The position numbers and the translations under genes were made by a program. Shown one piece after another: positions 1 through 64,000 of a stretch of 64,000 bases of DNA; within the stretch, counting starts at the first letter, position 1, and every line of letters begins with the position of its first letter. The DNA comes from Oscillospiraceae bacterium. Its GTDB lineage: Bacteria; Bacillota; Clostridia; Oscillospirales; Oscillospiraceae. The DNA is taken from contig SVKQ01000020.1 of the NCBI GenBank assembly GCA_015068325.1, positions 1-64,000 of the forward strand, given 5' to 3'. The notes beneath the pieces are model-generated. The model worked only from the letters and a program-made list of their open reading frames with translations. It searched no databases and was not told the origin of the DNA.

Positions 1-13
1 CTGGGTGGTATCT

Positions 14-34
14 TTTTTGGAGCGGGCGACGAGG
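14..34. repeat. Direct repeat of the tRNA-Gly 3' end (left copy)
   Basis: These 21 bases are identical to 184-204, which cover the last 16 bases of tRNA-Gly (CCA included) and the T-run of its terminator. No tRNA body follows this copy. It is either the relic of a lost tRNA gene or one half of an attachment-site duplication left by an integrated element lying to the left. Nothing left of base 1 can be seen. An inverted repeat (gatttcacc near 34-42, ggtgaaatc near 71-80) follows, and I recognise no gene in 35-160. Confidence 0.5.
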
Positions 35-161
35 ATTTCACCGAAGCACCGCCTGTGGCGGATACAGCGAGGTGAAATCAAGACAGCGGCCCGGTTATCG
101 CGACCAGCGGGAGCGAGAAGCGGTTGCCGCAACGGAGAGAGCACTCGTCCCGCAAGAGAAA

Positions 162-183
162 TGCACCACCTTTCGGTGGTGCA
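162..183 (-). terminator. Hairpin terminator of the tRNA cluster
   Basis: A perfect 9-bp stem (162-170 with 175-183) with a tetraloop lies just past the 3' end of tRNA-Gly. In the minus direction it is followed by a short T-rich stretch. It marks the end of the four-tRNA transcript. Confidence 0.75.
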
Positions 184-187
184 TTTT

Positions 188-263
188 TGGAGCGGGCGAC
201 GAGGCTCGAACTCGCTACCTCGACCTTGGCAAGGTCGCGCTCTACCAGATGAGCTACGCCCGC
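188..263 (-). tRNA. tRNA-Gly (anticodon GCC)
   Basis: A cloverleaf can be drawn on the minus strand. The acceptor stem is GCGGGCG paired with CGCCCGC. The D-arm contains the TAGCTC start, the anticodon loop is TTGCCAA with GCC, and the T-arm carries GTTCGAG. CCA is encoded. It is the last gene of the tRNA-Val-Asp-Phe-Gly transcript and lies just before the terminator hairpin. Its 3' end is repeated at 14-34. Confidence 0.95.
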
Positions 264-266
264 AGA

Positions 267-342
<76 letters not shown>

Positions 343-345
343 ATG

Positions 346-422
346 TGGCGACCAAGATGGGGCTCGAACCCACGACCTCCAGCGTGACAGGCTGGCGTTC
401 TAACCAACTGAACTACTTGGCC
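346..422 (-). tRNA. tRNA-Asp (anticodon GTC)
   Basis: The minus-strand cloverleaf has acceptor stem GGCCAAG paired with CTTGGTC, anticodon loop CTGTCAC with GTC, T-arm GTTCGAG and encoded CCA. It is second in the cluster, between tRNA-Val and tRNA-Phe. Confidence 0.95.
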
Positions 423-430
423 ATTTTGGA

Positions 431-507
431 TGGTGGGAACAACTGGACTCGAACCAGTGACCCCCTGCTTGTAAGGCAGGTGCTCTAACCAGCTGAGCTA
501 TGCTCCC
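431..507 (-). tRNA. tRNA-Val (anticodon TAC)
   Basis: The minus-strand cloverleaf begins GGGAGCATAGCTC, has anticodon loop CTTACAA with TAC, T-arm GTTCGAG and encoded CCA. It is the promoter-proximal tRNA of the cluster, about 25 bases from the promoter -10 box. Confidence 0.95.
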
Positions 508-532
508 GTCCCTGCCGCGAACGGCAAAAGTC

Positions 533-561
533 ATTATACTAAAACCGGCGCGGTCTGTCAA
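533..561 (-). promoter_or_regulatory. Sigma-A promoter of the tRNA cluster
   Basis: On the minus strand there is a perfect -35 TTGACA (556-561) and a perfect -10 TATAAT (533-538) with a 17-bp spacer. This is the strongest promoter match in the window, as expected for stable RNA. No clear terminator lies between hslO and this promoter. Confidence 0.9.
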
Positions 562-588
562 CAAGTTTTTTTGCGGTCCCATTCTTTT

Positions 589-1479
589 TTACGGCCGGCG
601 ACGCAGGCCGTCGATCAGCCCGCGCAGCTGTTCGCCGGAGAAATCGTACACCGCGTCGCAGAACTGACAGGTCATCTGGCAGCCGCCTTGCTCCCGAAGG
701 ATGCTCTCCAATTCGTCGGCCCCCAGGGAGATCAGCGCCCGCTCCACCCGCTCCCGGGAGCAGTAACAGCGGTACTCCACCGGCGTGGTATCCAGGATCT
801 TCAGTTCAAAATCCGGCATGACCGTGCGCAACAGGTGCTCCGGGTCGTCGTCCCGGTCCAGCAGCGGCGACACGGCGCCCGCCGCCAGGATGCCGCCCTC
901 CACCCGGGCAATGGTATCCTCGCCGGCGCCGGGCAGCAGCTGGATGATGTAGCCGCCGGCGCTGCGGACACTCTGGTCCCGGTCCACCAGCACACCCAGG
1001 GCACAGGCGGTAGGGATCTGCTCCGACTCCACAAAATAGCCGGCGATATCCTCGGCGATCTCGCCGCCCAGCAGATCGACGGTGCCCACATACGGCTCGC
1101 GCATGTTCAGATCCTTGATGACGGTCAGGGTGCCCTCGTGGCCCACGGCGGCACCCACATCCAGCTTGCCGTCGGGACGCAGGGGCAACTCCGTCTGTGG
1201 CCGACCCACATAGCCGCGGACATTGCCCTCCGGATCGGACACCGCCAGCACCGTGCCCAGAGGTCCATTGCCCTTGAACTGCAGTGTCAAACTGGCGCCC
1301 TGCCCCTTCAGGGCGTTGCCCATCAGACTGGCGCCGGAGAGGACACGGCCCAAAGCCGCCGTGGCGGTGGGCGGCATGCCGTGGATGCGCCGGGCGCGCT
1401 CCACCAGGTCGCGGCTGCAGATTGCCGCGGCCTGCACCATGCCGTCGGATGAAATGGCCCGAACAATGCGATCACTCAT
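589..1479 (-). CDS. hslO: Hsp33 redox-regulated chaperone
   Basis: This 296-residue protein belongs to the Hsp33 family, a cytoplasmic holdase chaperone activated when oxidation releases its zinc. The N-terminal two thirds match the Hsp33 substrate-binding fold. The C-terminal end has the zinc-binding cysteines as CYC and CQFC, the redox switch of the family. I chose the ATG at 1479 (MSDRIVRA) because GGGAG lies about 7 bases upstream; the frame stays open six codons further but without a better ribosome site. It is the last gene of the yerC, methyltransferase, small membrane protein, hslO operon, 18 bases after the preceding stop. Length and cysteine pattern are normal, so the call is firm. 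Confidence 0.95.
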   Translation of the reverse strand: MSDRIVRAISSDGMVQAAAICSRDLVERARRIHGMPPTATAALGRVLSGASLMGNALKGQGASLTLQFKGNGPLGTVLAVSDPEGNVRGYVGRPQTELPLRPDGKLDVGAAVGHEGTLTVIKDLNMREPYVGTVDLLGGEIAEDIAGYFVESEQIPTACALGVLVDRDQSVRSAGGYIIQLLPGAGEDTIARVEGGILAAGAVSPLLDRDDDPEHLLRTVMPDFELKILDTTPVEYRCYCSRERVERALISLGADELESILREQGGCQMTCQFCDAVYDFSGEQLRGLIDGLRRRP

Positions 1480-1497
1480 AAAAACGCTCCCGAACAC

Positions 1498-1782
1498 TTA
1501 TTTGCCGCAGGCGCGGCCCAGGCGGAAATCGAACCACACCGCCAGCAGCAGCGCTACACCACCCAGGGCCTGACTGGCCGACGGCTCCAGGCGGGCGATG
1601 ACCACTGCCAGCCCCGCCACCACGGCCGCGGCATACAAAATCGCCAGCACCGACAGAAAGGTCTTTGTGGGTGCAGGCCAAGGTTGCCGGTCCTTCCGTT
1701 TCCGCTCAAGGCGCCACAGATAGACGCTGTGGGCCACGATCAGCAGGGACAGCAGCACAATATAAAAAAAACTATTGTACAT
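1498..1782 (-). CDS. Small two-helix membrane protein, unknown function
   Basis: This 94-residue protein is not recognised. A hydrophobic helix spans about residues 5-22 and is followed by a basic stretch (LERKRKDR). A second long hydrophobic region covers about 43-85 and may hold one or two membrane passes. A good GGAGGGG ribosome site precedes the ATG. It sits in an operon, 12 bases after the methyltransferase and 18 before hslO, which supports it being a real gene. No catalytic motif is visible and the context does not define a role. Confidence 0.7.
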   Translation of the reverse strand: MYNSFFYIVLLSLLIVAHSVYLWRLERKRKDRQPWPAPTKTFLSVLAILYAAAVVAGLAVVIARLEPSASQALGGVALLLAVWFDFRLGRACGK

Positions 1783-1794
1783 GGGTTTCCCCTC

Positions 1795-2532
1795 CTACAG
1801 CCGCACACAGGAGAAATAGATCCGCTGCTCGCCCGCAGCCGGACGGCGCAATTTGACGTCGCCATACACGCGGATCCGGCCGAAGCCCGCCCAGCGCAGC
1901 CACTCCGTCAGCTCCTCCACCGTGTGGCACCGCTGCCGGTGGATCTCCAGATCACGGGTCCAGCCGCCGGCACGGCGGCGGAACAGGTCCACATAATAGG
2001 TACAGATCCGGCGTCTGTACTCCGCACGCCAGACGCAATAGGTATCCTCCGTCTCGTCCAGGAACACTTGCCCATCCATGGCCCGGTATTTTTCCGGTGT
2101 GTTCACGTCAAAGATCAGCAGTCCGCCGGGGGCAATAAACAGCCGCAGCCGCTGCAGCGTACGCTGCACATCGGTCGGGCGAATCAGGTAATTCAGGCTG
2201 TCCAGGCAGCAGACGGCGGCGTCCACGGTGCCGTAAAGGTCCAGTCGGGGCATGGACTGGTGCAAAAAGACAGGGGGCACGCCCCCCATCTCTCCGTATT
2301 TCTCCATGGCCACAGCCAGCATGTCCTCACTGCCGTCCACGCCGATCATCTCATAGCCGCGCTCTGTCAGCAGCCAGGTCATGGTGCCGGTGCCGCAGGC
2401 CAGATCCAGCACCGTGTGCACCGGCATGGCAGCGCGGCGGAACAGCTTTTCCAAGTAGTCCGCCCGCCGTTCATAATCCACATCGCCGGTCAGGACATCG
2501 TAGCGATCCGCCAGCGAGGTGTAACTGCTCAT
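1795..2532 (-). CDS. Class I SAM-dependent methyltransferase
   Basis: This 245-residue protein has the Rossmann-type SAM-binding motif I (VLDLACGTGT, about residues 41-50), then an acidic end of strand 2 (GVDGSEDML). A later DSLNYL segment also fits the family. The substrate cannot be told from the sequence. Its ATG overlaps the stop of yerC in an ATGA arrangement, so the two are likely translationally coupled. It is followed 12 bases later by a small membrane protein and then hslO. Confidence 0.85.
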   Translation of the reverse strand: MSSYTSLADRYDVLTGDVDYERRADYLEKLFRRAAMPVHTVLDLACGTGTMTWLLTERGYEMIGVDGSEDMLAVAMEKYGEMGGVPPVFLHQSMPRLDLYGTVDAAVCCLDSLNYLIRPTDVQRTLQRLRLFIAPGGLLIFDVNTPEKYRAMDGQVFLDETEDTYCVWRAEYRRRICTYYVDLFRRRAGGWTRDLEIHRQRCHTVEELTEWLRWAGFGRIRVYGDVKLRRPAAGEQRIYFSCVRL

Positions 2533-2846
2533 TCCGCGTCACCGGCCCCCTTGATCCGGTCCAGTACCGCTTCGTAGCCGCCGGTGCCGCTGATCAGGCT
2601 GCGGTTCACGCGGCTGATGGTGGCGCTGGAGGCACCGGTGCGTTCCAGAATATCGTTGTAAATCATGCCGTCATTGAGCAGCATGGCCACCTCGAACCGC
2701 TGCTCCATGGAGCGCAGCTCCGCGATGGTGCACAGATCCTGGAAAAAGTGATAGCACTCGTCCTCTGTTTTCAGCTGCAGGATCGCCTTATAGAGCAGAT
2801 CGCTCTTCTCCTTTCGGGCGATTTTCGACTTTGCCACTCTCGCCAT
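2529..2846 (-). CDS. yerC: YerC/YecD family TrpR-like DNA-binding protein
   Basis: This 105-residue protein resembles the YerC/YecD branch of the TrpR-like helix-turn-helix family found in Firmicutes. The conserved start of the fold (ELRSMEQRFEVAMLL, about 43-57) is followed by a helix-turn-helix (YNDILERTGASSATISRVNR). A DNA-binding repressor role is inferred from the family; ligand and targets are unknown. It is the first gene of a four-gene operon behind a clear promoter at 2881-2909, so it may control its own operon. Confidence 0.85.
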   Translation of the reverse strand: MARVAKSKIARKEKSDLLYKAILQLKTEDECYHFFQDLCTIAELRSMEQRFEVAMLLNDGMIYNDILERTGASSATISRVNRSLISGTGGYEAVLDRIKGAGDAE

Positions 2847-2880
2847 GGTCTATCCCTCGCTTCCCTGTATTTCTACATCG

Positions 2881-2909
2881 ATTTTAGCATGGTAGCCGAC
2901 GAAAGTAAA
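2881..2909 (-). promoter_or_regulatory. Promoter of the yerC-hslO operon
   Basis: The minus strand has -35 TTTACT (2904-2909), a 17-bp spacer and -10 TAAAAT (2881-2886), about 35 bases upstream of the yerC start. Confidence 0.7.
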
Positions 2910-2982
2910 CACCTTTTGGATTTTTTTCACACAGTTGTCTGCAATTTCATAAGTTGGAGCAGACCACTCCACAAGCAGTGAG

Positions 2983-3660
2983 GTGTTTGATTTGCAGGGT
3001 CAGTTGGACTTCACTACCGAGAGCCGCACCTATCCGCCGGACGATCTGCCGTTGCTGACTGCCCGGCTGCGTCTGCCCCGCTGGCAGGGCACCGGTGGGC
3101 GGCGCTTTGACCGCTACTACGCCGCCTATGCCCGGGCCTTTTTCTCCTATTGCCAAACGAGCCTGTTTTCCCGGGCACAGGAGGCACTGACGGAGACGCG
3201 GCAGGCCGGCGGGGCGCTGCCGGAATGGCAGATCACGCTGGACACCGCCGTCACGCTGGAGCGGGACGGCCTGTTGAGTCTCTACACCGACACGGTGGAG
3301 CGCTGCGGTGGGAGGCGGCTGACACTGCGGCGGAGCGACACCTGGGATCTGTCCGGCGGCGTGCTCCTGCCGCCGGGTCACTTCTTCCCCACCGATCCCC
3401 TGTGGCGGCGGCGCCTGCTGGAGGCCGCCGCCTCACAGATCCGGCGGCAGCAGGAGCTGGGCGTCGCCGCCTACCGGCCCGATTGGCGCCGCCGTCTGCG
3501 CGCCGCCTTCAGCAGCGACCGCTACTATCTGACGGAGAACGGCCTGTGCATCTTCTATCAAATATTTGACATCGCGCCGGCGACGGAGGGAATCCCGGTA
3601 TTCACCATCCCCTACTGCCGGGAGAAGGGGCCGTGGCTGCCTGGGCGGGAGGCACAGTAA
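2983..3660 (+). CDS. DUF3298/RsiV C-terminal-like protein
   Basis: This 225-residue protein has, near its end, the pattern LTENGLCIFYQIFDIAPA followed by GIPVFTIPY. It resembles the DUF3298 domain found in the extracytoplasmic half of RsiV-type anti-sigma factors and related lysozyme-binding proteins. Unlike those, it has no visible signal peptide or membrane helix, so it would be cytoplasmic as called. The start is a GTG at 2983 with a weak ribosome site, and no better start was found. It is a single gene ending at the hairpin shared with trkA. Function is unknown. Confidence 0.65.
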   Translation: MFDLQGQLDFTTESRTYPPDDLPLLTARLRLPRWQGTGGRRFDRYYAAYARAFFSYCQTSLFSRAQEALTETRQAGGALPEWQITLDTAVTLERDGLLSLYTDTVERCGGRRLTLRRSDTWDLSGGVLLPPGHFFPTDPLWRRRLLEAAASQIRRQQELGVAAYRPDWRRRLRAAFSSDRYYLTENGLCIFYQIFDIAPATEGIPVFTIPYCREKGPWLPGREAQ

Positions 3661-3686
3661 AGCGGCTCCGCCATGGCGGAGCCGCT
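3661..3686. terminator. Shared hairpin between convergent genes
   Basis: A perfect inverted repeat (agcggctccgcc and its complement) lies between the convergent DUF3298-like gene and trkA. In the minus direction a T-rich stretch follows, so it best serves trkA. Confidence 0.7.
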
Positions 3687-3696
3687 CAAACCTTGT

Positions 3697-5055
3697 TCAG
3701 TTCAAGATATCCCGCAGATCCTCCAGGCCGATGGCCTTGCTGACGACCACCACCTGGTCGCCCTCCCGGATCTCGGTCATACCACCGGGGATGATGATGT
3801 CGCGGCCCCGGGCGATGGCGGCCAGCAGCAGCCCATGCTTCAGCTTCAGATCCTTCAGCGGTGTGTTCAGCACCGGGGCGCTGGCGGCGGTGGCCGTGAA
3901 CTCCAGCGCCTCCACAGCGCCGTCCAGCATCCGGTAGAGGCTCTCCACGGCGCTGCCCTCGCTGTTGGCCAGGGCACGGACATACCGGGTGATCTGGCCG
4001 GCGGTGATGTCCTTGGGAGAGATGATGCTGTCGATGCCGGTGGCGCGCACCAGATCGATGTAGTTGGGGCGGGTCATCTTGGCGATGACCTTGGACACGC
4101 CCATCCGCTGGGCGTTGAGGGCCATCAGCAGGTTCTCCTCGTCCCGATCGGTCAGGGAGATAAAGGCGTCAGAATCGAAAATGTTCTCACTCTGGAGCAA
4201 GTTGCTGTCCGTGCCGTCACCCTCGATGATCATGGCGTGGGGCAGCTGAGCCGCCAGACGCAGACACTTGTCGTGGTTCAGCTCCATCAGCCGCACCTTG
4301 GTGCCTACCCGGGCCAACTCCCAGGCCAGATACACGGCGATACGGCTGCCGCCCAGCACCGATACCGTCCTGACGCGCTGCTGGGGCCGGCCGATGGCCA
4401 GCAGCATCTTCTGCAACTCCGGCTTGGTGCCGATCATATACAGCTTGTCGCCCGGCACCGGGGCAAAGCTACCGTCGGGGATAATGACCTCGTCGCCGTG
4501 CTCGGCTGCGCACACCAATACGTTGGACAGCCGCGGCACGCCCAGCGTGCTCAGCGTGGTGCCGGCGATAGAGTCCTTCTCCTGCACCTGAAAGCCGATC
4601 ATGTCGATGCGGCCCTGGGCGAAGGGCTCCACCGAAGAGGCCGTGGGAAAGCTGAGGATGCGGGCGATCTCCTGGGCGGCGCTCAGGTCGGGGTTGATGA
4701 CCATATCCAGCCCGATCTCCTCTTTCAGCGTGTCGGCATCACGGCGGTACTCGGGGTTGCGCACCCGGGCGATGGTGTGGCGGGCGCCCAGCTTTTTGGC
4801 GATCAGACAGCAGACCAGGTTGGTCTCATCCTTGTCTGTCACGGCGATGACCAGGTCTGCGCTCCGGGCGCCGGCCTCGATCAGCACGCTGATGCTGGCG
4901 CCGTTGCCCTCCACGCACATGATATCCAGCGTGCTGTCGGCCCTGCGCAGGGCCGCTGTGGCGGAGTCCACCATGACGATGTCGTGGTTCTCCTTGGCCA
5001 TCTCCCGGGCGATGGCGTAGCCCACCTTCCCGTTGCCGACGATGATGATCTTCAT
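3697..5055 (-). CDS. trkA: TrkA potassium uptake regulatory subunit
   Basis: This 452-residue protein has the duplicated architecture of TrkA: two Rossmann NAD-binding (RCK-N) domains, each followed by an RCK-C domain. The first nucleotide-binding loop is GNGKVG near residues 7-12 with the acidic end of strand 2 (VMVDS). The second half repeats the plan (SVLGGSRIA, then LMELNHDKC). TrkA sits on the cytoplasmic face of the TrkH/KtrB potassium channel and gates it by nucleotide binding. No trkH is in the window. The ATG follows the stop of the BrkB-family gene by one base, so the two are co-transcribed and probably coupled. Confidence 0.95.
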   Translation of the reverse strand: MKIIIVGNGKVGYAIAREMAKENHDIVMVDSATAALRRADSTLDIMCVEGNGASISVLIEAGARSADLVIAVTDKDETNLVCCLIAKKLGARHTIARVRNPEYRRDADTLKEEIGLDMVINPDLSAAQEIARILSFPTASSVEPFAQGRIDMIGFQVQEKDSIAGTTLSTLGVPRLSNVLVCAAEHGDEVIIPDGSFAPVPGDKLYMIGTKPELQKMLLAIGRPQQRVRTVSVLGGSRIAVYLAWELARVGTKVRLMELNHDKCLRLAAQLPHAMIIEGDGTDSNLLQSENIFDSDAFISLTDRDEENLLMALNAQRMGVSKVIAKMTRPNYIDLVRATGIDSIISPKDITAGQITRYVRALANSEGSAVESLYRMLDGAVEALEFTATAASAPVLNTPLKDLKLKHGLLLAAIARGRDIIIPGGMTEIREGDQVVVVSKAIGLEDLRDILN

Positions 5056-5056
5056 A

Positions 5057-5944
5057 TCATTGTCCTTCCTCTTTCGCAGACGGAGTGGATACTCCGCTCT
5101 GCTCTTTTCGGGCGACCAGTGCGGCGCTGAGTTCGGCGCCCAAAATGAGCACCGTGCCGCTCATATAGAGCCACAGCAGCGCCACCATGATGGTGGCGAT
5201 GGAGCCGTACAGCTCTGCATAGTGGGCAAAATGCTCCACATAATAGGAAAATGCGATGCTCAGCAGCAGCCAGGCCGCCAGGGAGCCCACTACGCCCGGC
5301 AACACACGGTGTACCGGCATCCGCTCGCCCAGTGCCAGCATATACAGCACCACCAACGCGGCCATCATGATGAGGCCCATCAACACAAAGCGCAGGTAGC
5401 CCCACGCCGTGATGAAGCCGGCGGGGATGGTGAACCGGGTGGATAAAAAGCGCAGCGCCCGGCCGCCCACCATGGTCAGCAGCGTGGTCAGCACGATGGT
5501 AACGATCAGCAGCACAGCGAAGATCAGCGTGCGCAGCGTGCCGATCCACATATTCTCCGGCTGACTGTAGCCGAAGGCCTTGCGGACGGAGTGCATCAGG
5601 CAGCTGGTGGCCCGCATGGGAAACCAGATGGAGAACACCAGGCTGAACCACATGAGCTGGCTGCTGGTGTTGCCGGACACATATTGGAGATACGACTCCA
5701 CGATACCCACCACCTCGGGTGGGACAAAGGTGCCCAGAAAAGCCACGATGCTGTCCACATCCAGCGCCAACGCACCCAGCAACACACTGATGAAGATCAG
5801 CAGCGGGAAAATGGCGAACAGCAGATAGTAGGTCAGCGCGGCGCTGTCACGGGCCACGTCGTGGTCGTAGTAATGGAGCAGTACCCGATGGAGCACCCAC
5901 CGGAAGGCGGTGGGCCGGCGCTGTCTCCCGGTCGATTTTGTCAT
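5057..5944 (-). CDS. YihY/BrkB family inner membrane protein
   Basis: This 295-residue polytopic membrane protein belongs to the YihY/virulence factor BrkB family. It has about six hydrophobic helices and the family opening (RDSAALTYYLLFAIFPLLIF). Its biochemical role is not established and older RNase BN assignments should not be used. I start it at 5944 (MTKSTGR) because a strong AGGAGG lies upstream; an upstream extension of the frame lacks one. It is the first gene of a pair with trkA, with stop and start one base apart. A link to potassium or envelope balance is only inference from that pairing. Confidence 0.85.
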   Translation of the reverse strand: MTKSTGRQRRPTAFRWVLHRVLLHYYDHDVARDSAALTYYLLFAIFPLLIFISVLLGALALDVDSIVAFLGTFVPPEVVGIVESYLQYVSGNTSSQLMWFSLVFSIWFPMRATSCLMHSVRKAFGYSQPENMWIGTLRTLIFAVLLIVTIVLTTLLTMVGGRALRFLSTRFTIPAGFITAWGYLRFVLMGLIMMAALVVLYMLALGERMPVHRVLPGVVGSLAAWLLLSIAFSYYVEHFAHYAELYGSIATIMVALLWLYMSGTVLILGAELSAALVARKEQSGVSTPSAKEEGQ

Positions 5945-6081
5945 GATTCGATCCTCCTGCCACGTTATTCTACCACAGTGCAGGGCAAAAAGAAAGTCAT
6001 TTTTATTCGCCTCTTCTCCGCCCGTTTCCGCCACTTTCTCCATCTTTTTCTAAAAATTTCTAAAAATTTCAATTTAGCATC

Positions 6082-6110
6082 TTGTAAATTAGACAGCCGT
6101 GTGTTATCAT
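6082..6110 (+). promoter_or_regulatory. Promoter of the XRE regulator
   Basis: The plus strand has -35 TTGTAA (6082-6087), a 17-bp spacer and -10 TATCAT (6105-6110). It lies in an AT-rich gap (5945-6168) between divergent genes. The gap also contains a tandem ttctaaaaat repeat near 6050-6070 and no other gene. Confidence 0.6.
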
Positions 6111-6168
6111 ATCTATCGTCGAGTATTGTATACATTTTTCTCCCATTTTTTGTAAAGAAGGTCGATCC

Positions 6169-6558
6169 ATGGATAATCTTACTTCCATCGTCCGTGCGGA
6201 GATCGCACGGCAGTACAAGAGCGTACGCCAGTTTGCTTTTGCCGTCAATATTCCTCTTTCCACCATCAACAGCGCCCTGCACAACGGTATCGGCGGATCC
6301 TCCTATGACACCGTGGTGCAGATCTGCAAGGCGCTGGGCATCAAGCCCGTCTCCGATGACGCCGCGCACTATCTGACAGAGGACGCGCTGCATCTGCTGG
6401 AGCAGTATGCCCAGCTGGACAACTACGGCCGCCACACCATTTCCTCTGTGATGCAGGTGGAGTATGACCGCTGCACGGAGCTCTCCCGCCCCCGGGCAAA
6501 GCGCGCTGCGGCGGTACCTAGCGTCAACGTATCCACTTCCGAACCGGAAGCCGTCTGA
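6169..6558 (+). CDS. XRE-family helix-turn-helix regulator
   Basis: This 129-residue protein has an N-terminal Cro/CI-type helix-turn-helix (about residues 5-62: VRQFAFAVNIPLSTINSALH, then YDTVVQICKALGI). A short C-terminal extension follows with a middle segment about 70-105 and a low-complexity Ala/Ser/Pro tail. It has its own promoter and is closed by the hairpin at 6599-6627, so it is monocistronic. The target is unknown. The divergent BrkB-trkA operon is the nearest candidate by position only. Confidence 0.8.
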   Translation: MDNLTSIVRAEIARQYKSVRQFAFAVNIPLSTINSALHNGIGGSSYDTVVQICKALGIKPVSDDAAHYLTEDALHLLEQYAQLDNYGRHTISSVMQVEYDRCTELSRPRAKRAAAVPSVNVSTSEPEAV

Positions 6559-6598
6559 TCCGTCTTCTTCCCCGGTATGCCGCACATGTGCTTCATGA

Positions 6599-6627
6599 AG
6601 CGCCGCCTATCGAGGCGGCGCTTTTTT
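6599..6627 (+). terminator. Rho-independent terminator after the XRE gene
   Basis: A perfect 10-bp GC stem (6599-6608 with 6613-6622), tetraloop atcg, is followed by six T. Confidence 0.9.
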
Positions 6628-6712
6628 CATATCCCGCCTCGCCGCCGCATACGCTTTGTAGGGCCGGAGGGAACCGCAACTGCGGCACAAAACGGGAAAG
6701 GACGAAGGCACT

Positions 6713-7498
6713 ATGAAAAAACGTTCGGTAAAAATCATCCTGCTGCGGCGGCAATATCTCCTGGTGCTGGCCGGGTTGGTGCTGGCGGGCGGCATCTTCT
6801 GGGCCGTCAGCCGACCCGCCGCCGTCAGTGCCAGCACCGCGGCACGCCAACTGCCCATCTACTCCGTGGAGCGGGAGCAGAAGGTCTGCTCCATCTCCTT
6901 TGACGCCGCCTGGGGCAACGAGGACACCCAGACGCTGATCGATATCCTGGCCAGATACGACATCAAAGCCACCTTTTTTGTGGTGGGAGATTGGGCGGAG
7001 AAGTATCCCGAGTCCGCCAAGGCGCTGGCCGACGCCGGCCACGAGGTCATGAGCCACTCCCTGCACCACGACCACTACAACAGCCTCACCGCCGACCAGA
7101 TCACAGCCGACCTGACTGCCGCCAACGAGCGGATCTGTGCGGCTACGGGTATCGTGCCCACGCTGATCCGCTGCCCCTATGGAGAGTATGACGACCATGT
7201 GATCTCCGCCATCCGCTCCTTCGGCATGGAGCCCATCCAGTGGGATGTTGACAGTCTGGACTGGAAGGACTACGACGCGGACACCATCTACAAGCGCGTC
7301 ACCGGACAGGTAGGGCCGGGCAGCATCGTGCTGTTCCACAACGCCGCGCTCCACACGCCGGAGGCACTGCCCCGCATTCTGGAAACACTCATCCGGAAGG
7401 GCTACGCGGTCATTCCCGTTTCCCAGCTTATCTACACCGGTGACTATACCATCGACCACACCGGCCGCCAGCATCCGGCGGCCGCCAACGAGGCATAG
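6713..7498 (+). CDS. PdaB-like polysaccharide deacetylase, membrane-anchored
   Basis: This 261-residue protein has a basic N-terminus and one membrane helix (about 14-33), then a NodB-type deacetylase domain. Motif 1 is FDAAWG with the metal/catalytic Asp at 64. Motif 2 is SHSLHH with His 115 and His 119. Later motifs are RCPYGEYDD and the C-terminal HN segment (VLFHNAALHT). FDAAWG in place of TFDDGP is typical of the sporulation PdaB group, suggesting deacetylation of peptidoglycan or a related glycan outside the membrane. The sporulation role is inferred from the family. An aaagga-type ribosome site precedes the ATG, and a terminator follows at 7523. Confidence 0.85.
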   Translation: MKKRSVKIILLRRQYLLVLAGLVLAGGIFWAVSRPAAVSASTAARQLPIYSVEREQKVCSISFDAAWGNEDTQTLIDILARYDIKATFFVVGDWAEKYPESAKALADAGHEVMSHSLHHDHYNSLTADQITADLTAANERICAATGIVPTLIRCPYGEYDDHVISAIRSFGMEPIQWDVDSLDWKDYDADTIYKRVTGQVGPGSIVLFHNAALHTPEALPRILETLIRKGYAVIPVSQLIYTGDYTIDHTGRQHPAAANEA

Positions 7499-7522
7499 GG
7501 TCTCATATGGAAATACTGACGG

Positions 7523-7551
7523 GCGGCAGGCATGTCCTGCTGCTTTTTTTT
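7523..7551 (+). terminator. Terminator after the PdaB-like gene
   Basis: An 8-bp stem (7523-7530 with 7536-7543) is followed by a run of eight T. Confidence 0.85.
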
Positions 7552-7582
7552 GTGTGCAGGTATGACGTTATATCGGAAAAGT

Positions 7583-7611
7583 TTGCTTTTTTTGCGGATA
7601 TATGGTATTAA
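7583..7611 (+). promoter_or_regulatory. Promoter of the response regulator gene
   Basis: The plus strand has -35 TTGCTT (7583-7588), a 17-bp spacer and -10 TATTAA (7606-7611). A small palindrome, GTTG-gcga-CAAC (7624-7635), lies at or just after the likely start of transcription and could be an operator. Confidence 0.55.
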
Positions 7612-7654
7612 TTGATTGTGAATTGTTGGCGACAACACCAAAGGAGGGGAACAC

Positions 7655-8455
7655 ATGAGAGCTATTATCGTAGATGACGAGCCCATCATGGTCAAACGGT
7701 TCCTGCGCCTGAGTCAGGACATCGAGGATCTGATGGTTGTCGGGCACTTCTCCGATTCGATGGAGGCGATCCGCTATGTGGAGCGGCATCCGGTGGAGGC
7801 GGCTTTTCTGGATGTGGCCATGCCCATCCTCAACGGGATCGATCTGGCCAAACGGCTGCGCACGCTGCGCCCGGATCTCCTGGTGATCTTTATCTCCGCC
7901 TATGACGAGTACATACGGGATTTCAACCAGATCGGCGGCGATTACTACATCATCAAGCCCTATGACCAGAAGACGCTTGAGATGGTGATGGAGCGCATCC
8001 GCCTTCTGGCGCACCGCCAGGAGAAGGCGCTGTATATCCAGACTTTCGGGCGGTTCAACGTGTTTCGGGACGGCAGACCGCTCCCCCTGTCCGGCAAAGC
8101 CAAGGAGATCCTGGCGCTGGTGGTGACGCGGCGGGGCCGGGAGATCAGCAACGAGGAGCTGTTCAACATCATCTGGGAAGGGCGGGAGTACAGCAACGCC
8201 AACATGGGCGTCTACTACAACGCGCTGCGCCGACTGAAGCAGACGCTGGAATGCAAGGGGCTGGGCGATCTGCTGCTCTCGACACCCAGGGGGCAGATCA
8301 TCAACACCGCCCTATTCGACTGCGATTATTACGCCTGGCAGGATCGGAACATGGCAGATCGGGACCGCTTCCACGGCGAGTTCCTCTCGGAGTACACCTG
8401 GGGTGAGGGTATGCTGGCCGACATTCTGCGGGAGAGCGGTACTCCCATGAACTGA
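7655..8455 (+). CDS. Response regulator with SARP-like winged-helix output
   Basis: This 266-residue protein has an N-terminal receiver domain with the acidic pocket IVDDE (5-9), phospho-acceptor Asp 53 in AFLDVAMP, switch residue Ser 81 and Lys 101 in IIKPYD. After a linker near residue 125, the second half (IQTFGRFNVFRDG, then KAKEILALVVTRRG) resembles the OmpR-like winged helix of SARP/BTAD regulators. It lacks the long TPR region usual in large SARPs. No histidine kinase is adjacent, so it is an orphan here. It has its own promoter and is terminated at 8497. Target genes are unknown. Confidence 0.85.
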   Translation: MRAIIVDDEPIMVKRFLRLSQDIEDLMVVGHFSDSMEAIRYVERHPVEAAFLDVAMPILNGIDLAKRLRTLRPDLLVIFISAYDEYIRDFNQIGGDYYIIKPYDQKTLEMVMERIRLLAHRQEKALYIQTFGRFNVFRDGRPLPLSGKAKEILALVVTRRGREISNEELFNIIWEGREYSNANMGVYYNALRRLKQTLECKGLGDLLLSTPRGQIINTALFDCDYYAWQDRNMADRDRFHGEFLSEYTWGEGMLADILRESGTPMN

Positions 8456-8496
8456 CAGGCCGTGGGTGGTATCTCATCCGGATTTCCGTTTTCAAA

Positions 8497-8533
8497 AGAA
8501 CACACGCCGGCGTCTGCCGGCGTGTGTTCTTTA
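8497..8533 (+). terminator. Strong hairpin after the response regulator gene
   Basis: A perfect 15-bp stem (8497-8511 with 8516-8530) with loop gtct is followed by a short T-run. The rest of the gap 8456-8781 holds a possible promoter (8623-8650) and an inverted repeat gatcg-aac-cgatc near 8720-8732; I see no gene in it. Confidence 0.85.
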
Positions 8534-8622
8534 GTTCTCTGCCCGTATGCGCTGCTTTTCGGCTTTCAGGTTTTTTTCTCTCAAATTCATAAAAAAGAGA
8601 GGGTTTTGTTAGTAGGGTGTGA

Positions 8623-8650
8623 TTGCTCACCTGCTATACTTCCCTATTAT
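8623..8650 (+). promoter_or_regulatory. Possible promoter of the small coiled-coil gene
   Basis: TTGCTC (8623-8628), a 16-bp spacer and TATTAT (8645-8650) fit a sigma-A promoter moderately well. The resulting leader of about 125 bases before the 8782 start would include the inverted repeat near 8720 and the hairpin at 8755-8775. Confidence 0.4.
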
Positions 8651-8781
8651 ATGCCTTGCTTTCCGATCCGCCTGTCAGCGGCGCGCGGCAAAACTCTGCC
8701 GCCGCATCCGGGCGGCCGCATGATCGAACCGATCAATATAAAGCAAAGGAGGGATGCGGCCCGGCACAGGGCCGCGCGGCC

Positions 8782-8982
8782 ATGAATATCAAGACCTGTC
8801 TGTTCGGCTACCATAAGGAAGAGACCCGGGCGTACGTGGAGTCACTGTGCCGGGAGAACGACAAGCTGCGCCGGGAACAGAAGGAACTGCGCGGCCAGCT
8901 GGAGCGGGCCAACATGAAGATCACCGATCTGCAGACGCTGCTCAACATCCAGGAGCAGTTCCGTCGAAACCGTAAGGGATAA
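8782..8982 (+). CDS. 66-residue DivIVA-like coiled-coil protein
   Basis: This short protein begins MNIKTCLFGYHKEETRAYVE, which resembles the N-terminal GYxxxEVxxYI lipid-binding motif of DivIVA/GpsB proteins. It continues as a charged heptad-like coiled coil (about 20-58) and ends in a basic tail. A polar-localising or septal scaffold role is inference only. The ribosome site is odd: AAAGGAGGG at 8745-8753 is about 28 bases before the ATG. Between them lies a GC hairpin (gcggccc/gggccgc) that could fold away and bring the site close. An ATG directly after AAAGGAGGG opens a different frame with no recognisable protein. The gene ends at the hairpin at 9037. Confidence 0.65.
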   Translation: MNIKTCLFGYHKEETRAYVESLCRENDKLRREQKELRGQLERANMKITDLQTLLNIQEQFRRNRKG

Positions 8983-9036
8983 ACCCTTTCTGCGCCGCAG
9001 GATGGTAAAACATATCTCAACACACACTCCGGCAAA

Positions 9037-9073
9037 CAAGGATACGGACAGTCCGGGACTGTCCGTATCCTTG
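9037..9073. terminator. Bidirectional terminator between convergent genes
   Basis: A near-perfect inverted repeat of about 18 bp per arm (caaggatacggacagtcc and its complement) lies between the small coiled-coil gene and the convergent S9 peptidase. Confidence 0.85.
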
Positions 9074-9088
9074 TTGTCGTAACAGGCA

Positions 9089-11050
9089 TTACAGCCGGTG
9101 GCTGTCAAACCAGGCGGTGATCTCGTTCAGCCTCTTCAGACGGTGGGCGGGCTTGCCGCTGCGGCTGAGCTCATGGTTTTCGCTGCGGAAGCAGACCATC
9201 TTGCTCTCCACCCCGTGGGCGATGAGCGAGGTAAACATCTGGTAGCCCTGGTCGATGGGACAGCGGTAATCCTCAAAGGAGTGGATGAACAGCGTAGGGG
9301 TCCTGACCCGGTCGGCGTACTTCATGGGGCTGTGGAACCACAGCTTCTCCGGGTCGGCCCAGGGATCGGCGGCGTTCTGGTCCATGGCAAACTCCACGCC
9401 GATGTCCGACACGCCATAGAAGGAGAACCAGTTGGAGATGGACCGCTGGCTGGCGCAGGCCCGGAACCGGTCGGTATGACCGATGATCCAGTTGGTCATG
9501 AAACCGCCATAGCTGCCGCCGGTCTCGAAGAAATTTTCCGCGTCCATGGAGGGATACGCCTCCAACGCCGCGTCGCAGAAGGCCATGATGTCGTCAAAGT
9601 CCACGGTGCCGTATTTGCCGCGGATGTCCATGAATTCGCCGCGGCCATCGGAGCCGGTGGGGTTGCAGAAGATGACGAAGTAGCCCTTCCCCGCCCAGTA
9701 CTGCATCTCATGGTAGAACACCGGACCATATACCGTCTTGGGGCCGCCGTGGACATCCAGGATCACCGGATATGTTTTCGCCGGGTCATAATCCATGGGC
9801 TCCAGCACGAAGCCGTGGATCTCATAGCCGTCCCGCTGTACGCGCAGCGGCCGGGGACGGGCCACATACTTTCCCCGCAGCGCCGCCTCGTTGAAGCGAC
9901 TGAGCCGCTTGCCGCGGCCGTCGTACAACTCCTGGGCCCGCATATCGTATAGTGCCACCGCCAACAGCCGGTCGCCGCACACATCGAAGCAATCCACGGA
10001 ACCATCCCTCTCTACCACCGGGGAGATGACACCGTCGGCCAGCCTGTAGAGGTAGGCGCTGTCATAGCGGGTGGTGATGAAATAGCAGGTGTCCCCCACC
10101 ATCTTGAGGGCGCGGCCACCGCCGTAGCGCACATCGGAGCCCACGGAGGAGCCGATGGACTGGCCGTGGCGGGCATAGAGGGTCAGCTCCCCCGTGTCGT
10201 AGTCCAGGCGATAGAAATCGGTGTCGGTGTTGAGGCCGCAGCGGTTGTCGGAGGCCAGTACCAGCAAAAAGCTGTCGCCCACCTCCAGACCTCCCAGAGA
10301 AAAATGCTCGCTGTCCGCTGCCAGCTGCGTGCAGGCGCCGTTCGCCAGGTCGAGGCGGCACAGGGTCGTGGCGCCGGTCATGGGCAGCAGCGGCCGCACC
10401 GGGGCAGAGAGGAAATAGACAGACTTTTTGTCCCGGCTCAGCTTCACGTCGGACACGTTCACGTTCAACTCCGTCAGTCGGCGCAGTGATCTGCGGCGGG
10501 CATCGTAGTAGAAGAGGGACTCGTATGCCCCCTTGGTATAGGTGGCGCCGTTCCACCACCAGGGCACCTGGGCGATCTCCTCGTAATCCTCGTTTTCCTT
10601 GCGGTACTTCTCATATGCCGCCAGCAGCCGGCTCTCGCCCAGGTACAGCTCCTCAAAGCCGGGAAAGGTAGTCCCCACCGCCAGGAAGTCGCCGCCAGGC
10701 AGGGGCAGCAGTCGGGAGACGGGGATAGGGAACGTATAGGCCGGCTCCGCCTCGCCGCCGCTGAGGGAGATGCGGTAATATCGGCTCTCCAGACTGTTTT
10801 TGCCGCCCTCGTCCCGCTTACCGGGGAACAGGATCGTATCCTCGTCCAGATACTGGAAGCTGCTTTCCTTGCCAAAGGTAGTCAGCTTGCGGAACTGTCC
10901 GTCCCGGTAGAGGTACAGGCAGGAGCGATAGCCGTTCTTCTTCCGGTCGGCCTCTGTCACCGTCAGGCAGGCAGTGGTCCCCTCCGGGGAGAAGGTGACG
11001 TTGGACAGGAATTTCAAGTGGCAGAATTCATCCACTGCAACAGGTCGCAT
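9089..11050 (-). CDS. S9 family serine peptidase (prolyl oligopeptidase type)
   Basis: This 653-residue protein has an N-terminal beta-propeller-like region (about 1-390, WD40/PD40-like repeats) and a C-terminal alpha/beta-hydrolase domain. The nucleophile motif is GGSYGGFM, the acid lies in the FIHSFEDYRCP region and the His near SENHELSR. This is the S9C acylaminoacyl-peptidase/dipeptidyl-peptidase architecture; it should cleave short peptides in the cytoplasm. No signal peptide is seen. I prefer the ATG at 11050 (MRPVAVDE) to a GTG four codons upstream that would overlap the AAAGGG ribosome site. It is monocistronic with its own promoter. Confidence 0.9.
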   Translation of the reverse strand: MRPVAVDEFCHLKFLSNVTFSPEGTTACLTVTEADRKKNGYRSCLYLYRDGQFRKLTTFGKESSFQYLDEDTILFPGKRDEGGKNSLESRYYRISLSGGEAEPAYTFPIPVSRLLPLPGGDFLAVGTTFPGFEELYLGESRLLAAYEKYRKENEDYEEIAQVPWWWNGATYTKGAYESLFYYDARRRSLRRLTELNVNVSDVKLSRDKKSVYFLSAPVRPLLPMTGATTLCRLDLANGACTQLAADSEHFSLGGLEVGDSFLLVLASDNRCGLNTDTDFYRLDYDTGELTLYARHGQSIGSSVGSDVRYGGGRALKMVGDTCYFITTRYDSAYLYRLADGVISPVVERDGSVDCFDVCGDRLLAVALYDMRAQELYDGRGKRLSRFNEAALRGKYVARPRPLRVQRDGYEIHGFVLEPMDYDPAKTYPVILDVHGGPKTVYGPVFYHEMQYWAGKGYFVIFCNPTGSDGRGEFMDIRGKYGTVDFDDIMAFCDAALEAYPSMDAENFFETGGSYGGFMTNWIIGHTDRFRACASQRSISNWFSFYGVSDIGVEFAMDQNAADPWADPEKLWFHSPMKYADRVRTPTLFIHSFEDYRCPIDQGYQMFTSLIAHGVESKMVCFRSENHELSRSGKPAHRLKRLNEITAWFDSHRL

Positions 11051-11098
11051 TGAAAAGCACACCCTTTCTGTTTTGATGTAAGAGCGTCTCCTGCGGCT

Positions 11099-11127
11099 AT
11101 TATACTATATCTTTGTCCGGCCCGCAA
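11099..11127 (-). promoter_or_regulatory. Promoter of the S9 peptidase gene
   Basis: The minus strand has -35 TTGCGG (11122-11127), a 17-bp spacer and a perfect -10 TATAAT (11099-11104). Confidence 0.75.
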
Positions 11128-11151
11128 GCGGCGCAGCACAGCGTGAAAAAA

Positions 11152-11182
11152 GCCGCCCGCTCCCCCGGGGGGAACGGGCGGC
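11152..11182 (-). terminator. Terminator after the flavin reductase gene
   Basis: A stem gccgcccg/cgggcggc with a GC-rich loop is followed in the minus direction by six T. Confidence 0.85.
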
Positions 11183-11198
11183 AGACAGCCGTGATCGT

Positions 11199-11768
11199 TT
11201 ACTTCATCAGCTCCCGGCCGGTGTGCCAGGCCTGGCCGACCTTTTCGCCGATGGCATAATAGCCGCTGCGGAACTGGTCGAACACGAAGGCGTTGAGGCA
11301 GGTGGGGTCCACCCGGTCACTGTCGTCTAGAATACTCTCCTCAGCCAGCACGCCCACGATCTCGCCCACCACCCGGAAACCGGAGATGGTGTCGCAGGCC
11401 TCGATCACCTTGCACTCCAGTGTCAAGGGGAACTCCTCCACCACGGGGGCATCCACTTTCCCGCTTTTCACGGCGTGGAGGCCGGAGCGCTCGAACTTGT
11501 CGGGCGTGTCGTTGGAGGAGACGAGGCCAAAGTAGTCGGCCTCGCGGATATGCTCCAGATCGGCGACGCTGAGGGTGAAAGCGCCGGTGCGCAGCAGATT
11601 GGCACTGGTCTTGTGGGTCTCGTCCAGGTTCAGGGCCACCTTGTTGGACGCGCAGATGCCGCCCCAGGCCATGTTCATCACGTCCACCGTGCCGTCCTCG
11701 TTATAGGTGGAGATCATCAGCACCGGCATGGGGAACAGGTAGGGTCGAACACCCAGATCTTTTTTCAT
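11199..11768 (-). CDS. Flavin reductase family protein (flavoredoxin-like)
   Basis: This 189-residue protein matches the FMN-binding split-barrel of the flavin reductase/flavoredoxin family (MISTYNEDGTVDVMNMAWGG near the start, ANLLRTGAFTLSV in the middle, ISGFRVVGEIVGV later). Members bind FMN and transfer electrons between reduced nicotinamide or iron-sulfur donors and acceptors, in anaerobes often in oxygen defence. The partner is not known here. It is monocistronic, with a good ribosome site, promoter at 11806-11835 and a strong terminator. Confidence 0.9.
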   Translation of the reverse strand: MKKDLGVRPYLFPMPVLMISTYNEDGTVDVMNMAWGGICASNKVALNLDETHKTSANLLRTGAFTLSVADLEHIREADYFGLVSSNDTPDKFERSGLHAVKSGKVDAPVVEEFPLTLECKVIEACDTISGFRVVGEIVGVLAEESILDDSDRVDPTCLNAFVFDQFRSGYYAIGEKVGQAWHTGRELMK

Positions 11769-11805
11769 GGAATGGTTCCTCCTTTATCTGTTTGTCAGTG
11801 CTTAC

Positions 11806-11835
11806 AGTGTACCACAGGTGCGGGCGGTTTTTCAA
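11806..11835 (-). promoter_or_regulatory. Promoter of the flavin reductase gene
   Basis: The minus strand has -35 TTGAAA (11830-11835), an 18-bp spacer and -10 TACACT (11806-11811). Confidence 0.6.
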
Positions 11836-11860
11836 TACGCATCGCGCCCGCCGGCAAAAA

Positions 11861-11886
11861 AAGACCGCTGCCGTAGCAGCGGTCTT
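11861..11886 (-). terminator. Terminator after the EF-G-like gene
   Basis: A perfect 11-bp stem (11861-11871 with 11876-11886), loop cgta, is followed in the minus direction by seven T. The stem also ends the gap next to the flavin reductase promoter. Confidence 0.9.
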
Positions 11887-11901
11887 TTCGGATATTGATG
11901 C

Positions 11902-13965
11902 TTACTCGGCCTCGGCCAGCGCCTTGGCCTCGGCAATGGCCTTCTCCTGAGCCGCAGCGGGGCAATCCTCGTAGCGGACAAAGTTGAAGGTAAAGGTGCC
12001 GCGGGACTGGGTCATGGAACGCAGGTCGATGGCGTAGGAGGTCATCTCGGCCATGGGGACCTCGGCCTCCAGCACGGTCTCGCCGTCGCCGGTGGGGTTC
12101 ATGCCCATCACACGGCCGCGGCGCTTGTTCAGATCGCCCATCACGTCACCCACGAAGTTGTCGGGCACGGTGACCTTCAGCTCACCGATGGGCTCCATCA
12201 GCACGGGCTTGGCCTCGGGCAGCGCGGCCTTGAAGGCCATGTTGGCGGCCAGCTTGAAGGCGATTTCGGAGGAGTCCACCGGGTGATAAGAGCCATCGAT
12301 TAGGGTAGCCTTCAGGAACACCACGGGATAGCCGGCCAGAACACCGCTCAGGCAGCTCTCCCGCAGGCCCTTCTCCACGGCCGGGAAGTAGTTCTTGGGC
12401 ACGGAGCCGCCGAACACGGCCTCTTCAAAGACCATCTCCTCCTGCTCAGCCTGGGGCTCGAAGACGATGACGACGTCGCCGAACTGGCCGCTGCCGCCGG
12501 TCTGCTTCTTGTAGCGGGCGTGCTTTTCCACCTTGCTGCGAATCTTCTCGCGATAGGGGACGCGGGGGGTGGACAGTTCGGTGTCCACGCCGAAGCGGGA
12601 CTTCAGCTTGGCGCACAGCACGTCGATCTGGATGTCACCGGTGCCGGCGATGACCACCTGATGGGTCTCGGCATTATTGGTGACGCGGAATGTGGGATCC
12701 TCCTCGTTCAGCTTGTTGAGGCCGGTACCCAGCTTCTCCACCTCCTGCTTGGTCTTGGGGGCGATGGCACGCTCATAGCAGGGCTGGGGATAGTTCATGC
12801 CCTGGAGCTTGACGATGTTCTTGGCATCGCACAGGGTATCACCGGTCCTAACCTTGTCCATCTTACCGATGGCACCGATATCGCCGCAGCAGATCTCCTT
12901 GGTCTCCTCGCTCTTCTTGCCCTTCATGAAGTACAGACGGCCCAGTTTCTCGGTGTTGCCGGTGGTGGTGTTGTACAGAGCCATGTCGCTGGTGACCTTG
13001 CCGCGGATCACCTTGATCATGGAGTACTTGCCGTACTGGTCGGAAATGGTCTTGAACACGATGGCGGCGGTGGGGCCGTTGGGATCCACAGCCACTTCCA
13101 CAGCGTTGCCGTCGTCATCCTCGGCGGTCTCGGCGGCCATATCGGTGGCCACGGGCACCAGATCCAGGATGGTCTGCATCAGCAGCTCCACACCCAGGCC
13201 GGTGGCGGCGCTGCCGCACAGCACCGGGCAGATACTGCCGTCCCGCACGCCGATCTTCAGGCCCTTGGCGATGTCCTCGGCGGACAGCTCCATGGTGTCG
13301 AAGAACTTCTCCATCAGCTCCTCATCGGCGCCGGCGGCGTTCTCCATCAGCTCGGCCCGCAGGCTCTCCACCTCGTCGGCCACGGAGGCGGGCACGGCGC
13401 ACTCGACGACCTTGCCGCCTTTGACCTCATAGGCCTTGCCGCGCAGCAGATCCACGATGGCGGTGACTGCCTTGTTGCCGTCGATCACCGGGGCCACAAT
13501 GGGGGTGATGGTCTGTCCGAACTTGCCCTTCAGGGCTTCCAGGCAGGCGGCGTAGTCGGAGTTGGCCTCCTCGGTGCGGTTGATGAAGATCATGCGGGGC
13601 TTGCTGCCCAGCATCTTCCAGCTGCGCTCAATGCCCACGGACAGGCCGTCCTTGGCGGCGCCCACCAACACGGCGCACTCGGCGGCGCGGATGGCGGACA
13701 TGGCCTCGCCGGAGAAATCGAAGTTGCCGGGGGCGTCCATCGCGTTGATCTTCACGCCCTTGTAATTCACGGGGGCGAAGGCCAGCGAGATGGAGATCTG
13801 GCGCTTGATCTCCTCCGCGTCGTAGTCGCAGGTGGTGTTGCCGTCGGCGGTACGGCCCAGGCGGTCGGTCCCCTTGGTCAGATAGAGCATCTGCTCGACC
13901 AAGGATGTCTTGCCGGAGCCGCCGTGACCCAGCAGGGCGATATTGCGAATGTCATTGGCAGTCAT
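11902..13965 (-). CDS. Elongation factor G paralogue with altered GTPase motifs
   Basis: This 687-residue protein has the full EF-G length and domain order: GTPase domain about 1-280, domain II, and domains III-V to the end. G1 is intact (GHGGSGKT, 13-20), G3 is DAPG instead of DTPG, and G4 reads NRTE instead of NKxD. The G2 threonine region (RQISISLAFAPV) also differs from translational EF-G. These changes place it with EF-G-like paralogues rather than the main translocase. No rpsL, rpsG or tuf is adjacent, again against the housekeeping copy. A role in ribosome recycling or stress is inference. It is monocistronic with a strong promoter at 14030-14058. Confidence 0.85.
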   Translation of the reverse strand: MTANDIRNIALLGHGGSGKTSLVEQMLYLTKGTDRLGRTADGNTTCDYDAEEIKRQISISLAFAPVNYKGVKINAMDAPGNFDFSGEAMSAIRAAECAVLVGAAKDGLSVGIERSWKMLGSKPRMIFINRTEEANSDYAACLEALKGKFGQTITPIVAPVIDGNKAVTAIVDLLRGKAYEVKGGKVVECAVPASVADEVESLRAELMENAAGADEELMEKFFDTMELSAEDIAKGLKIGVRDGSICPVLCGSAATGLGVELLMQTILDLVPVATDMAAETAEDDDGNAVEVAVDPNGPTAAIVFKTISDQYGKYSMIKVIRGKVTSDMALYNTTTGNTEKLGRLYFMKGKKSEETKEICCGDIGAIGKMDKVRTGDTLCDAKNIVKLQGMNYPQPCYERAIAPKTKQEVEKLGTGLNKLNEEDPTFRVTNNAETHQVVIAGTGDIQIDVLCAKLKSRFGVDTELSTPRVPYREKIRSKVEKHARYKKQTGGSGQFGDVVIVFEPQAEQEEMVFEEAVFGGSVPKNYFPAVEKGLRESCLSGVLAGYPVVFLKATLIDGSYHPVDSSEIAFKLAANMAFKAALPEAKPVLMEPIGELKVTVPDNFVGDVMGDLNKRRGRVMGMNPTGDGETVLEAEVPMAEMTSYAIDLRSMTQSRGTFTFNFVRYEDCPAAAQEKAIAEAKALAEAE

Positions 13966-14029
13966 AGTTTCCGTTTCTCCCTTCGTTTTCTGTCAGCGCG
14001 CTCATGCGCGCAAATTGCTCAACATTTGG

Positions 14030-14058
14030 ATTATATACTATTTTTTCATAACTGACAA
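14030..14058 (-). promoter_or_regulatory. Promoter of the EF-G-like gene
   Basis: The minus strand has -35 TTGTCA (14053-14058), a 17-bp AT-rich spacer and a perfect -10 TATAAT (14030-14035). Confidence 0.8.
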
Positions 14059-14115
14059 CTACATTTTTCCGGTGCAGACATAGAATTTACACCGCTGCTT
14101 TTTACATATCATGCA

Positions 14116-14148
14116 AAGAGGACCGCGGGCACTTGCCGCGGTCCTCTT
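14116..14148 (-). terminator. Hairpin after the P-type-ATPase-like gene
   Basis: An inverted repeat with arms aagaggaccgcgg and its complement lies directly downstream of the stop at 14154. In the minus direction only a short T-run follows, so termination may be partial. Confidence 0.7.
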
Positions 14149-14153
14149 CTGTC

Positions 14154-16628
14154 TCAATAGTGCTTCACAAAGCCGCTCAAAAGCCAGGCGGGCAACAGCC
14201 ACAGTGCCTGGAACACCAGCATCCGCAGGGGGTCCAGCAGGCTGAAGGCACCCACACCGGTGAAGTAGTAGCTCAGCAGCAGGCCGCACAGGCCGCCCAG
14301 ATACGCCAGCGCTGTGGCGCTCCGCACGGCGCGCACCATGCGGCGGCTGCCCACCGCCGTCTCTGCAAAGGGCATGAGTCCCTCCCGGTAGATGACGGCG
14401 CCGGAGCGCTCCGCCGTCTCCCGGCTCAGGTCCGACAGGGCCAGCCGGGTGGACACGTCCGGGTATACCGGCTTCACGTCCAGATTGAAGCGGCGGCGCA
14501 GCAGGCCCGGCGTGATGTTGCAGCTGCGTACCGCAAGCACCGGTTCGATTCGGTTGCGGCGCATGGCCCGCAGCGCCCACTCCACGTTGCGGGAGGGCTG
14601 GTACTTGATGGCGAAGATGGCGATCAGCGCGCCATCCACCGCCAGGAAGACGCCGGTCTTCAGCTTCAGCTCCTGGGGCAGCGTCACGTGGGTCTTGCGC
14701 ATGAAGTAGGCGCTGCCCATGGTCACGCTCTCACCGTGGATGGTACCGCCAACGCCGCCCTCCTCGTAATAGTGCAGATCCTCCACCGCCATATGGACGC
14801 CGCCTTCGGCGGTCAGCAGCTGTTCGAACAGCGGCTGCAGCTGACTGTGGCAGGCCTGGGTCATGCTGGCGGCATAGGACACCACCTTGCCGATCTCCTC
14901 GCCGTAGACCTTCAGGCCGTTGAGGCCCACCGTCCCGGGTGGGAACAGATCGTCATCCGTCACTACCATGCGGCGGGAGCGGCTCACCGCCCGCGCCCCC
15001 TGATAACCGGCCACGGCGCTGCCGCTCTTGACCAGACGCTGGTTCAGATATTTCAACGGCAGCGTGCCCGTCAGCGGCAGAGCCAGGGGCAGTCCGGCCA
15101 CCAGCAGCACAGACCAGACCCACAACAGGTGCGCCCCGCCCTCCCGGGAGAGGGTCACCACGCCAGCCAGTACCGTGGCCGCCGCCAGATACAGCGGCAC
15201 CAGGATTGACTGCCACTTGCGGGCGGGGTCCTCCCGCCCGGAGATCTGATAAAACCCCTTCAGCGTACCCTGTTGCTTGCAGGCCCCGGCGGCGGTGAGG
15301 GACACGGCGTAGGGCGGCACGCCGCCGATGTCTGCCAGGCGGAAGGCCTCGCGCCGGGCATCAGACCGCAACAGCAACCCCAACTGGCACAGCCAGATCA
15401 GCGCAGCGGCCGGGGCGGCAAAGGGGGTCTGTCCCCCGGTGCGGCCCGACACGCCGTACACGCAGTCGGCCAGCACCACCAGCGTGGTGAGGCAGGCTGC
15501 TGCTTCACAGTTTACGCGGCCTCGTTGCAGCCGCTCCAGCATCTCCTTCCAGACAGGCAGCGCCAGCACCGCCGTGACCAGCAGCAGCGCACCCGGCACC
15601 GCATACTGCAGCATCGGCGTCTGCCGCCACAGGCCGTCCAGTGCGCCGGCGGCATCCAGCACCGTCCACAGCGCCAGCACCGCGGCGGGCACCGCCGACA
15701 GCACTGCGTGGCGGTGCAGCCGCTTGCAGCGGCGCTTTTCCTCGCGAGCCGCCTGCTCCATATCCGGCTCCGGCTCCTCCTGGACCCGCTCCGGCTCATA
15801 TGCCGGTTCCTCCCACAGGGCGTCGCCCTCTTCTCTCTTCCTTTGCGCTGTCAGCGCGGCCAGTCTCTCCCGTCCGTCCTCCAACGCCTCTTTGATCCGC
15901 CGACCCAGCGGGGCGGGACGGTCCAGGATGGCGTCGTCCTCGTCCAGCACGGATTCCACCGTCTGGGACATGACCTGCTCCAGCGCCACCTCATGCATCC
16001 CCTCCGGCTCCTCGGGGAACACAGGAAATGGATCCGCCGGCTGCTCCGGCTCATCCGCCCCGCCGCGGCCACCCTGCACCACCTGCAGTGCGGGCCGTTC
16101 CCAGCCGGCGGGCAGCTCCGGCTCACGCTCCGGCGCAGGGGCCTTCTCCGCCCTGGGCGGCTCCGGCTCTCGGCGTGCAGACTGTTCCTCGCGGACCGGC
16201 TCTTCCCTCTTCCGGATGGCCGGTTTCTCCCGGGGCGTCAGCTTGATCTCCGCGCGCTTCTCCGGTCCCATGACCTTTTCCACGTTGGCGGCTACCGCCC
16301 GGCGCAGCCGCTGGGTGTCCAGCAGCGACGGATCCCCGATCACCGGCGCTTTGGGCTCCGGCTCCGCCGCCGCAGCCGGTTCCGGCTCGCTCTCCGGCTC
16401 CTCCGGGATATGGGCGGACCCTTCCGGCTCCGGGACAGGTTCCGGTTTCTCCGGGGCAGGGACGGGCTCTTCCGGTTCCTCCGGAGCAGGCTCCGCCGCA
16501 CCCTGGCCGAATTCGGCCAGGATGGATTCCAGAGAGTACTCCTCCCCCTCCACAGGCTTCACGCCCCGCAGGAGACGGCCCGTCTCCGTCAGTGTCTGAT
16601 ACAGCTCATCGTCGGTGTAGTTGCTCAT
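14154..16628 (-). CDS. Degenerate P-type-ATPase-like membrane protein with acidic Pro/Glu-rich N-terminus
   Basis: This 824-residue protein starts with a short conserved-looking segment (about 1-40), then about 260 residues rich in Pro, Glu and Arg that look disordered. Helix pairs lie near 306-360 and 372-421. Two more at 472-524 run into GLPLALPL, in place of the CPC or SPC of helix M4. Next comes KSGSAVAGYQGARAVSRSR, laid out as in P-type ATPases, but the DKTGT loop reads DDDLFPPGT (558-566). A later GESVTMGSAYFM resembles the nucleotide domain. The TGDN position reads VRSCN (about 700-704), and two helices end the protein. Fold from pattern only; catalysis looks lost, so a pseudo-enzyme is inferred. 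It lies 16 bases after rlmB. Confidence 0.7.
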   Translation of the reverse strand: MSNYTDDELYQTLTETGRLLRGVKPVEGEEYSLESILAEFGQGAAEPAPEEPEEPVPAPEKPEPVPEPEGSAHIPEEPESEPEPAAAAEPEPKAPVIGDPSLLDTQRLRRAVAANVEKVMGPEKRAEIKLTPREKPAIRKREEPVREEQSARREPEPPRAEKAPAPEREPELPAGWERPALQVVQGGRGGADEPEQPADPFPVFPEEPEGMHEVALEQVMSQTVESVLDEDDAILDRPAPLGRRIKEALEDGRERLAALTAQRKREEGDALWEEPAYEPERVQEEPEPDMEQAAREEKRRCKRLHRHAVLSAVPAAVLALWTVLDAAGALDGLWRQTPMLQYAVPGALLLVTAVLALPVWKEMLERLQRGRVNCEAAACLTTLVVLADCVYGVSGRTGGQTPFAAPAAALIWLCQLGLLLRSDARREAFRLADIGGVPPYAVSLTAAGACKQQGTLKGFYQISGREDPARKWQSILVPLYLAAATVLAGVVTLSREGGAHLLWVWSVLLVAGLPLALPLTGTLPLKYLNQRLVKSGSAVAGYQGARAVSRSRRMVVTDDDLFPPGTVGLNGLKVYGEEIGKVVSYAASMTQACHSQLQPLFEQLLTAEGGVHMAVEDLHYYEEGGVGGTIHGESVTMGSAYFMRKTHVTLPQELKLKTGVFLAVDGALIAIFAIKYQPSRNVEWALRAMRRNRIEPVLAVRSCNITPGLLRRRFNLDVKPVYPDVSTRLALSDLSRETAERSGAVIYREGLMPFAETAVGSRRMVRAVRSATALAYLGGLCGLLLSYYFTGVGAFSLLDPLRMLVFQALWLLPAWLLSGFVKHY

Positions 16629-16644
16629 ATATCGTCCTGTCTCT

Positions 16645-17418
16645 CTATTGCCGCCGGCGCACAGCCTCGTACAGCAGGATGGCCGCCGCCGCGGACGCGT
16701 TCAGGGAGGATATCCTCCCCCGCATGGGGATGCTCACCAGAAAATCGCAGTTTTCCGCCACCAGGCGGCTCATGCCGTCGCCCTCCGAGCCGATAACAAT
16801 GGCCGCCGGTCCCCGCAGATCGGCGTCGTAGAGGGAGGTGGTGCCATCGGCCGCCGTGCCGAATACCCATACGCCCTGCTTCTTCAGCTCCTGCAGCGTG
16901 GCGGAGAGGTTAGCCACCCGGGCCACCGGTACATAGCTGACGGCGCCGGCGCTGGTCTTGGCCACGACAGCGGTCAGCCCGGCGCTGCGGCGCTTTGGGA
17001 TGATGACCCCGTGGGCACCGGCACACTCGGCGGTGCGCAGGATCGCCCCCAGATTGTGGGGGTCGGAAATCTCGTCGCACACCACGATCAGCGGCGGCTC
17101 ACCCTTTTCGGCGGCGGCATCCAGAATGGACTGCACGCTGACATATTCCCGCACTGCCGCCAGTGCGATGACGCCCTGGTGGGCGTGGGTGCGGGACATC
17201 GCGTCCAGTTTGCGCCGGTCCGCCTCCACCACCACGACACCCGCCTCCCGTGCCCGGGAGGCGATGTGGCCCAGGGTCTTGTCGGTGTCGCCCCTAGCCA
17301 GATAGATCTTGTCGATGGCCGTGCCGGTGCGCAGCGCCTCGATGACGGCGTTGCGTCCCTCGATGATGCCGTCCGCATCGGCCTGAAGCGCGGCGCGGCG
17401 ATCACTGTTGTCTCTCAT
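16645..17418 (-). CDS. rlmB: 23S rRNA (guanosine-2'-O)-methyltransferase RlmB, TrmH family
   Basis: This 257-residue SpoU/TrmH-family enzyme methylates the ribose of a guanosine in 23S rRNA. It has an N-terminal substrate-binding domain (GRNAVIEALRTG region) and the knotted SAM domain with the three family motifs: DEISDPHNLGAILRTAE, then IVIGSEGDGMSRL, then IPMRGRISSLNASAAAAI. I start at the ATG at 17418 (MRDNSDRR), nine bases after GGAGGGAG; a TTG two codons upstream is too close to the ribosome site. It is the first gene of an operon with the degenerate P-type-ATPase-like gene and is divergent from ftsH. Confidence 0.92.
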   Translation of the reverse strand: MRDNSDRRAALQADADGIIEGRNAVIEALRTGTAIDKIYLARGDTDKTLGHIASRAREAGVVVVEADRRKLDAMSRTHAHQGVIALAAVREYVSVQSILDAAAEKGEPPLIVVCDEISDPHNLGAILRTAECAGAHGVIIPKRRSAGLTAVVAKTSAGAVSYVPVARVANLSATLQELKKQGVWVFGTAADGTTSLYDADLRGPAAIVIGSEGDGMSRLVAENCDFLVSIPMRGRISSLNASAAAAILLYEAVRRRQ

Positions 17419-17461
17419 GGGCAAATGCTCCCTCCCGGTGGGGAAATCTCATACGGCAATA

Positions 17462-17490
17462 AGTATACCATGTTTTTCCCGCAAGATAAA
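17462..17490 (-). promoter_or_regulatory. Possible promoter of rlmB
   Basis: The minus strand has -35 TTTATC (17485-17490), a 17-bp spacer and -10 TATACT (17462-17467). It is a moderate match about 45 bases before the rlmB start. Confidence 0.5.
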
Positions 17491-17534
17491 GCGCCCTTCA
17501 TAGAAATTTTACAGAAAATTCGACCGCGCGCCGC

Positions 17535-17563
17535 TTGTGAGTTTCTTATTTCTATGGTATACT
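17535..17563 (+). promoter_or_regulatory. Promoter of ftsH
   Basis: The plus strand has -35 TTGTGA (17535-17540), a 17-bp spacer and -10 TATACT (17558-17563). The ftsH leader is about 80 bases and includes a small ggcgccggggcgcc inverted repeat near 17610-17622. Confidence 0.75.
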
Positions 17564-17648
17564 GACACATACTTGCGGAGTTTCCGCCAAATACTGCGTC
17601 ATATACCAGGCGCCGGGGCGCCGATGACATAGTGGAAGGAGATCTCAC

Positions 17649-19808
17649 ATGGATCCCAACAACAAGGACAACAAGAACGGCAGGCCGAACCGCAGCATGC
17701 GGGGCATCCTGACCCTCATCACCTGGGCTGTCGTCCTGACGGTGATATTCAACTATATCAACGCTTACACCAGGAACGACTCCAACCGCTCCACCAGTTA
17801 CGAGATCAAATACAGCGATTTCGTGCAGATCGTGAAGGAGGACAGCGCCGAAAGCGTGGTGTTCAAGGACGGCACCATCTATCTGACGCCGAAGGACAGC
17901 TATGTCTACACCGATGAGGATGGCAAGACCTACTCCAGCACCGATGACAAGAAGCTGACGCTCTACACCGTAGAGCTCTATAACCCCGACCTGCTGTCCC
18001 TGCTGGAGGAGCATGGCGTGGAGTACACCGCGCCCTATGAGGCGCAGCTGAGCCCCATTCTGGTGTTCATGATCAACTATATCCTGCCCACCGTCATCAT
18101 GGTCGGTCTGTTCATGCTGCTGTTCCGTTTTATCAGCAAAAGCAGCGGCGGCATCGGCGGCATCGGCAACGTGGGCAAGTCCAACGCCAAGGTCTATATG
18201 GAGAAGTCCACCGGCGTCACCTTCCGGGATGTGGCCGGCCAGGACGAGGCCAAGGAGAGTCTGGAGGAGATCATCGACTTCCTCCACAACCCCGGCAAAT
18301 ACACCGCCATCGGCGCCAAGCTGCCCAAGGGCGCACTGCTGGTGGGTTCCCCCGGCACCGGTAAGACACTGCTGGCCAAGGCTGTGGCCGGCGAAGCGGG
18401 CGTTCCCTTCTTCTCCATCTCCGGCTCCGACTTTGTGGAGATGTTCGTGGGTGTGGGCGCCAGCCGCGTGCGCGACCTGTTCAAGGAGGCCGCCAAGGTG
18501 GCTCCCTGCATCATCTTCATCGACGAGATCGACACCATCGGCAAGAGCCGTGACGGCGGCCGCTTCGGCGGCAACGACGAGCGGGAGCAGACGCTGAACC
18601 AGCTGCTGGCGGAACTGGACGGCTTTGACCCCAGCAAGGGTGTCATCGTCCTGGGTGCCACCAACCGCCCCGAGGTGCTGGACAAGGCGTTGCTGCGTCC
18701 CGGCCGCTTCGACCGGCGCATCACCGTGGACCGGCCCAACCTGGCCGGCCGTCTGGCCACGCTGCAGGTACACACCCGCAACATCCATCTGGCTGAGGAC
18801 GTGGACCTGGAGAAGATCGCCCAGGCCACTGCCGGCACCGTGGGTGCCGATCTGGCCAACCTGGTCAACGAGGCCGCCCTACGGGCCGTGCGCCACGGAC
18901 GCCACGCCGTGAATCAGAACGACCTGCTGGCCGCCTTTGAGGTGGTCATCGCCGGCAGTGAGAAAAAGGGCACCGTCATCACCGACGAGGAAAAGCGTAT
19001 CATCGCCTACCACGAGGTGGGCCACGCGCTGGTGGCGGCCCGGCAGAAGAACGCCCAGCCTGTGTCCAAGATCACCATCGTGCCCCACACCCAGGGCGCG
19101 TTGGGCTATACGCTCCACCTGCCGGAGGAGGAGAAGTTCCTCCTGTCCAAAGAGGACATCCTGGCGGAGATCCGCACGCTGCTGGCCGGCCGCTCCAGCG
19201 AGGAGATCGTGTGCAACACCATGACCTCCGGCGCCGCCAACGACATCGAGCGCGCCACCGAGATGGCCCGCAACCTGGTGGCCCGCTTCGGCATGACCGA
19301 AGAGTTCGACATGATGGCCCTGGGCACCATCCAGAACCAGTATCTGGACGGCACCTACTCCATGGTCTGCGCCCAGGAGACGTATGCCGCGGCGGACCGG
19401 GCCACCATCGCCATCATCCGCCAGTGCCACGAGGAGGCCCGCCAGATTCTGCGGGACAACCGGGAGCTGCTGGACCAGATCGCCGCCTATCTGTTGAAGA
19501 AGGAGACCATCACCGGCCAGGAGATGATGGCCATCATCGAGGGCCGGGACCCCGAGACGGTGGATAACTACGGCGCCACGAAAGAGGACGGCGGGCAGAA
19601 GCTGTTCCGTCCCTCTGTGCCCGACGTGATCGAGGCACCGGCCAAGCACATCCACATCACCTCCGAGCCCATTCCCATGCCGGAGCTGCCGGAGGAGCCC
19701 GCCGGGGAGACGCCGGAGACCGCCCCCGCCGGGGAGGAGCCTCCTGCCGGGCAGACGCCCGCCGAGGATAGCCCTAACAACAAACCGGAACAGAAACCGG
19801 AGGCGTAA
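17649..19808 (+). CDS. ftsH: ATP-dependent zinc metalloprotease FtsH
   Basis: This 719-residue membrane protease has two N-terminal membrane helices (about 18-38 and 138-160) flanking an extracytoplasmic domain. The AAA domain has Walker A GSPGTGKT, Walker B IIFIDEID and the second region of homology ending RPGRFDRR. The M41 peptidase follows, with zinc site HEVGH. FtsH forms a hexamer that degrades unfolded or regulatory membrane and cytosolic proteins. The last 60 or so residues form an unusual Pro/Glu/Ala-rich tail. It is monocistronic, with promoter at 17535 and terminator at 19836, and divergent from rlmB. Confidence 0.96.
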
Positions 19809-19835
19809 AGGCCTGCCGCAACTGAATGACACAGC

Positions 19836-19864
19836 GGGAGGCCCGTCACGGGCCTCCCACTCTT
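19836..19864 (+). terminator. Terminator after ftsH
   Basis: A perfect 9-bp stem gggaggccc/gggcctccc (19836-19844 with 19850-19858) is followed by a short T-rich stretch. Confidence 0.75.
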
Positions 19865-19880
19865 TCGCCGGATCTTCCTC

Positions 19881-19909
19881 TTGTGAAATCCGGCCGGCCG
19901 TGTTACAAT
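19881..19909 (+). promoter_or_regulatory. Promoter of tRNA-Leu
   Basis: The plus strand has -35 TTGTGA (19881-19886), a 17-bp GC-rich spacer and -10 TACAAT (19904-19909). The -10 box is ten bases before the tRNA 5' end. Confidence 0.75.
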
Positions 19910-19919
19910 AGCGGCGCAC

Positions 19920-20002
19920 GCGGGTATGGCGGAACTGGCAGACGCGCTGGATTTAGGTTCCAGTGGACAACCGTGTGGGTTCGAATCCCACTACCCGTAC
20001 CA
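19920..20002 (+). tRNA. tRNA-Leu (anticodon TAG)
   Basis: This 83-base class II tRNA has acceptor stem GCGGGTA paired with TACCCGT, anticodon loop ATTTAGG with TAG, a short variable arm, T-arm GTTCGAAT and encoded CCA. It is a single-gene unit with its own promoter and a terminator at 20004. Confidence 0.95.
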
Positions 20003-20003
20003 C

Positions 20004-20042
20004 GTCGTCGCAAGCTGCATATCGCTTGCGGCGACTTTTTTA
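20004..20042 (+). terminator. Terminator after tRNA-Leu
   Basis: A 12-bp stem (20004-20015 with 20024-20035, one G-T pair) is followed by seven T. The remaining gap 20043-20146 holds nothing I recognise. Confidence 0.85.
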
Positions 20043-20146
20043 TGCTTTGCATCAAAAAGCCACCCCGTCCTCATTCCGCTGCTTCTCCTTTTCCCCACGC
20101 GGCCTGCTGCACCGGGTTCACGCAGGACCCGATTTTAAAGTGCAGG

Positions 20147-20195
20147 ACAGATAAAAGGGGACGCGCGGCATAACCGCGCGTCCCCTTTTATCTGT
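20147..20195 (-). terminator. 22-bp perfect hairpin after rubredoxin
   Basis: Perfect arms of 22 bp (20147-20168 and 20174-20195) enclose a five-base loop just downstream of the rubredoxin stop. The outer part of the stem is A/T-rich and can act as the T-tract in either direction. Confidence 0.75.
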
Positions 20196-20199
20196 TTCC

Positions 20200-20355
20200 T
20201 TACGCCTTGGTGAAATCGCTCTTGTTCAGGCCGCACACCGGGCAGACCCAGCTGTCGGGGATGGCCTCGAAGGGGGTACCGGGAGCGATACCGCTGTCGG
20301 GATCGCCGACGGCAGGATCATACTCATAGCCGCAGGGACATACATACTTGTCCAT
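20200..20355 (-). CDS. Rubredoxin
   Basis: This 51-residue protein has the two iron-binding knuckles of rubredoxin. The first is CPCGY rather than the usual CxxCG, with cysteines at 6 and 8; the second is normal, CPVCG, with cysteines at 38 and 41. The core [20 protein letters not shown] and the SWVCP lead-in are typical. It carries electrons at a mononuclear iron centre in the cytoplasm and, from context, probably serves the rubrerythrin encoded 12 bases upstream. The start has GAGGAGA five bases ahead, inside the gap after the rubrerythrin stop. Confidence 0.9.
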
Positions 20356-20367
20356 CGTGATCTCCTC

Positions 20368-20934
20368 TTACTTGAAATAGCGCTCCAGCAGGCCCTTGAA
20401 CGCTTTGCCGTGTCTTGCCTCGTCGCGGGCCATCTCATGGATGGTGTCGTGAAGAGCGTCCAGGTTATACTTCTTGCACAGCTTGGCCAGGTCGGTCTTG
20501 CCCTGGGTGGCGCCATTCTCGGCGTCCACGCGCATGGCCAGATTTTTCTTGGTGGAGTCGGTGATCACCTCGCCCAGCAGCTCGGCGAACTTGGCGGCGT
20601 GCTCGGCCTCCTCCAGGCCGGCCTTCTCCCAGTACAGGCCGATCTCGGGATAGCCCTCGCGATGGGCCACGCGGGCCATGGCCAGATACATGCCCACCTC
20701 GGAGCACTCGGCTTCAAAGTTGGAGCGCAAACCGGCAATGATCTCCTGCTGCACCTCCTCGGGCACATCGGCGCCGAAGCTCTTGCCGACGCCCACCACG
20801 TGCTCGGCGGCCCAGCTCTGCTCGGCAGCCTGCAGCACAAACTTCTCAGCGGGGACCTTACACACGGGGCAGCGCTCGGGAGGTGTGTCTCCCTCATGGA
20901 CATAGCCGCATACGGAACATACCCATTTCTTCAT
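20368..20934 (-). CDS. Reverse rubrerythrin (NADH peroxidase family)
   Basis: This 188-residue protein begins with a rubredoxin-like iron site ([10 protein letters not shown], then CPVCKVP) and continues into a ferritin-like four-helix domain with diiron ligands ([17 protein letters not shown], later [10 protein letters not shown]). The domain order, rubredoxin first, is that of reverse rubrerythrins, which reduce hydrogen peroxide and oxygen in clostridia. I start at 20934 (MKKWVC) because GGAGGAAAG precedes it. It forms an operon with the rubredoxin 12 bases downstream, a likely electron donor. A -10 TATAAT lies in the minus-strand leader near 21002-21007. Confidence 0.92.
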
Positions 20935-21114
20935 AATATCTTTCCTCCAGTACAGAATGGTTGTTTCGCGGGACATTGCGCCCCGCCGGACTTATCGAAC
21001 TATATTATAGCATAGCTCCCGCGTCTTTGGAAAGACCCAATTTGCCCCGACATCGGGAAATCCCCCGTTCGTCCGGTTTTTGCCGGGTACGGCGGCAAAA
21101 AAGCGCCGCGGCCC

Positions 21115-21143
21115 TTGCCATCCGGGGCCCCGAAGGGTATAAT
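21115..21143 (+). promoter_or_regulatory. Promoter of the mscS operon
   Basis: The plus strand has -35 TTGCCA (21115-21120), a 17-bp spacer and a perfect -10 TATAAT (21138-21143), about 36 bases before the mscS ATG. Confidence 0.75.
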
Positions 21144-21179
21144 GGGGGCATCATATAATTTGAAAAGGAGGAACCACCC

Positions 21180-21992
21180 ATGCCTGAAAACGTGACCGAT
21201 ACGCTGAACGCATCCCTCGGCGGCCTGTCGCTGATGACGGTGCTCTACGCCCTGCTGACGCTGGTGATCTGCCTGATCGCCGTGAAGATCATTCTGACCG
21301 TCCTGCGCAAGATCCTGGGCCGCAGCAAGCTGGATACGCGGGTGGCGGGCTACATCGTCTCCGCCGCCAAGATCGTGTTGCTGGTCATCACCGTGCTCAT
21401 CGTGGCCGACCAGCTGGGCATCCCCATCACCTCCCTCATCGCGCTGCTGAGCGTACTGTCCCTGGCGGTGACGCTGGCGATCCAGACGGTGCTGTCCAAT
21501 GTGGCAGGCGGCCTGGTGATCATGGCCTCCAAGCCCTTTGCCATCGGTGACTATGTGGCCGCCGGCGGCAGCGAGGGCACCGTGGCCGAGATCCGCCTGA
21601 CCCATACCTTTCTGGACAGCCCCGCCGGCCAGCGCATCGTCCTGCCCAACGGCTCCCTGTCCGGTGAGAAGGTGGTCAACTACACCAAGCTGGGCCGCCG
21701 CCGTGTGGAGGTCACTGTGTCCGCCTCCTACGACATGCCGGTGCAGAAAGTCCGGGAGGCCATGCTGAACGCCGCCGGCCGCTGTGAGAAGGTGCTGCAG
21801 GATCCCGCCCCCGCCGTGATGGTGAGCAGCTATGGCGAGAGCAGCATCCAGTACCTCATCCACTGCTGGTGCAACGCTGCCGACTACTGGGGCGCCTATT
21901 TCCCGCTGACTGAGGAGATCAAGCGCTGCTTCGACGAGGCCGGCGTGGCCATGACCTTCAACCATCTGAACATCCACATTCTGGACAAATAA
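21180..21992 (+). CDS. Small-conductance mechanosensitive channel (MscS family)
   Basis: This 270-residue membrane protein has three N-terminal helices. The third is the pore-lining helix with the Gly/Ala-rich face (TLAIQTVLSNVAGGLVIMAS). The beta domain (PFAIGDYVAAGG, then GTVAEIRLTHTFL and LPNGSL) and the alpha/beta vestibule follow. It releases solutes on hypo-osmotic shock. A clear AAAGGAGG precedes the ATG. It leads an operon with a GlsB-like membrane protein 12 bases downstream and a gamma carbonic anhydrase after that. Confidence 0.92.
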   Translation: MPENVTDTLNASLGGLSLMTVLYALLTLVICLIAVKIILTVLRKILGRSKLDTRVAGYIVSAAKIVLLVITVLIVADQLGIPITSLIALLSVLSLAVTLAIQTVLSNVAGGLVIMASKPFAIGDYVAAGGSEGTVAEIRLTHTFLDSPAGQRIVLPNGSLSGEKVVNYTKLGRRRVEVTVSASYDMPVQKVREAMLNAAGRCEKVLQDPAPAVMVSSYGESSIQYLIHCWCNAADYWGAYFPLTEEIKRCFDEAGVAMTFNHLNIHILDK

Positions 21993-22004
21993 GGAGACCT
22001 CATC

Positions 22005-22238
22005 ATGCTTATCTCTCTGCTGCTGGGCGCCCTGATCGGCTGGATCGCCGGCAAGCTCATGGGCGCCAAGGGCGGCTTCATCCGCAACATCCTGCTTGGA
22101 CTGGCGGGTTCCGCCGTGGGCAACTATGTGGCCAGCTCTCTGGGCGTGGGTGCCACCAACTCCGTGGGCTCCATCCTCATCGGTGTGGGCGGCGCGTGCC
22201 TGGTGATCCTGGTGGGCCGCTGGCTGTTCAAAAAGTGA
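22005..22238 (+). CDS. GlsB/YeaQ/YmgE-like small membrane protein
   Basis: This 77-residue protein has the three-helix, Gly-rich pattern of the GlsB/YeaQ/YmgE family: GALIGWIAGKLMG, then ILLGLAGSAVGNYV, then ILIGVGGACLVILVGRW. Family members are stress-associated membrane proteins whose molecular role is not settled; the older transglycosylase-associated name is not evidence of activity. It sits between mscS and the gamma carbonic anhydrase with very short gaps, so it belongs to that operon. Confidence 0.85.
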   Translation: MLISLLLGALIGWIAGKLMGAKGGFIRNILLGLAGSAVGNYVASSLGVGATNSVGSILIGVGGACLVILVGRWLFKK

Positions 22239-22248
22239 GGGCCGTGCC

Positions 22249-22749
22249 ATGCTGAAAAAACCTGCGATCGATCCCTCCGCCTTCGTGGCGCCCAACGCCG
22301 CCGTACTGGGTGACGTGACGCTGGGTGCCGGGTGCAGCGTGTTCTTCGGTGCGGTGGTCCGGGCCGAGTACGACGCCATCACCGTGGGGGAGCATACCAA
22401 CATCCAGGACAACTGTGTACTCCATGTGGACGAAGGATTTCCCATGCATATCGGACGGGACGTCACTGTAGGCCACGGCGCCATCCTGCACGGCTGCACC
22501 GTGGGGGACAACAGCCTCATCGGCATGGGCGCCATCGTCCTCAACGGGGCGGTAATCGGCCGGAACTGCATCGTGGGCGCCGGCGCGCTGGTGCCCCAGA
22601 ACGCCGTGATCCCCGACGGATCGCTGGCGGTGGGTTTTCCCGCCAAGGTGCGCCGCGCCGTGACGGAGGAAGAAATCGCCGCCAATGCCGACAGCGCCGC
22701 CGGCTATGTAGAAGAGGCACAGGTATACCGGGCGGAGCTGGGCAAATAA
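22249..22749 (+). CDS. Gamma-class carbonic anhydrase family protein
   Basis: This 166-residue protein is a left-handed beta-helix of the gamma carbonic anhydrase/YrdA-PaaY family. Hexapeptide repeats run through most of its length. The three metal-binding histidines of the family are in place at about 59, 76 and 81 (VLHVD, VGHGAILHG). The C-terminal helix is present. Activity as a carbonic anhydrase is not certain for this subgroup. It is third in the mscS operon, 10 bases after the GlsB-like gene. Confidence 0.9.
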   Translation: MLKKPAIDPSAFVAPNAAVLGDVTLGAGCSVFFGAVVRAEYDAITVGEHTNIQDNCVLHVDEGFPMHIGRDVTVGHGAILHGCTVGDNSLIGMGAIVLNGAVIGRNCIVGAGALVPQNAVIPDGSLAVGFPAKVRRAVTEEEIAANADSAAGYVEEAQVYRAELGK

Positions 22750-22796
22750 AAAGCGATCCCCGGGGGCCGCTGCAGGTCGTCCGTCATACTGAAAAT

Positions 22797-22824
22797 GGAG
22801 CCGCGGACTGTTGTCCGCGGCTCC
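22797..22824. terminator. Terminator between convergent genes
   Basis: Perfect 11-bp arms (22797-22807 with 22814-22824) separate the gamma carbonic anhydrase operon from the convergent uridine phosphorylase gene. A T-rich stretch follows on the plus strand. Confidence 0.75.
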
Positions 22825-22831
22825 CCTGCTT

Positions 22832-23608
22832 TTACTCTGTTTTCCCGGCCCGGTCGGCGGCGATCAGCAGCTTCAGCGCCTCCACACCCACCTGCACGGC
22901 GGAGGAGGTATCCTCACTCATCTCCTGGTCCAACCCGGCGGCCTCCCTCTCCTGATTCCAGATCACATGGAAGCAGGAGCCACAGCGGCAGCCCAGGGCG
23001 GCTGCTACCACGAACAGTGCGGCGCTCTCCATCTCGCTGGCCTTGACGCCCAGCCGCTTCCAGGCCTCCCATTTCTCCAGCAGCTCCCCACTGACCGGCA
23101 TGCGGCCGGGACTGTGCTGGCCGTAGAAGGAGTCCTTGCACTGGACCACGCCCACCTTGCAGGGCTTGCCCAGCCTCTTCGCGGCCTGCACCAGCGCCGC
23201 GGTCACCCCGAAATCCGGCACGGCCGGATATTCGACAGGGGCATATTCCCGGCTGGTGTGCTCATAGCGGACGGCTCCGGTGGCCACCACCACGTCGCCG
23301 CTGCGCACATCCAGATCAATGCCGCCGCAGGTGCCCACCCGGATGAAAGTGTCGGCGCCAATGTTGTGGAGCTCCTCCATGGCGATGGCCGCCGACGGGC
23401 CTCCGATACCGGTGGAGCAGACGGATACCTTCTCCCCCAGCAGATGGCCAGTATAGACGGTGTACTCCCGGTTGCTGGCGACGAATGCGGCGTCGTCAAA
23501 CAGCGCAGCGATGGCCTCGCAGCGGCCAGGGTCGCCCGGCAGGATGCAGTAGCGGCCCACGTCGCCCTCCACACAGCGGATGTGGAACTGTTTTTCCAGA
23601 TTTTGCAC
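22832..23608 (-). CDS. udp: Uridine phosphorylase-type nucleoside phosphorylase
   Basis: This 258-residue enzyme of the PNP/UDP family opens with the phosphate-binding pattern [11 protein letters not shown]. It contains [16 protein letters not shown] and RVGTCGGID, and later the SEMESAAL motif that contacts the ribose. It splits a pyrimidine nucleoside with phosphate in salvage; uridine is the likeliest substrate but not proven. I chose the GTG at 23608 because AGGAGG lies nine bases before it; the frame extends upstream through the promoter but with no ribosome site. The gene is monocistronic. Confidence 0.88.
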
Positions 23609-23678
23609 GGCGGCTCTCCTCCTTTTTTCAACGGGCAGACGTTTTCTGTTCTGCCTGCATATCTCTTTCATATATCGT

Positions 23679-23707
23679 ATTATACCGATATCGGCAGTGA
23701 TTTGCAA
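23679..23707 (-). promoter_or_regulatory. Promoter of udp
   Basis: The minus strand has -35 TTGCAA (23702-23707), a 17-bp spacer and a perfect -10 TATAAT (23679-23684). The leader before the GTG start is about 65 bases. Confidence 0.8.
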
Positions 23708-23785
23708 CCGAAAGCGGCTGTTGGGCTCTTTTTCCGGTGCGTCCAGATCTTTCAACGGCTGATTTCATGTGAAAACGGCAAAGCT

Positions 23786-23824
23786 ATCCATGGCCCGACA
23801 TATGCCGGACCATGGATCTTTTTT
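23786..23824 (+). terminator. Terminator-like hairpin ahead of the lipoprotein gene
   Basis: A 12-bp stem with one mismatch (23786-23797 with 23806-23817) is followed by a T-run. No plus-strand gene lies upstream, so this may be a transcription attenuator in the leader of the lipoprotein gene at 23855. Confidence 0.6.
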
Positions 23825-23854
23825 CAAATCTACCGGCAAAGGAGGAAAACCGCT

Positions 23855-24130
23855 ATGACGAAGAAGCTCACCGCGCTGACCCTGTCCGCCCTGCTGTTGC
23901 TGGGTCTGACCGCCTGCTCCAGCGGCAACAACGTGATGCGGGATACCGGGAACTATGACGCCCCTTATTCCGACAACAACGACTATGGTTACGGTACGGA
24001 CAACACCTACGGTCCCGGCAACACCTACGGTGCCGAAGATGACAGCGACCGCTACCACGACATGCTGGAGAACGGCCGCATCCACGACTCCGACGGCTAT
24101 CTGTTGGACGGCGAGAACCGGCACGACTGA
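23855..24130 (+). CDS. Small Tyr/Asp/Asn-rich lipoprotein
   Basis: This 91-residue protein has a signal peptide ending in a lipobox (LGLTAC, Cys at about 21). A short mature part rich in Asn, Asp, Tyr and Gly follows (DNNDYGYGTDNTYGPG). It would be anchored on the outer face of the membrane. No domain is recognised. AAAGGAGG precedes the ATG. The gene lies alone behind a terminator-like hairpin and in front of the convergent feoB. Confidence 0.75.
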   Translation: MTKKLTALTLSALLLLGLTACSSGNNVMRDTGNYDAPYSDNNDYGYGTDNTYGPGNTYGAEDDSDRYHDMLENGRIHDSDGYLLDGENRHD

Positions 24131-24186
24131 CTGGTTCCCGGGTGCCGTCCCACCCTGGCTGAGGGCTTCTGACAGAGTCCCCAGCC

Positions 24187-26118
24187 CTACATCCCCAGCA
24201 GATGCGCCGCGCCATGCGTCAACATGCAGGCGGCGACGCCCATGGCCGTGGGCAGCAGGAACCCTACCACCGTCCATTTCCAGCTGCCCGTCTCCCGCCG
24301 CAGCGTCAGACAGGTGGTGCCGCAGGGGAAGTGCAGCAGGCACAACAGCATGGCGCACAGCGCCGTCACGGCCGTCCACCCGTGACCCGTCAGGATGGCA
24401 CCCAGTTGGGTCAGCTCCCCGTAATCCGTCAGGCTGCCGGTCTGCAGATAGCCCATCAGCAGCACCGGCAGCACGATCTCGTTAGCGGGAAAGCCCAGCA
24501 GAAAGGCCAGCAGGATCATGCCGTCCAGTCCCATCAGTCGGCCCAGGGGCTCCAGCACCCCGCTCAGATGTGTCAGCAGTGGCGCACCGCCGGCGCGAAC
24601 GTTGGCCAGGATCCAGATCAGCAGCCCCGCCGGGGCGGCCACTGTCAGCGCCCGGCCCAGCACGAACAGCGTGCGGTCCAGCAGCGAGCGCACCAGCACC
24701 TGCCCCAGCCGCGGCATGCGGTAGGGCGGCAGTTCCAGGGAGAAGGACGACGTCTCCCCCCGCAGCACGGTGGAGGACAGCAGCCGGGAGGCCAGCCACG
24801 TCATGGCCACGGAGAACAGGATCACCGCCAGGAACACGCCGGTGGCCGACAGGGCACGCGTCCTGGTGTGGGCACCGCCGGAGAAAAACAGTCTGATGAG
24901 GGCAATCAGCGTGGGGAAGCGGCCATTGCAGGGGACGAACTGGTTGGTCAGCATAGCCACCAGCCGCTCACGCGGGCTGTCGATGATGCGGCAGCCGGTG
25001 ACGCCGCAGGCGTTACAGCCAAAGCCCATGCACATGGTCAGACTCTGGCGCCCGTGGGCGCCGGCTCCCCGGAAAAAACGGTCCAGATCGAAGGCGATCC
25101 GGGGCAGCAGACCGGCGTCTTCCAATGCCGTGAACAGCGGGAAAAAAACGGCCATGGGCGGCAGCATCACCGACACCACCCACGCCACCGTGCGGTACAT
25201 GCCGTCCACCAGTGCGCCCCGCAGCCACCACGGGGCGCCGCCCAGCAGTCCCCGCAGCGGCTCCTGCAGCCCCATCAGCCACCGACTCAGCAGCGCTGAG
25301 GGGTAGTTGGCACCCCAGATGGTCAGGTAGAACACCAGCAACAGCAGGAGCAGCATGGCCGGGATGCCGGTCCGGCGGGAGGTCAGCAGGCGGTCCAGCC
25401 ACCGGTCACGGCAATCGGTGCCGCCGTCCGGCCGGCGGACGCTGACGGCGGCAATGGCCTCTGCGCGCTCCATCTGGGCGGCAACGATCCCGTCCCGCAG
25501 TCTCTCGTTCCCCTGCCGGGCCAGCTGCCGCACCGCCTCGTGCCGCGGCAGCGGTGAGAGCACCGCCAGCTCCCGCTCCACCGCCGGGCCGTAGGTCACG
25601 TGCCAGCGGTCCGGCGCCGCAGGGCGCGACGCCACGTCCCGCAGCGCCGCGCACAACATATCCAGCCCCTCGCCGCTGCGGGCGGAAACGGCCACCGCGG
25701 GCACCCCCAGCGCACAGCTCAGGCGCTTGAAATCCACCTCGATCTTCCGGCGCCGGGCCTCGTCGATCAGGTTGACGCACAGCACCATCCGGGACGTCAT
25801 CTGCCGCACCTGCACCGCCAGGTGGAGGCTGCGGCGCAGGCTGGTGGCATCCGCCACCACCAGTGTCACGTCGGCCTCGCCGCCGGCGATGAAATCGCCC
25901 GCCACCTGCTCCTCTGGTGAGTCCGCCTGCAGCGAATAGGTGCCCGGCAGATCCACCAGGTGCAGCGTGGCCGACTTGTCCCGGCAGGTGCCCCGGGCCA
26001 GCTCCACCGTCTTGCCCGGCCAATTGCCCGTGTGCTGGTGCAGTCCCGTCAGCCGGTTGAACAGACTGGATTTCCCCACATTGGGGTTGCCCGCCAGCGC
26101 TACCGTATACTCCTCCAT
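24187..26118 (-). CDS. feoB: Ferrous iron transporter FeoB
   Basis: This 643-residue protein has an N-terminal G domain (G1 GNPNVGKSS, G3 DLPGTYSL, G4 NLID), a GDI-like region and a polytopic membrane domain. The membrane part contains the inverted gate motifs (GFGCNACG near the first gate and GFPANEIVLP near the second). It imports ferrous iron, powered or gated by nucleotide hydrolysis. I start at the ATG at 26118; a GTG just before it is also in frame. FeoA is not adjacent but lies at 32223 on the other strand. The gene is divergent from the LysM-GH18 gene. Confidence 0.95.
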   Translation of the reverse strand: MEEYTVALAGNPNVGKSSLFNRLTGLHQHTGNWPGKTVELARGTCRDKSATLHLVDLPGTYSLQADSPEEQVAGDFIAGGEADVTLVVADATSLRRSLHLAVQVRQMTSRMVLCVNLIDEARRRKIEVDFKRLSCALGVPAVAVSARSGEGLDMLCAALRDVASRPAAPDRWHVTYGPAVERELAVLSPLPRHEAVRQLARQGNERLRDGIVAAQMERAEAIAAVSVRRPDGGTDCRDRWLDRLLTSRRTGIPAMLLLLLLVFYLTIWGANYPSALLSRWLMGLQEPLRGLLGGAPWWLRGALVDGMYRTVAWVVSVMLPPMAVFFPLFTALEDAGLLPRIAFDLDRFFRGAGAHGRQSLTMCMGFGCNACGVTGCRIIDSPRERLVAMLTNQFVPCNGRFPTLIALIRLFFSGGAHTRTRALSATGVFLAVILFSVAMTWLASRLLSSTVLRGETSSFSLELPPYRMPRLGQVLVRSLLDRTLFVLGRALTVAAPAGLLIWILANVRAGGAPLLTHLSGVLEPLGRLMGLDGMILLAFLLGFPANEIVLPVLLMGYLQTGSLTDYGELTQLGAILTGHGWTAVTALCAMLLCLLHFPCGTTCLTLRRETGSWKWTVVGFLLPTAMGVAACMLTHGAAHLLGM

Positions 26119-26217
26119 CACGCCGCCCCCTTTTTCTGCTGCGCCATTCTATGCCGCCGCCGGGGCGGGCGTTCTGATACGGAAGGCGGCGGCATATGCT
26201 CTGATGAGGTGTTGCAT

Positions 26218-27492
26218 ATGACGATCCACGTGGTCTCCGCCGGGGAGACCGTCGACTCCATCGCCGGGCACTACGGTGTTTCACCCCGGCTGCTGCGGCT
26301 GCAAAATCAGCTGCCGGAAGCGGGCCAGCCGGCGGTGGGCCAAGCGCTGGTGGTGCTCTTCCCCACCCGGGTCCACACTGTGGCCGCCGGCGAGTCCCTG
26401 TTCGGCATCGCCCGGCGCTATGGCACCACGGTGTGCGCGCTGCTGCGGAACAACTACTTCCTCCACGGCCAAAGCGCCCTGACTCCGGGACAGGAACTGG
26501 TGATCTCATTGTCTGGGGCGCGGCAGGGCGCACTGGCGGTGAACGGCTACGCTTATCCCTTCATCCCCCAGTGGGTGCTGGAGCAGCAGATGCCCTATCT
26601 GACCGGTCTAGTCCCCTTTACCTACGGTATCACGGCGGAGGGCGGTCTGGTGCCGTTGGGTGACCGGCAGCTGCTGGACGCGGCGTCCCGATTCGGCGTG
26701 ACGCCCTGGATGCACCTGTCCACCCTGACGGAGGCGGGTCTCTTCAGCAGCCCACTGGCCCGACAGCTCCTGGCCGATCCGGAGCGGCAGGCACTGCTGA
26801 TTCAGCGCATCGGGGACACCATGCGCGACAAGGGCTACCGGGGACTGGATGTGGACTTCGAGTATCTGCCGGGCGAGCTGGCCCAGGCCTACGCCGGTTT
26901 CATCGCTGCACTGCGACAGTATTTGGCGCCCCAGGGCTGGCCGGTGCTGGCGGCGTTGGCCCCCAAAGTCAGCGGCGACCAGATGGGGTCCCTCTATGAG
27001 GGCCATGACTACCCCGCCCTGGGTGCTGCCGCCGACGCGGTGCTGCTGATGACCTACGAGTGGGGCTATACCTACGGCCCGCCCATGGCGGTGTCGCCCA
27101 TGTCCCAGGTGCGCCAGGTGCTGGACTACGCCTTGTCAGTGATCCCGGCGGAGAAGCTCTATCTGGGTGTGCCCACCTACGGCTACGACTGGCCCCTGCC
27201 CTATGAGCAGGGCGTCACCCGGGCCAGTTCCCTCTCGCCCCAGGCGGCGCTGACCCTGGCCCGGCAGCACGGCGCGGAGATCCAATATGACCCGGTGGCC
27301 CAGGCGCCCTGGTTCCGCTACCGGGCGGGCGGCCAGGACCATGAGGTGTGGTTTGAGGATGCCCGCAGCGCCGCCGCCAAGCTGGCACTGGCATCGGACA
27401 GCGGCCTGCGGGGCGTAGGGCTGTGGAATCTGATGCGCCTGTTCCCCCAACTCTATCTGATCCTGAACGACCAGTACAACATCTCAGAGTGA
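26218..27492 (+). CDS. LysM glycoside hydrolase 18, SleL/YaaH-like
   Basis: This 424-residue protein has two LysM repeats (about 2-48 and 51-97) and then a GH18 barrel. The catalytic motif is GLDVDFE, with the catalytic acid Glu 215. Later conserved segments include MTYEWGY and GVPTYGYDW. This architecture is that of the spore cortex-lytic N-acetylglucosaminidases SleL/YaaH. No signal peptide is seen, as in that family. The frame is open upstream into feoB, but ATG 26218 begins exactly at the first LysM. A sporulation or germination role is inferred. A strong terminator follows. Confidence 0.9.
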   Translation: MTIHVVSAGETVDSIAGHYGVSPRLLRLQNQLPEAGQPAVGQALVVLFPTRVHTVAAGESLFGIARRYGTTVCALLRNNYFLHGQSALTPGQELVISLSGARQGALAVNGYAYPFIPQWVLEQQMPYLTGLVPFTYGITAEGGLVPLGDRQLLDAASRFGVTPWMHLSTLTEAGLFSSPLARQLLADPERQALLIQRIGDTMRDKGYRGLDVDFEYLPGELAQAYAGFIAALRQYLAPQGWPVLAALAPKVSGDQMGSLYEGHDYPALGAAADAVLLMTYEWGYTYGPPMAVSPMSQVRQVLDYALSVIPAEKLYLGVPTYGYDWPLPYEQGVTRASSLSPQAALTLARQHGAEIQYDPVAQAPWFRYRAGGQDHEVWFEDARSAAAKLALASDSGLRGVGLWNLMRLFPQLYLILNDQYNISE

Positions 27493-27499
27493 TACCCAG

Positions 27500-27525
27500 G
27501 CGGCCGGTATACCGGCCGCTTTTTT
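27500..27525 (+). terminator. Terminator after the LysM-GH18 gene
   Basis: Perfect 10-bp arms (27500-27509 and 27510-27519, the inner bases forming the loop) are followed by six T. Confidence 0.85.
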
Positions 27526-27547
27526 ACCGCCGGGCGGCATTTTCCTG

Positions 27548-27576
27548 TTGACAGCGCCGATCCCGCGTGGTACTAT
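27548..27576 (+). promoter_or_regulatory. Promoter of the marR-ABC exporter operon
   Basis: The plus strand has a perfect -35 TTGACA (27548-27553), a 17-bp spacer and -10 TACTAT (27571-27576). Confidence 0.8.
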
Positions 27577-27603
27577 TTAGTCCGCTAATTTTTAGTGTGC
27601 TAA
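27577..27603 (+). promoter_or_regulatory. Tandem TTAGnnnnCTAA palindromes, likely MarR operator
   Basis: Two 12-bp palindromes, TTAG-tccg-CTAA (27577-27588) and TTAG-tgtg-CTAA (27592-27603), start directly after the -10 box and cover the likely transcription start. Their centres are 15 bp apart. MarR-family proteins typically bind such sites, so repression by the next gene's product is the natural inference. Confidence 0.7.
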
Positions 27604-27625
27604 CTATTTTGAGAGGAGGTACACC

Positions 27626-28084
27626 ATGGACAAGCTACATCCCTGCGTGCCCGACCACTTCGGACCTCTGCTGGGCTACTGCGACCACCGGGTGCAGCAG
27701 GTCATGGGACGGCTGCTGCGGCAATACGATGTGTCGCCCATGCAGTGCCGCACGCTGACCTATCTGCACAACCAGACGGGCGAGGTGAACCAGCGGATGC
27801 TGGAGCAGCACCTGTTGGTAAAGCCCTCCACCGTGAACGGTATCGTGGACCGGCTGGAGGAAAAAGGATTGCTGCGCCGCACCGCCGGAAAAAGCGACGG
27901 GCGCTGCCGCATCCTGACGCTGACGGAGCAGGGCGTGCGCTTTTACGACGACCTGACCGCCGTGGTGGGCCGGGTGAACCGCCAGATGGAGCAGGGCTTC
28001 ACGCCTGCGGAGCTGGAGACGCTCCGGAGCTATCTGCTGCGGGTGGCCCGCAATCTGCGCACAGAGGAGGAAACGACGGAATGA
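27626..28084 (+). CDS. MarR-family transcriptional regulator
   Basis: This 152-residue protein has the MarR winged helix: helices around residues 36-90, with recognition region LLVKPSTVNGIVDRLEEKGL and the wing RTAGKSDGRCRILTLT. Flanking N- and C-terminal dimerisation helices are present. It is the first gene of an operon with two ABC exporter half-transporters and is preceded by two palindromes at 27577-27603. That arrangement suggests autorepression released by a transported compound. Its stop overlaps the first ABC start (ATGA). Confidence 0.92.
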   Translation: MDKLHPCVPDHFGPLLGYCDHRVQQVMGRLLRQYDVSPMQCRTLTYLHNQTGEVNQRMLEQHLLVKPSTVNGIVDRLEEKGLLRRTAGKSDGRCRILTLTEQGVRFYDDLTAVVGRVNRQMEQGFTPAELETLRSYLLRVARNLRTEEETTE

Positions 28085-29817
28085 TACGAAAGCTGGCCCC
28101 CTATACCAGGGGCTATCGTCTGTGGATCCTGGCTGGGATCCTGTGCTCGGCCACCGAGTCGGTGTTCGAGCTGCTGCTGCCAAAGGCCATGAGCAGCATC
28201 GTGGACTACGGCATTGCGGCCGGGGACCGGGCCTATATCCTGTCCACCGGGTTGAAGATGATCCTGATGGCGCTGGCAGCGCTGGCAGGCGGCATCGGCG
28301 CCGCTGTATTCGCCGCCAGAGCCGGCATGGGCTTCGGCGCCCAGCTGCGCCAAGCGGAATATGAACAGGTGCAGCGCTTCAGCTTTGCCAACATCGAGCA
28401 CTTCTCCACCGCCTCGCTGATCACCCGTCTCACCAGCGACGTGGCCTCCATGCAGATGACGCTGATGATGGGCATGCGCATCTTTGTGCGGGCGCCGGTG
28501 ATGCTGATCACGGCGCTGATCATGGCGCTGACCATCTCCGTCGACCTCAGCCAAGTGTTTTTGGTATCCATCCCGCTGCTGATCATCGGCGTCGTCATCG
28601 TCATCACGCGCGTGGGGCCCTTTTTCACCGCCCTGCAGCGGGCCACCGACGATGTGAACCTGGTGGTACAGGAGGACCTGAACGCCATCCGCGTGGTGAA
28701 GTCCTTTGTCCGGGAGGAGCGTGAGGAGGCGAAGTTCGCCCGCCGCAGCGAGCACCTGCGCGACACGGCCCTGCGTGCCTTCGGCTTCGTGGTGCTGTTC
28801 ATGCCGGTGATCACGCTGATCATGGGCGGCACCATCGTGGCCATCATGTGGATCGGCGGCCACTATGTGTACAGCGGTATGATGCTCTCCGGCGACCTGA
28901 TCGCTTTCTTCACCTACGCCAGCGAGATCTTGATGAGCCTGATGATGGTGTCTATGGTGCTGATGATGCTGACCCGGTCCATCGCCTGCGCCAAACGCAT
29001 CATCGCCGTGCTGGACGAGGAGCCGGAGATCACCGATGCCGCGGCTGTCCCCGGTCTGACCGTGGAGGACGGCTCCATCCGCTTTGACCACGTGTACTTC
29101 AAATACCACCCCACCTCCGAGGCCTGGAACCTGGACGATGTGAATCTGGAGATCCGCAGCGGTATGACGGTGGGCATCCTGGGCGGCACCGGCAGTGCCA
29201 AAACCACCCTGGTGAGTCTGATTCCGCGGCTGTATGAAGCCACGGAGGGCGCCGTGTCCGTGGGTGGGCACGACGTAAAGGAGTATTCCATGGAGGCCCT
29301 GCGGGATGGCTGCGCCATGGTGCTGCAGAAGAACACGCTGTTCTCCGGCACCATTGCCGAGAACCTGCGCTGGGGCCGCGACGACGCCACCGACGAGGAG
29401 CTGCAGCAGGCCTGCGCCATCGCCTGCGCCGACGAATTCATCGATGCCATGCCCGACGGCTACGACACCCGCATCGAGCAGGGCGGCACCAACGTGTCCG
29501 GCGGGCAGAAGCAGCGGCTGTGCATCGCCCGGGCCATCCTGCGCAGACCCCGGATCCTGATCCTGGATGACTCCACCTCCGCCGTGGACACCGCCACCGA
29601 CGCGAAGATCCGCGCCGGACTGCGCTCCACCCTGCCCGGCACCACCAAGATCATTATTGCCCAGCGGATCACCTCCGTCATGGACGCCGACCTGATCCTG
29701 GTGCTGGATGACGGCAGGATCTCCGGCATGGGCACCCACGAGGAGCTGCTCGCCGACAACCACATCTACCGCGAGGTCTATCAATCCCAGCAGGAAGGGG
29801 TGAGCATCGATGGCTGA
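28081..29817 (+). CDS. ABC exporter half-transporter, degenerate-site subunit
   Basis: This 578-residue protein has six membrane helices (about 1-310) and a nucleotide-binding domain. Walker A is GGTGSAKTT and the signature VSGGQ is canonical. However, Walker B ends LDDSTS with Asp in place of the catalytic Glu, and the switch reads AQR instead of AHR. This is the pattern of the non-catalytic half in heterodimeric exporters such as TM287/288. The ATG overlaps the marR stop, and the end overlaps the next gene by 8 bases. It likely exports a drug, lipid or peptide; the substrate is unknown. Confidence 0.92.
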   Translation: MIRKLAPYTRGYRLWILAGILCSATESVFELLLPKAMSSIVDYGIAAGDRAYILSTGLKMILMALAALAGGIGAAVFAARAGMGFGAQLRQAEYEQVQRFSFANIEHFSTASLITRLTSDVASMQMTLMMGMRIFVRAPVMLITALIMALTISVDLSQVFLVSIPLLIIGVVIVITRVGPFFTALQRATDDVNLVVQEDLNAIRVVKSFVREEREEAKFARRSEHLRDTALRAFGFVVLFMPVITLIMGGTIVAIMWIGGHYVYSGMMLSGDLIAFFTYASEILMSLMMVSMVLMMLTRSIACAKRIIAVLDEEPEITDAAAVPGLTVEDGSIRFDHVYFKYHPTSEAWNLDDVNLEIRSGMTVGILGGTGSAKTTLVSLIPRLYEATEGAVSVGGHDVKEYSMEALRDGCAMVLQKNTLFSGTIAENLRWGRDDATDEELQQACAIACADEFIDAMPDGYDTRIEQGGTNVSGGQKQRLCIARAILRRPRILILDDSTSAVDTATDAKIRAGLRSTLPGTTKIIIAQRITSVMDADLILVLDDGRISGMGTHEELLADNHIYREVYQSQQEGVSIDG

Positions 29818-31696
29818 GAACAACAACGCCCGTCCCCGCGGCAGTTCCGGCGGCCGCCAGGGCCACGGCTATCAGCGGCCGCGGGATCTGGGCGGTACCG
29901 TGCGCAAGCTGCTGAAATACGTAGCCAGATATAAGCTGCAGCTGGTCATCGTGATGATCTGCCTGGTGCTCAGCTCCGCCGGCAGCATCGCCTCCAGCTA
30001 TCTGCTCAAGCCGCTCATCAACGACTATATTCTGCCCGGCGACTTCGGCGGACTGCTGAAGATGCTGCTGCTGATGGGCGGGCTGTTCCTGCTGAGCGCC
30101 CTGTGCGCCTTTGCCTATGCCCGCATCATGGTGCACGTGTCGCAGCACACGGTGGCCGCTCTGCGTCAAGACCTGTTCAACAAGCTGCAGACGCTGCCCC
30201 TGCAATACTTCGACACCCACCAGTCCGGCGATCTGATGAGCCGCTTCACCAACGACATCGACACCGTCAGCGAGCTCATCAACAACTCCTTCGCCAGCAT
30301 CCTCTCCAACACGCTGACCTTCTTCGGCACCTTCATCATGATGTGCGTGCTGAACTGGCGCCTGACGCTGGTCACCGTGTTCTTCCTGTCCATGATGGGG
30401 CTGGTGGTCAAGTTCGTGGGCGGCCGGAGCCGCGCCAACTTCCAGCGGCAGCAGGCGGCGCTGGGCGCCGTGAACGGCTATGTGGAGGAGATGATCGAGG
30501 GGCAGAAGGTCATCAAGGTCTTCAACCATGAGCAGAAGGCCGTGGCCCGGTTCTCCCGGCTGAACACAGCCTATCGGGACGCGGCCACCCGCGCCCAGGC
30601 CTACTCCGGCTCCATGATGCCTGCCATGGGCAACCTGAGCCGCATCAACTACGCCGTCACCTGCTGTGTGGGCGGCCTGCTGGCCCTGGGCGGCGTGTTC
30701 GACATCGGCTCCATGGGCGCCTATCTGGTGTATGTGCGCCAGGTCTCTCAGCCAGTGGCCCAAGTCAGCCAGCAGGTGAACATCCTGTTGGCCGCCGTGG
30801 CCGGTGCTGAGCGTATCTTCGCCGTCATGGAGACGGAGCCGGAGGTGGACGAGGGGCAGACCGTGCTGGTGCGTGTGGAAACGTGCGGCGACACCCTGAC
30901 CGAGACGGAGCGCCGCACCGGCCGCTGGGCCTGGAAGCGTCCGGACGGCACGCTGACGGAGCTGCGGGGCGATGTGCGTTTCCACGACGTGGATTTCGGC
31001 TACACGCCGGAGAAAACGGTGCTGCACGACGTGTCCCTGTGGGCTGAGCCGGGGCAGAAGATCGCCTTCGTGGGCTCTACCGGCGCCGGCAAGACCACCA
31101 TCACCAACCTGATCAACCGGTTTTACGATATCCAGCACGGCACCATCACCTACGACGGCATCGACGTGAAGGACATCCGCAAGGAGTCGCTGCGCCGCTC
31201 CCTGGGCATCGTGCTGCAGGACACCCATCTGTTCACCGGCACCGTGGCCGACAACATCCGCTACGGCAAGCTGGACGCCACTGACGCGGAGGTCCGTGCC
31301 GCGGCCCGGCTGGTCAATGCCGACGCCTTCATCCGCCACCTGCCACAGGGCTATGACACCGTCATCACCGGCGACGGCGGCTCCCTGAGTCAGGGTGAAC
31401 GTCAGCTGCTGGCCATCGCCCGGGCGGCGGTGTCCGATCCCCCTGTGCTGATCCTGGACGAGGCCACCTCCTCCATCGACACCCGTACCGAGACGCTGAT
31501 CGAGCAAGGCATGGACTCGCTGATGGAGGGGCGCACCGTGTTCGTCATCGCCCATCGGCTCTCCACTGTCCGCAACGCCCAGGCTATCCTGGTGCTGGAA
31601 CAGGGGCGGATCATTGAACGGGGCGACCACAACTACCTGCTGGGCCAGCGGGGCCGGTACTATCAGCTCTACACCGGCCAGGCGGAGCTCAGCTGA
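29810..31696 (+). CDS. ABC exporter half-transporter, catalytic subunit
   Basis: This 628-residue partner has a Gly/Arg-rich N-terminal extension (about 1-30), six membrane helices and a nucleotide-binding domain. Walker A (GSTGAGKTT), Walker B with catalytic Glu (LDEATS) and the AHR switch are canonical. The signature is altered to LSQGE. Together with the preceding protein this gives one full ATP site and one degenerate site. An insert of about 30 residues (near 350-385) precedes the nucleotide domain. It overlaps the upstream gene by 8 bases and is the last gene before the cdd promoter. Confidence 0.92.
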   Translation: MAENNNARPRGSSGGRQGHGYQRPRDLGGTVRKLLKYVARYKLQLVIVMICLVLSSAGSIASSYLLKPLINDYILPGDFGGLLKMLLLMGGLFLLSALCAFAYARIMVHVSQHTVAALRQDLFNKLQTLPLQYFDTHQSGDLMSRFTNDIDTVSELINNSFASILSNTLTFFGTFIMMCVLNWRLTLVTVFFLSMMGLVVKFVGGRSRANFQRQQAALGAVNGYVEEMIEGQKVIKVFNHEQKAVARFSRLNTAYRDAATRAQAYSGSMMPAMGNLSRINYAVTCCVGGLLALGGVFDIGSMGAYLVYVRQVSQPVAQVSQQVNILLAAVAGAERIFAVMETEPEVDEGQTVLVRVETCGDTLTETERRTGRWAWKRPDGTLTELRGDVRFHDVDFGYTPEKTVLHDVSLWAEPGQKIAFVGSTGAGKTTITNLINRFYDIQHGTITYDGIDVKDIRKESLRRSLGIVLQDTHLFTGTVADNIRYGKLDATDAEVRAAARLVNADAFIRHLPQGYDTVITGDGGSLSQGERQLLAIARAAVSDPPVLILDEATSSIDTRTETLIEQGMDSLMEGRTVFVIAHRLSTVRNAQAILVLEQGRIIERGDHNYLLGQRGRYYQLYTGQAELS

Positions 31697-31703
31697 CCGC
31701 CGC

Positions 31704-31732
31704 TTGACGGGCCGCGGATCATCGCTTACAAT
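31704..31732 (+). promoter_or_regulatory. Promoter of cdd-feoA
   Basis: The plus strand has -35 TTGACG (31704-31709), a 17-bp spacer and -10 TACAAT (31727-31732), directly after the ABC exporter stop. Confidence 0.75.
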
Positions 31733-31762
31733 AGAGGACGGCGGAACACTCCGCCGTCCTCT
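31733..31762 (+). other. 12-bp perfect hairpin at the cdd transcript start
   Basis: Arms agaggacggcgg and the complement enclose a 6-base loop, starting one base after the -10 box. No T-run follows, so it is a poor terminator. It would sit at the very 5' end of the cdd mRNA and may stabilise it, or close the upstream transcript inefficiently. Confidence 0.6.
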
Positions 31763-31791
31763 ACCCATCTTCTCATCGAAGGAGGCTCTCC

Positions 31792-32172
31792 ATGACTGAA
31801 AAGGAACTCTGTCAGGCCGCCATGGACATGCTGGAGCGGTCCTACTGTCCCTACTCCCGCTTCCCCGTGGGCGCCGCGCTGGAGTGCAGCGACGGCACCG
31901 TGTTCACCGGCTGCAACATCGAGAACGCCGCCTACGGTGCCACCGTCTGCGCCGAGCGCACCGCTATCTTCAAGGCCGTCAGCGAGGGCCGCCGGGACTT
32001 CGTTCGCATCGCCGTCGCCGGCCGGTCGGCGGACTACTGCGTCCCCTGCGGCACCTGCCGCCAGGTGATGCTGGAGTTTGCCCCGGGGCTGGAGGTGCTG
32101 TGCGTCAACGGCGCGGGGGACTACGAGAAGTACACGCTGCCGCAGCTACTGCCCCACAGCTTCACCCTGTGA
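31792..32172 (+). CDS. cdd: Cytidine deaminase
   Basis: This 126-residue enzyme converts cytidine or deoxycytidine to the uridine form in pyrimidine salvage. The zinc site is complete: CAE (Cys 53, proton-shuttle Glu 55) and PCGTC (Cys 86 and Cys 89). The substrate segment FPVGAAL and GCNIENAAYG are standard. It has its own promoter with a hairpin at the transcript start, and a GAAGGAGG ribosome site. feoA follows 50 bases later, probably on the same transcript. It complements the uridine phosphorylase at 22832. Confidence 0.95.
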   Translation: MTEKELCQAAMDMLERSYCPYSRFPVGAALECSDGTVFTGCNIENAAYGATVCAERTAIFKAVSEGRRDFVRIAVAGRSADYCVPCGTCRQVMLEFAPGLEVLCVNGAGDYEKYTLPQLLPHSFTL

Positions 32173-32222
32173 CCGGGGCCGCCGCCGCCGCATAGGATGG
32201 GGCGGAACAAAGGAGGTTCCCT

Positions 32223-32483
32223 ATGGCAAGAACATTGGCCCAACTGGCGCTGGGACAGAGCGCCCGGGTCACGGCGGTGTCGCTGGACGGACCGAAACGC
32301 ATCCGCCTGCAGGAGCTGGGCTTCTTGCCCGGTGCCCGGATCACGGCGCTGCAGGAGAGCCCCTTCGGCGATCCGGTGGCCTACGGGGTGCTGGACACCG
32401 TCATCGCGCTGCGCCGGAGCGACGCCCGGCACATCGAGATCGATGCGCCGCACGCCCCTGTCCAAGCAAAAAAACAGCTATGA
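32223..32483 (+). CDS. feoA: FeoA domain protein
   Basis: This 86-residue protein is a single SH3-like FeoA domain (LALGQSARV, then LQELGFLPGARI, ending ALRRSDARHIEI). FeoA is a small cytoplasmic partner of the FeoB iron transporter. Here it lies about 6 kb from feoB, on the opposite strand, downstream of cdd. AAAGGAGG precedes the ATG. The last codons overlap the left arm of the terminator at 32471. It may serve this feoB or another one elsewhere in the genome. Confidence 0.88.
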   Translation: MARTLAQLALGQSARVTAVSLDGPKRIRLQELGFLPGARITALQESPFGDPVAYGVLDTVIALRRSDARHIEIDAPHAPVQAKKQL

Positions 32484-32508
32484 AGCCGTTTGGCTTCATA
32501 GCTGTTTT
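32471..32508. terminator. Bidirectional terminator between feoA and the aminopeptidase
   Basis: Perfect 17-bp arms (32471-32487 with 32492-32508) rich in A/T at the base. It overlaps the end of feoA and serves both convergent genes. Confidence 0.9.
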
Positions 32509-32520
32509 CTCTTCTCACCT

Positions 32521-33744
32521 TCAGAAGGCCCAGTTGCCGCTGCGGAAGATGGGCACCACCTTGCCGCCGGCACAGATGGCGTCGATATTCATGTCGGCCG
32601 AACCGATCATGAAATCCTCATGGACCATGGACTCGTTGACGCCCATGGCGCGGACCTCCTCCAGCGTTTTGTGCTGGAAGTCGTCGATGGTGTCCATGAA
32701 GCCCTTGCCCAGGGCCAGGTGGCAGGCGGCGTTCTCGTCGAACAGCGTGTTGTAGAACAGCAGGCCGCTGCGGCTGATGGGGGAGTCGTAGGGTACCAAA
32801 GCGCACTCGCCCAGATAGGCGCTGCCCTCGTCCATGCGGATGATCTCAGTGAGCAGCTTCTCGTTTTTGCCGGCGTGCCACTCCACGGCCTTACCCTCGT
32901 GGAAGCGGATCCAGAAGTCCTCGATCAGCTGGCCCTGGTAACACAGGGGCTTGGTGGCATAGACGATACCCTCCGCCTGGCCCCGCATGGGGGAGACGAA
33001 GCACTCCTCAGTGGGCATGTTGGGGTTGTAGACGATGTGCTGCAGGGACTCCTCGCAGCCGCCGCAGAAGCGGCCCTCGGGGATCATACCCACGGTGAAG
33101 TCGGTGCCGTTGGAGGCGGTGTAGTGGAGCTGCTCGATGTGCAGGCTGTTGAGATAGGCGCAGTGGTCGTGCAGGGACTTGTTGTGCTTTTCCCACTCGG
33201 CCACGGGATCGTCCCACACGCGGCAGGTATCCAGTATGGCCTGCCACAGCTTCTCCACCGCCTGGCTGGTGCGCAGGCCGGGGAATAGCTTTTTGGCCCA
33301 GGCCGCGCCGGGCACGGCGGCGATGCACCACTGATACCGGTTCTCCATCCGGTCCCGGTAGCCCTTGATGACGGGGTACCGGGCCTGCTGGGCCTTGGCC
33401 ATCTTCACCGGGTCCACGCCCTTGAGGCCGTCCGGATCCTCGGAGACCAGATAGATGCGGCAGGGCAGTACGTCGGCGTAGTGGGCCCAGCGAGCCTCCT
33501 CATAGTGGTCCATGTGGTCGAGGGTATCCTGGGTGCGGTAGCGGTAGTGCAGCTTGGTCAGGGGCTGGTAGTTCCAGTCCACCACCACCTTTTTGGCCTG
33601 GCAGCGGTAGCACTCCTCCACCAGCAGCTTTACGAACTCCGGCTGGTCCAGCTCCGCGGTGATGAACACCTCCTGCCCCGGCTGGACGTTGACGCCCATG
33701 CGGGCGATGAGCCGGGCATACTTGCGCAAAACGGTCTTTTTCAT
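32521..33744 (-). CDS. M29 family aminopeptidase
   Basis: This 407-residue protein matches the M29 (AmpS/PepS/aminopeptidase T) family of two-metal aminopeptidases. Conserved stretches include SNGTDFTVGM, the LGECALVPYDSPIS region and the C-terminal VHEDFMIGSADMNIDAI. It removes N-terminal residues from peptides in the cytoplasm. I start at 33744 (MKKTVLRKY), where AGGAGGAG precedes the ATG; the open frame upstream has no ribosome site. Its promoter overlaps that of the divergent MATE gene. Confidence 0.92.
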   Translation of the reverse strand: MKKTVLRKYARLIARMGVNVQPGQEVFITAELDQPEFVKLLVEECYRCQAKKVVVDWNYQPLTKLHYRYRTQDTLDHMDHYEEARWAHYADVLPCRIYLVSEDPDGLKGVDPVKMAKAQQARYPVIKGYRDRMENRYQWCIAAVPGAAWAKKLFPGLRTSQAVEKLWQAILDTCRVWDDPVAEWEKHNKSLHDHCAYLNSLHIEQLHYTASNGTDFTVGMIPEGRFCGGCEESLQHIVYNPNMPTEECFVSPMRGQAEGIVYATKPLCYQGQLIEDFWIRFHEGKAVEWHAGKNEKLLTEIIRMDEGSAYLGECALVPYDSPISRSGLLFYNTLFDENAACHLALGKGFMDTIDDFQHKTLEEVRAMGVNESMVHEDFMIGSADMNIDAICAGGKVVPIFRSGNWAF

Positions 33745-33821
33745 GGAACTCCTCCTGTGTGATGATCTGTAAAGGCTCCTCCCTGCGGCGGAACGGCTGC
33801 AGAAAGAAGGCGCGCTCTCAA

Positions 33822-33851
33822 TTGACAATCATATACCAGATGTGGTAGATT
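33822..33851 (+). promoter_or_regulatory. Promoter of the MATE gene
   Basis: The plus strand has a perfect -35 TTGACA (33822-33827), an 18-bp spacer and -10 TAGATT (33846-33851). It is back-to-back with the aminopeptidase promoter, so the two probably compete. Confidence 0.65.
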
Positions 33852-33856
33852 TTCAA
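33828..33856 (-). promoter_or_regulatory. Promoter of the M29 aminopeptidase gene
   Basis: The minus strand has -35 TTGAAA (33851-33856), a 17-bp spacer and -10 TATGAT (33828-33833). It overlaps the divergent MATE promoter almost completely. Confidence 0.6.
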
Positions 33857-33890
33857 GGGAATACCTGACAGGGAGAGGAGGCGTATCGGT

Positions 33891-35294
33891 ATGCGGCAGG
33901 ATCATTTGGCCCGCATGCGGCGCGGTGAAACGCTGTCGTGGCAACAGCAGATCCTGCTGACGCTGCGGCTGAGCGTCCCGGCCATTCTGGCCCAGCTGTC
34001 CACCATCGTCATGCAGTATATCGACGCCGCCATGGTGGGCCAACTGGGTGCCGGTGCCTCGGCGGCCATCGGGCTGGTGTCCTCCTCCATGTGGCTCTTT
34101 GCCGACGTGGCCACCGCCATGGTGGTGGGCTTTACGGTGCAGGTGGCCCAGCGGATCGGCGCCGGCGACGAAGCCGAGGCCCGCAACCTGATGCGGCAGG
34201 GTCTGGTGGTCACGCTGGCTGTCTCGGTGGTGATGATGGCGCTGGCGCTGGCCATCAGCGGTCCCCTGCCCCGCTGGCTTCGGGGCGATCCCTTGATCCA
34301 CGCTGACGCCAGCAGCTATTTCCGGATCTTTGCCCTGTCCCTGCCACTGGTCCAGTTGGGCGCTCTGAGCGCCGGCATGCTGCAATCCAGCGGCAATATG
34401 CGCACGCCCAGCGTGCTGATGGTGTCCATGTGTGCCATGGACGTGGTGTTTAATGCGTTGCTGATTTTCCCCGGCCGGACGCTTCTCGGCGTCACCGTGC
34501 CGGGCGCCGGGCTGGGCGTCACCGGTGCGGCGCTGGGCACGCTGCTGGCCCGGGGCATCGGCTCGCTGATCCTGACCTGGTTTTTGTTGTGCCGCTCTCC
34601 TATGCTGCGGCTGCGGCGCGGGGAGCGCCTCCGCTTTGTCCCCCATCAGCTGCGCCTTGCCGCCAGGCTGTCCCTGCCGGTGGCGGCGGAGCGGGGCGTC
34701 ATGTCCTCGGCGCAGATCGTGTCCATGCGCATCATCGCCCCGCTGGGCACGGTATCTGTTGCCGCCCACTCCTTTGCCATCACCGCCGAGGGGCTGTGCT
34801 ACATGCCCGGCTACGGCATCCAGAGCGCTGCCGCCACACTGGTGGGGCAGAGCGTGGGCGCCGGGCGGAAGGATCTCACCCACCGGCTGGGCTGGATCAT
34901 CACGGGGCTGTCCATGGTGATCATGACGCTCTCCGCCGCTATCCTCTATGTCACCGCGCCGTTGATCCTGGGCATCATGACGCCGGATGCAGAGGTGGTG
35001 ACGCTGGCCGCATCGGTGCTGCGGATCGTCATCTTCGTCGAGCCGCTGTTCGGCGCCTCCATCGTGGCCACCGGCGTGTTCCAGGGCGCCGGCAACACGT
35101 TGCCCGCCACCCTCATGGACCTGCTGAGCATGTGGGGCCTGCGCATCCCGCTGGCCATCCCGCTGGTGGCCCGCTACGGCCTGCGGGGCGCCTGGATCGC
35201 CATGACCGTCGAACTGACCTTCCGGGGCGCCATCTTTCTGCTCCGGCTGGCCGGCAGACGCTGGCTGCCACGGGAGCAGCGCGGCGCGCAGTAG
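33891..35294 (+). CDS. MATE family efflux transporter
   Basis: This 467-residue protein has about twelve membrane helices in two similar halves, as in MatE/NorM-type multidrug antiporters. The first helix segment (LSVPAILAQLSTIVMQYIDAAMVG) and the matching second-half segment (LSLPVAAERGVMSSAQIVSMRII) show the repeat. The transported compound and the coupling ion cannot be told. A good AGGAGG ribosome site precedes the ATG. It appears monocistronic; the next gene begins 140 bases later. Confidence 0.9.
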   Translation: MRQDHLARMRRGETLSWQQQILLTLRLSVPAILAQLSTIVMQYIDAAMVGQLGAGASAAIGLVSSSMWLFADVATAMVVGFTVQVAQRIGAGDEAEARNLMRQGLVVTLAVSVVMMALALAISGPLPRWLRGDPLIHADASSYFRIFALSLPLVQLGALSAGMLQSSGNMRTPSVLMVSMCAMDVVFNALLIFPGRTLLGVTVPGAGLGVTGAALGTLLARGIGSLILTWFLLCRSPMLRLRRGERLRFVPHQLRLAARLSLPVAAERGVMSSAQIVSMRIIAPLGTVSVAAHSFAITAEGLCYMPGYGIQSAAATLVGQSVGAGRKDLTHRLGWIITGLSMVIMTLSAAILYVTAPLILGIMTPDAEVVTLAASVLRIVIFVEPLFGASIVATGVFQGAGNTLPATLMDLLSMWGLRIPLAIPLVARYGLRGAWIAMTVELTFRGAIFLLRLAGRRWLPREQRGAQ

Positions 35295-35434
35295 AGAAAA
35301 CCTCTGCGATGCCCCGGCAAAAGATGCCCGGAAAGTTTTCCCCCTGTTCATATTTCCGCCGCCGGGATGTGCTATGATAAAAAAACAGGAAGATCAGAGA
35401 AAAGAGAATCTGATAATAAGGCAGGTCGTATCCC

Positions 35435-36121
35435 ATGATGATTGAAAAGAGCGGCAGCATCCGCCTGCGGGAGATCCCGCTCCCCCAGGGGACCACGCCG
35501 GAGCAGCAGGAGCTGGCCCAGGGAATGGTCCGGGTCAACCATCTGTACCGCAGCGCATTGAAGGTGGCCGTGACCCAGATGGAGATCCTGGACGAGGAGT
35601 TCGCCAGCCTGTATGACCACTCCCCCATCCACCACATCGAATACCGCATCAAAACGCTGGACAGCATCATCAAGAAGCTGCAGCGGGACGGGCACGAGAT
35701 CACCATCGACAACATCTACGCCCACGTCAACGACGTGGCCGGCATCCGCGTCATCTGCAACTATCTGGACGATATCTTCTATCTCCGAAGCCTGTTGACC
35801 CGCACCGAGTCCTTCAAGGTCATCCGGGAGGTAGACTACATCACTCAGCCAAAGGAGTCCGGCTACCGCAGCCTGCATTTGATCATCGATGTGCCCATCG
35901 TCATCTCCGAGGGGACACTGCACCTGCCTGTGGAGGTACAACTGCGCACCATCGCCATGGACATGTGGGCCAGCCTGGAGCATGAGCTGCGCTATAAGTC
36001 CGACCGGGACTTCAACGAGGAGGAGACCGCCCGGTTGCGCCTGTGCTCGGACACCATCTATGAGGTGGACCGGGAGATGCAGAACATCTACCAGGGCAAG
36101 TCGCCGGAGTATGCGGAGTGA
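35435..36121 (+). CDS. Small alarmone synthetase (RelQ/YjbM-like)
   Basis: This 228-residue protein consists of a single (p)ppGpp synthetase domain. The family motifs are YRIKTLDSIIKKL, then VNDVAGIRVIC, then ESGYRSLHLII, and EVQLRTIAMDMWASLEHEL. There is no hydrolase, TGS or ACT domain, so it is a synthesis-only enzyme, as in RelQ. It would make (p)ppGpp or pGpp in response to stress. A weak promoter-like TATGAT lies near 35374-35379. It is monocistronic and ends at the hairpin at 36134. Confidence 0.92.
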   Translation: MMIEKSGSIRLREIPLPQGTTPEQQELAQGMVRVNHLYRSALKVAVTQMEILDEEFASLYDHSPIHHIEYRIKTLDSIIKKLQRDGHEITIDNIYAHVNDVAGIRVICNYLDDIFYLRSLLTRTESFKVIREVDYITQPKESGYRSLHLIIDVPIVISEGTLHLPVEVQLRTIAMDMWASLEHELRYKSDRDFNEEETARLRLCSDTIYEVDREMQNIYQGKSPEYAE

Positions 36122-36133
36122 CACACAACAGAA

Positions 36134-36168
36134 AACGGCTCCGGCACATGTGCCGGAGCCGTTCTTTT
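36134..36168. terminator. Bidirectional terminator
   Basis: Perfect 15-bp arms (36134-36148 with 36149-36163, inner bases forming the loop) are followed by a T-rich stretch on the plus strand and TTTTC on the minus strand. It separates the alarmone synthetase from the convergent small membrane protein gene. Confidence 0.85.
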
Positions 36169-36181
36169 CTTGTACGTGGTC

Positions 36182-36658
36182 TCAGGCGACGGTGCCGAAG
36201 AGGTTGACGCCCAGCACGCTGAGAAGGCCCATGATGCAGCCGGCCAGCAGTACGCCGCCCATACAGGCCAGGGCGCTCTTCTTCAATCCCATGTCCAAAA
36301 TACTGGCGGCCAGTGTCCCCGTCCAGGCGCCGGTGCCGGGGATAGGGATGCCCACGAACAGCAGCAGCGCCCAGAACAGGCCCCGCCCCGCCCTGGCCTT
36401 CAGCTTTTCGCCGCCCCGGTGGCCTTTCTCCAGACAGAAGGTGAAGAACCGCCCGATCACCGGCCTGTCCTTCCCCCACTCCAGCACCCTGCGGGCAAAG
36501 AGGTAGATCACCGGCACCGGCAGCATGTTGCCAACGATGGCGATGAGGAAGGTCTGCCACAGCGGCAGACCGTAGGCCACACCGTAGGGGATCGCGCCCC
36601 GCAGCTCGATCAGCGGCACCATGGACACCAGAAAAACAATGATACAGTGTTTCAGCAT
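36182..36658 (-). CDS. COG2426-type small multidrug export-like membrane protein
   Basis: This 158-residue protein has about four hydrophobic helices and matches the family called small multidrug export protein (start VSMVPLIELRGAIPYGV, loop VGIPIPGTGAWTGTL). That name rests on old annotation; the function is uncertain. The ELRGAIP and PIPGTGAW signatures are typical and resemble re-entrant DedA-like motifs. It has its own promoter at 36712-36740 and ends near the shared hairpin at 36134. Confidence 0.8.
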   Translation of the reverse strand: MLKHCIIVFLVSMVPLIELRGAIPYGVAYGLPLWQTFLIAIVGNMLPVPVIYLFARRVLEWGKDRPVIGRFFTFCLEKGHRGGEKLKARAGRGLFWALLLFVGIPIPGTGAWTGTLAASILDMGLKKSALACMGGVLLAGCIMGLLSVLGVNLFGTVA

Positions 36659-36711
36659 GACACGCTCCGCATACAGAAGATTTCCCGCGTCCGCCGCGGG
36701 AATAATAAAAT

Positions 36712-36740
36712 ATTATACCGGCCGCGGCATCCTTTTGCAA
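36712..36740 (-). promoter_or_regulatory. Promoter of the COG2426-type membrane protein gene
   Basis: The minus strand has -35 TTGCAA (36735-36740), a 17-bp spacer and a perfect -10 TATAAT (36712-36717). A small cccgcg/cgcggg hairpin lies in the leader near 36684-36700. Confidence 0.8.
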
Positions 36741-36845
36741 GGGAGAAGCCGCGGTTTTTCTCAGGATCGGCGGTTTTCACAGGGAACCACCCCTTTTTTC
36801 GGCGGAATTCTGTGGCGAAGTCCGCCGAAACCGTGCAAAAAAGCG

Positions 36846-36874
36846 TCGACATCGGCGCTTATTTCTTGTATAAT
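36846..36874 (+). promoter_or_regulatory. Promoter of the Na/Pi cotransporter gene
   Basis: The plus strand has -35 TCGACA (36846-36851), a 17-bp spacer and a perfect -10 TATAAT (36869-36874), 26 bases before the ATG. Confidence 0.7.
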
Positions 36875-36900
36875 GGATGTATATTGGGAGGGAATGCGAT

Positions 36901-38658
36901 ATGACCATCAGTGATTACATTGCCCTGCTGGGCGGCGTAGCTCTGTTCCTGTTCGGCATGGCCTTCATGGGGGAAAACCTGAAGAAGGTGGCCGGCAGCA
37001 AGCTGGAGCTGGTCCTGTACCGTCTCAGCAACACGCCTTTGCGGGGCATTCTGCTGGGCACCGGCGTCACCGCCGTGATCCAGTCATCCTCCGCCACCTC
37101 GGTGATGGTGGTGGGCTTTGTCAACTCCGGCATGATGAAGGTGCGCCAGGCCATCGGCGTCATCATGGGAGCCATTCTGGGCACCAGTGTCACCGGCTGG
37201 ATCGTGGCGCTCAGCACGCTGGGCGGCGGCGGGAACTGGCTGTCCCTGCTGTCCACGTCCACACTGACGGGCGTCATCGCGGTGATCGGCATCCTGCTGC
37301 GCATGACAGGCAAGAAGCGCACCACCATCCATGTGGGCGACATCCTGCTGGGTTTTGCCGTGCTGATGTTCGGCATGAACGCCATGAGCGCAGCCGTGGC
37401 TCCGCTGAAGGAGAGTGAGGCCTTCATCCACGCGCTGACGGCCTTTTCCAACCCCCTGCTGGGCATTCTGGTAGGTATCGTGTTCACCAGCGTGCTGCAG
37501 AGCGCTTCCGCCGCTGTCGGTATCCTGCAGGCACTGGCTGTCACCGGCGCCGTCACTTTTGGCGTGGCACTTCCCATCGTCATGGGCATCGCCGTGGGCG
37601 CCGCCGTACCGGTGCTGCTCAGTGCGTTGGGCGCCGGTGTCGCCGGACGGCGCACCGCCTTCACTTACCTGCTCATTGACGTGCTGGGCGTGATCATCTG
37701 GTCCATCCTGTTCTACGGGGCCAACGCCATCTTCCACTTTTCCTTCCTCTCCGTGGTGATGACGGCCGTCTCCATTGCGCTGATGAATACGGTGTTCCGT
37801 CTGGCTACTGTGGCTGTGCTGACACCGCTGATCGCCCCCATGGAGCGGCTGGTCTGTCTGCTGATCCCCGACCGCCTTCGCCAGACAGAGGACGAAGAAG
37901 ACATGGACCGGCTGGAGGAGCGCTTCCTGCAGCACCCGGCGCTGGCCGTGGAGCAGAGCCGCCTGGTCACCAACTCCATGGCCGAGAGAGCACAGCAGAA
38001 CCTGCTGGAGGCCATCTCCCTGCGCACCACCTGGTCCGAGCGGGCTTTCGACCAGGTAGAGGAACTGGAAAGCCTTATCGACCGGTACGAGGACAAACTG
38101 GGCACCTATCTCATGAAGATCACGATGAGATCCATCTCCACCGAGCAGAGCGAGGAGGTCAGCAAGTTCCTGCACACCATCTCTGACTTTGAGCGTATTT
38201 CCGACCACGCCCTGAACATCGCCGAGGCTGCCCAGGAGATCCATCAGAAGGATCTGCACTTCTCCGGTGACGCGGCCCGGGAACTGAACATCATGGAGAC
38301 CGCTGTGACGGAGATCCTGGGGCTGGCGGTTGGCTCCTTCGTCTCCGGCGATCTGCAGACCGCTGCCCGGGTGGAGCCGTTGGAGGAGATCATCGACGAT
38401 CTGTGCGACCAACTGAAGATGCACCATGTGGAGCGGCTGAAGCGGGGCGAGTGCACGCTGAGCCAGGGCTTTGTGTTCAACGACCTGCTGACCAACTATG
38501 AGCGCGTGGCCGACCACTGCTCCAATGTGGCCGTGGCCCTCATCGAGCTCAATGCCGACAGCTTCGACACCCATGAATACCTCCACGACGTGCGCCAGCG
38601 CCGCGACGCCGCTTTCACCCGATACTATGAGGAGTATCAGGCCAAATATGCGCTGTAA
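36901..38658 (+). CDS. Na/Pi cotransporter family protein with PhoU-like domain
   Basis: This 585-residue protein has the two inverted-repeat Na/Pi (NptA/YjbB) halves, each with the QSS/QSA signature (TAVIQSSSATSVM and TSVLQSASAAVGI). A C-terminal PhoU-like helical domain (about 340-575) follows. The family moves phosphate with sodium, in bacteria often thought to act in efflux; the PhoU part would sense or regulate. I start at 36901, nine bases after GGGAGGG, rather than eight codons upstream, where the ATG lies just downstream of the -10 box. It is monocistronic. Confidence 0.92.
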   Translation: MTISDYIALLGGVALFLFGMAFMGENLKKVAGSKLELVLYRLSNTPLRGILLGTGVTAVIQSSSATSVMVVGFVNSGMMKVRQAIGVIMGAILGTSVTGWIVALSTLGGGGNWLSLLSTSTLTGVIAVIGILLRMTGKKRTTIHVGDILLGFAVLMFGMNAMSAAVAPLKESEAFIHALTAFSNPLLGILVGIVFTSVLQSASAAVGILQALAVTGAVTFGVALPIVMGIAVGAAVPVLLSALGAGVAGRRTAFTYLLIDVLGVIIWSILFYGANAIFHFSFLSVVMTAVSIALMNTVFRLATVAVLTPLIAPMERLVCLLIPDRLRQTEDEEDMDRLEERFLQHPALAVEQSRLVTNSMAERAQQNLLEAISLRTTWSERAFDQVEELESLIDRYEDKLGTYLMKITMRSISTEQSEEVSKFLHTISDFERISDHALNIAEAAQEIHQKDLHFSGDAARELNIMETAVTEILGLAVGSFVSGDLQTAARVEPLEEIIDDLCDQLKMHHVERLKRGECTLSQGFVFNDLLTNYERVADHCSNVAVALIELNADSFDTHEYLHDVRQRRDAAFTRYYEEYQAKYAL

Positions 38659-38715
38659 GAGTGAGTATAGGCCTTTTAAGGACGCACATAGGCAATTATA
38701 GGCAAATACAGGCAC

Positions 38716-38757
38716 AAAAAAAGGCCGGCAGGTGAGAACACCTGCCGGCCTTTTTTT
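38716..38757. terminator. Bidirectional terminator
   Basis: Perfect 19-bp arms including A and T runs (38716-38734 with 38739-38757) separate the Na/Pi gene from the convergent metallo-hydrolase gene. Just upstream (about 38682-38715) lie three near-repeats of taggcaa. Confidence 0.92.
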
Positions 38758-38766
38758 GTTTCATGC

Positions 38767-39378
38767 TCACAGGGGATAGACGGGCACGACAACGCCCGGC
38801 GGTGTCTCCGCCGGGTCGAAGCTGCTGTCCGCCAGGCGGTGCACCTGCTCCGGAGGAAACAGGGGCAGAAAATCCTCCAGCGTGCCGATCTCCGGGAAGC
38901 CGCAGGGCCCTCGGCGGTAGTGCATGGGCACTGCGATCCTGGGCTGCAGGGCGTCTATCACCATTCTGGCACCGGCGGCATCGATGGTGTAGAAGCCGCC
39001 CACCGGGATCAGCAGCACGTCGCAGCCGAGCAGGGGTGCGGCCTGTTCCGCTGAGAGCTGGTGGCCCAGGTCGCCCAGATGCACCACCGTCTGTCCCTCA
39101 GCCGTCAGGATGTGGATGGTGTTGGGACCCCGCCTGGCGCCGCCCAGATCGTCGTGACAGGCGGCCACTGTGTCCACCGTGAATGGTGAGTAGCTGGACG
39201 GCCGGACGGAAACAGCCGGACGGTAGTTGTGGTCGAAGTGGTCGTGGCTGCACAGCACCTCATCGGCGGTGAGGTGCAGAGGCGGATAGCCCTTTACCAC
39301 ATCATAGGGATCCAGCACGACGCGATAGCCGACCGACTCCACGCCAAAGCAGGCGTGGCCGAACCATGTGATCTTCAT
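38767..39378 (-). CDS. Metallo-beta-lactamase fold hydrolase (UlaG-like)
   Basis: This 203-residue protein opens with ITWFGHACFGVES, the UlaG/RNase Z-like start of the fold. It has the metal motif HDHFDH (residues 45-50) and further ligand positions near HLGDLG and the C-terminal MHYR. It lacks a signal peptide and should be a cytoplasmic hydrolase of unknown substrate. It has a promoter at 39409-39437, a GGAGGAGG ribosome site and a shared terminator at its 3' end. Confidence 0.88.
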   Translation of the reverse strand: MKITWFGHACFGVESVGYRVVLDPYDVVKGYPPLHLTADEVLCSHDHFDHNYRPAVSVRPSSYSPFTVDTVAACHDDLGGARRGPNTIHILTAEGQTVVHLGDLGHQLSAEQAAPLLGCDVLLIPVGGFYTIDAAGARMVIDALQPRIAVPMHYRRGPCGFPEIGTLEDFLPLFPPEQVHRLADSSFDPAETPPGVVVPVYPL

Positions 39379-39408
39379 GGGCCATCCCTCCTCCTTTCTT
39401 TATAATTC

Positions 39409-39437
39409 ATTTTACCCCACCGCGCAGAAAAGTGCAA
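39409..39437 (-). promoter_or_regulatory. Promoter of the metallo-hydrolase gene
   Basis: The minus strand has -35 TTGCAC (39432-39437), a 17-bp spacer and -10 TAAAAT (39409-39414). It lies right after the hairpin of the TRAP operon. Confidence 0.7.
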
Positions 39438-39459
39438 GGCTCCGTTTTACAACGGAGCC
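39438..39459 (-). terminator. Hairpin after the TRAP permease gene
   Basis: Perfect 9-bp arms (39438-39446 with 39451-39459) lie 35 bases after the permease stop. The T-tract is poor, so readthrough into the metallo-hydrolase gene is possible. Confidence 0.6.
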
Positions 39460-39493
39460 CTGCGAGGAGATCTTACGCTGCCGCGGCACGGTT

Positions 39494-41524
39494 CTACCGA
39501 CCGGACAGGTATTGGAAAACAACGGCAGCTGCAACCACCGCCAGACCGATCAGGTCGGTCCAGGTGCCGGGGACCATCATGCACAGTCCGCCGGCCGCCA
39601 GCGCCAGGCGCAGCAGCACCGGGATACGGCGCAGCAGGTGGCCGTTGAGGGCGGCGGCGATGCCGAACAGACCCACCAATGCGCTGACGGCGATCTGCAG
39701 CACCTCCCACCAGCCGGCCACATGCTCGAACAGCATGGCGGGACTGTAAGCAAAGATATAGGGCACCACGAAGGCGGCGATGGCCAGCTTGGTGGCATTG
39801 ACGCCCGTCTTCATGGGATCAGATTTGGCAATGGCGGAGCCGGCGTAGGCGGCCAGCGCCACAGGCGGCGTGATGTCCGCCACGATGCCGAAATAGAACA
39901 CGAAGAAGTGGGCCGCCACCACTGGAAAGCCCAGCTGCACCAGGATGGGTGCGCAAGTGGAGGCCATGATGCAGTAGTTGGCGGTGGTGGGCACGCCCAT
40001 ACCCAGCACAATGCAGCACAGCATGGTCAGGACCAGACCGATGATGGTCACGTTGCCAGCCACCCGGACGATGGCGTTGATGAGGATGGAGGCCAAGCCC
40101 GTCACGGTGATGCACCCGGCGATGATGCCGGCCATGGCGCAGGCCACCGCCACGGTGACAGCGCCTTTGGCGCCGGCCTCCAGCGCCCCCACCGCGGAGA
40201 CAAAGGTGTCCTTCCCGGCGCCGGTCAGCGCCGTGCCGGCGCTCTCTGCCGCCCGGTCCTCCCCGCCCCGCAGGCGGATCAGGAAAAAGTTGACGGCACC
40301 CACCGCCACGGCCGCCAGGATGGAGTAGGCCGCCGAGTGGGACATGGTCTTGGCACCGGTGGCCACCAGCCACACCAGCAGCACCAGCGGCAGGAGCAGA
40401 TAGCAATCCCGCAGCAGGGTGCGCCACCGGGGCAGCTCCGCTATGGGGATGCCCTTGAGCCCCATCTTTTTTGCCTCCAGGTGGACGGCGATGAAGATGC
40501 CGGCAAAGTACAGCACGGCGGGCAGGATGGCCTTGACGGCCACCTGTGCATAGGGCAGGTTCATGTACTCCGCCATCAAAAAGGCGGCGGCGCCCATGAT
40601 GGGCGGCATGATCTGGCCGCCGGTGGAAGCGGCCGCCTCCACCGCCCCGGCAAACTCCGGCCGGTAGCCGGTCTTCTTCATCATGGGGATGGTCACAGAG
40701 CCGGTAGTCACCGTGTTGCCCACGGAGGAGCCGGACACCATGCCGCACAGAGCGGAGGAGATGACCGCCACCTTGGCCGGGCCGCCGCTGGACCAACCGG
40801 CCAGCCGGTTGGCAAGGGAGATGAAGAAGTTGGCAATGCCGGTGCGCTCCAGGAACGCGCCGAAGATGATGAACAGGACGATGTAGGTGTAGCACACGCT
40901 GATGGGTGTGCCGATGACGCCGGAGGTGGTGTAGAACAGCTTGTAGATGATGTTGCGCAGGGCCTGGTAGAAGCTGGGATTGTAGGAGAGCTGGTTGGCA
41001 AAGGCGTAGACCACCAGTACCCCGGCCACGCACAGGATGGGAACGCCCACGCAGCGGCGGCACAGCTCCACCAGCACCAGGATGCCCACGCAGCCCACCG
41101 CCACGTGGACGGGCTGGATGCGGGTGGACAACCGGATCATGGTCATGGCATTGGCGGCGAAATAGAAAAAGCAGCCGGCACCCACAGCCATGAGCATCAC
41201 GTCGTACCAAGGGATGCAGTTGACGCGGACATGGCCCTTTTTGGCCGGATAGGTCAAAAAGCCCATGATGATGATGAAGCCTACGAACAGCGGCAGCCGG
41301 ATCTCCGGCATGGCGGTGGAGAACAGCGTCATGGCGATGCAGTAAACGGCGAACAGCGCCATGATCACACGGATGACCAGCGCCGGCACGCCCTCCCAGA
41401 CGCGGGTGTTGGACTCCCGGTCATATTTTCGCATAACGGCGTCCAGATCGGCCTCGCCACCCGCCTCCGGCGGTACGGCGCCGCTCCGCAGTTCCGCAGC
41501 TCTCTTCTTTCCAAACAGACTCAT
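39494..41524 (-). CDS. TRAP transporter fused permease (TAXI type)
   Basis: This 676-residue membrane protein carries the fused small (4-helix) and large (12-helix) TRAP permease subunits. Typical segments are SGSSVGNTVTTGSVTIPMM, GGQIMPPIMGAAAF and GMGVPTTANYCIMAS. Such fused permeases work with TAXI binding proteins to import organic acids or similar solutes using an ion gradient. The binding lipoprotein is encoded just upstream, separated by 87 bases that contain an 18-bp perfect hairpin. The substrate is unknown; glutamate and C4-dicarboxylates are possibilities for the family. Confidence 0.95.
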   Translation of the reverse strand: MSLFGKKRAAELRSGAVPPEAGGEADLDAVMRKYDRESNTRVWEGVPALVIRVIMALFAVYCIAMTLFSTAMPEIRLPLFVGFIIIMGFLTYPAKKGHVRVNCIPWYDVMLMAVGAGCFFYFAANAMTMIRLSTRIQPVHVAVGCVGILVLVELCRRCVGVPILCVAGVLVVYAFANQLSYNPSFYQALRNIIYKLFYTTSGVIGTPISVCYTYIVLFIIFGAFLERTGIANFFISLANRLAGWSSGGPAKVAVISSALCGMVSGSSVGNTVTTGSVTIPMMKKTGYRPEFAGAVEAAASTGGQIMPPIMGAAAFLMAEYMNLPYAQVAVKAILPAVLYFAGIFIAVHLEAKKMGLKGIPIAELPRWRTLLRDCYLLLPLVLLVWLVATGAKTMSHSAAYSILAAVAVGAVNFFLIRLRGGEDRAAESAGTALTGAGKDTFVSAVGALEAGAKGAVTVAVACAMAGIIAGCITVTGLASILINAIVRVAGNVTIIGLVLTMLCCIVLGMGVPTTANYCIMASTCAPILVQLGFPVVAAHFFVFYFGIVADITPPVALAAYAGSAIAKSDPMKTGVNATKLAIAAFVVPYIFAYSPAMLFEHVAGWWEVLQIAVSALVGLFGIAAALNGHLLRRIPVLLRLALAAGGLCMMVPGTWTDLIGLAVVAAAVVFQYLSGR

Positions 41525-41552
41525 GACATCCTCTCCTCTTGCAAAGTCACAG

Positions 41553-41592
41553 CGCGCGGACTGCGGCGGAGCACTCCGCCGCAGTCCGCGCG
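41553..41592 (-). other. 18-bp perfect hairpin between binding protein and permease genes
   Basis: Arms 41553-41570 and 41575-41592 pair perfectly around a gcac loop in the gap between the TAXI binding protein and permease genes. There is no T-run. Such intergenic hairpins often stabilise the upstream message, giving much more binding protein than permease. Confidence 0.7.
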
Positions 41593-41611
41593 GGGATATG
41601 GTCTCAGGGAA

Positions 41612-42700
41612 TCAGCCCACGTTGAAGCCCTTCTCGGCAAAGTACTTGGCGGCGCCGGGGTGATAGGGCACGGAGGTGATGGAGGCACCGTACTCCAGGC
41701 TGACCTCACCGTACTTGGCGTGGCTGGTGGTCAAGCTGGCGGCGTTGTCGAAGATGTCGGCCACCAAGGCGTAGACAGCGTCGGCAGAGACGTCGTTGCG
41801 GGCCAGGATCACCGCACCCACGCCCACTGTCAGCACATCGTCCGCGGTGCCGTACACATCCTTGGAGATGGTGCACTCCGCGTAGAAGGGAGAGGCCTCC
41901 AGCAGTTTGGCCACATGCTCGGCATCCAACGACACCAGGTTCACGGCCTTGGTGGTGGCCAGATCGGTCACGGCGTTGGTGGGGGCGCCGGCCACGATGA
42001 AGGCGGCGTCGATCTGGCCGTTCTTCAGGGCATCAGCGCTGTCACCAAAAGACTGGTAGGTGGGTTTGATGTCGCTCTCGCTCAGACCGTAGACGCCCAG
42101 GATATCGATGGCGTTGAAGTACACGCCGGAGCCGGCGGCACCGATGGACACGTTCTTGCCGGCCAGGTCAGCCACTGTCTTGATATTGGGATCCAGGGTG
42201 ACGATCTGCACCTGCTCGGTGTAAAGGGCGGCTACGGTGGAGAAGCAGTCCACCTTGCCGGTGTCGGCAAAGAGGTTGGTGCCCTCATAGGCGTAGGCCA
42301 TCACATCGGACTGGCAGAAGGCCAGCTCGGCGTTGCCGTCGTCCAGCTCGAAGATGTTGGACTGGGATCCGTTGCCCACCAGGCCCACCACACTGATGCC
42401 GGCGTTGTTGCTGGCGTGCTGGGCGATGACGCTGCCGAAGGCGTAATAGGTGCCGGCCTCACCGCCGGTGACGAAGCGCAGCTTCTCGCCGGAGGCGGAG
42501 GAGCCGTCACTGCTGTCGGTGTTGTCAGTGTTGTTGGCTGAGGAATTGTCGGTGTTGTCAGTGGAGGAATTGTCCGTGTTGTCGATGGATGTGTTGTCCG
42601 TGTTGTCGGGCGCACTGTTATCGCCGCTCGAGCTGCCGCCGCAGGCCGCCAGGCTCAGCGTCAGGACCAGCGCCAAGATCAAAGCCAATACTTTTTTCAT
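41612..42700 (-). CDS. TAXI-family TRAP solute-binding lipoprotein
   Basis: This 362-residue protein has a lipoprotein signal (SLAAC, Cys at about 20). A low-complexity linker of Asp, Asn, Ser and Thr with repeated NTDN units follows (about 25-70), then a TAXI solute-binding domain (FVTGGEAGTYYAFGSVIAQH, later NVSIGAAGSGVYFNA). It captures substrate outside the cell for the fused TRAP permease encoded downstream. I start at 42700 (MKKVLAL), with GGAGA upstream. The promoter is at 42767-42795, and a large hairpin follows the stop. Confidence 0.93.
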   Translation of the reverse strand: MKKVLALILALVLTLSLAACGGSSSGDNSAPDNTDNTSIDNTDNSSTDNTDNSSANNTDNTDSSDGSSASGEKLRFVTGGEAGTYYAFGSVIAQHASNNAGISVVGLVGNGSQSNIFELDDGNAELAFCQSDVMAYAYEGTNLFADTGKVDCFSTVAALYTEQVQIVTLDPNIKTVADLAGKNVSIGAAGSGVYFNAIDILGVYGLSESDIKPTYQSFGDSADALKNGQIDAAFIVAGAPTNAVTDLATTKAVNLVSLDAEHVAKLLEASPFYAECTISKDVYGTADDVLTVGVGAVILARNDVSADAVYALVADIFDNAASLTTSHAKYGEVSLEYGASITSVPYHPGAAKYFAEKGFNVG

Positions 42701-42766
42701 ACAGATCTCTCCTTTTCCCGGCCGCAAGCAGCAGCGGCGCCGCCTGCTCCCGTGTGTCTTGGCGAC

Positions 42767-42795
42767 ATTATAGGCCCCCTCTCCCTATTTTGCAA
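42767..42795 (-). promoter_or_regulatory. Promoter of the TAXI-TRAP operon
   Basis: The minus strand has -35 TTGCAA (42790-42795), a 17-bp spacer and a perfect -10 TATAAT (42767-42772). The rest of the gap up to 43015 is AT-rich. I see no gene there. Confidence 0.8.
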
Positions 42796-43021
42796 GTATT
42801 ATTTCCTACAAATTTCATTTTCTTTTTTGTCGTTTATCAGTATGAAGTGATGAATTCGCCTCCTGTATTTTACCTGATGTGCCCTTTTTCCTTTTATTTA
42901 GCAGTTTATTCACGTTCATCCGCACTCTTTTTCCGTCTCGTTTCCTCCCCCTCCTTATTCCTAATTTGCAATTTAATTTCTTTATTCTTGCAAATTATAC
43001 CAGTCCGGCGGCAGCAAAAAA

Positions 43022-43049
43022 GCGGCCTCCGGCGTGTGCCGGAGGCCGC
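43022..43049 (-). terminator. Terminator after thrS
   Basis: Perfect 12-bp arms (43022-43033 with 43038-43049), loop gtgt, are followed in the minus direction by six T. Confidence 0.9.
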
Positions 43050-43074
43050 GGAAATGCGCCTTACACATGGTTTT

Positions 43075-44853
43075 TTATTTTCTGGACTTGCTGTCCACCT
43101 CATCCTGCAGGAGGGCGATGAACTGATCCAAGGGCATGGCGCCCAGATCGCCGTCCGAACGGTGGCGTGGGGAGACGGTGCCGTTCTCCATATCGCGGTC
43201 GCCCACCACCAGCATGTAGGGGATCTTCTCCATCTGGGCCTCACGGATCTTCTTGCCGATCTTCTCGTTGCGCTCGTCCACCTCTACCCGGAAGCCGCGC
43301 TCCTCCAACTTGTCGGCCAGGGCCCAGCAGTAGTCGTTGGCGCGATCGGTGACGGGCAGGAACTTCGCCTGCACCGGGGCCAGCCACGTGGGGAAGGCGC
43401 CCATGGTCTCCTCGATGAGGTAGGCCATGAAGCGGTCCAGGGACCCCAGGATGGCCCGGTGGATCACCACGGGGGTGCGCTCGGCGCCGTCCTTGTCCAC
43501 ATAGGTCAGGTGGAACTTGGCAGGCAGGCAAAAGTCCAGCTGGCAGGTGGAGAGGGTATACTCCGCGCCCACGGCGGGCATCACGTTCACATCCAGCTTG
43601 GGCCCGTAGAAGGCCGCCTCGCCGATCTCCTCGGTGAAGTGGAGACCCAGCTCCACCAGCACATCCCGCAGGGCGTTCTCGGCGGTGTTCCACATCTCAT
43701 CGTCATCGTGGTACTTCTCCTTGTCGGCGGGATCCCGCAGGGACAGCACGCAGCGGTAGTCGGTGATGCCGAAGTCCTTATACGTCTCAAAGATCAGGTC
43801 GCAGACCTTGGATACCTCGTCCTTGATCTGCTCCGGCGTGACAAACAGATGGGCGTCGTTCTGGCAGAAATGGCGCCCCCGCTCAATGCCCTTCAGCGTG
43901 CCGGAGGCCTCATAGCGGAAGTCGTGGGCGATCTCTCCGATGCGCACGGGAAGATTGCGGTAGGAGTGGGGCTGGTTGGCGAAGATGCGCATGTGGTGGG
44001 GGCAATTCATGGGACGCAGCACATACATCTCGTCCTCCACCTCCATGGCGGGGAACATATTTTTCTGGTAGTGGTCCCAATGGCCGGAGGTCTTGTAGAG
44101 ATCCACCGTGCCCACACAGGGCGTCAGCACGTGCTGATAACCCAGCTTCAGCTCCTTGTCACGGATATAGTTCTCCAGCAGGCGCCAGACGGTGTAACCC
44201 TTGGGCAGGAACATGGGCATGCCGCGGCCCACCAGCTCGTCGGTCATGAACAGGCCCAGTTCGCGACCCAGCTTACGGTGGTCGCGGAGCTTGGCCTCCT
44301 CCAGTCGGCGCAGGTACTCGTCCAGCTCATCCTTTTTCGGGAAGGCCACGCCGTAGATGCGCTGCAGGGACTTGCGCTTGGCGTCGCCGCGCCAGTAGGC
44401 GGCGTTGCAGGCGGTGAGCTTCAGGGCGTTTCCCTTGATGCGGCCGGTGGAGTCGATGTGGGGGCCGGCGCACAGGTCCACGAACTCACCCTGTCGGTAG
44501 AAGCTGATGACGGCGTCCTCCGGCAGATCATGGATGAGCTCCACCTTGTAAGGCTCCTCCCTCTCCTCCATGTAGCGGATAGCCTCCTCCCGGGGCAGCT
44601 CAAACCGCTCCAGCTTCAGCTTCTCCTTGCAGATTCTGCGCATCTCCGCCTCGATCTTCTCCATGATCTCCTGGGTGAAGGGGAAGGGGGAGTCCAGATC
44701 ATAGTAAAAGCCGTTGTCGATGCTGGGGCCGATGGCCAGCTTGACCTCCGGGTACAGGCGCTTGACGGCCTGGGCCAGCACATGGGAGCAGGTGTGCCAG
44801 TAGGTGCGGCGGTACTGCTCGTTATCAAAGGAATACAGGTTTTCTTCGGACAT
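43075..44853 (-). CDS. thrS: Threonyl-tRNA synthetase lacking the TGS domain
   Basis: This 592-residue class II synthetase charges tRNA-Thr. It starts directly with the editing-domain region (HTCSHVLAQAVKRLYPEVKLA) and lacks the usual N-terminal TGS domain of about 60 residues. The catalytic core has motif 2 (RYEASGTLKGIERGRHF), zinc ligands in MNCPHH and the QNDAH segment, motif 3 (AILGSLDRFMAYLIE) and the anticodon-binding domain at the end. I start at 44853 (MSEENLY) behind GGAGGAAC. Expression is controlled by a T-box leader (44886-45142) and a strong promoter. Confidence 0.95.
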   Translation of the reverse strand: MSEENLYSFDNEQYRRTYWHTCSHVLAQAVKRLYPEVKLAIGPSIDNGFYYDLDSPFPFTQEIMEKIEAEMRRICKEKLKLERFELPREEAIRYMEEREEPYKVELIHDLPEDAVISFYRQGEFVDLCAGPHIDSTGRIKGNALKLTACNAAYWRGDAKRKSLQRIYGVAFPKKDELDEYLRRLEEAKLRDHRKLGRELGLFMTDELVGRGMPMFLPKGYTVWRLLENYIRDKELKLGYQHVLTPCVGTVDLYKTSGHWDHYQKNMFPAMEVEDEMYVLRPMNCPHHMRIFANQPHSYRNLPVRIGEIAHDFRYEASGTLKGIERGRHFCQNDAHLFVTPEQIKDEVSKVCDLIFETYKDFGITDYRCVLSLRDPADKEKYHDDDEMWNTAENALRDVLVELGLHFTEEIGEAAFYGPKLDVNVMPAVGAEYTLSTCQLDFCLPAKFHLTYVDKDGAERTPVVIHRAILGSLDRFMAYLIEETMGAFPTWLAPVQAKFLPVTDRANDYCWALADKLEERGFRVEVDERNEKIGKKIREAQMEKIPYMLVVGDRDMENGTVSPRHRSDGDLGAMPLDQFIALLQDEVDSKSRK

Positions 44854-44885
44854 GATCGTTCCTCCTTGTTTGATGGGGCGGGCAT

Positions 44886-45142
44886 AAAAAGGCCTCACCC
44901 CTGTTGTTCCAGGGGTGAGGTAAAGTCGCTTTACTCCACGGTTCCACCCTGCTTACGGCCTGTGCCGTCGCTCGTGTCCTCTGTAACGGGAGGTCCCGTC
45001 CCCGCCTACTGGGTCTGGTCCGTTCGGGGGGCGGCTCGGAGGCGGTGCCCTGTCGGCTTCCGGCGGACGCTCTCACAGCACACGGAGCATCTCTCTGGCG
45101 TCTTTCACCGACGGCTTCCTCGTCATGGCCTTTTCATGATGA
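44886..45142 (-). promoter_or_regulatory. T-box riboswitch leader of thrS
   Basis: The minus-strand leader contains the T-box core AGGGTGGAACCGTG (44937-44950), followed by the terminator hairpin cctcacccc/ggggtgagg (44893-44920) with a T-run at 44886-44890. Upstream are stem I-like conserved pieces (AGAGAG and TGTGAGAG). A candidate threonine specifier ACC lies near 45044-45046. Uncharged tRNA-Thr would favour antitermination and raise thrS expression. Confidence 0.9.
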
Positions 45143-45148
45143 TGTTGT

Positions 45149-45177
45149 AATATATCACGCTTTGCGGTGTTTGTCAA
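45149..45177 (-). promoter_or_regulatory. Promoter of the thrS T-box transcript
   Basis: The minus strand has a perfect -35 TTGACA (45172-45177), a 17-bp spacer and -10 TATATT (45149-45154), right after the stop of the HAD phosphatase gene. Confidence 0.85.
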
Positions 45178-45183
45178 CCGCCG

Positions 45184-45831
45184 TCAGGCCGTGATTTTTT
45201 TCCACAGCTCCTCCGCGGTGCTGATGACCTCCTCCGCGCCGCTTTGCAGCAGAAAGTCCCGGTCTCGGAAGCCCCAGCCCACGATGGCCGCGTCCATGCC
45301 GGCGTTGCGGGCGGTGGCGATGTCCACCTCGCTGTCGCCCACGTAGAGAGCCTCCTCCGGGGCCACGCCCAGCTGCTCCAGCGTCCGCAGCACATTGTCC
45401 GGGGCGGGCTTGCGGGGATGGACGCCATCGTCGCCCACCGTCAGCACACCGGGGAAAAACGTCCCGGTGAGGGCCGCGGCAGTGGCGTGGGGCTTGTTGG
45501 AGACGATGGCCACCGCGATGCCCTGCATCCGCAGCCGCTCCAGCAGCTCCGTCACGCCCGGATAGGGCACCGTGTCCACGCAGAAGTGGGTCCGGTACTC
45601 CTGCCGGTAGAGGGCGAATACCCGCTCCACCTCATCCTCCGGCGTGTCCGGCGGCAGGGCGCGGCGGGTCAGGTTCCGGGCACCGTTGCCCACATAGAGC
45701 CGCAGCTCCGCCAGGCTACGGGGCGGGTAGTGATTGGCCGACAGCACACGGTTCATACTGGCCCGCATGTCCTGCAGCGTGTCCAGCAGCGTGCCGTCCA
45801 TATCGAACAAGACAGCCCTGTATCTGCTCAT
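45184..45831 (-). CDS. HAD-family phosphatase, phosphoglycolate phosphatase-like
   Basis: This 215-residue enzyme has the HAD motifs: nucleophile DMDGTL (about 10-15), motif II SNKP, motif III Lys in RKPAPD, and motif IV VGDSEVD. A helical cap (about 18-80) places it with the Gph/PGMB subgroup. The substrate cannot be fixed from sequence; phosphoglycolate is the usual default. Its ATG overlaps the ychF stop (ATGA), so it is coupled to ychF. The thrS promoter starts just after its stop. Confidence 0.88.
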   Translation of the reverse strand: MSRYRAVLFDMDGTLLDTLQDMRASMNRVLSANHYPPRSLAELRLYVGNGARNLTRRALPPDTPEDEVERVFALYRQEYRTHFCVDTVPYPGVTELLERLRMQGIAVAIVSNKPHATAAALTGTFFPGVLTVGDDGVHPRKPAPDNVLRTLEQLGVAPEEALYVGDSEVDIATARNAGMDAAIVGWGFRDRDFLLQSGAEEVISTAEELWKKITA

Positions 45832-46904
45832 ACGTTGAACCGGAAGAAAGTGACGTCGCCGTCCTGCATAACGTACTCCTTGCCCTCCATGCGCACTAGA
45901 CCCTTTTCCCTGGCGGCGGCCATGGTGCCGCTGGCCTTCAGGGCGTCGAAGGCCACGATCTCCGCCCGGATAAAGCCCCGCTCGATGTCCGTATGCACTT
46001 TGCCGGCGGCGCGCGGGGCCTTGGTGCCCCGGACGATGGTCCAGGCCCGCACCTCGTCCTCGCCGGCGGTGAGGAAGGAGATGTAGCCCAGGAGCTCATA
46101 GGACGTGCGGATCAGCCGGTCCAGTCCCCGTTCCGTCAGGCCCAGCTCCTCCATGAACAGCGCCGCATCCTCGGCGTCCATGCCGGAGATGTCCTCCTCA
46201 AACTTGGCCGCTACCGGCAGCACCGCCGCGCCCTGGGCCTCGGCCAGGCGGGACAGGGCCAGGAACTGGGGATCCTCCGCATAGTGGGCCATGCCGTCCT
46301 CGTCCAGATTGGCCGCGTAGATGACGGGCTTGATGGTGAGCAGGCCGCCGTCCTGCAGGATGTCTCTGTCCTCCTCGGTGAAGGGGAAGCTGCTGGCGGG
46401 CTTTCCGTCCTCCAGGTGGGTCAGCAGTTCGGTACACATGTCCACCTCGCGCCGGTACTTCTTGTCGCCGCTCTTGGCGTTCTTTTTGGCCCGATCCAGG
46501 CGGCGCTCCACCAACTCAATGTCCGCCAGGATCAGTTCCAGATCCAGCGTCTCCGCATCCCGAACGGCATCTGCCGGCTCGGTGAAGAGCTCGTCGCTCT
46601 CAAAGCAGCGCACCACGTGCACCAGTGCATCCACCTGGCGGATGGTCTGCAGATAGGCGTTGCCGCGGCCGGCGCCCTTCTTGATACCCACCACGTCCAC
46701 AAACTCAATGGTGGCGGGGGTATACTTCTTGGGATGGTAGTACTCCGCCAGCCAGTCCAGCCGCTCGTCCGGCACCCGGGCCTGACCGATGTTGGGCTTG
46801 GCGGCGGCGTTGGAATAACTGCCCGTCTCCGCGCTGGAGCCGGTAAGTGCGTTGAACAGGGTCGATTTGCCCACATTGGGCAGGCCCACGATACCTAATT
46901 TCAT
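45828..46904 (-). CDS. ychF: YchF/OLA1 family ATPase
   Basis: This 358-residue P-loop protein is of the Obg-related YchF family, with G1 GLPNVGKST, a coiled-coil insertion and a C-terminal TGS-like domain. The G4 position reads NLDE, the NxxE form linked to ATP rather than GTP specificity in this family. It associates with ribosomes and stress responses. I start at 46904 (MKLGIVGL), where AGGAGG precedes the ATG; the long upstream extension of the frame has no support. It is co-transcribed with the HAD phosphatase gene. Confidence 0.95.
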   Translation of the reverse strand: MKLGIVGLPNVGKSTLFNALTGSSAETGSYSNAAAKPNIGQARVPDERLDWLAEYYHPKKYTPATIEFVDVVGIKKGAGRGNAYLQTIRQVDALVHVVRCFESDELFTEPADAVRDAETLDLELILADIELVERRLDRAKKNAKSGDKKYRREVDMCTELLTHLEDGKPASSFPFTEEDRDILQDGGLLTIKPVIYAANLDEDGMAHYAEDPQFLALSRLAEAQGAAVLPVAAKFEEDISGMDAEDAALFMEELGLTERGLDRLIRTSYELLGYISFLTAGEDEVRAWTIVRGTKAPRAAGKVHTDIERGFIRAEIVAFDALKASGTMAAAREKGLVRMEGKEYVMQDGDVTFFRFNV

Positions 46905-46936
46905 AAAGGAATTCCTCCTTTTTCTTTCTGCGTTGC

Positions 46937-46965
46937 ATTCTATCATCTTTTCCCCCAATGTGCAA
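46937..46965 (-). promoter_or_regulatory. Promoter of ychF
   Basis: The minus strand has -35 TTGCAC (46960-46965), a 17-bp spacer and -10 TAGAAT (46937-46942). Confidence 0.75.
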
Positions 46966-47101
46966 GTCCCGCTGCAGAGCCCGCCAGAAGCAGCGTCCTC
47001 CCATCTTTTACATTTTCCTGTGGAAATCCGCCGCGGCATGCGCTATAATAATTTATATAATCTATATATTTCTCATTTCAACGATCAGGAGGACTCACAC
47101 C

Positions 47102-47713
47102 GTGAAAGCATACAGACGGATCGCGATGCCCCTCTTTCTGGCGACGTTGTTTCTGCTGGCTGGCTGCGGAAGCAGGGCTTCAAACGACGATCCGGAGCGA
47201 ACCACCTCTTCGGACGAGCTGCACCACGTGGTGATCACTGTAGCGGGCTACGGCGAGATCCGGCTGGAACTGGACGCCAGCGCGGCGCCGGAGACAGTAG
47301 CCAATTTTCTGGAGTTGGCGGGCTCCGGGTTTTACGACGGTCTCACTTTCCACCGCATCATGGACGGCTTCATGATTCAGGGCGGCGACCCGGAGGGCAC
47401 CGGCTACGGCGGCAGCGACAAGAAGATCGTGGGCGAATTCGCCGAGAACGGACACGAAAACCCCATCTCCCACGTCAAGGGCGTCATCTCCATGGCCCGC
47501 TCCTCCAAGAACTACGACAGCGCCAGTTCACAGTTCTTCATCACCGTGGACGACGCCACCTTCCTGGACGGGCAGTACGCTGCCTTCGGCCACGTGACGG
47601 AGGGCATGGACGTGGTCGAACAGATCGCCAGGGATGCCAAGCCCATCGACGACAACGGCACCATCCCGCCGGAGGCGCAGCCGGTCATCACCTCCATCGC
47701 GGTGGTGAACTGA
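47102..47713 (+). CDS. Lipoprotein peptidyl-prolyl cis-trans isomerase (cyclophilin)
   Basis: This 203-residue protein has a signal peptide with lipobox LLAGC (Cys 22), a short linker and a cyclophilin domain. Core motifs are present: FHRIMDGFMIQGGDP, ISMARSSKN and SQFFITV. It would catalyse proline isomerisation on the outer face of the membrane, assisting folding of exported proteins. The start is the GTG at 47102, eight bases after AGGAGGA; this gives a proper signal peptide. A -10 TATAAT lies at about 47042-47047. It is monocistronic, with terminator at 47745. Confidence 0.9.
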   Translation: MKAYRRIAMPLFLATLFLLAGCGSRASNDDPERTTSSDELHHVVITVAGYGEIRLELDASAAPETVANFLELAGSGFYDGLTFHRIMDGFMIQGGDPEGTGYGGSDKKIVGEFAENGHENPISHVKGVISMARSSKNYDSASSQFFITVDDATFLDGQYAAFGHVTEGMDVVEQIARDAKPIDDNGTIPPEAQPVITSIAVVN

Positions 47714-47744
47714 GCGATCCGGCACGGAACACACGACATATCCG

Positions 47745-47776
47745 AGCAGGCCGGTCTGCGGACCGGCCTGCTTTTT
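47745..47776 (+). terminator. Terminator after the cyclophilin gene
   Basis: A 12-bp stem (47745-47756 with 47761-47772), loop tgcg, is followed by a T-run. Confidence 0.9.
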
Positions 47777-47891
47777 CTGCGCCGCGCCGGGAACGGAACT
47801 GCCGATTGCGGGCGGCGACAGAATGTGATACAATACGCAAAAATACACCATGGACTGCGGGCGGCCGCCTGCAGCAGGGAGACGATACGCA

Positions 47892-50168
47892 ATGGATGAG
47901 AACAGAGAAAACAGAGAAACCCGTCCCGATGCCGGAGGGCCGGTGGTCTTCTTCTCACCGGAGGTGCTGAAGCTGGCCGACGAGAAGCGCCGGCGGACTC
48001 AGGAGCGGCTGGAGGAGTGCCGCCAAGCCGCCGAGGACGGCGACGCCAGTGCCCAGGTGCAGTTGGGGATCAACTACCTCTACGGCGAGAACGGCACCGA
48101 AAAGGATCCGGACAAGGCCTTTTACTGGCTGAGCCAGACGCCGCCGGACGACCCGGTGGGCCGCTACTGGCTGGGAATGTGCTATGACAACGGCGTGGGC
48201 ACCCCCGCTGACCAGAAAAAGGCCTTTGAGCTGCTCAGCGAGTCGGCGGAAATGGGCTACGCTCCCGCCCTGTGCGACCTGGGCGTGTTCTACGAGTACG
48301 GACAGGCCACCGAGAAGGATCTGGACAAGGCCATTGCCCTGTACCGGGCCGCGGCGGAGCAAAACTACGCCATGGGCCAATGCAATCTGGGCGCCATGTA
48401 CTACTACGGCATCGGCGTGCGGCAGGACAATGCGGAGGCGGCGCGGCTGTTCGCTCTGGCTGCGGAGCAGCGCCTGCCCCGGGCCCAGCAGCTGCTGGGC
48501 AACTGTTACGAGTTCGGCACCGGCGTACCCCAGGACGACAAGCGGGCCTTCCTGCTCTACGAGGAGGCCGCCCGGCAGAACTACGCTGAGGGCATCTGCT
48601 CCCTGGGGGTGATGTACTTCCAGGGCAAGGGCGCGGAAAAGAACGAGGCAAAGGGTTTCTCCCTCTTCTGCCGAGCCGCCGGTCTGGGGCTGCCCCGGGC
48701 CCAGTTCTTTGCGGGTAAGTGCTGCGACAACGGTGACGGCACCGAGGAGAACGCTGAGGAGGCCTTCCGTTGGTATCAGGCCGCCGCGGCGCAGGGATAT
48801 CCCGACGCCCTGTTCCAGATGGGCCTGTGCTATGCCTGGGGCCGGGGCACCGAGGTTGACGATGAAAAGGCCGCGGACTGCTACCGCCGGGCCGCCGAGG
48901 CCGGCCACCCCCGGGCCATGGCCCATCTGGGCGTGTGCTATGAGGCCGGGCGCGGCGTACCGGAGGATCTGGAGCAGGCCGTGACCTGGTACCGGCGAGC
49001 TGCGGAGCGCAACGGTGCGGAGGGCCTCTGCAACCTGGGCGTGCTCTACCGCAGCGGCGTGGGCGTGGAGCAGAACGACATCAAGGCGGTGCAGTATTTC
49101 CAGCGGGCCGTCCAGCAGAACTTCCCACGGGCCCAGTTCTTCCTGGGGCTGCACTACGAGTTCGGCCGGGGCGTGGAAAAGGACCGGGAGAAAGCTGCGC
49201 AGCTCTACCGCGCCGCCGCCGACCGGGGCTACGCCAGCGGCCAGCGGGCGCTGGGCGTGTGTTATGAGAACGGCATCGGCGTAGAGCGGAGCCTGCGGCG
49301 GGCCGCGGAGCTATATATGCAGGCCGCCAAGCAGGGCGACGCGGCGGCCAGATACTTCCTGGGCAACCTCTACTTCACCGGCCGGGGCGTGGAAAAGGAC
49401 CAGGACCGCGCCGCCCGGCTCTATCGCCTGGCCGCCGACGGGGGCCATCCCGGCGCCCAGTGCCAGTACGGCTACTGCTGCGAGCGTGGCCTCGGCGTGG
49501 AGCAGGATTTCGACAGGGCCTTTTCCTACTACGAGCGATCCGCCCGACAGGGGGACGAGACCGCCTGCAACAATCTGGGCTACCTCTATGAGCGGGGCCT
49601 GGGCTGCAGCAAAAGTCTGGCGAAGGCGGCGGAGTGGTATCAGCGAGCCAGCGACATGGGGCTACCCCTGGCCGCCCATAACCTGGCCATCCTGTATGAA
49701 AAGGGCATGGGCGTGGAGAAGGACACAGTCCGGGCCGAGGCGCTCTACCAAAAAGCACTGGAAGGGGGCCATCAGCCGGCGGAGGAGGCGCTGCGGCGCC
49801 TGCACTCCAATGGGAACACCCTTCACATCCTGCTGCGGGTCTTCGGCGGCTTGGCGGCGTTCTTCTGCTTCATCGGCGGGTTCATGTATCTCTCCGCGGG
49901 CCGAGGCTCCGATGACCTGCACCTGGCACTGATCGCCGGCACCATCGCGGCCGGGGCCTACTGCCTGGCCTGGCGCGTGTTCCCGCGGAGGCGGTCCGGC
50001 GGCCGGAACAAGGTCCTGCGCGCGCTGCACCTGTCCCTGCTGGTGGTGCTGGCAGTGCTGGGACTGGCCATGCTGATCCCCGGCGACGCTTCCGGCTACT
50101 GGACGGCGCTGTGGTTCTTCGGCGGCGCGGCACTGGCCGGATACCGCTTCCTCCAGGCAAAGAAATAG
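47892..50168 (+). CDS. Sel1-like repeat protein with C-terminal membrane domain
   Basis: This 758-residue protein has about sixteen tandem Sel1-like repeats (about residues 50-645). Each is near 36 residues with the pattern AxxxLGxxYxxGxGVxxDxxKAxxWYxxAA. Four hydrophobic helices (about 650-755) follow. There is no signal peptide, so the repeats should face the cytoplasm from a membrane anchor and act as a protein-binding scaffold. The partner is unknown. I start at 47892 behind GGGAGA; an ATG at 47850 lies upstream without a ribosome site. It is monocistronic and convergent with htrA. Confidence 0.88.
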   Translation: MDENRENRETRPDAGGPVVFFSPEVLKLADEKRRRTQERLEECRQAAEDGDASAQVQLGINYLYGENGTEKDPDKAFYWLSQTPPDDPVGRYWLGMCYDNGVGTPADQKKAFELLSESAEMGYAPALCDLGVFYEYGQATEKDLDKAIALYRAAAEQNYAMGQCNLGAMYYYGIGVRQDNAEAARLFALAAEQRLPRAQQLLGNCYEFGTGVPQDDKRAFLLYEEAARQNYAEGICSLGVMYFQGKGAEKNEAKGFSLFCRAAGLGLPRAQFFAGKCCDNGDGTEENAEEAFRWYQAAAAQGYPDALFQMGLCYAWGRGTEVDDEKAADCYRRAAEAGHPRAMAHLGVCYEAGRGVPEDLEQAVTWYRRAAERNGAEGLCNLGVLYRSGVGVEQNDIKAVQYFQRAVQQNFPRAQFFLGLHYEFGRGVEKDREKAAQLYRAAADRGYASGQRALGVCYENGIGVERSLRRAAELYMQAAKQGDAAARYFLGNLYFTGRGVEKDQDRAARLYRLAADGGHPGAQCQYGYCCERGLGVEQDFDRAFSYYERSARQGDETACNNLGYLYERGLGCSKSLAKAAEWYQRASDMGLPLAAHNLAILYEKGMGVEKDTVRAEALYQKALEGGHQPAEEALRRLHSNGNTLHILLRVFGGLAAFFCFIGGFMYLSAGRGSDDLHLALIAGTIAAGAYCLAWRVFPRRRSGGRNKVLRALHLSLLVVLAVLGLAMLIPGDASGYWTALWFFGGAALAGYRFLQAKK

Positions 50169-50179
50169 GACCCTTATAG

Positions 50180-50216
50180 AAAAAACGGTGTGGCCAGGAA
50201 GGTCACACCGTTTTTT
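50180..50216. terminator. Bidirectional terminator
   Basis: Arms aaaaaacggtgtggcc and a complement with one G-T pair (50180-50195 with 50201-50216) separate the Sel1-repeat gene from the convergent htrA-like gene. Confidence 0.88.
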
Positions 50217-50229
50217 CCGTTTTGCCAGG

Positions 50230-51693
50230 TCAGTTACCCCAGTTCCAGCCGCGGCTGCCGTTGCCGCCATTGCCGAAGAAGTAGTTGTAGAAATCCTCCC
50301 AACCGGGGATCTCCTGCTCCTGACCAGACTGAGGCTGCTGCTCCTGCTCCTGGCCGGTGGTCTCCGGCTGCTCGTCAAAGGTCAGCTCAGTGGTGATATA
50401 GGCGCCCTCCCGGTACACCGTCAGGGTGACGGTGTCGCCGGCGCGGTAGTTCTTCTTCACGGCGGACAGGTCCAGCATGGAGGTGATATCCGTGTCGTTC
50501 ACCTTGGTGATCACGTCCCCCAGCTGCAGCCCGGCCTTGTCGCCGGCGCCGCCCTTGACCACGGAGAAAACGAACACGCCCTCCGTGACGTCGATCTGAT
50601 ACTGGGCAGCCATGGACTCGGTCATGGTGCCGGCGGTGATGGCCAGATAGGCCTTGTTGGTCACCTGGCCGTTTTCCATGATGTCCGTGATGATGGCCTG
50701 CACGTCATCCATGGGGATGGCGAAGCCCAGGCCCTCCACTGTGGTGGTGGAATAGGTGGAGTACTTGGCGGACACGATGCCCACCACCTCACCGTACAGG
50801 TTCACCAGCGGGCCGCCGGAGTTGCCGGGATTGATGGAGGCATCCACCTGGATCATGTTGAAGGGCGTGCCGTCCACGTTGATGGCCCGGTCGCAACAGG
50901 AGACGATGCCCTGGCTCATGGAGAATGTCAGCTCGCCCAGCGGGTTGCCGATGGCCAGCACCGTGTCGCCCACGTTCAGGTCGGCGCTGCTACCCAGCGT
51001 CACCGGCTGCAGGCCTGTGGCTTCGATCTTCAGCACGGCCACGTCGTAGTCGCTGTCGCCGCCCACCACGGTGGCCGGATAGGTATCGCCGTTGTAGAGC
51101 GTAACGCTGACGGAGGTGGCGCCGCTGACCACATGCTGGTTGGTGACGATATAGCCGTCGGCAGTGATGATGAAGCCGCTGCCGGCGCTGGCGCTCTCCA
51201 CCTGCTGACCGAATACATTGGTGGAGACGGCAGAGCTGCTGATGGACACTACGGAGTTCACCGAGGAGGCATAGACCTCCGCCGCCGTCATCTCTTCATG
51301 CCCCCGCACGGTCCTGACCGACACGTTCACCGCTTCGCGGGCGCTCTGCTGCACGGTGGCGGTGCTCCGTCCGGCACCGGCCAGCGACGCGCCGGCATAG
51401 CCGCAGCCGCCGCCCACCACGGCCACCGCCAGCAGCAGGGCCGTCACGCGGACCCAGGTGCGGCGGAAGAATCCCTTCTTCGCCGCCGGCTCCTCCGGGG
51501 CCGCAGTCTGATAAGGCTCGCTGCTCCAGGCGTCCCGGTCAGCCGCAGCGGATCCGTCCTCCTCCGGGGCGCCCGTCTCTGTGCGGATCGGCTCGCTGAG
51601 GTAGTCATCCCGGGGCAGATCATCGCCGCGGGTAAAGCGATAGCTCCCGTCGAAGCTGTCCTGCGGTTCAAAGCCATTATATTCATTCGTCAT
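50230..51693 (-). CDS. HtrA/DegP-like membrane-anchored serine protease
   Basis: This 487-residue protein has an acidic cytoplasmic N-terminus (1-70), one membrane helix (about 79-100), an S1C protease domain and one PDZ domain (about 345-430). The catalytic triad is complete: His 187 (TNQHVV), Asp 217 (DYDVAV) and Ser 292 (GNSGGP). A Gln/Glu-rich tail ends in an aromatic Gly/Asn-rich stretch. It degrades or refolds damaged proteins outside the membrane. It is monocistronic. A clear promoter was not found; a weak TATGAT lies in the leader near 51755. Confidence 0.93.
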   Translation of the reverse strand: MTNEYNGFEPQDSFDGSYRFTRGDDLPRDDYLSEPIRTETGAPEEDGSAAADRDAWSSEPYQTAAPEEPAAKKGFFRRTWVRVTALLLAVAVVGGGCGYAGASLAGAGRSTATVQQSAREAVNVSVRTVRGHEEMTAAEVYASSVNSVVSISSSAVSTNVFGQQVESASAGSGFIITADGYIVTNQHVVSGATSVSVTLYNGDTYPATVVGGDSDYDVAVLKIEATGLQPVTLGSSADLNVGDTVLAIGNPLGELTFSMSQGIVSCCDRAINVDGTPFNMIQVDASINPGNSGGPLVNLYGEVVGIVSAKYSTYSTTTVEGLGFAIPMDDVQAIITDIMENGQVTNKAYLAITAGTMTESMAAQYQIDVTEGVFVFSVVKGGAGDKAGLQLGDVITKVNDTDITSMLDLSAVKKNYRAGDTVTLTVYREGAYITTELTFDEQPETTGQEQEQQPQSGQEQEIPGWEDFYNYFFGNGGNGSRGWNWGN

Positions 51694-51878
51694 GGAAAAG
51701 ACCTCCTTTTTTTCTCGCGCGGTTTTGCTTGTGGGTCGTCGCCTCTTATGGTATCATAGGGCCATGACAGGGCCGACGATGCGTCTCTTTCTATCTACTC
51801 CCTATCATAAACAGAAATCTTAAAATAAGCTTTAAATTTTTCCGGTAATTTTTAACTTTCTGAAAACGAGGTAATGCC

Positions 51879-53477
51879 ATGCTGCGGCTGGATCAGATCA
51901 AACTGAAGCCCGGACAGAACGAGACGGCTCTGCGCGCTGCCGCGGCCCGGATGCTGCGTCTGGTGCCGGGGGACATCCTGTCGCTGCAGGTGCTGCGCCG
52001 GGCGGTGGACGCCCGAGAGGAGCCGGTACTGGTCTATACGCTGACGGTGGAGGTGCGGGACGAACAGCGGGTGCTGCGTCGCTGCCGGGACGGACGCGTC
52101 AGCGTATACGCCCAGCAGGTATACGCCCTGCCCGAGCCGGTGGATCCGCCGGAGGTACGGCCCGTGGTGGTGGGTGCCGGGCCGGCGGGTCTCTTTGCCG
52201 CGTTGGTGCTGGGCCGCTGCGGCGCCCGACCCATCCTGCTGGAGCGGGGCCGCTGCGTGGAGCAGCGCAGCCGGGATGTGGAGGCCTTTTGGTCCGGCGG
52301 GCCGCTGGACGCCGAATCCAACGTGCAGTTCGGCGAGGGCGGCGCCGGTGCCTTTTCCGACGGGAAGCTGAATACCGGCACACGGGATGTCCGACACCGC
52401 TGGATCCTGGAGCAGCTGGTCGCCTGCGGCGCGCCGGAGAGCATCCTCATCGACGCCAAACCCCATGTGGGCACTGACAATTTGCGCATCACGCTGCAGA
52501 GTCTGCGGCGGGAGCTGCTGGCGGCGGGAGCCGACATCCGCTTCGGCCACCGCCTGGCGGGGCTGCGGACCGCGGACGGCTCCGTAGTCTCCCTACAGGT
52601 GGAGGGTCCCGACGGCACCTATGACCTGCCGGCGCGGCAGGTGGTGCTGGCTCTGGGCCACAGCGCCCGGGACACCTTCGAGATGCTGTACCGCGCCGGC
52701 GTGCCCATGGAGCAGAAGCCCTTTGCCGTGGGGGTACGCATCGAGCATCGGCAGGCGGACATGGACGCGGCACAGTATAAGACCTATGCCGGGCACCCCG
52801 GCCTGAGGGCCTCCAGCTACAAGCTGGCCTGCCATCTCCCCGACGGGCGCAGCGTCTTTTCCTTCTGCGTCTGTCCCGGCGGGCAGGTGGTGGCCGCCGC
52901 CTCGGAGACGGGGCAGGTGGTGACCAACGGCATGAGTGAATACGCCCGGAACGGGGACAACATCAACGGCGCACTGCTGGTCAACGTGGATCCGGCGGAC
53001 TTCGGCAGCGACCACCCCTTGGCGGGCGTCACCTTCCAGCGGCAGCTGGAGCGACGTGCCTTTCTCCTGGGCGGCGGCGACTACCGGGCGCCGGCCCAGC
53101 GGGTGGAGGACTTTCTGGCCGGACGGCCCAGCACGGGTCCCGGCGCCGTGACACCCAGCTACCGGCCCGGCGTTGTCTGGACCGACCTGCGGCGGTGTCT
53201 GCCCCCCTTTGTGGCCGAATCCATCGCCCGGGCGCTGCCGCTGCTGGAGCAGAAGCTGCGAGGATACGCCCAAGGCGACGCGGTGCTGACGGCGGTGGAG
53301 AGTCGCTCCTCCTCCCCGGTGCGCATCCTGCGCCGCGCTGCGGGCCAAAGCGCCGTAACGGGGCTGTATCCCTGCGGCGAGGGGGCCGGTTATGCCGGCG
53401 GCATCCTCTCCGCCGCCGCCGACGGCATACGCGCCGCCGAACACATCCTGCAACACATCCGGGAGGGACTGCTATGA
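51879..53477 (+). CDS. FAD-dependent oxidoreductase (COG2509-type)
   Basis: This 532-residue protein has an N-terminal domain of about 90 residues, then a dinucleotide-binding fold (VVVGAGPAGLFAALVL). The family segment FGEGGAGAFSDGKLNTG follows, and a C-terminal FAD-binding region (YPCGEGAGYAGGILSAAADG). It matches the uncharacterised FAD-dependent dehydrogenase group related to HI0933-like proteins; substrate unknown. It lies in an AT-rich gap after htrA, and its stop overlaps the start of the hydroxyacid dehydrogenase gene (ATGA), so the two are coupled. Confidence 0.88.
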   Translation: MLRLDQIKLKPGQNETALRAAAARMLRLVPGDILSLQVLRRAVDAREEPVLVYTLTVEVRDEQRVLRRCRDGRVSVYAQQVYALPEPVDPPEVRPVVVGAGPAGLFAALVLGRCGARPILLERGRCVEQRSRDVEAFWSGGPLDAESNVQFGEGGAGAFSDGKLNTGTRDVRHRWILEQLVACGAPESILIDAKPHVGTDNLRITLQSLRRELLAAGADIRFGHRLAGLRTADGSVVSLQVEGPDGTYDLPARQVVLALGHSARDTFEMLYRAGVPMEQKPFAVGVRIEHRQADMDAAQYKTYAGHPGLRASSYKLACHLPDGRSVFSFCVCPGGQVVAAASETGQVVTNGMSEYARNGDNINGALLVNVDPADFGSDHPLAGVTFQRQLERRAFLLGGGDYRAPAQRVEDFLAGRPSTGPGAVTPSYRPGVVWTDLRRCLPPFVAESIARALPLLEQKLRGYAQGDAVLTAVESRSSSPVRILRRAAGQSAVTGLYPCGEGAGYAGGILSAAADGIRAAEHILQHIREGLL

Positions 53478-54442
53478 GATACATCGCCGTTTTTGCCAAA
53501 TTCCTGACAGAAGCGCACCGTCGGGCGTTGGATGAGACCGCCGGGCGCTGCGGCTTTGCCGCGGACTACTACGATGCCTTTCAGGAGGTGCCGCCGGAAA
53601 AGCTGGATCTCTACGAGGTCATCTACGGCAAGGTCTCGCCCCGCCGTCTGCGGCTCTTTCCGAACCTGCGGTGGTTGTGTCTGGACAGCGCCGGGGCAGA
53701 CGCCTATTTGCAGGACGCCGTCTATCCCGACTCGTCGGTGGTGCTGAGCAATTCCTCCGGCACCTACGGCGTCACTGTGGCCGAACACATGTTGATGCTG
53801 ACGCTGATGATCCTGCGGCAGATGCCGGTGTTCCAGCGGTCCACGGCCGCCCATGAGTGGCACGCGCCGCTGCCGGTGCGCACTCTCTCCGGCAGCACCG
53901 TCACCGTACTGGGGACCGGCGACATCGGTGCCGGCTACGCGCGGCGGGTCAAGGCGCTGGGTGTCTCCGCTGTGCGGGGTGTGCGCCGCAGCGACCGTCC
54001 CGGTGAGGACTGCTTTGACGCGGTGTATCCCTTCTCCCGGTTGGAGGAGGCGCTGCCCGGCACCGATGTGCTGGCCATGGCCCTGCCCCATACGCCGGAG
54101 ACGGTCGGCATCCTGTCCCGCGAGCGAATCGCCCTGCTACCGCAGCGCGCGGTGGTGGTCAACGCCGGGCGGGGCAGCGCCGTGGATCAACAGGCACTGC
54201 TGGAGGCGTTGCACAGCGGCGCGCTGGCCGGGGCAGCACTGGATGTGACCACGCCGGAACCACTGCCGCCGGACCACCCCCTGTGGGACGCGCCCAACCT
54301 GATCCTGACGCCCCATGTGGCCGGCAACCTGACAGCACAGGTCACGCGGGATCTGAATGCGGCCCAGTTCTGCCGGGAGCTGGAGCGCTACGCCGCCGGG
54401 GATCCGCTGCTGCATGCGGTGGACCGCCGCCGGGGCTACTGA
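53474..54442 (+). CDS. D-isomer-specific 2-hydroxyacid dehydrogenase
   Basis: This 322-residue enzyme has the family layout: a split catalytic domain and an NAD(P)-binding fold with VLGTGDIGAGYA. Catalytic residues sit in the conserved places: Arg in VNAGRGSAVD, Glu near TTPEPLPPDHPLW and His in LTPHVAGN. It reduces a 2-keto acid or oxidises the D-hydroxy acid; the substrate is not clear. Its ATG overlaps the stop of the FAD oxidoreductase, suggesting related chemistry. The promoter of the next operon starts 20 bases after its stop. Confidence 0.92.
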   Translation: MRYIAVFAKFLTEAHRRALDETAGRCGFAADYYDAFQEVPPEKLDLYEVIYGKVSPRRLRLFPNLRWLCLDSAGADAYLQDAVYPDSSVVLSNSSGTYGVTVAEHMLMLTLMILRQMPVFQRSTAAHEWHAPLPVRTLSGSTVTVLGTGDIGAGYARRVKALGVSAVRGVRRSDRPGEDCFDAVYPFSRLEEALPGTDVLAMALPHTPETVGILSRERIALLPQRAVVVNAGRGSAVDQQALLEALHSGALAGAALDVTTPEPLPPDHPLWDAPNLILTPHVAGNLTAQVTRDLNAAQFCRELERYAAGDPLLHAVDRRRGY

Positions 54443-54462
54443 CGGCCTGTGGTATTTTGCTC

Positions 54463-54491
54463 TTGTTATCCGGAGCAAACTGGTATATAAT
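54463..54491 (+). promoter_or_regulatory. Promoter of the yloU-fakA operon
   Basis: The plus strand has -35 TTGTTA (54463-54468), a 17-bp spacer and a perfect -10 TATAAT (54486-54491). Confidence 0.8.
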
Positions 54492-54539
54492 GAATTGATA
54501 CGTCTTATCCGAACACCCCCACAGAAAGGAAGGATCGCT

Positions 54540-54893
54540 ATGATAAAAGTCCAGACCGAGTGCGGCGAGATCAGCATCAGCAATGCGGTATTCACCACCA
54601 TCACCGGCGCGGCGGCCACCAACTGCTTCGGTGTGAAGGGCATGGCCTACCGCAGCATGAAGGACGGGCTGGTGCACCTGCTGCGGCCGGAGGCCATGAG
54701 CAAGGGCGTGAAGGTCACCTACAATGAGGACGGCACCGTGTCCATTGAACTCCACATCATCGTGGAGAACGGCGTCAACATCGCCACCGTGTGCCGCTCC
54801 ATCATGAACGAGGTCAAATATATGGTCAGCAAAAACACCGGCGTGGAGGTGCGCGACGTGAACGTGTGCGTGGACTCCATCACCATGCCCTGA
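54540..54893 (+). CDS. Asp23/Gls24 family protein (YloU-like)
   Basis: This 117-residue protein matches the Asp23/YloU family (start ISISNAVFTTITGAAA, later HIIVENGVNIATVCRSIMNEV, ending VEVRDVNVCVDSI). Its conserved neighbour in Firmicutes is the DAK-type fatty acid kinase gene, as here. Family members are abundant, membrane-associated or envelope-stress proteins of unclear mechanism. GAAAGGAAGG precedes the ATG. fakA follows 28 bases later. Confidence 0.9.
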   Translation: MIKVQTECGEISISNAVFTTITGAAATNCFGVKGMAYRSMKDGLVHLLRPEAMSKGVKVTYNEDGTVSIELHIIVENGVNIATVCRSIMNEVKYMVSKNTGVEVRDVNVCVDSITMP

Positions 54894-54921
54894 CCGACCG
54901 CGCCAAAGGAGAAAGAAGACA

Positions 54922-56592
54922 ATGACAGAGAGAATCAGCGGCGGCGCCTTTAAGCAGATGGTGCTGTTCGGAGCCGCCTGCATCACACAGCAGAAGCAGT
55001 CCATCAACGACCTGAACGTGTTCCCCGTGCCGGACGGCGACACGGGCACCAACATGAGCCTGACCATCCAGACCGCCGCCGTCGAGCTGCGTCGGGGCGA
55101 TCCGGCCACCCTGGATCAGGCCGCAAAGACCACCGCCTCTGCCCTGCTGCGGGGCGCCCGGGGCAACTCCGGCGTGATATTGTCCCTGCTGTTCCGGGGC
55201 ATGTCCAAGACGTTCAAGGGCATGGCCGACGCTGACGGCGCCGACCTGGCCGCTGCCATGACCGAAGGCGTGGCCACCGCCTACAGCGCTGTGATGAAGC
55301 CAGCCGAGGGCACCGTGCTGACCGTCTCCCGCCTGGCCGCCAAGCGGGCTGTGGAGGCCGCCCAGGAGCAGAACGACGTGGAATATGTGCTGGCCGAGGC
55401 CATCAAGACCGGTTACGCCACCCTGGCTGAAACCACTGACATGAACCCGGTGCTGAAGAAGGCCGGCGTGGTGGACGCCGGCGGTAAGGGCTACCTCATC
55501 ATCCTGGAGGGCATGCTCCGCAGCCTGCAGGGGGAGGAGGTGCCGGAGGCCGAGGCCGGAGAGGCCCGGGAAAAGGCCGACTTCGCCGCCATCGGTGATG
55601 AGGACATCACCTTCACCTTTGACACGGTGTTCATCATGCGCAAGACGGTGGAGAAATCTCTGGAGCCCCTGCGGGCGTACCTGACCAGCATCGGCGACTC
55701 ACTGGTCATCGGCGAGGACGACGAGGCCTTCAAGGTGCATGTACATACCGATATCCCCGGCGCCGCACTGACGGAGGCCCAGAAGTACGGCACACTGGAG
55801 GTCTGCAAGATTGAGAACATGCGCATCCAGGCCGAGGACATGGCCGCCGGGCGCAAGACCATCAGCGCCGATGACCTGACCGATGACGACATGGAGCCCC
55901 ACAGCACCCAACCGGCCGAGGCCGCGCCGGAGAAGCGCTATGGCTTCCTGGCCGTGTGCGCCGGCGACGGGCTGGCTGAGGCCTTCCGGGATCTGGGCGT
56001 GGATCGCATCGTATCCGGCGGGCAGACCATGAACCCCTCCACCGAGGCCATCCTCCACGAGGTGGAGCAGACCCCCAGCGAGATTGTGTTCATCCTGCCC
56101 AACAACAAGAACATCGTCATGGCCGCCCAGCAGTGCGTGGGGCTGACGGACAAGGAGATCATCGTGATCCCCACCGCCACCGTGCCCCAGGGAATCACCG
56201 CCATGATGAGCGTGGATCTGGAGCAGGAGGATCCCCAGGCCATCGCCGAGGCCATGATCGCCGCCGCCGAGGGCGTGACCACCGCCCAAATCACCTATGC
56301 GGCCCGCAACTCCGATTTCGACGGTTTCGCCATCAACGAGGGCGACTATCTGGCGCTGGTGGACGGCAAGCTGCTGGGCACCGACCGCAGCATCGACGCG
56401 CTGCTGGAGCAGTTGGCCGCCCTGGCTGCCGAGAAGAGTGCCGAGTTCATCACCCTGTTCTACGGCGAGGGCGTCAGCGACGAGGAGGCCGAGGCCGCCA
56501 GTATCTTCTTCCGCGCCGCCTGCCCCGACTGTGAGCTGTCGCTGCTCTCCGGCGGGCAACCCGTATACTACTACATCGTATCCATTGAGTGA
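54922..56592 (+). CDS. fakA: Fatty acid kinase catalytic subunit (DAK2 domain, YloV/FakA-like)
   Basis: This 556-residue protein has an N-terminal DAK2/DhaL kinase domain with the metal-ATP site (NVFPVPDGDTGTNM, then LRGARGNSGVILS). A middle domain (about 235-310) and a C-terminal domain follow (FILPNNKNIVMAA, VIPTATVPQGITAM). FakA phosphorylates fatty acids held by a FakB (DegV) protein so they can enter phospholipid synthesis. No degV/fakB gene is in this window. It follows yloU on one transcript, the usual Firmicute order. Confidence 0.92.
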   Translation: MTERISGGAFKQMVLFGAACITQQKQSINDLNVFPVPDGDTGTNMSLTIQTAAVELRRGDPATLDQAAKTTASALLRGARGNSGVILSLLFRGMSKTFKGMADADGADLAAAMTEGVATAYSAVMKPAEGTVLTVSRLAAKRAVEAAQEQNDVEYVLAEAIKTGYATLAETTDMNPVLKKAGVVDAGGKGYLIILEGMLRSLQGEEVPEAEAGEAREKADFAAIGDEDITFTFDTVFIMRKTVEKSLEPLRAYLTSIGDSLVIGEDDEAFKVHVHTDIPGAALTEAQKYGTLEVCKIENMRIQAEDMAAGRKTISADDLTDDDMEPHSTQPAEAAPEKRYGFLAVCAGDGLAEAFRDLGVDRIVSGGQTMNPSTEAILHEVEQTPSEIVFILPNNKNIVMAAQQCVGLTDKEIIVIPTATVPQGITAMMSVDLEQEDPQAIAEAMIAAAEGVTTAQITYAARNSDFDGFAINEGDYLALVDGKLLGTDRSIDALLEQLAALAAEKSAEFITLFYGEGVSDEEAEAASIFFRAACPDCELSLLSGGQPVYYYIVSIE

Positions 56593-56599
56593 ATTTGCC

Positions 56600-56914
56600 A
56601 TGAAAAAGTGCCGCATCACCGTGGTGCGGAAGGCCCGGTACGACGACCTCTCCGCCCGGTATGAAAACCCCATCGCCCACGCCTGCAGCATGGAGGAGGG
56701 CCAGGTATTCATCTCCAACGGCTGGGAGAGACCGGAGGGTATGTGTCAGAGCGCTTGGGATACCATGTCCCCCTTCGTGCTGACGCTGAGCCACGGCGGG
56801 GAAAACTTCTATGACGGATGGATGAAAAATCCCCGCTCCGCCATGATCTCCTGCAACGACGGCTTTCGCCCTGTCAGCTTCCTCATCGAGGCGCTAGACG
56901 AGGAAGCCGACTGA
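56600..56914 (+). CDS. TIGR04076 family protein
   Basis: This 104-residue protein matches the small TIGR04076 family. It begins KKCRITVVRKARYDDLSARY, has CSMEEGQVFISNGW and a middle MCQSAWDTMSPFVLTLSHGG, with several cysteines (about 4, 33, 51, 87). Function is not known. It starts seven bases after the fakA stop. Its ribosome site is weak, so coupling to fakA translation is likely. A strong hairpin follows. Confidence 0.8.
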   Translation: MKKCRITVVRKARYDDLSARYENPIAHACSMEEGQVFISNGWERPEGMCQSAWDTMSPFVLTLSHGGENFYDGWMKNPRSAMISCNDGFRPVSFLIEALDEEAD

Positions 56915-56920
56915 CAAAAA

Positions 56921-56953
56921 GCGGCAGGTGCCCCGCCGGGCACCTGCCGCTTT
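56921..56953. terminator. Bidirectional terminator
   Basis: Perfect 13-bp arms (56921-56933 with 56938-56950), loop cgcc, with five A before and three T after. It separates the fakA operon from the convergent HD-domain gene. Confidence 0.85.
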
Positions 56954-56973
56954 CCCTATTCGCTTTTCTGCGG

Positions 56974-57564
56974 TCACGCCGTCAGTGTCTCCAGCTGACG
57001 CTGCACGCTGTCCTCGCAGGAGCGCATGGCCAAGATGGTACGCTCCATCAGCTCCTCCAGCGTCCAGCCCAGGCGCTCGGCCCCGGTGGCGATCACCTCA
57101 CGGGAACAGCCGGCGGCGAACTTCTTGTCCTTGAACTTCTTCTTCAGGCTTTTGACCTCCATATCCTGCACGCTGCGGCTGGGACGCATCAGCGCAGCGG
57201 CGCCGATGAGGCCGGTGAGCTCGTCGGCGGCGAAGAGCACCTTCTCCATCAGGTGGATGGGCTCCACGTCGCTGCAGATCCCGTAGCCGTGGGAGCAGAC
57301 GGCGCGGATGAAATCCTCCCCGCAGCCGGCCTCGGCCAACAGACGGGGCGCCACCTGGCAGTGCTGCTCCGGCCAACGCTCAAAGTCGATGTCGTGGAGC
57401 AGGCCTACCGTGGCCCAAAAGTCCGCCTCGTCGCCGTAGCCCAGCTCGCCGGCGTACCAGCGCATGACCCCCTCCACCGTCAGCGAATGCTGGAGGTGGA
57501 AGGGCTCCTTGTTATACGTCTGCAGCGCCTCCAGCGCCGTCTGACGGTCGATGCATTCTCTCAT
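56974..57564 (-). CDS. HD-domain protein (HDIG-type hydrolase)
   Basis: This 196-residue protein has the HD metal-site pattern: first His in FHLQHSLTV, the LLHDIDFE pair, then ICSHGYG and later the Asp in LFAADELTGLI. Such proteins hydrolyse phosphate esters, often of nucleotides; the substrate is unknown. A charged helix (LKKKFKDKKF) follows the HD core. It is monocistronic, with its own promoter at 57609-57637 overlapping the end of the upstream gene. Confidence 0.85.
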   Translation of the reverse strand: MRECIDRQTALEALQTYNKEPFHLQHSLTVEGVMRWYAGELGYGDEADFWATVGLLHDIDFERWPEQHCQVAPRLLAEAGCGEDFIRAVCSHGYGICSDVEPIHLMEKVLFAADELTGLIGAAALMRPSRSVQDMEVKSLKKKFKDKKFAAGCSREVIATGAERLGWTLEELMERTILAMRSCEDSVQRQLETLTA

Positions 57565-57608
57565 CCGTACAGCCTCCCTGTGGCGGCGGTGCCGCCTGTT
57601 TTTTCCAT

Positions 57609-57637
57609 AGTATAGCAGGTTGTTCCCTACTGCGCAA
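57609..57637 (-). promoter_or_regulatory. Promoter of the HD-domain gene
   Basis: The minus strand has -35 TTGCGC (57632-57637), a 17-bp spacer and -10 TATACT (57609-57614). The -35 box lies within the last codons of the upstream gene. Confidence 0.65.
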
Positions 57638-58214
57638 GTCTGTTTTCCAGCAGGCGCAGGACCACCCGGGCCCGGCGGCGATCCTCCTCCGCCAGTTCTG
57701 TCAGCGTCTCGGCGGCGCAGGCATCCGTCGCGGAGGCGGCCCAGCGGTCATACTTCTCCGCCGAGGCCAACTCCTCCCGGTATCGCCGCCGCAAAAACGG
57801 CTGCAGAGGCTCCGCCGGCGCCGGCGCCGGTGGACGGAGCGGCGCATCATCCCGTCCCGTCTCCATATAATAGAGGCTACGGAGCCGCCGGATCTGTCGC
57901 CCCAATTCGCGGCTCAGCTGCTCCAGTCCGCGACCAACAGGCCCGCCGGCCCGGTGGGCCTGGCGCAGATACGCCTGACGGGCCTGCTCCTTTTGCCCGA
58001 TAGCCAGGCGCAGCGCCTCCGCCTCTGTGATCTCTCTGGTAGCGGGCCGCGGCGGCGGGGCCGGCGGCGGTACCGGACGACCGGGCCTTGCGCCGGGTGC
58101 CGGACGGCGGTTCGGACGTCCGGGCCGTTCCTCCGGATACGGGTCCAGCTCCGGCGCCACACGGCGCCACACATCAGCGGCGCGGCGGCGGTCCATGCTT
58201 TCTCGCTGTTCCAT
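57627..58214 (-). CDS. Pro/Arg-rich protein with ferritin-like C-terminal helices
   Basis: This 195-residue protein is not firmly recognised. The first 60 residues are very rich in Pro and Arg. Helices with ferritin-like spacing follow (EAEALRLAIGQKEQARQAYL near 65-85, then YREELASAEKYDRWAASAT and AAETLTELAEEDRRRARVVL near the end). Pairs of Glu could make a diiron-like site, but the match to rubrerythrin-type domains is weak. I start at the second ATG (58214), seven bases after GGAGG; the first is one codon upstream. It is divergent from the SufC-like gene. Confidence 0.6.
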   Translation of the reverse strand: MEQRESMDRRRAADVWRRVAPELDPYPEERPGRPNRRPAPGARPGRPVPPPAPPPRPATREITEAEALRLAIGQKEQARQAYLRQAHRAGGPVGRGLEQLSRELGRQIRRLRSLYYMETGRDDAPLRPPAPAPAEPLQPFLRRRYREELASAEKYDRWAASATDACAAETLTELAEEDRRRARVVLRLLENRLAQ

Positions 58215-58264
58215 CATCTCACCTCCCCACCATCCTATGCCGCCGGAGAAGGCCGGTTTACCTA

Positions 58265-58293
58265 TTGCTTTTTCGCTTTTCTTCTGTTAAACT
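58265..58293 (+). promoter_or_regulatory. Possible promoter of the SufC/SufB-like pair
   Basis: The plus strand has -35 TTGCTT (58265-58270), a 17-bp T-rich spacer and -10 TAAACT (58288-58293). A small hairpin near 58313-58331 precedes the ribosome site. Confidence 0.5.
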
Positions 58294-58349
58294 ATTTTAA
58301 TTGGACCGACACCATCGCCGGGCCATCGGCGCCCAAAGGAGGACCCACC

Positions 58350-59090
58350 ATGCTGGAACTGAAGAACATCTCATACCATGTCTCCGCCCCTGAGGGGGAG
58401 ATGGACATTCTGAAGCACATCGACCTGACGATACCGGACCGGCAGCTGCTGGTCTTTACCGGGCCCAACGGCGGCAGCAAGACCACGCTGGCGCGGCTCA
58501 TCATGGGGCTGATCCGTCCCACCGACGGGCGGATCCTGTATAACGGAGAGGACATCACCGACCTGGACATCACGGCGCGAGCCCGGCTGGGCATCAGCTA
58601 CGGTTTCCAGCAGCCGCCCCGCTTCAAGGGTATCACGGTGCAAAACCTGCTGCAGGTGGCCGCCGGCACGGAGAAGCTGAGCAAGGACCGTTGTTGTGAA
58701 TACCTGACCGGTGTAGGCCTGTGCGCCAACGACTATCTGGACCGGGAGGTGGATGCCTCCCTCTCCGGCGGCGAGGTCAAGCGCATCGAGATTGCCACCA
58801 TCCTGGCCCGAAACAGCCGGTTTATGATCTTTGACGAGCCGGAGGCCGGCATCGACCTGTGGTCCTTCGCCCGGCTGACGGAGACCTTTGAGCAGATCCA
58901 CAACCGGCGCGATGCCACCATGGTCATCATCTCCCACCAGGAGCGGATCATCCGTTTGGCCGACCGGATCATCGTGGTGGCCGGCGGGCAGATCTCTCAC
59001 CAGGGTACCGCGGAGGAGATCTTCCCCTTGATCCTGGCCGACACCCGGGGCAGCTGCCCCGTACTGAGCCGAAAGGAGGCCGCTGTATGA
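58350..59090 (+). CDS. SufC-like ATPase of a two-gene Fe-S assembly system
   Basis: This 246-residue ABC-type ATPase is SufC-like: Walker A GPNGGSKTT (38-46), Q-loop in GFQQPPRF, signature LSGGE, and Walker B IFDEPEAGIDL. The sixth Walker A position is Ser where Gly is usual. SufC powers the SufBC(D) scaffold that builds iron-sulfur clusters. It is followed, with a 4-base overlap, by a single SufB/D-like gene, and no sufS, sufU, sufD or second sufB is present. AAAGGAGG precedes the ATG. Confidence 0.9.
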   Translation: MLELKNISYHVSAPEGEMDILKHIDLTIPDRQLLVFTGPNGGSKTTLARLIMGLIRPTDGRILYNGEDITDLDITARARLGISYGFQQPPRFKGITVQNLLQVAAGTEKLSKDRCCEYLTGVGLCANDYLDREVDASLSGGEVKRIEIATILARNSRFMIFDEPEAGIDLWSFARLTETFEQIHNRRDATMVIISHQERIIRLADRIIVVAGGQISHQGTAEEIFPLILADTRGSCPVLSRKEAAV

Positions 59091-60013
59091 TCACCGAGAT
59101 CGACGCTAGGCTGTTGGAAAAGATCGCCGATCTGACCGGCAAGCCGGTGGGCGCCATCAACATCCGCAAGGACAGCGGCTGTGAGGCGCGCCAGTCCACC
59201 GAGCACATCGAGATCACCGGCAAAACGGACAAGCCCGGCATCGACATCCGCATCAAGCCCGGCACAAAGGGTGAAAAGTGCTATATTCCCGTCATCATCA
59301 GCAGGACCGGCCTCACCGAGATGGTGTACAATGACTTCTATGTGGGCGACGACAGCGACGTGGAGATCGTGGCCGGCTGCGGCATCCACAACTCCGGCTG
59401 CGACGAGAGCCGCCACGACGGCGTGCACACCTTCTATATCGGCAAAAACTGCCGCGTCCGCTACGCCGAAAAGCACTACGGCGAGAACGACCCGGACCAG
59501 ACCGGCAAAAACGTCATGAACCCCCAGACCATCGTCTATTTGGGCGAGGGATCCACCATGGAGATGGACACCGTGCAGATCCGCGGCATCGACTCTACCA
59601 AGCGCTTTACCAAATTCGTGTGCGAGGCGGGCAGTGAGGTGGTGGTCACCGAGCGGCTGCTGACCCACGGCGTGCAGGTGGCTGAGAGCGACATGGAGAT
59701 CGAGCTCAACGGCGTCGACGCCCGGGGCCGTGTCATCTCCCGCTCCGTGGCCCAGGACCGGTCGGAGCAGGTGTTTTACCCCCGCATGGTGGGCAACGCC
59801 CAGTGCTTCGGCCATGTGCAGTGCGACTCTATCATCATGGGTGAGGCAAGGGTCAAGTCCATCCCCGCCATCGCCGCCAACTGCACAGATGCCCAGTTGA
59901 TCCACGAGGCCGCCATCGGCAAGATCGCCGGTGACCAGCTGCTGAAGCTGGAGACGCTGGGCTTGTCGCCGGAGGAGGCGGAGGAGACCATCCTCAACGG
60001 CTTCCTGGCCTGA
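59087..60013 (+). CDS. SufB/SufD-like scaffold protein
   Basis: This 308-residue protein has the beta-helix core of the SufB/SufD family (VYNDFYVGDDSDVEIVAGCG, then SVAQDRSEQVFYPRMVG) and the C-terminal helical segment that binds SufC (HEAAIGKIAGDQLLKLETLG). It is shorter than SufB of the full Suf operon (about 470). The cysteines at CGIHNSGC are candidates for cluster binding. With the preceding SufC-like ATPase it forms the minimal two-gene cassette described as SUF-like minimal systems; its start overlaps the sufC-like stop. Confidence 0.88.
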   Translation: MITEIDARLLEKIADLTGKPVGAINIRKDSGCEARQSTEHIEITGKTDKPGIDIRIKPGTKGEKCYIPVIISRTGLTEMVYNDFYVGDDSDVEIVAGCGIHNSGCDESRHDGVHTFYIGKNCRVRYAEKHYGENDPDQTGKNVMNPQTIVYLGEGSTMEMDTVQIRGIDSTKRFTKFVCEAGSEVVVTERLLTHGVQVAESDMEIELNGVDARGRVISRSVAQDRSEQVFYPRMVGNAQCFGHVQCDSIIMGEARVKSIPAIAANCTDAQLIHEAAIGKIAGDQLLKLETLGLSPEEAEETILNGFLA

Positions 60014-60035
60014 CAACGCGCAACAGGAGCAAGCG

Positions 60036-60069
60036 AAAAAAGCCGTCCCCCGGTGGGGACGGCTTTTTT
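60036..60069. terminator. Bidirectional terminator
   Basis: Arms aaaaaagccgtcccc and complement (60036-60050 with 60055-60069) lie between the SufB-like gene and the convergent zinc-ribbon gene. Confidence 0.9.
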
Positions 60070-60087
60070 CCGTATGTACCTGTGGGA

Positions 60088-60525
60088 TTACTCCTCTTTG
60101 GCGTCCATGGGGGCGCCGCAGTCGGGGCAGAATTTGCTGTTGGACACCGCGCCGCAGACGGGGCAGGTCTTCAGCTCAGGGATCTCCTCCGCCGCCTCAA
60201 CGACCTTCTCCACAGTCTCCTCCACGGCCTCCTCAGCCTTGGTGCTCAGCTCGGCGATCTTCGCCTTGGAGGCATTGATAGCAGCCACCACGTCCTTGAC
60301 GGCATCGGGGACCTCGCCCTCGAACTCGGAGACGAACCACTCGCCGATGGCCTTGTAGTTCTTCTCCACCTCCCGCTGCTCAGTGGCGATAGCCATCTTG
60401 GTCTTGGCGGTCTCGGATGCGTTCTTCGCCTTCTCGGCGGCTACCTCCGCGATGTCCTTTGCCTTCTCACTGGCGACGCCGGCCAGATCCTTTGCCTTTT
60501 TGGTCAGTTCTTCAAAAATTGCCAT
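60088..60525 (-). CDS. Coiled-coil protein with C-terminal zinc ribbon
   Basis: This 145-residue protein starts with lysine/alanine-rich repeats (KAKDLAGVASEKAKDIAEVAAEKAK), which look like LEA-type or coiled-coil helices. An acidic helical middle follows, and it ends in a zinc ribbon (CPVCGAVSNSKFCPDCG). No function is known. It may be a small scaffold or stress protein. It has its own clear promoter at 60569-60597 and lies between convergent and parallel genes without operon partners. Confidence 0.8.
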   Translation of the reverse strand: MAIFEELTKKAKDLAGVASEKAKDIAEVAAEKAKNASETAKTKMAIATEQREVEKNYKAIGEWFVSEFEGEVPDAVKDVVAAINASKAKIAELSTKAEEAVEETVEKVVEAAEEIPELKTCPVCGAVSNSKFCPDCGAPMDAKEE

Positions 60526-60568
60526 ATGGATCGCTCCTTTCCCACTCGTGTCTGTTCAGGTTGGGCCG

Positions 60569-60597
60569 ATTATACTGCATTTCCCCGCTGGGCGCAA
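60569..60597 (-). promoter_or_regulatory. Promoter of the zinc-ribbon coiled-coil gene
   Basis: The minus strand has -35 TTGCGC (60592-60597), a 17-bp spacer and a perfect -10 TATAAT (60569-60574). Confidence 0.75.
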
Positions 60598-60638
60598 GGG
60601 CCGACGGCGGAAATTTACACTCTCTTAAAAAACGCCCG

Positions 60639-62132
60639 TCAGTGCTCAATCCAGTCGGCTGCGCGCTGCACGGCCCGCTTCCACAACCGGTACTCCCGGT
60701 CACAGTCGGACTGGACCCGCTCCGGCCGGAATACCCGCTGGCTGCGCCGCAGGGACGCCAGCTCCTCCAGACTGCTCCACACGCCGCAGCTCAGGCCTGC
60801 CAGCGCCGCCGCGCCGAAGGCGGTGGTCTCCACCATGGTGGGGCGGTCCACCTCGATGCGCAACAGATCCGCCTGCATCTGCAGCAGGATGTCGCTGACG
60901 CTGGCTCCGCCGTCCACCTGCAGGCGGGTGATGTCCCGGCCCGCATCCTGCCGCATGGCCAGCATCAAATCGGTGACCTGACAGGCGATGCACGCCAGCA
61001 CGGCCCGGGCGATGTGGGCCCGGTTGGTGCCGCGGGTGATGCCCAGGATGGCGCCGCGGGCGTACATGTCCCAATAGGGCGCGCCCAGACCGGTGAAGGC
61101 CGGCACCACCACCACGCCGCCGCTGTCGCTCACTGTGGCGGCCAGGGTGTTGATCTCCGGCGCCGAGTCGATAAGACCCAGTTCGTCCCGGATCCACTGG
61201 ATGGTGCTGCCGCCGTTGAAGACGCTGCCCTCCAACACATAGGTGGTCTGTCCGTTCACCTGCCAGCCCACGGAGCTGACCAGCCCCGCCCGGCTGCGCA
61301 CCGGCCTGTCGCCCACGTTCATCAGCGTAAAGCAGCCGGTACCGTAGGTGTTCTTGGCATCGCCCGGGTGGAAGCAGGCCTGGCCGAACAGCGCGGCCTG
61401 CTGGTCGCCGGCCGCGCCGCACACCGGTACACCTGCCAGCTTCTCCAGCCCGGGGATGTCCGGCTTCACACAGCCGTAAATCTGGCTGTTGCCCACCGGC
61501 TCGGGCAGCACGCTCATGGGGATGTCCAGCAGGGTGCACAGCTCCTCGTCCCAGCACAGGTCGTGGATGTTGAAGAGCATGGTACGGCTGGCGTTGGAAT
61601 AGTCGGTGACATGGCGGCCCGTCAGAAGCCAGATGAGCCATGTCTCCACCGTGCCGAACAGCAGCTCGCCCCGCTCGGCCCGCTCCCGGGCGCCGGGCAC
61701 GTTGTCCAGGATCCAGCGGATCTTGGTGCCGGAAAAATAGGCGTCAATCAGCAGACCGGTGGCGGTCTCCACCCGCTCGGTGAGACCCAGGCGTTTGAGC
61801 TCCTCGCACAGTTCCGCCGTGCGGCGGCACTGCCACACGATGGCGTTGTACACCGGTTCGCCGGTATTCTTGTCCCACAGGATGGTGGTCTCCCGCTGGT
61901 TCGTGACGCCGATGCCGGCGATGTCACCGGGGGCGAAATCGGAGATGGCCTCCATGGCCGCCAGCCGCTCGCTGTTCCAGATGTTCATGGGGTCGTGCTC
62001 CACCCAGCCCGCCTGTGGATAGATCTGGCGGAAGGGATGCTGCGCCATGGCGGCGATCTGCCCCTGCCGGTCAAAGACGATGGCACGGGAGCTGGTCGTG
62101 CCCTGATCCAATGCCAAGATATAGCTTCCCAT
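60639..62132 (-). CDS. glpK: Glycerol kinase
   Basis: This 497-residue FGGY-family kinase phosphorylates glycerol to glycerol-3-phosphate in the cytoplasm. The opening (LALDQGTTSSRAIVFD), the substrate segment GVTNQRETTILWDK, the middle GAAGDQQAALFGQ and the C-terminal QVDGGASVSDILLQMQADLL are all standard for GlpK. Full length is present. No glpF, glpD or regulator is adjacent. GGAGG precedes the ATG. It is divergent from the lysophospholipase-like gene, which could release glycerol from lipids. Confidence 0.96.
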   Translation of the reverse strand: MGSYILALDQGTTSSRAIVFDRQGQIAAMAQHPFRQIYPQAGWVEHDPMNIWNSERLAAMEAISDFAPGDIAGIGVTNQRETTILWDKNTGEPVYNAIVWQCRRTAELCEELKRLGLTERVETATGLLIDAYFSGTKIRWILDNVPGARERAERGELLFGTVETWLIWLLTGRHVTDYSNASRTMLFNIHDLCWDEELCTLLDIPMSVLPEPVGNSQIYGCVKPDIPGLEKLAGVPVCGAAGDQQAALFGQACFHPGDAKNTYGTGCFTLMNVGDRPVRSRAGLVSSVGWQVNGQTTYVLEGSVFNGGSTIQWIRDELGLIDSAPEINTLAATVSDSGGVVVVPAFTGLGAPYWDMYARGAILGITRGTNRAHIARAVLACIACQVTDLMLAMRQDAGRDITRLQVDGGASVSDILLQMQADLLRIEVDRPTMVETTAFGAAALAGLSCGVWSSLEELASLRRSQRVFRPERVQSDCDREYRLWKRAVQRAADWIEH

Positions 62133-62144
62133 GGTAACCTCCTC

Positions 62145-62173
62145 TTTTCAACCGCAGCAAAACGTGGTATACT
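62145..62173 (+). promoter_or_regulatory. Possible promoter of the lysophospholipase-like gene
   Basis: The plus strand has -35 TTTTCA (62145-62150), a 17-bp spacer and -10 TATACT (62168-62173), in the 95-bp gap between divergent genes. Confidence 0.5.
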
Positions 62174-62227
62174 ATCTGGTGATCAGGATGCTCTTTTTTA
62201 TCATAACACAGAACAGGAGGTTTTTCC

Positions 62228-63163
62228 ATGACAAATATGCAAGATTTTACGTTTCTCTCCTCCGACGGGAAAACATCTCTGCACGGCATGTCCTGGGTTC
62301 CGGAGGGGCGCGACATCATCGGCGTGCTGCAGATCGCCCACGGCGTAGCGGAGCACATCGCCCGCTATGACGGCTTCGCCCGCTTCCTCAACGAGCAGGG
62401 TATCGCCGTGGTGGGGCACGACCACCTGGGCCATGGTCAGTCCGTCACCGCCAACGGCACACCCGTCTATTTCGGCGACGGCAACACCTGGGACACAGTG
62501 GTGGACGACCTGTACACCCTGCATCTGCGCATCAAGGAGCGGTTTCCCGACGCACCGCTGTTCCTGATGGGCCACTCCATGGGCTCCTTCCTGGCCCGCA
62601 CCTATCTGATCCGCTATCCCGGCACCGTGCGCGCCGCCATCATCATGGGCACCGGCTGGCAGAACGAGGCCACCCTCGCCGCCGGGCTGGCCGTGGCCAA
62701 AATCATCATCAACCGCAGCGGCGAGGACGCTGTCAGCGATCTGGTGACCAACCTGGCCTTCGGCTCCTATAACAAGGCCTTTGCCCCCAACCGGACGCCG
62801 GTGGACTGGCTCAGCGCCGACAGCGACAACGTGGATCGCTATGTGGCCGATCCCCTGTGCGGCCAGCCAGCCACGGTGGGGCTGTTCCGCCAGATGCTCA
62901 CCGGCATCCGCTTCAACCAGCGCGGCGAAAATCTGCGTAAGATGGACAAGGACATGCCCGTGCTGTTCATCTCCGGAGAGAAGGACCCGGTGGGCAGCAT
63001 GATGAAGGGCGTGATCCGCTCCCGGGACGCTTTTCGCAGTGCCGGCATGCGGGACGTAACGCTGCTCTCCTACGCCGGGCTGCGCCATGAGATCCTCAAC
63101 GAGGCCGCCCAGCAGCAGACGGTGTACGACGACATCTGGAGCTGGCTGAAGAAATACTGCTGA
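62228..63163 (+). CDS. Alpha/beta hydrolase, lysophospholipase/monoacylglycerol lipase-like
   Basis: This 311-residue hydrolase has the oxyanion region ([20 protein letters not shown]), the segment [11 protein letters not shown] and the nucleophile elbow GHSMGS. The acid lies in ISGEKDPVG and the His in GLRHEIL. The pattern is that of PldB/monoglyceride lipase proteins acting on short or mono-acyl lipids in the cytoplasm. A good ACAGGAGG ribosome site precedes the ATG. The uracil-DNA glycosylase gene follows 14 bases later, probably on the same transcript. Confidence 0.9.
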
Positions 63164-63177
63164 CGGAGGAGACGACC

Positions 63178-63756
63178 ATGAGCGAGTGGGAGGCGCTGCG
63201 GCAGCAGTGCATGAGCTGCCGGGCCTGCGCCCTGGCGGAGACGCGCACCAACGTGGTGTTCGGCGTGGGCACGCCGGAGGCGGAGGTGCTGTTCATCGGT
63301 GAGGGTCCCGGCGCCAACGAGGATGCCCAAGGCGAGCCCTTCGTGGGCCGGGCCGGCAAGCTGCTGGACGACATGCTGGCCATGATCGGCCTGGACCGGA
63401 CAAAGATCTATATCACGAACTCCGTCAAGTGCCGCCCGCCCCAGAACCGGGACCCGCTGAACACGGAGAAAGACGCCTGCCGCGGCTATCTGAAGCGGCA
63501 GATCGAGCTGATGCGGCCCAAGATCATCGTGTGCCTGGGGCGCATCAGCGCCGCGGAGCTCATCAAGGAGGACTTCAAGATCTCTCAGGAGCACGGCCAG
63601 TTTTTCGAGAAGGGCGGCATCCAGATGATGGCCCTGTACCACCCGGCCGCCCTGCTGCGGGACCCCCGGAAGAAGCCGGAGACATTTGAGGACTTGAAGC
63701 GGCTGCAGCAGAAGATCCGGGAGCTCTGCGACCACACACCTATCGAATACGCGTGA
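63178..63756 (+). CDS. Type 4 uracil-DNA glycosylase (4Fe-4S)
   Basis: This 192-residue enzyme removes uracil from DNA. It has the four cluster cysteines of family 4 at 14, 17, 85 and 101 ([15 protein letters not shown], then CRGYL). The active-site motif [17 protein letters not shown] and the C-terminal substrate motif YHPAALLR are present. GGAGGAGA precedes the ATG. It follows the lysophospholipase-like gene by 14 bases, and a hairpin at 63762 ends the unit. It adds to the local need for iron-sulfur clusters. Confidence 0.93.
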
Positions 63757-63761
63757 TCGCC

Positions 63762-63790
63762 AGCCGCCGCAGGAGCAAACTGCGGCGGCT
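63762..63790 (+). terminator. Hairpin after the uracil-DNA glycosylase gene
   Basis: Perfect 10-bp arms (63762-63771 with 63781-63790) enclose a nine-base loop. The T-tract after it is poor. Confidence 0.7.
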
Positions 63791-63860
63791 GTTCTGCGAA
63801 GATGCATGGCGCTATTCCGTCTCTTTCCTCATCTGTTACCAATTCTTTACTAATTTTTAA

Positions 63861-63889
63861 TGGACAATCCCTATCCATTGGTATATGTT
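63861..63889 (+). promoter_or_regulatory. Possible promoter of the truncated right-edge gene
   Basis: The plus strand has -35 TGGACA (63861-63866), a 17-bp spacer and -10 TATGTT (63884-63889). Confidence 0.5.
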
Positions 63890-63937
63890 ATTTATATCCG
63901 CCGTTTTCCGGCGCAAATCATTTTCCGGAGCATCGTT

Positions 63938-64000
63938 ATGCAAGTACGCTTTTACCTGGCCCTGTGGGCAGCCAAGCTATCCCAGCCGCTGCTGAAACTT
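63938..64000 (+). CDS. Partial: N-terminus of a probable Mur ligase family protein (MurT-like)
   Basis: Only 21 codons fit in the window (MQVRFYLALWAAKL, then SQPLLKL). This start resembles the N-terminus of MurT, the Mur-ligase-like half of the lipid II isoglutaminyl synthase. It is behind a possible promoter at 63861. No catalytic motif is visible in this fragment, so the family call is provisional. A gatD-like gene next to it beyond the edge would confirm it. Confidence 0.45.
   Translation, partial: MQVRFYLALWAAKLSQPLLKL

Follow-up and report, generated by a model that had tools for sequence, protein, structure and literature searches.

A degenerate P-type ATPase-like membrane protein retained next to rlmB in the Oscillospirales

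Organization of the locus

We analyzed a stretch of 64,000 nucleotides (the window) from contig SVKQ01000020.1 of an Oscillospiraceae bacterium (GCA_015068325.1). On its minus strand, rlmB is followed by a gene for a degenerate P-type ATPase-like protein, hereafter called pseudo-ATPase, and by a gene for an EF-G-like protein (Table 1). An initial sequence-only reading had taken the encoded protein for a pseudo-ATPase, and no internal stop codon was found in its open reading frame. Its ATG is preceded by AGGA, and the stop codon of rlmB lies 16 nt upstream. A frame error as the cause of the unusual motifs described below was excluded, because 19 relatives from the same genus (47-72% identity) have uninterrupted frames that encode identical or similar motifs. 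Single in-frame stop codons occur in otherwise good family matches of four genomes (TGA in G046 and G241, TAG in G088, TAA in G042) and represent either recent breaks or assembly errors. Long frames of up to 1472 aa at seven loci were considered as fusions with rlmB, but turned out to consist of a separate rlmB and pseudo-ATPases with longer heads. Between the pseudo-ATPase stop codon and the EF-G-like gene, a perfect 12-bp GC-rich hairpin was seen by eye (14117-14147), which is absent from the list of the terminator scan; a promoter scan revealed a promoter-like site of the EF-G-like gene's own at 14058-14030. A scan for viral origin found no close relatives in viral contigs.

Table 1. Genes and protein segments at the pseudo-ATPase locus, with coordinates in the window
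Feature	Residues	Position	Strand	Basis
EF-G-like gene, downstream neighbor		11902..13965	-	Exceeds the NF009381 and NF009379 ('elongation factor G') cut-offs but not that of TIGR00484
Pseudo-P-type ATPase gene		14154..16628	-	824 aa plus stop codon; stop-free ORF; order-wide family
M5 and M6	751-822	14163..14378	-	Full-length model
Shortened P-domain end, GDGxND segment deleted	707-746	14391..14510	-	Alignment gap
Degenerate motif II, VRSCNITP for TGDN	694-707	14508..14549	-	Alignment; column counts
N-domain fold	567-676	14601..14930	-	Superposition; LpCopA profile alignment
Degenerate motif I and strand, TDDDLFPPG for DKTGTLTEG	553-566	14931..14972	-	Alignments; column counts
M3 and M4, CPC replaced by LPL (513-515)	468-535	15024..15227	-	Alignment; model
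Actuator remnant, beta hairpin without TGE	435-465	15234..15326	-	No strands other than 440-445 and 448-453
Four helices in the places of MA, MB, M1 and M2	290-434	15327..15761	-	Models; LpCopA profile match
Acidic Pro/Glu-rich head	1-285	15774..16628	-	Composition; stretches of low pLDDT; mostly disordered
Short linear motif YSLESILAEFG	31-41	16506..16538	-	Conserved; short helix in model
rlmB, 23S rRNA G2251 2'-O-methyltransferase		16645..17424	-	TIGR00186, 247.5 bits (cut-off 160)

Predicted fold and relationship to P1B-type ATPases

When residues 285-824 were folded alone, the model reached a pLDDT of 92.3 and a pTM of 0.86. As the sequence-only reading had expected, the predicted structure has a P-type fold, here of the P1B subclass, with a membrane bundle and P and N domains, and model residues 11-540 could be aligned with residues 74-734 of LpCopA. 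Four helices precede the actuator remnant, as in P1B-type ATPases with MA and MB, and the first domain of the LpCopA profile match, which covers this region, is weak. Residues 567-676 were superposed on the CopA N-domain (2voy_J) with 2.2 A over 109 residues. In the LpCopA profile alignment, the His of the ATP site is aligned with S595, and E623 takes the place of the first Gly in the GxG motif.

Standard sequence profiles hardly recognized the window protein. PF00122 (E1-E2_ATPase) gave 11.1 bits (E 0.28, cut-off 28.1) and TIGR01525 (heavy metal P-type ATPase) 16.6 bits against a cut-off of 346.25. TIGR01525 matched 14 of 30 family members at 0.01, with a best value of 1.7e-11. No pseudo-P-type family scored above an NCBIfam cut-off for the window protein, and its relatives match weakly. 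A match to TIGR01620 (0.0018) that spans the last part of the head together with the first helices was taken as chance, and single-sequence PDB matches with E values of 1.9 or worse as noise.

In a phylogenetic tree, 16 family members were split from 12 intact pumps with a support of 100, and the nearest pump class was left open by long branches and low inner support; designating the ancestor as copper type therefore follows from the profile scores and not from the tree. The Cu(I) P1B ATPases (CopA, including LpCopA 3rfu/4bbj, and ATP7B) are the best sequence match and resemble the window protein in overall fold, the eight membrane helices and the N-domain, but differ from it in possessing DKTGT, TGDN, GDGxND, TGE and CPC. 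The Zn/Cd P1B ATPases (CadA, ZntA) of the same superfamily gave weaker profile matches than the copper type (0.0025 and 0.039), and with respect to them the same motifs are lost.

Loss of catalytic and metal-site motifs

P-type ATPases are phosphorylated at the Asp of DKTGT. We aligned 16 family members with 12 intact pumps matching the family profile, two of which are encoded in the genome of the window, and counted motifs in 107 distinct sequences, which include the window protein and some incomplete ones. The control pumps L161 and L162 carry every motif (DKT, GDGxND, TGE and the Cys-Pro site).

The sequence-only reading had noted DDDLFPPGT where DKTGT is expected, VRSCN in place of TGDN and GLPLALPL in M4, and all three were recovered, at residues 558-566, 700-704 and 512-519, respectively. 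In the alignment, DKTGT corresponds to T557-D558-D559-D560-L561, and neither DKT nor DKTG was present at this site in any of the 107 sequences, the sole DKTG (L141) being located in the head. The reading's further claim that the catalytic Asp is lost holds for the window protein, with the refinement that 13 of 38 order-wide sequences still have Asp in that column within a destroyed motif (e.g., DAKDLFP). Consequently, the motif was lost in steps or several times. TGDN aligns with V700-R701-S702-C703, and TxD of motif II is retained by several distant members.

Two further losses had not been described by the sequence-only reading. An alignment gap of about 33 residues removes GDGxND in all 16 members compared with the 12 intact pumps, and this motif was found in 0 of the 107 sequences. 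The M2-M3 loop consists only of a hairpin in both the core and the full-length model, and TGE was found in this loop in just two of the 107 sequences (L033 and L137). In M4, the CPx site of the 12 intact pumps (CPC in nine of these) aligns with L513-P514-L515; none of the 107 sequences has CPC or CPx there, and three matches of the Cys-Pro type sit elsewhere.

The acidic N-terminal head

The long, acidic and disordered-looking Pro/Glu head recognized from the sequence was borne out by composition and model. Residues 1-285 contain 20.4% Glu and 14.4% Pro and have a net charge of -35; in the full-length model, pLDDT is below 50 for most of residues 42-99 and 129-209, and a few short helices are present at residues 6-19, 33-41, 105-127, 216-233 and 241-267. 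Judged by the P1B topology, the head presumably faces the cytosol. Whereas Cu(I) P1B ATPases differ in this part, the head of the pseudo-ATPase is long, acidic and devoid of Cys, and hence contains no CxxC metal-binding domain. A few members are nearly headless (L033 with 661 aa and L035 with 544 aa).

Within the short linear motif of the head, I36, L37 and E39 are invariant in all 72 rows of a set of named relatives (see below). Beyond the window's family the motif is weaker, with I36 kept in 24 of 38 order-wide rows. An exact DNA pattern for [ED]xILAE[FY]G occurred once each in 16 of 25 genomes and always inside the pseudo-ATPase gene; 15 of these 16 occurrences belong to the genus, which was represented by 16 genomes with the own one counted. 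A docking motif common to other proteins was therefore rejected, and a genome-wide motif system is unlikely in these genomes, with the reservation that looser variants escape the exact pattern. The narrower pattern spelling DDILAE[FY] had no match in the own genome. In a contig scan with two peptide patterns, 349 stretches matched, 77 of which encode relatives.

Distribution and conservation in the Oscillospirales

A first protein search gave matches in all 24 genomes of the same genus and in 14 of 15 genomes from the order's other families; the genome without a match (G028) is 55% complete. For a profile search we used 247 Oscillospirales genomes of at least 90% completeness, own genome included, 11 of which (again including the own) had supplied profile rows. 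At a threshold of 0.001, 246 of the 247 matched. Since ordinary pumps match this profile too, the best match outside the order having 85.4 bits (2.2e-24), the line for family membership was set at E < 1e-25. By hand count from the result table, 235 genomes lie above this line, 11 have weaker matches and one (G114) has none. G029, although below the line, contains a true member (L038) with rlmB adjoining. A search of the class covered 156 genomes, seven from the order and 149 from other orders; no match above the line occurred in the 149, for which the matches listed comprise, if anything, partial hits to ordinary pumps. The named relatives belong to the Oscillospiraceae and related groups (Oscillibacter, Flavonifractor, Pseudoflavonifractor, Intestinimonas and Butyricicoccus), and by these names the order is taken to be the Oscillospirales.

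The set of named relatives comprises 72 rows, i.e., 71 loci and the window protein, with the fragments L068 and L117 excluded. The residues at the degenerate motifs, which the sequence-only reading required to be non-random in homologs, proved to be so: D560, F562, P563, R701, P707 and R728 are invariant in all 72 rows, as are G536, G541, G625, G638 and R748, and N704 is present in 70. In the 38 order-wide rows, R701 (12), R728 (11), R748 (12) and P707 (14) are weaker, while G638 (38), G625 (36), Asp or Glu at position 560 (33) and P563 (31) are better kept. The column of D558 holds Asp or Glu in all 72 named and in 30 of the 38 order-wide rows. In 29 close, partly overlapping pairs, the core had dN/dS values of 0.045-0.19 and the head values of 0.09-0.53.

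Genomic neighborhood

Order-wide gene context was analyzed at 43 loci from 43 genomes and 23 families, drawn from the protein-search matches and from listed better-scoring profile matches. The question whether rlmB neighbors the gene in other genomes was answered clearly: it is located upstream on the same strand at 42 of the 43 loci, and within about 210 nt either way at 41 of these 42. Overlaps with rlmB are upper bounds, because the first possible start codons were used. At L140 the frame is interrupted, and its surviving part begins 1109 nt from rlmB. Among the named loci, rlmB was present in 70 of 73, and the contig ends there in the other three. At L043 (family f2), the sole sampled locus without rlmB, an obg-like gene lies directly upstream, and at L041 (family f3) a gene for an era-like GTPase with KH domain lies directly downstream, both named from their Pfam domains. 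No upstream neighbor of rlmB was common to more than one family in the 43 loci.

The sole recurrent downstream neighbor was the EF-G-like gene, found in 13 of the 43 loci and in eight families (blastp grouping at 1e-8), and not found just downstream in the other 30. A second EF-G-like gene of the own genome (G000:C14) is 38% identical to that of the window. No recurrent transport gene was seen beside the pseudo-ATPase in the order-wide loci. On the other side of rlmB, ftsH is oriented divergently (17649-19808, plus strand) and encodes a protein whose C-terminal tail is long, acidic and rich in Pro and Glu. FtsH was dismissed as a partner, since in the order-wide loci only the window's own family has the divergent ftsH beside rlmB. 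Second ftsH-like genes are located just downstream of the pseudo-ATPase at L086, L100 and L115.

Possible function of the pseudo-ATPase

By homology and predicted fold the protein belongs with the P-type ATPases, its catalytic and metal-site motifs are gone, purifying selection retains it across the order, and its gene stands behind rlmB. We infer that it can neither be phosphorylated nor pump, and because relatives across the order keep the same dead version beside rlmB, a different job is probable. The explanation we favor, and consider reasonably probable, is a pseudoenzyme: an ancestral P1B ATPase resembling copper pumps would have lost its pumping parts and been retained as a scaffold that is anchored in the membrane, carries a disordered tether and is expressed together with RlmB. 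The eight membrane helices and the P and N domains would keep the protein attached to the cytosolic side of the membrane, the acidic Pro-rich head would act as flexible tether, its conserved helix (SLESILAEFG) might bind one partner, and the protein would anchor something at the membrane's inner face. The partner could possibly belong to ribosome maturation or translation, as suggested by the likely co-transcription with rlmB and by the EF-G-like gene nearby in part of the order. This is the weakest step, because co-expression can alone explain the adjacency, and the doubt is greater than the expectation. Several observations speak against the scaffold as a whole: the position next to rlmB may serve expression only, without a common function; the head motif fades beyond the window's family, and L033 and L035 have little head; the EF-G-like gene is missing just downstream at most loci and has its own promoter-like site in the window; and 12 of the 247 genomes of the order are below the threshold or without a match. 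A more far-reaching form of the scaffold model, which is rather speculative, is a membrane platform in which a dead pump, established early in a single order, links ribosome maturation (RlmB and the EF-G-like factor) to the membrane via a disordered tether that bears one docking motif; it would be the first pseudo-P-type ATPase family.

The eight P1B membrane helices kept in the models and P478 in M3, which is invariant in alignment A5, would also suit a passive channel or facilitator conducting an ion or lipid without ATP. This is unlikely in view of the replacement of CPC by LPL in the window protein, the presence of the M4 Pro in only 33 of the 72 named rows, and the missing association with a transport gene. 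Phosphoryl chemistry might alternatively have been kept in another form. HAD phosphatases use a DxD pair, and D558xD560, conserved as described above, could represent such a pair in a protein acting as membrane phosphatase or as slow phospho-switch. The strand presenting the nucleophile (553-556), however, ends at residue 556, so that T557 and not D558 occupies the catalytic place; moreover, GDGxND is gone, the window protein lacks the motif III Lys that the intact pumps have, and the Thr of TGDN is a Val there, which together make this a slim chance. The protein could also be a regulatory subunit pairing with one of the cell's active P1B pumps, just as dead paralogs regulate live ones. The fold would permit such pairing, and the genome of the window encodes three P1B pumps above the TIGR01525 cut-off. 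Nine genomes were tested for P1B pumps, eight of them chosen for a single profile match, and in two (G111 and G147, 94% and 97% complete) the family is present while no P1B pump exceeds the cut-off; this disfavors a link, with the reservation that both genomes are incomplete. As the gene moreover sits with rlmB at nearly all order-wide loci, we regard a regulatory subunit as very improbable. Finally, the idea of a neutral relic, or of an error in assembly or frame, has nothing in its favor but the few relatives with one in-frame stop codon, and is refuted by dN/dS values well below 1 in the 29 pairs, near-universal retention in the order, and the recurrence of the motifs in independent assemblies.

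Pseudoenzymes as such are known, and P-type ATPases are textbook examples of pumps. In the open-access literature, as far as it was accessible, we found no report of a dead P-type ATPase branch that is conserved across an order; dead P-type ATPases did not appear in its titles or the beginnings of abstracts, and the main text of PMC10211241 does not contain the word 'ATPase'. Together with the absence of any Pfam match at 0.01 for the 30 members and of a description in the accessible part of this literature, the suggestion of a family not yet described is a fitting one. If the scaffold explanation is true, a membrane protein present almost universally in a large group of gut bacteria is tied to a gene for rRNA modification, and the P-type fold is reusable without ATP. 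The fold of the iRhom pseudoproteases is unrelated to that of P-type ATPases. As an analogy in the way of working, iRhoms are reported to have kept a membrane enzyme fold without catalysis and added domains (PMC6451368).
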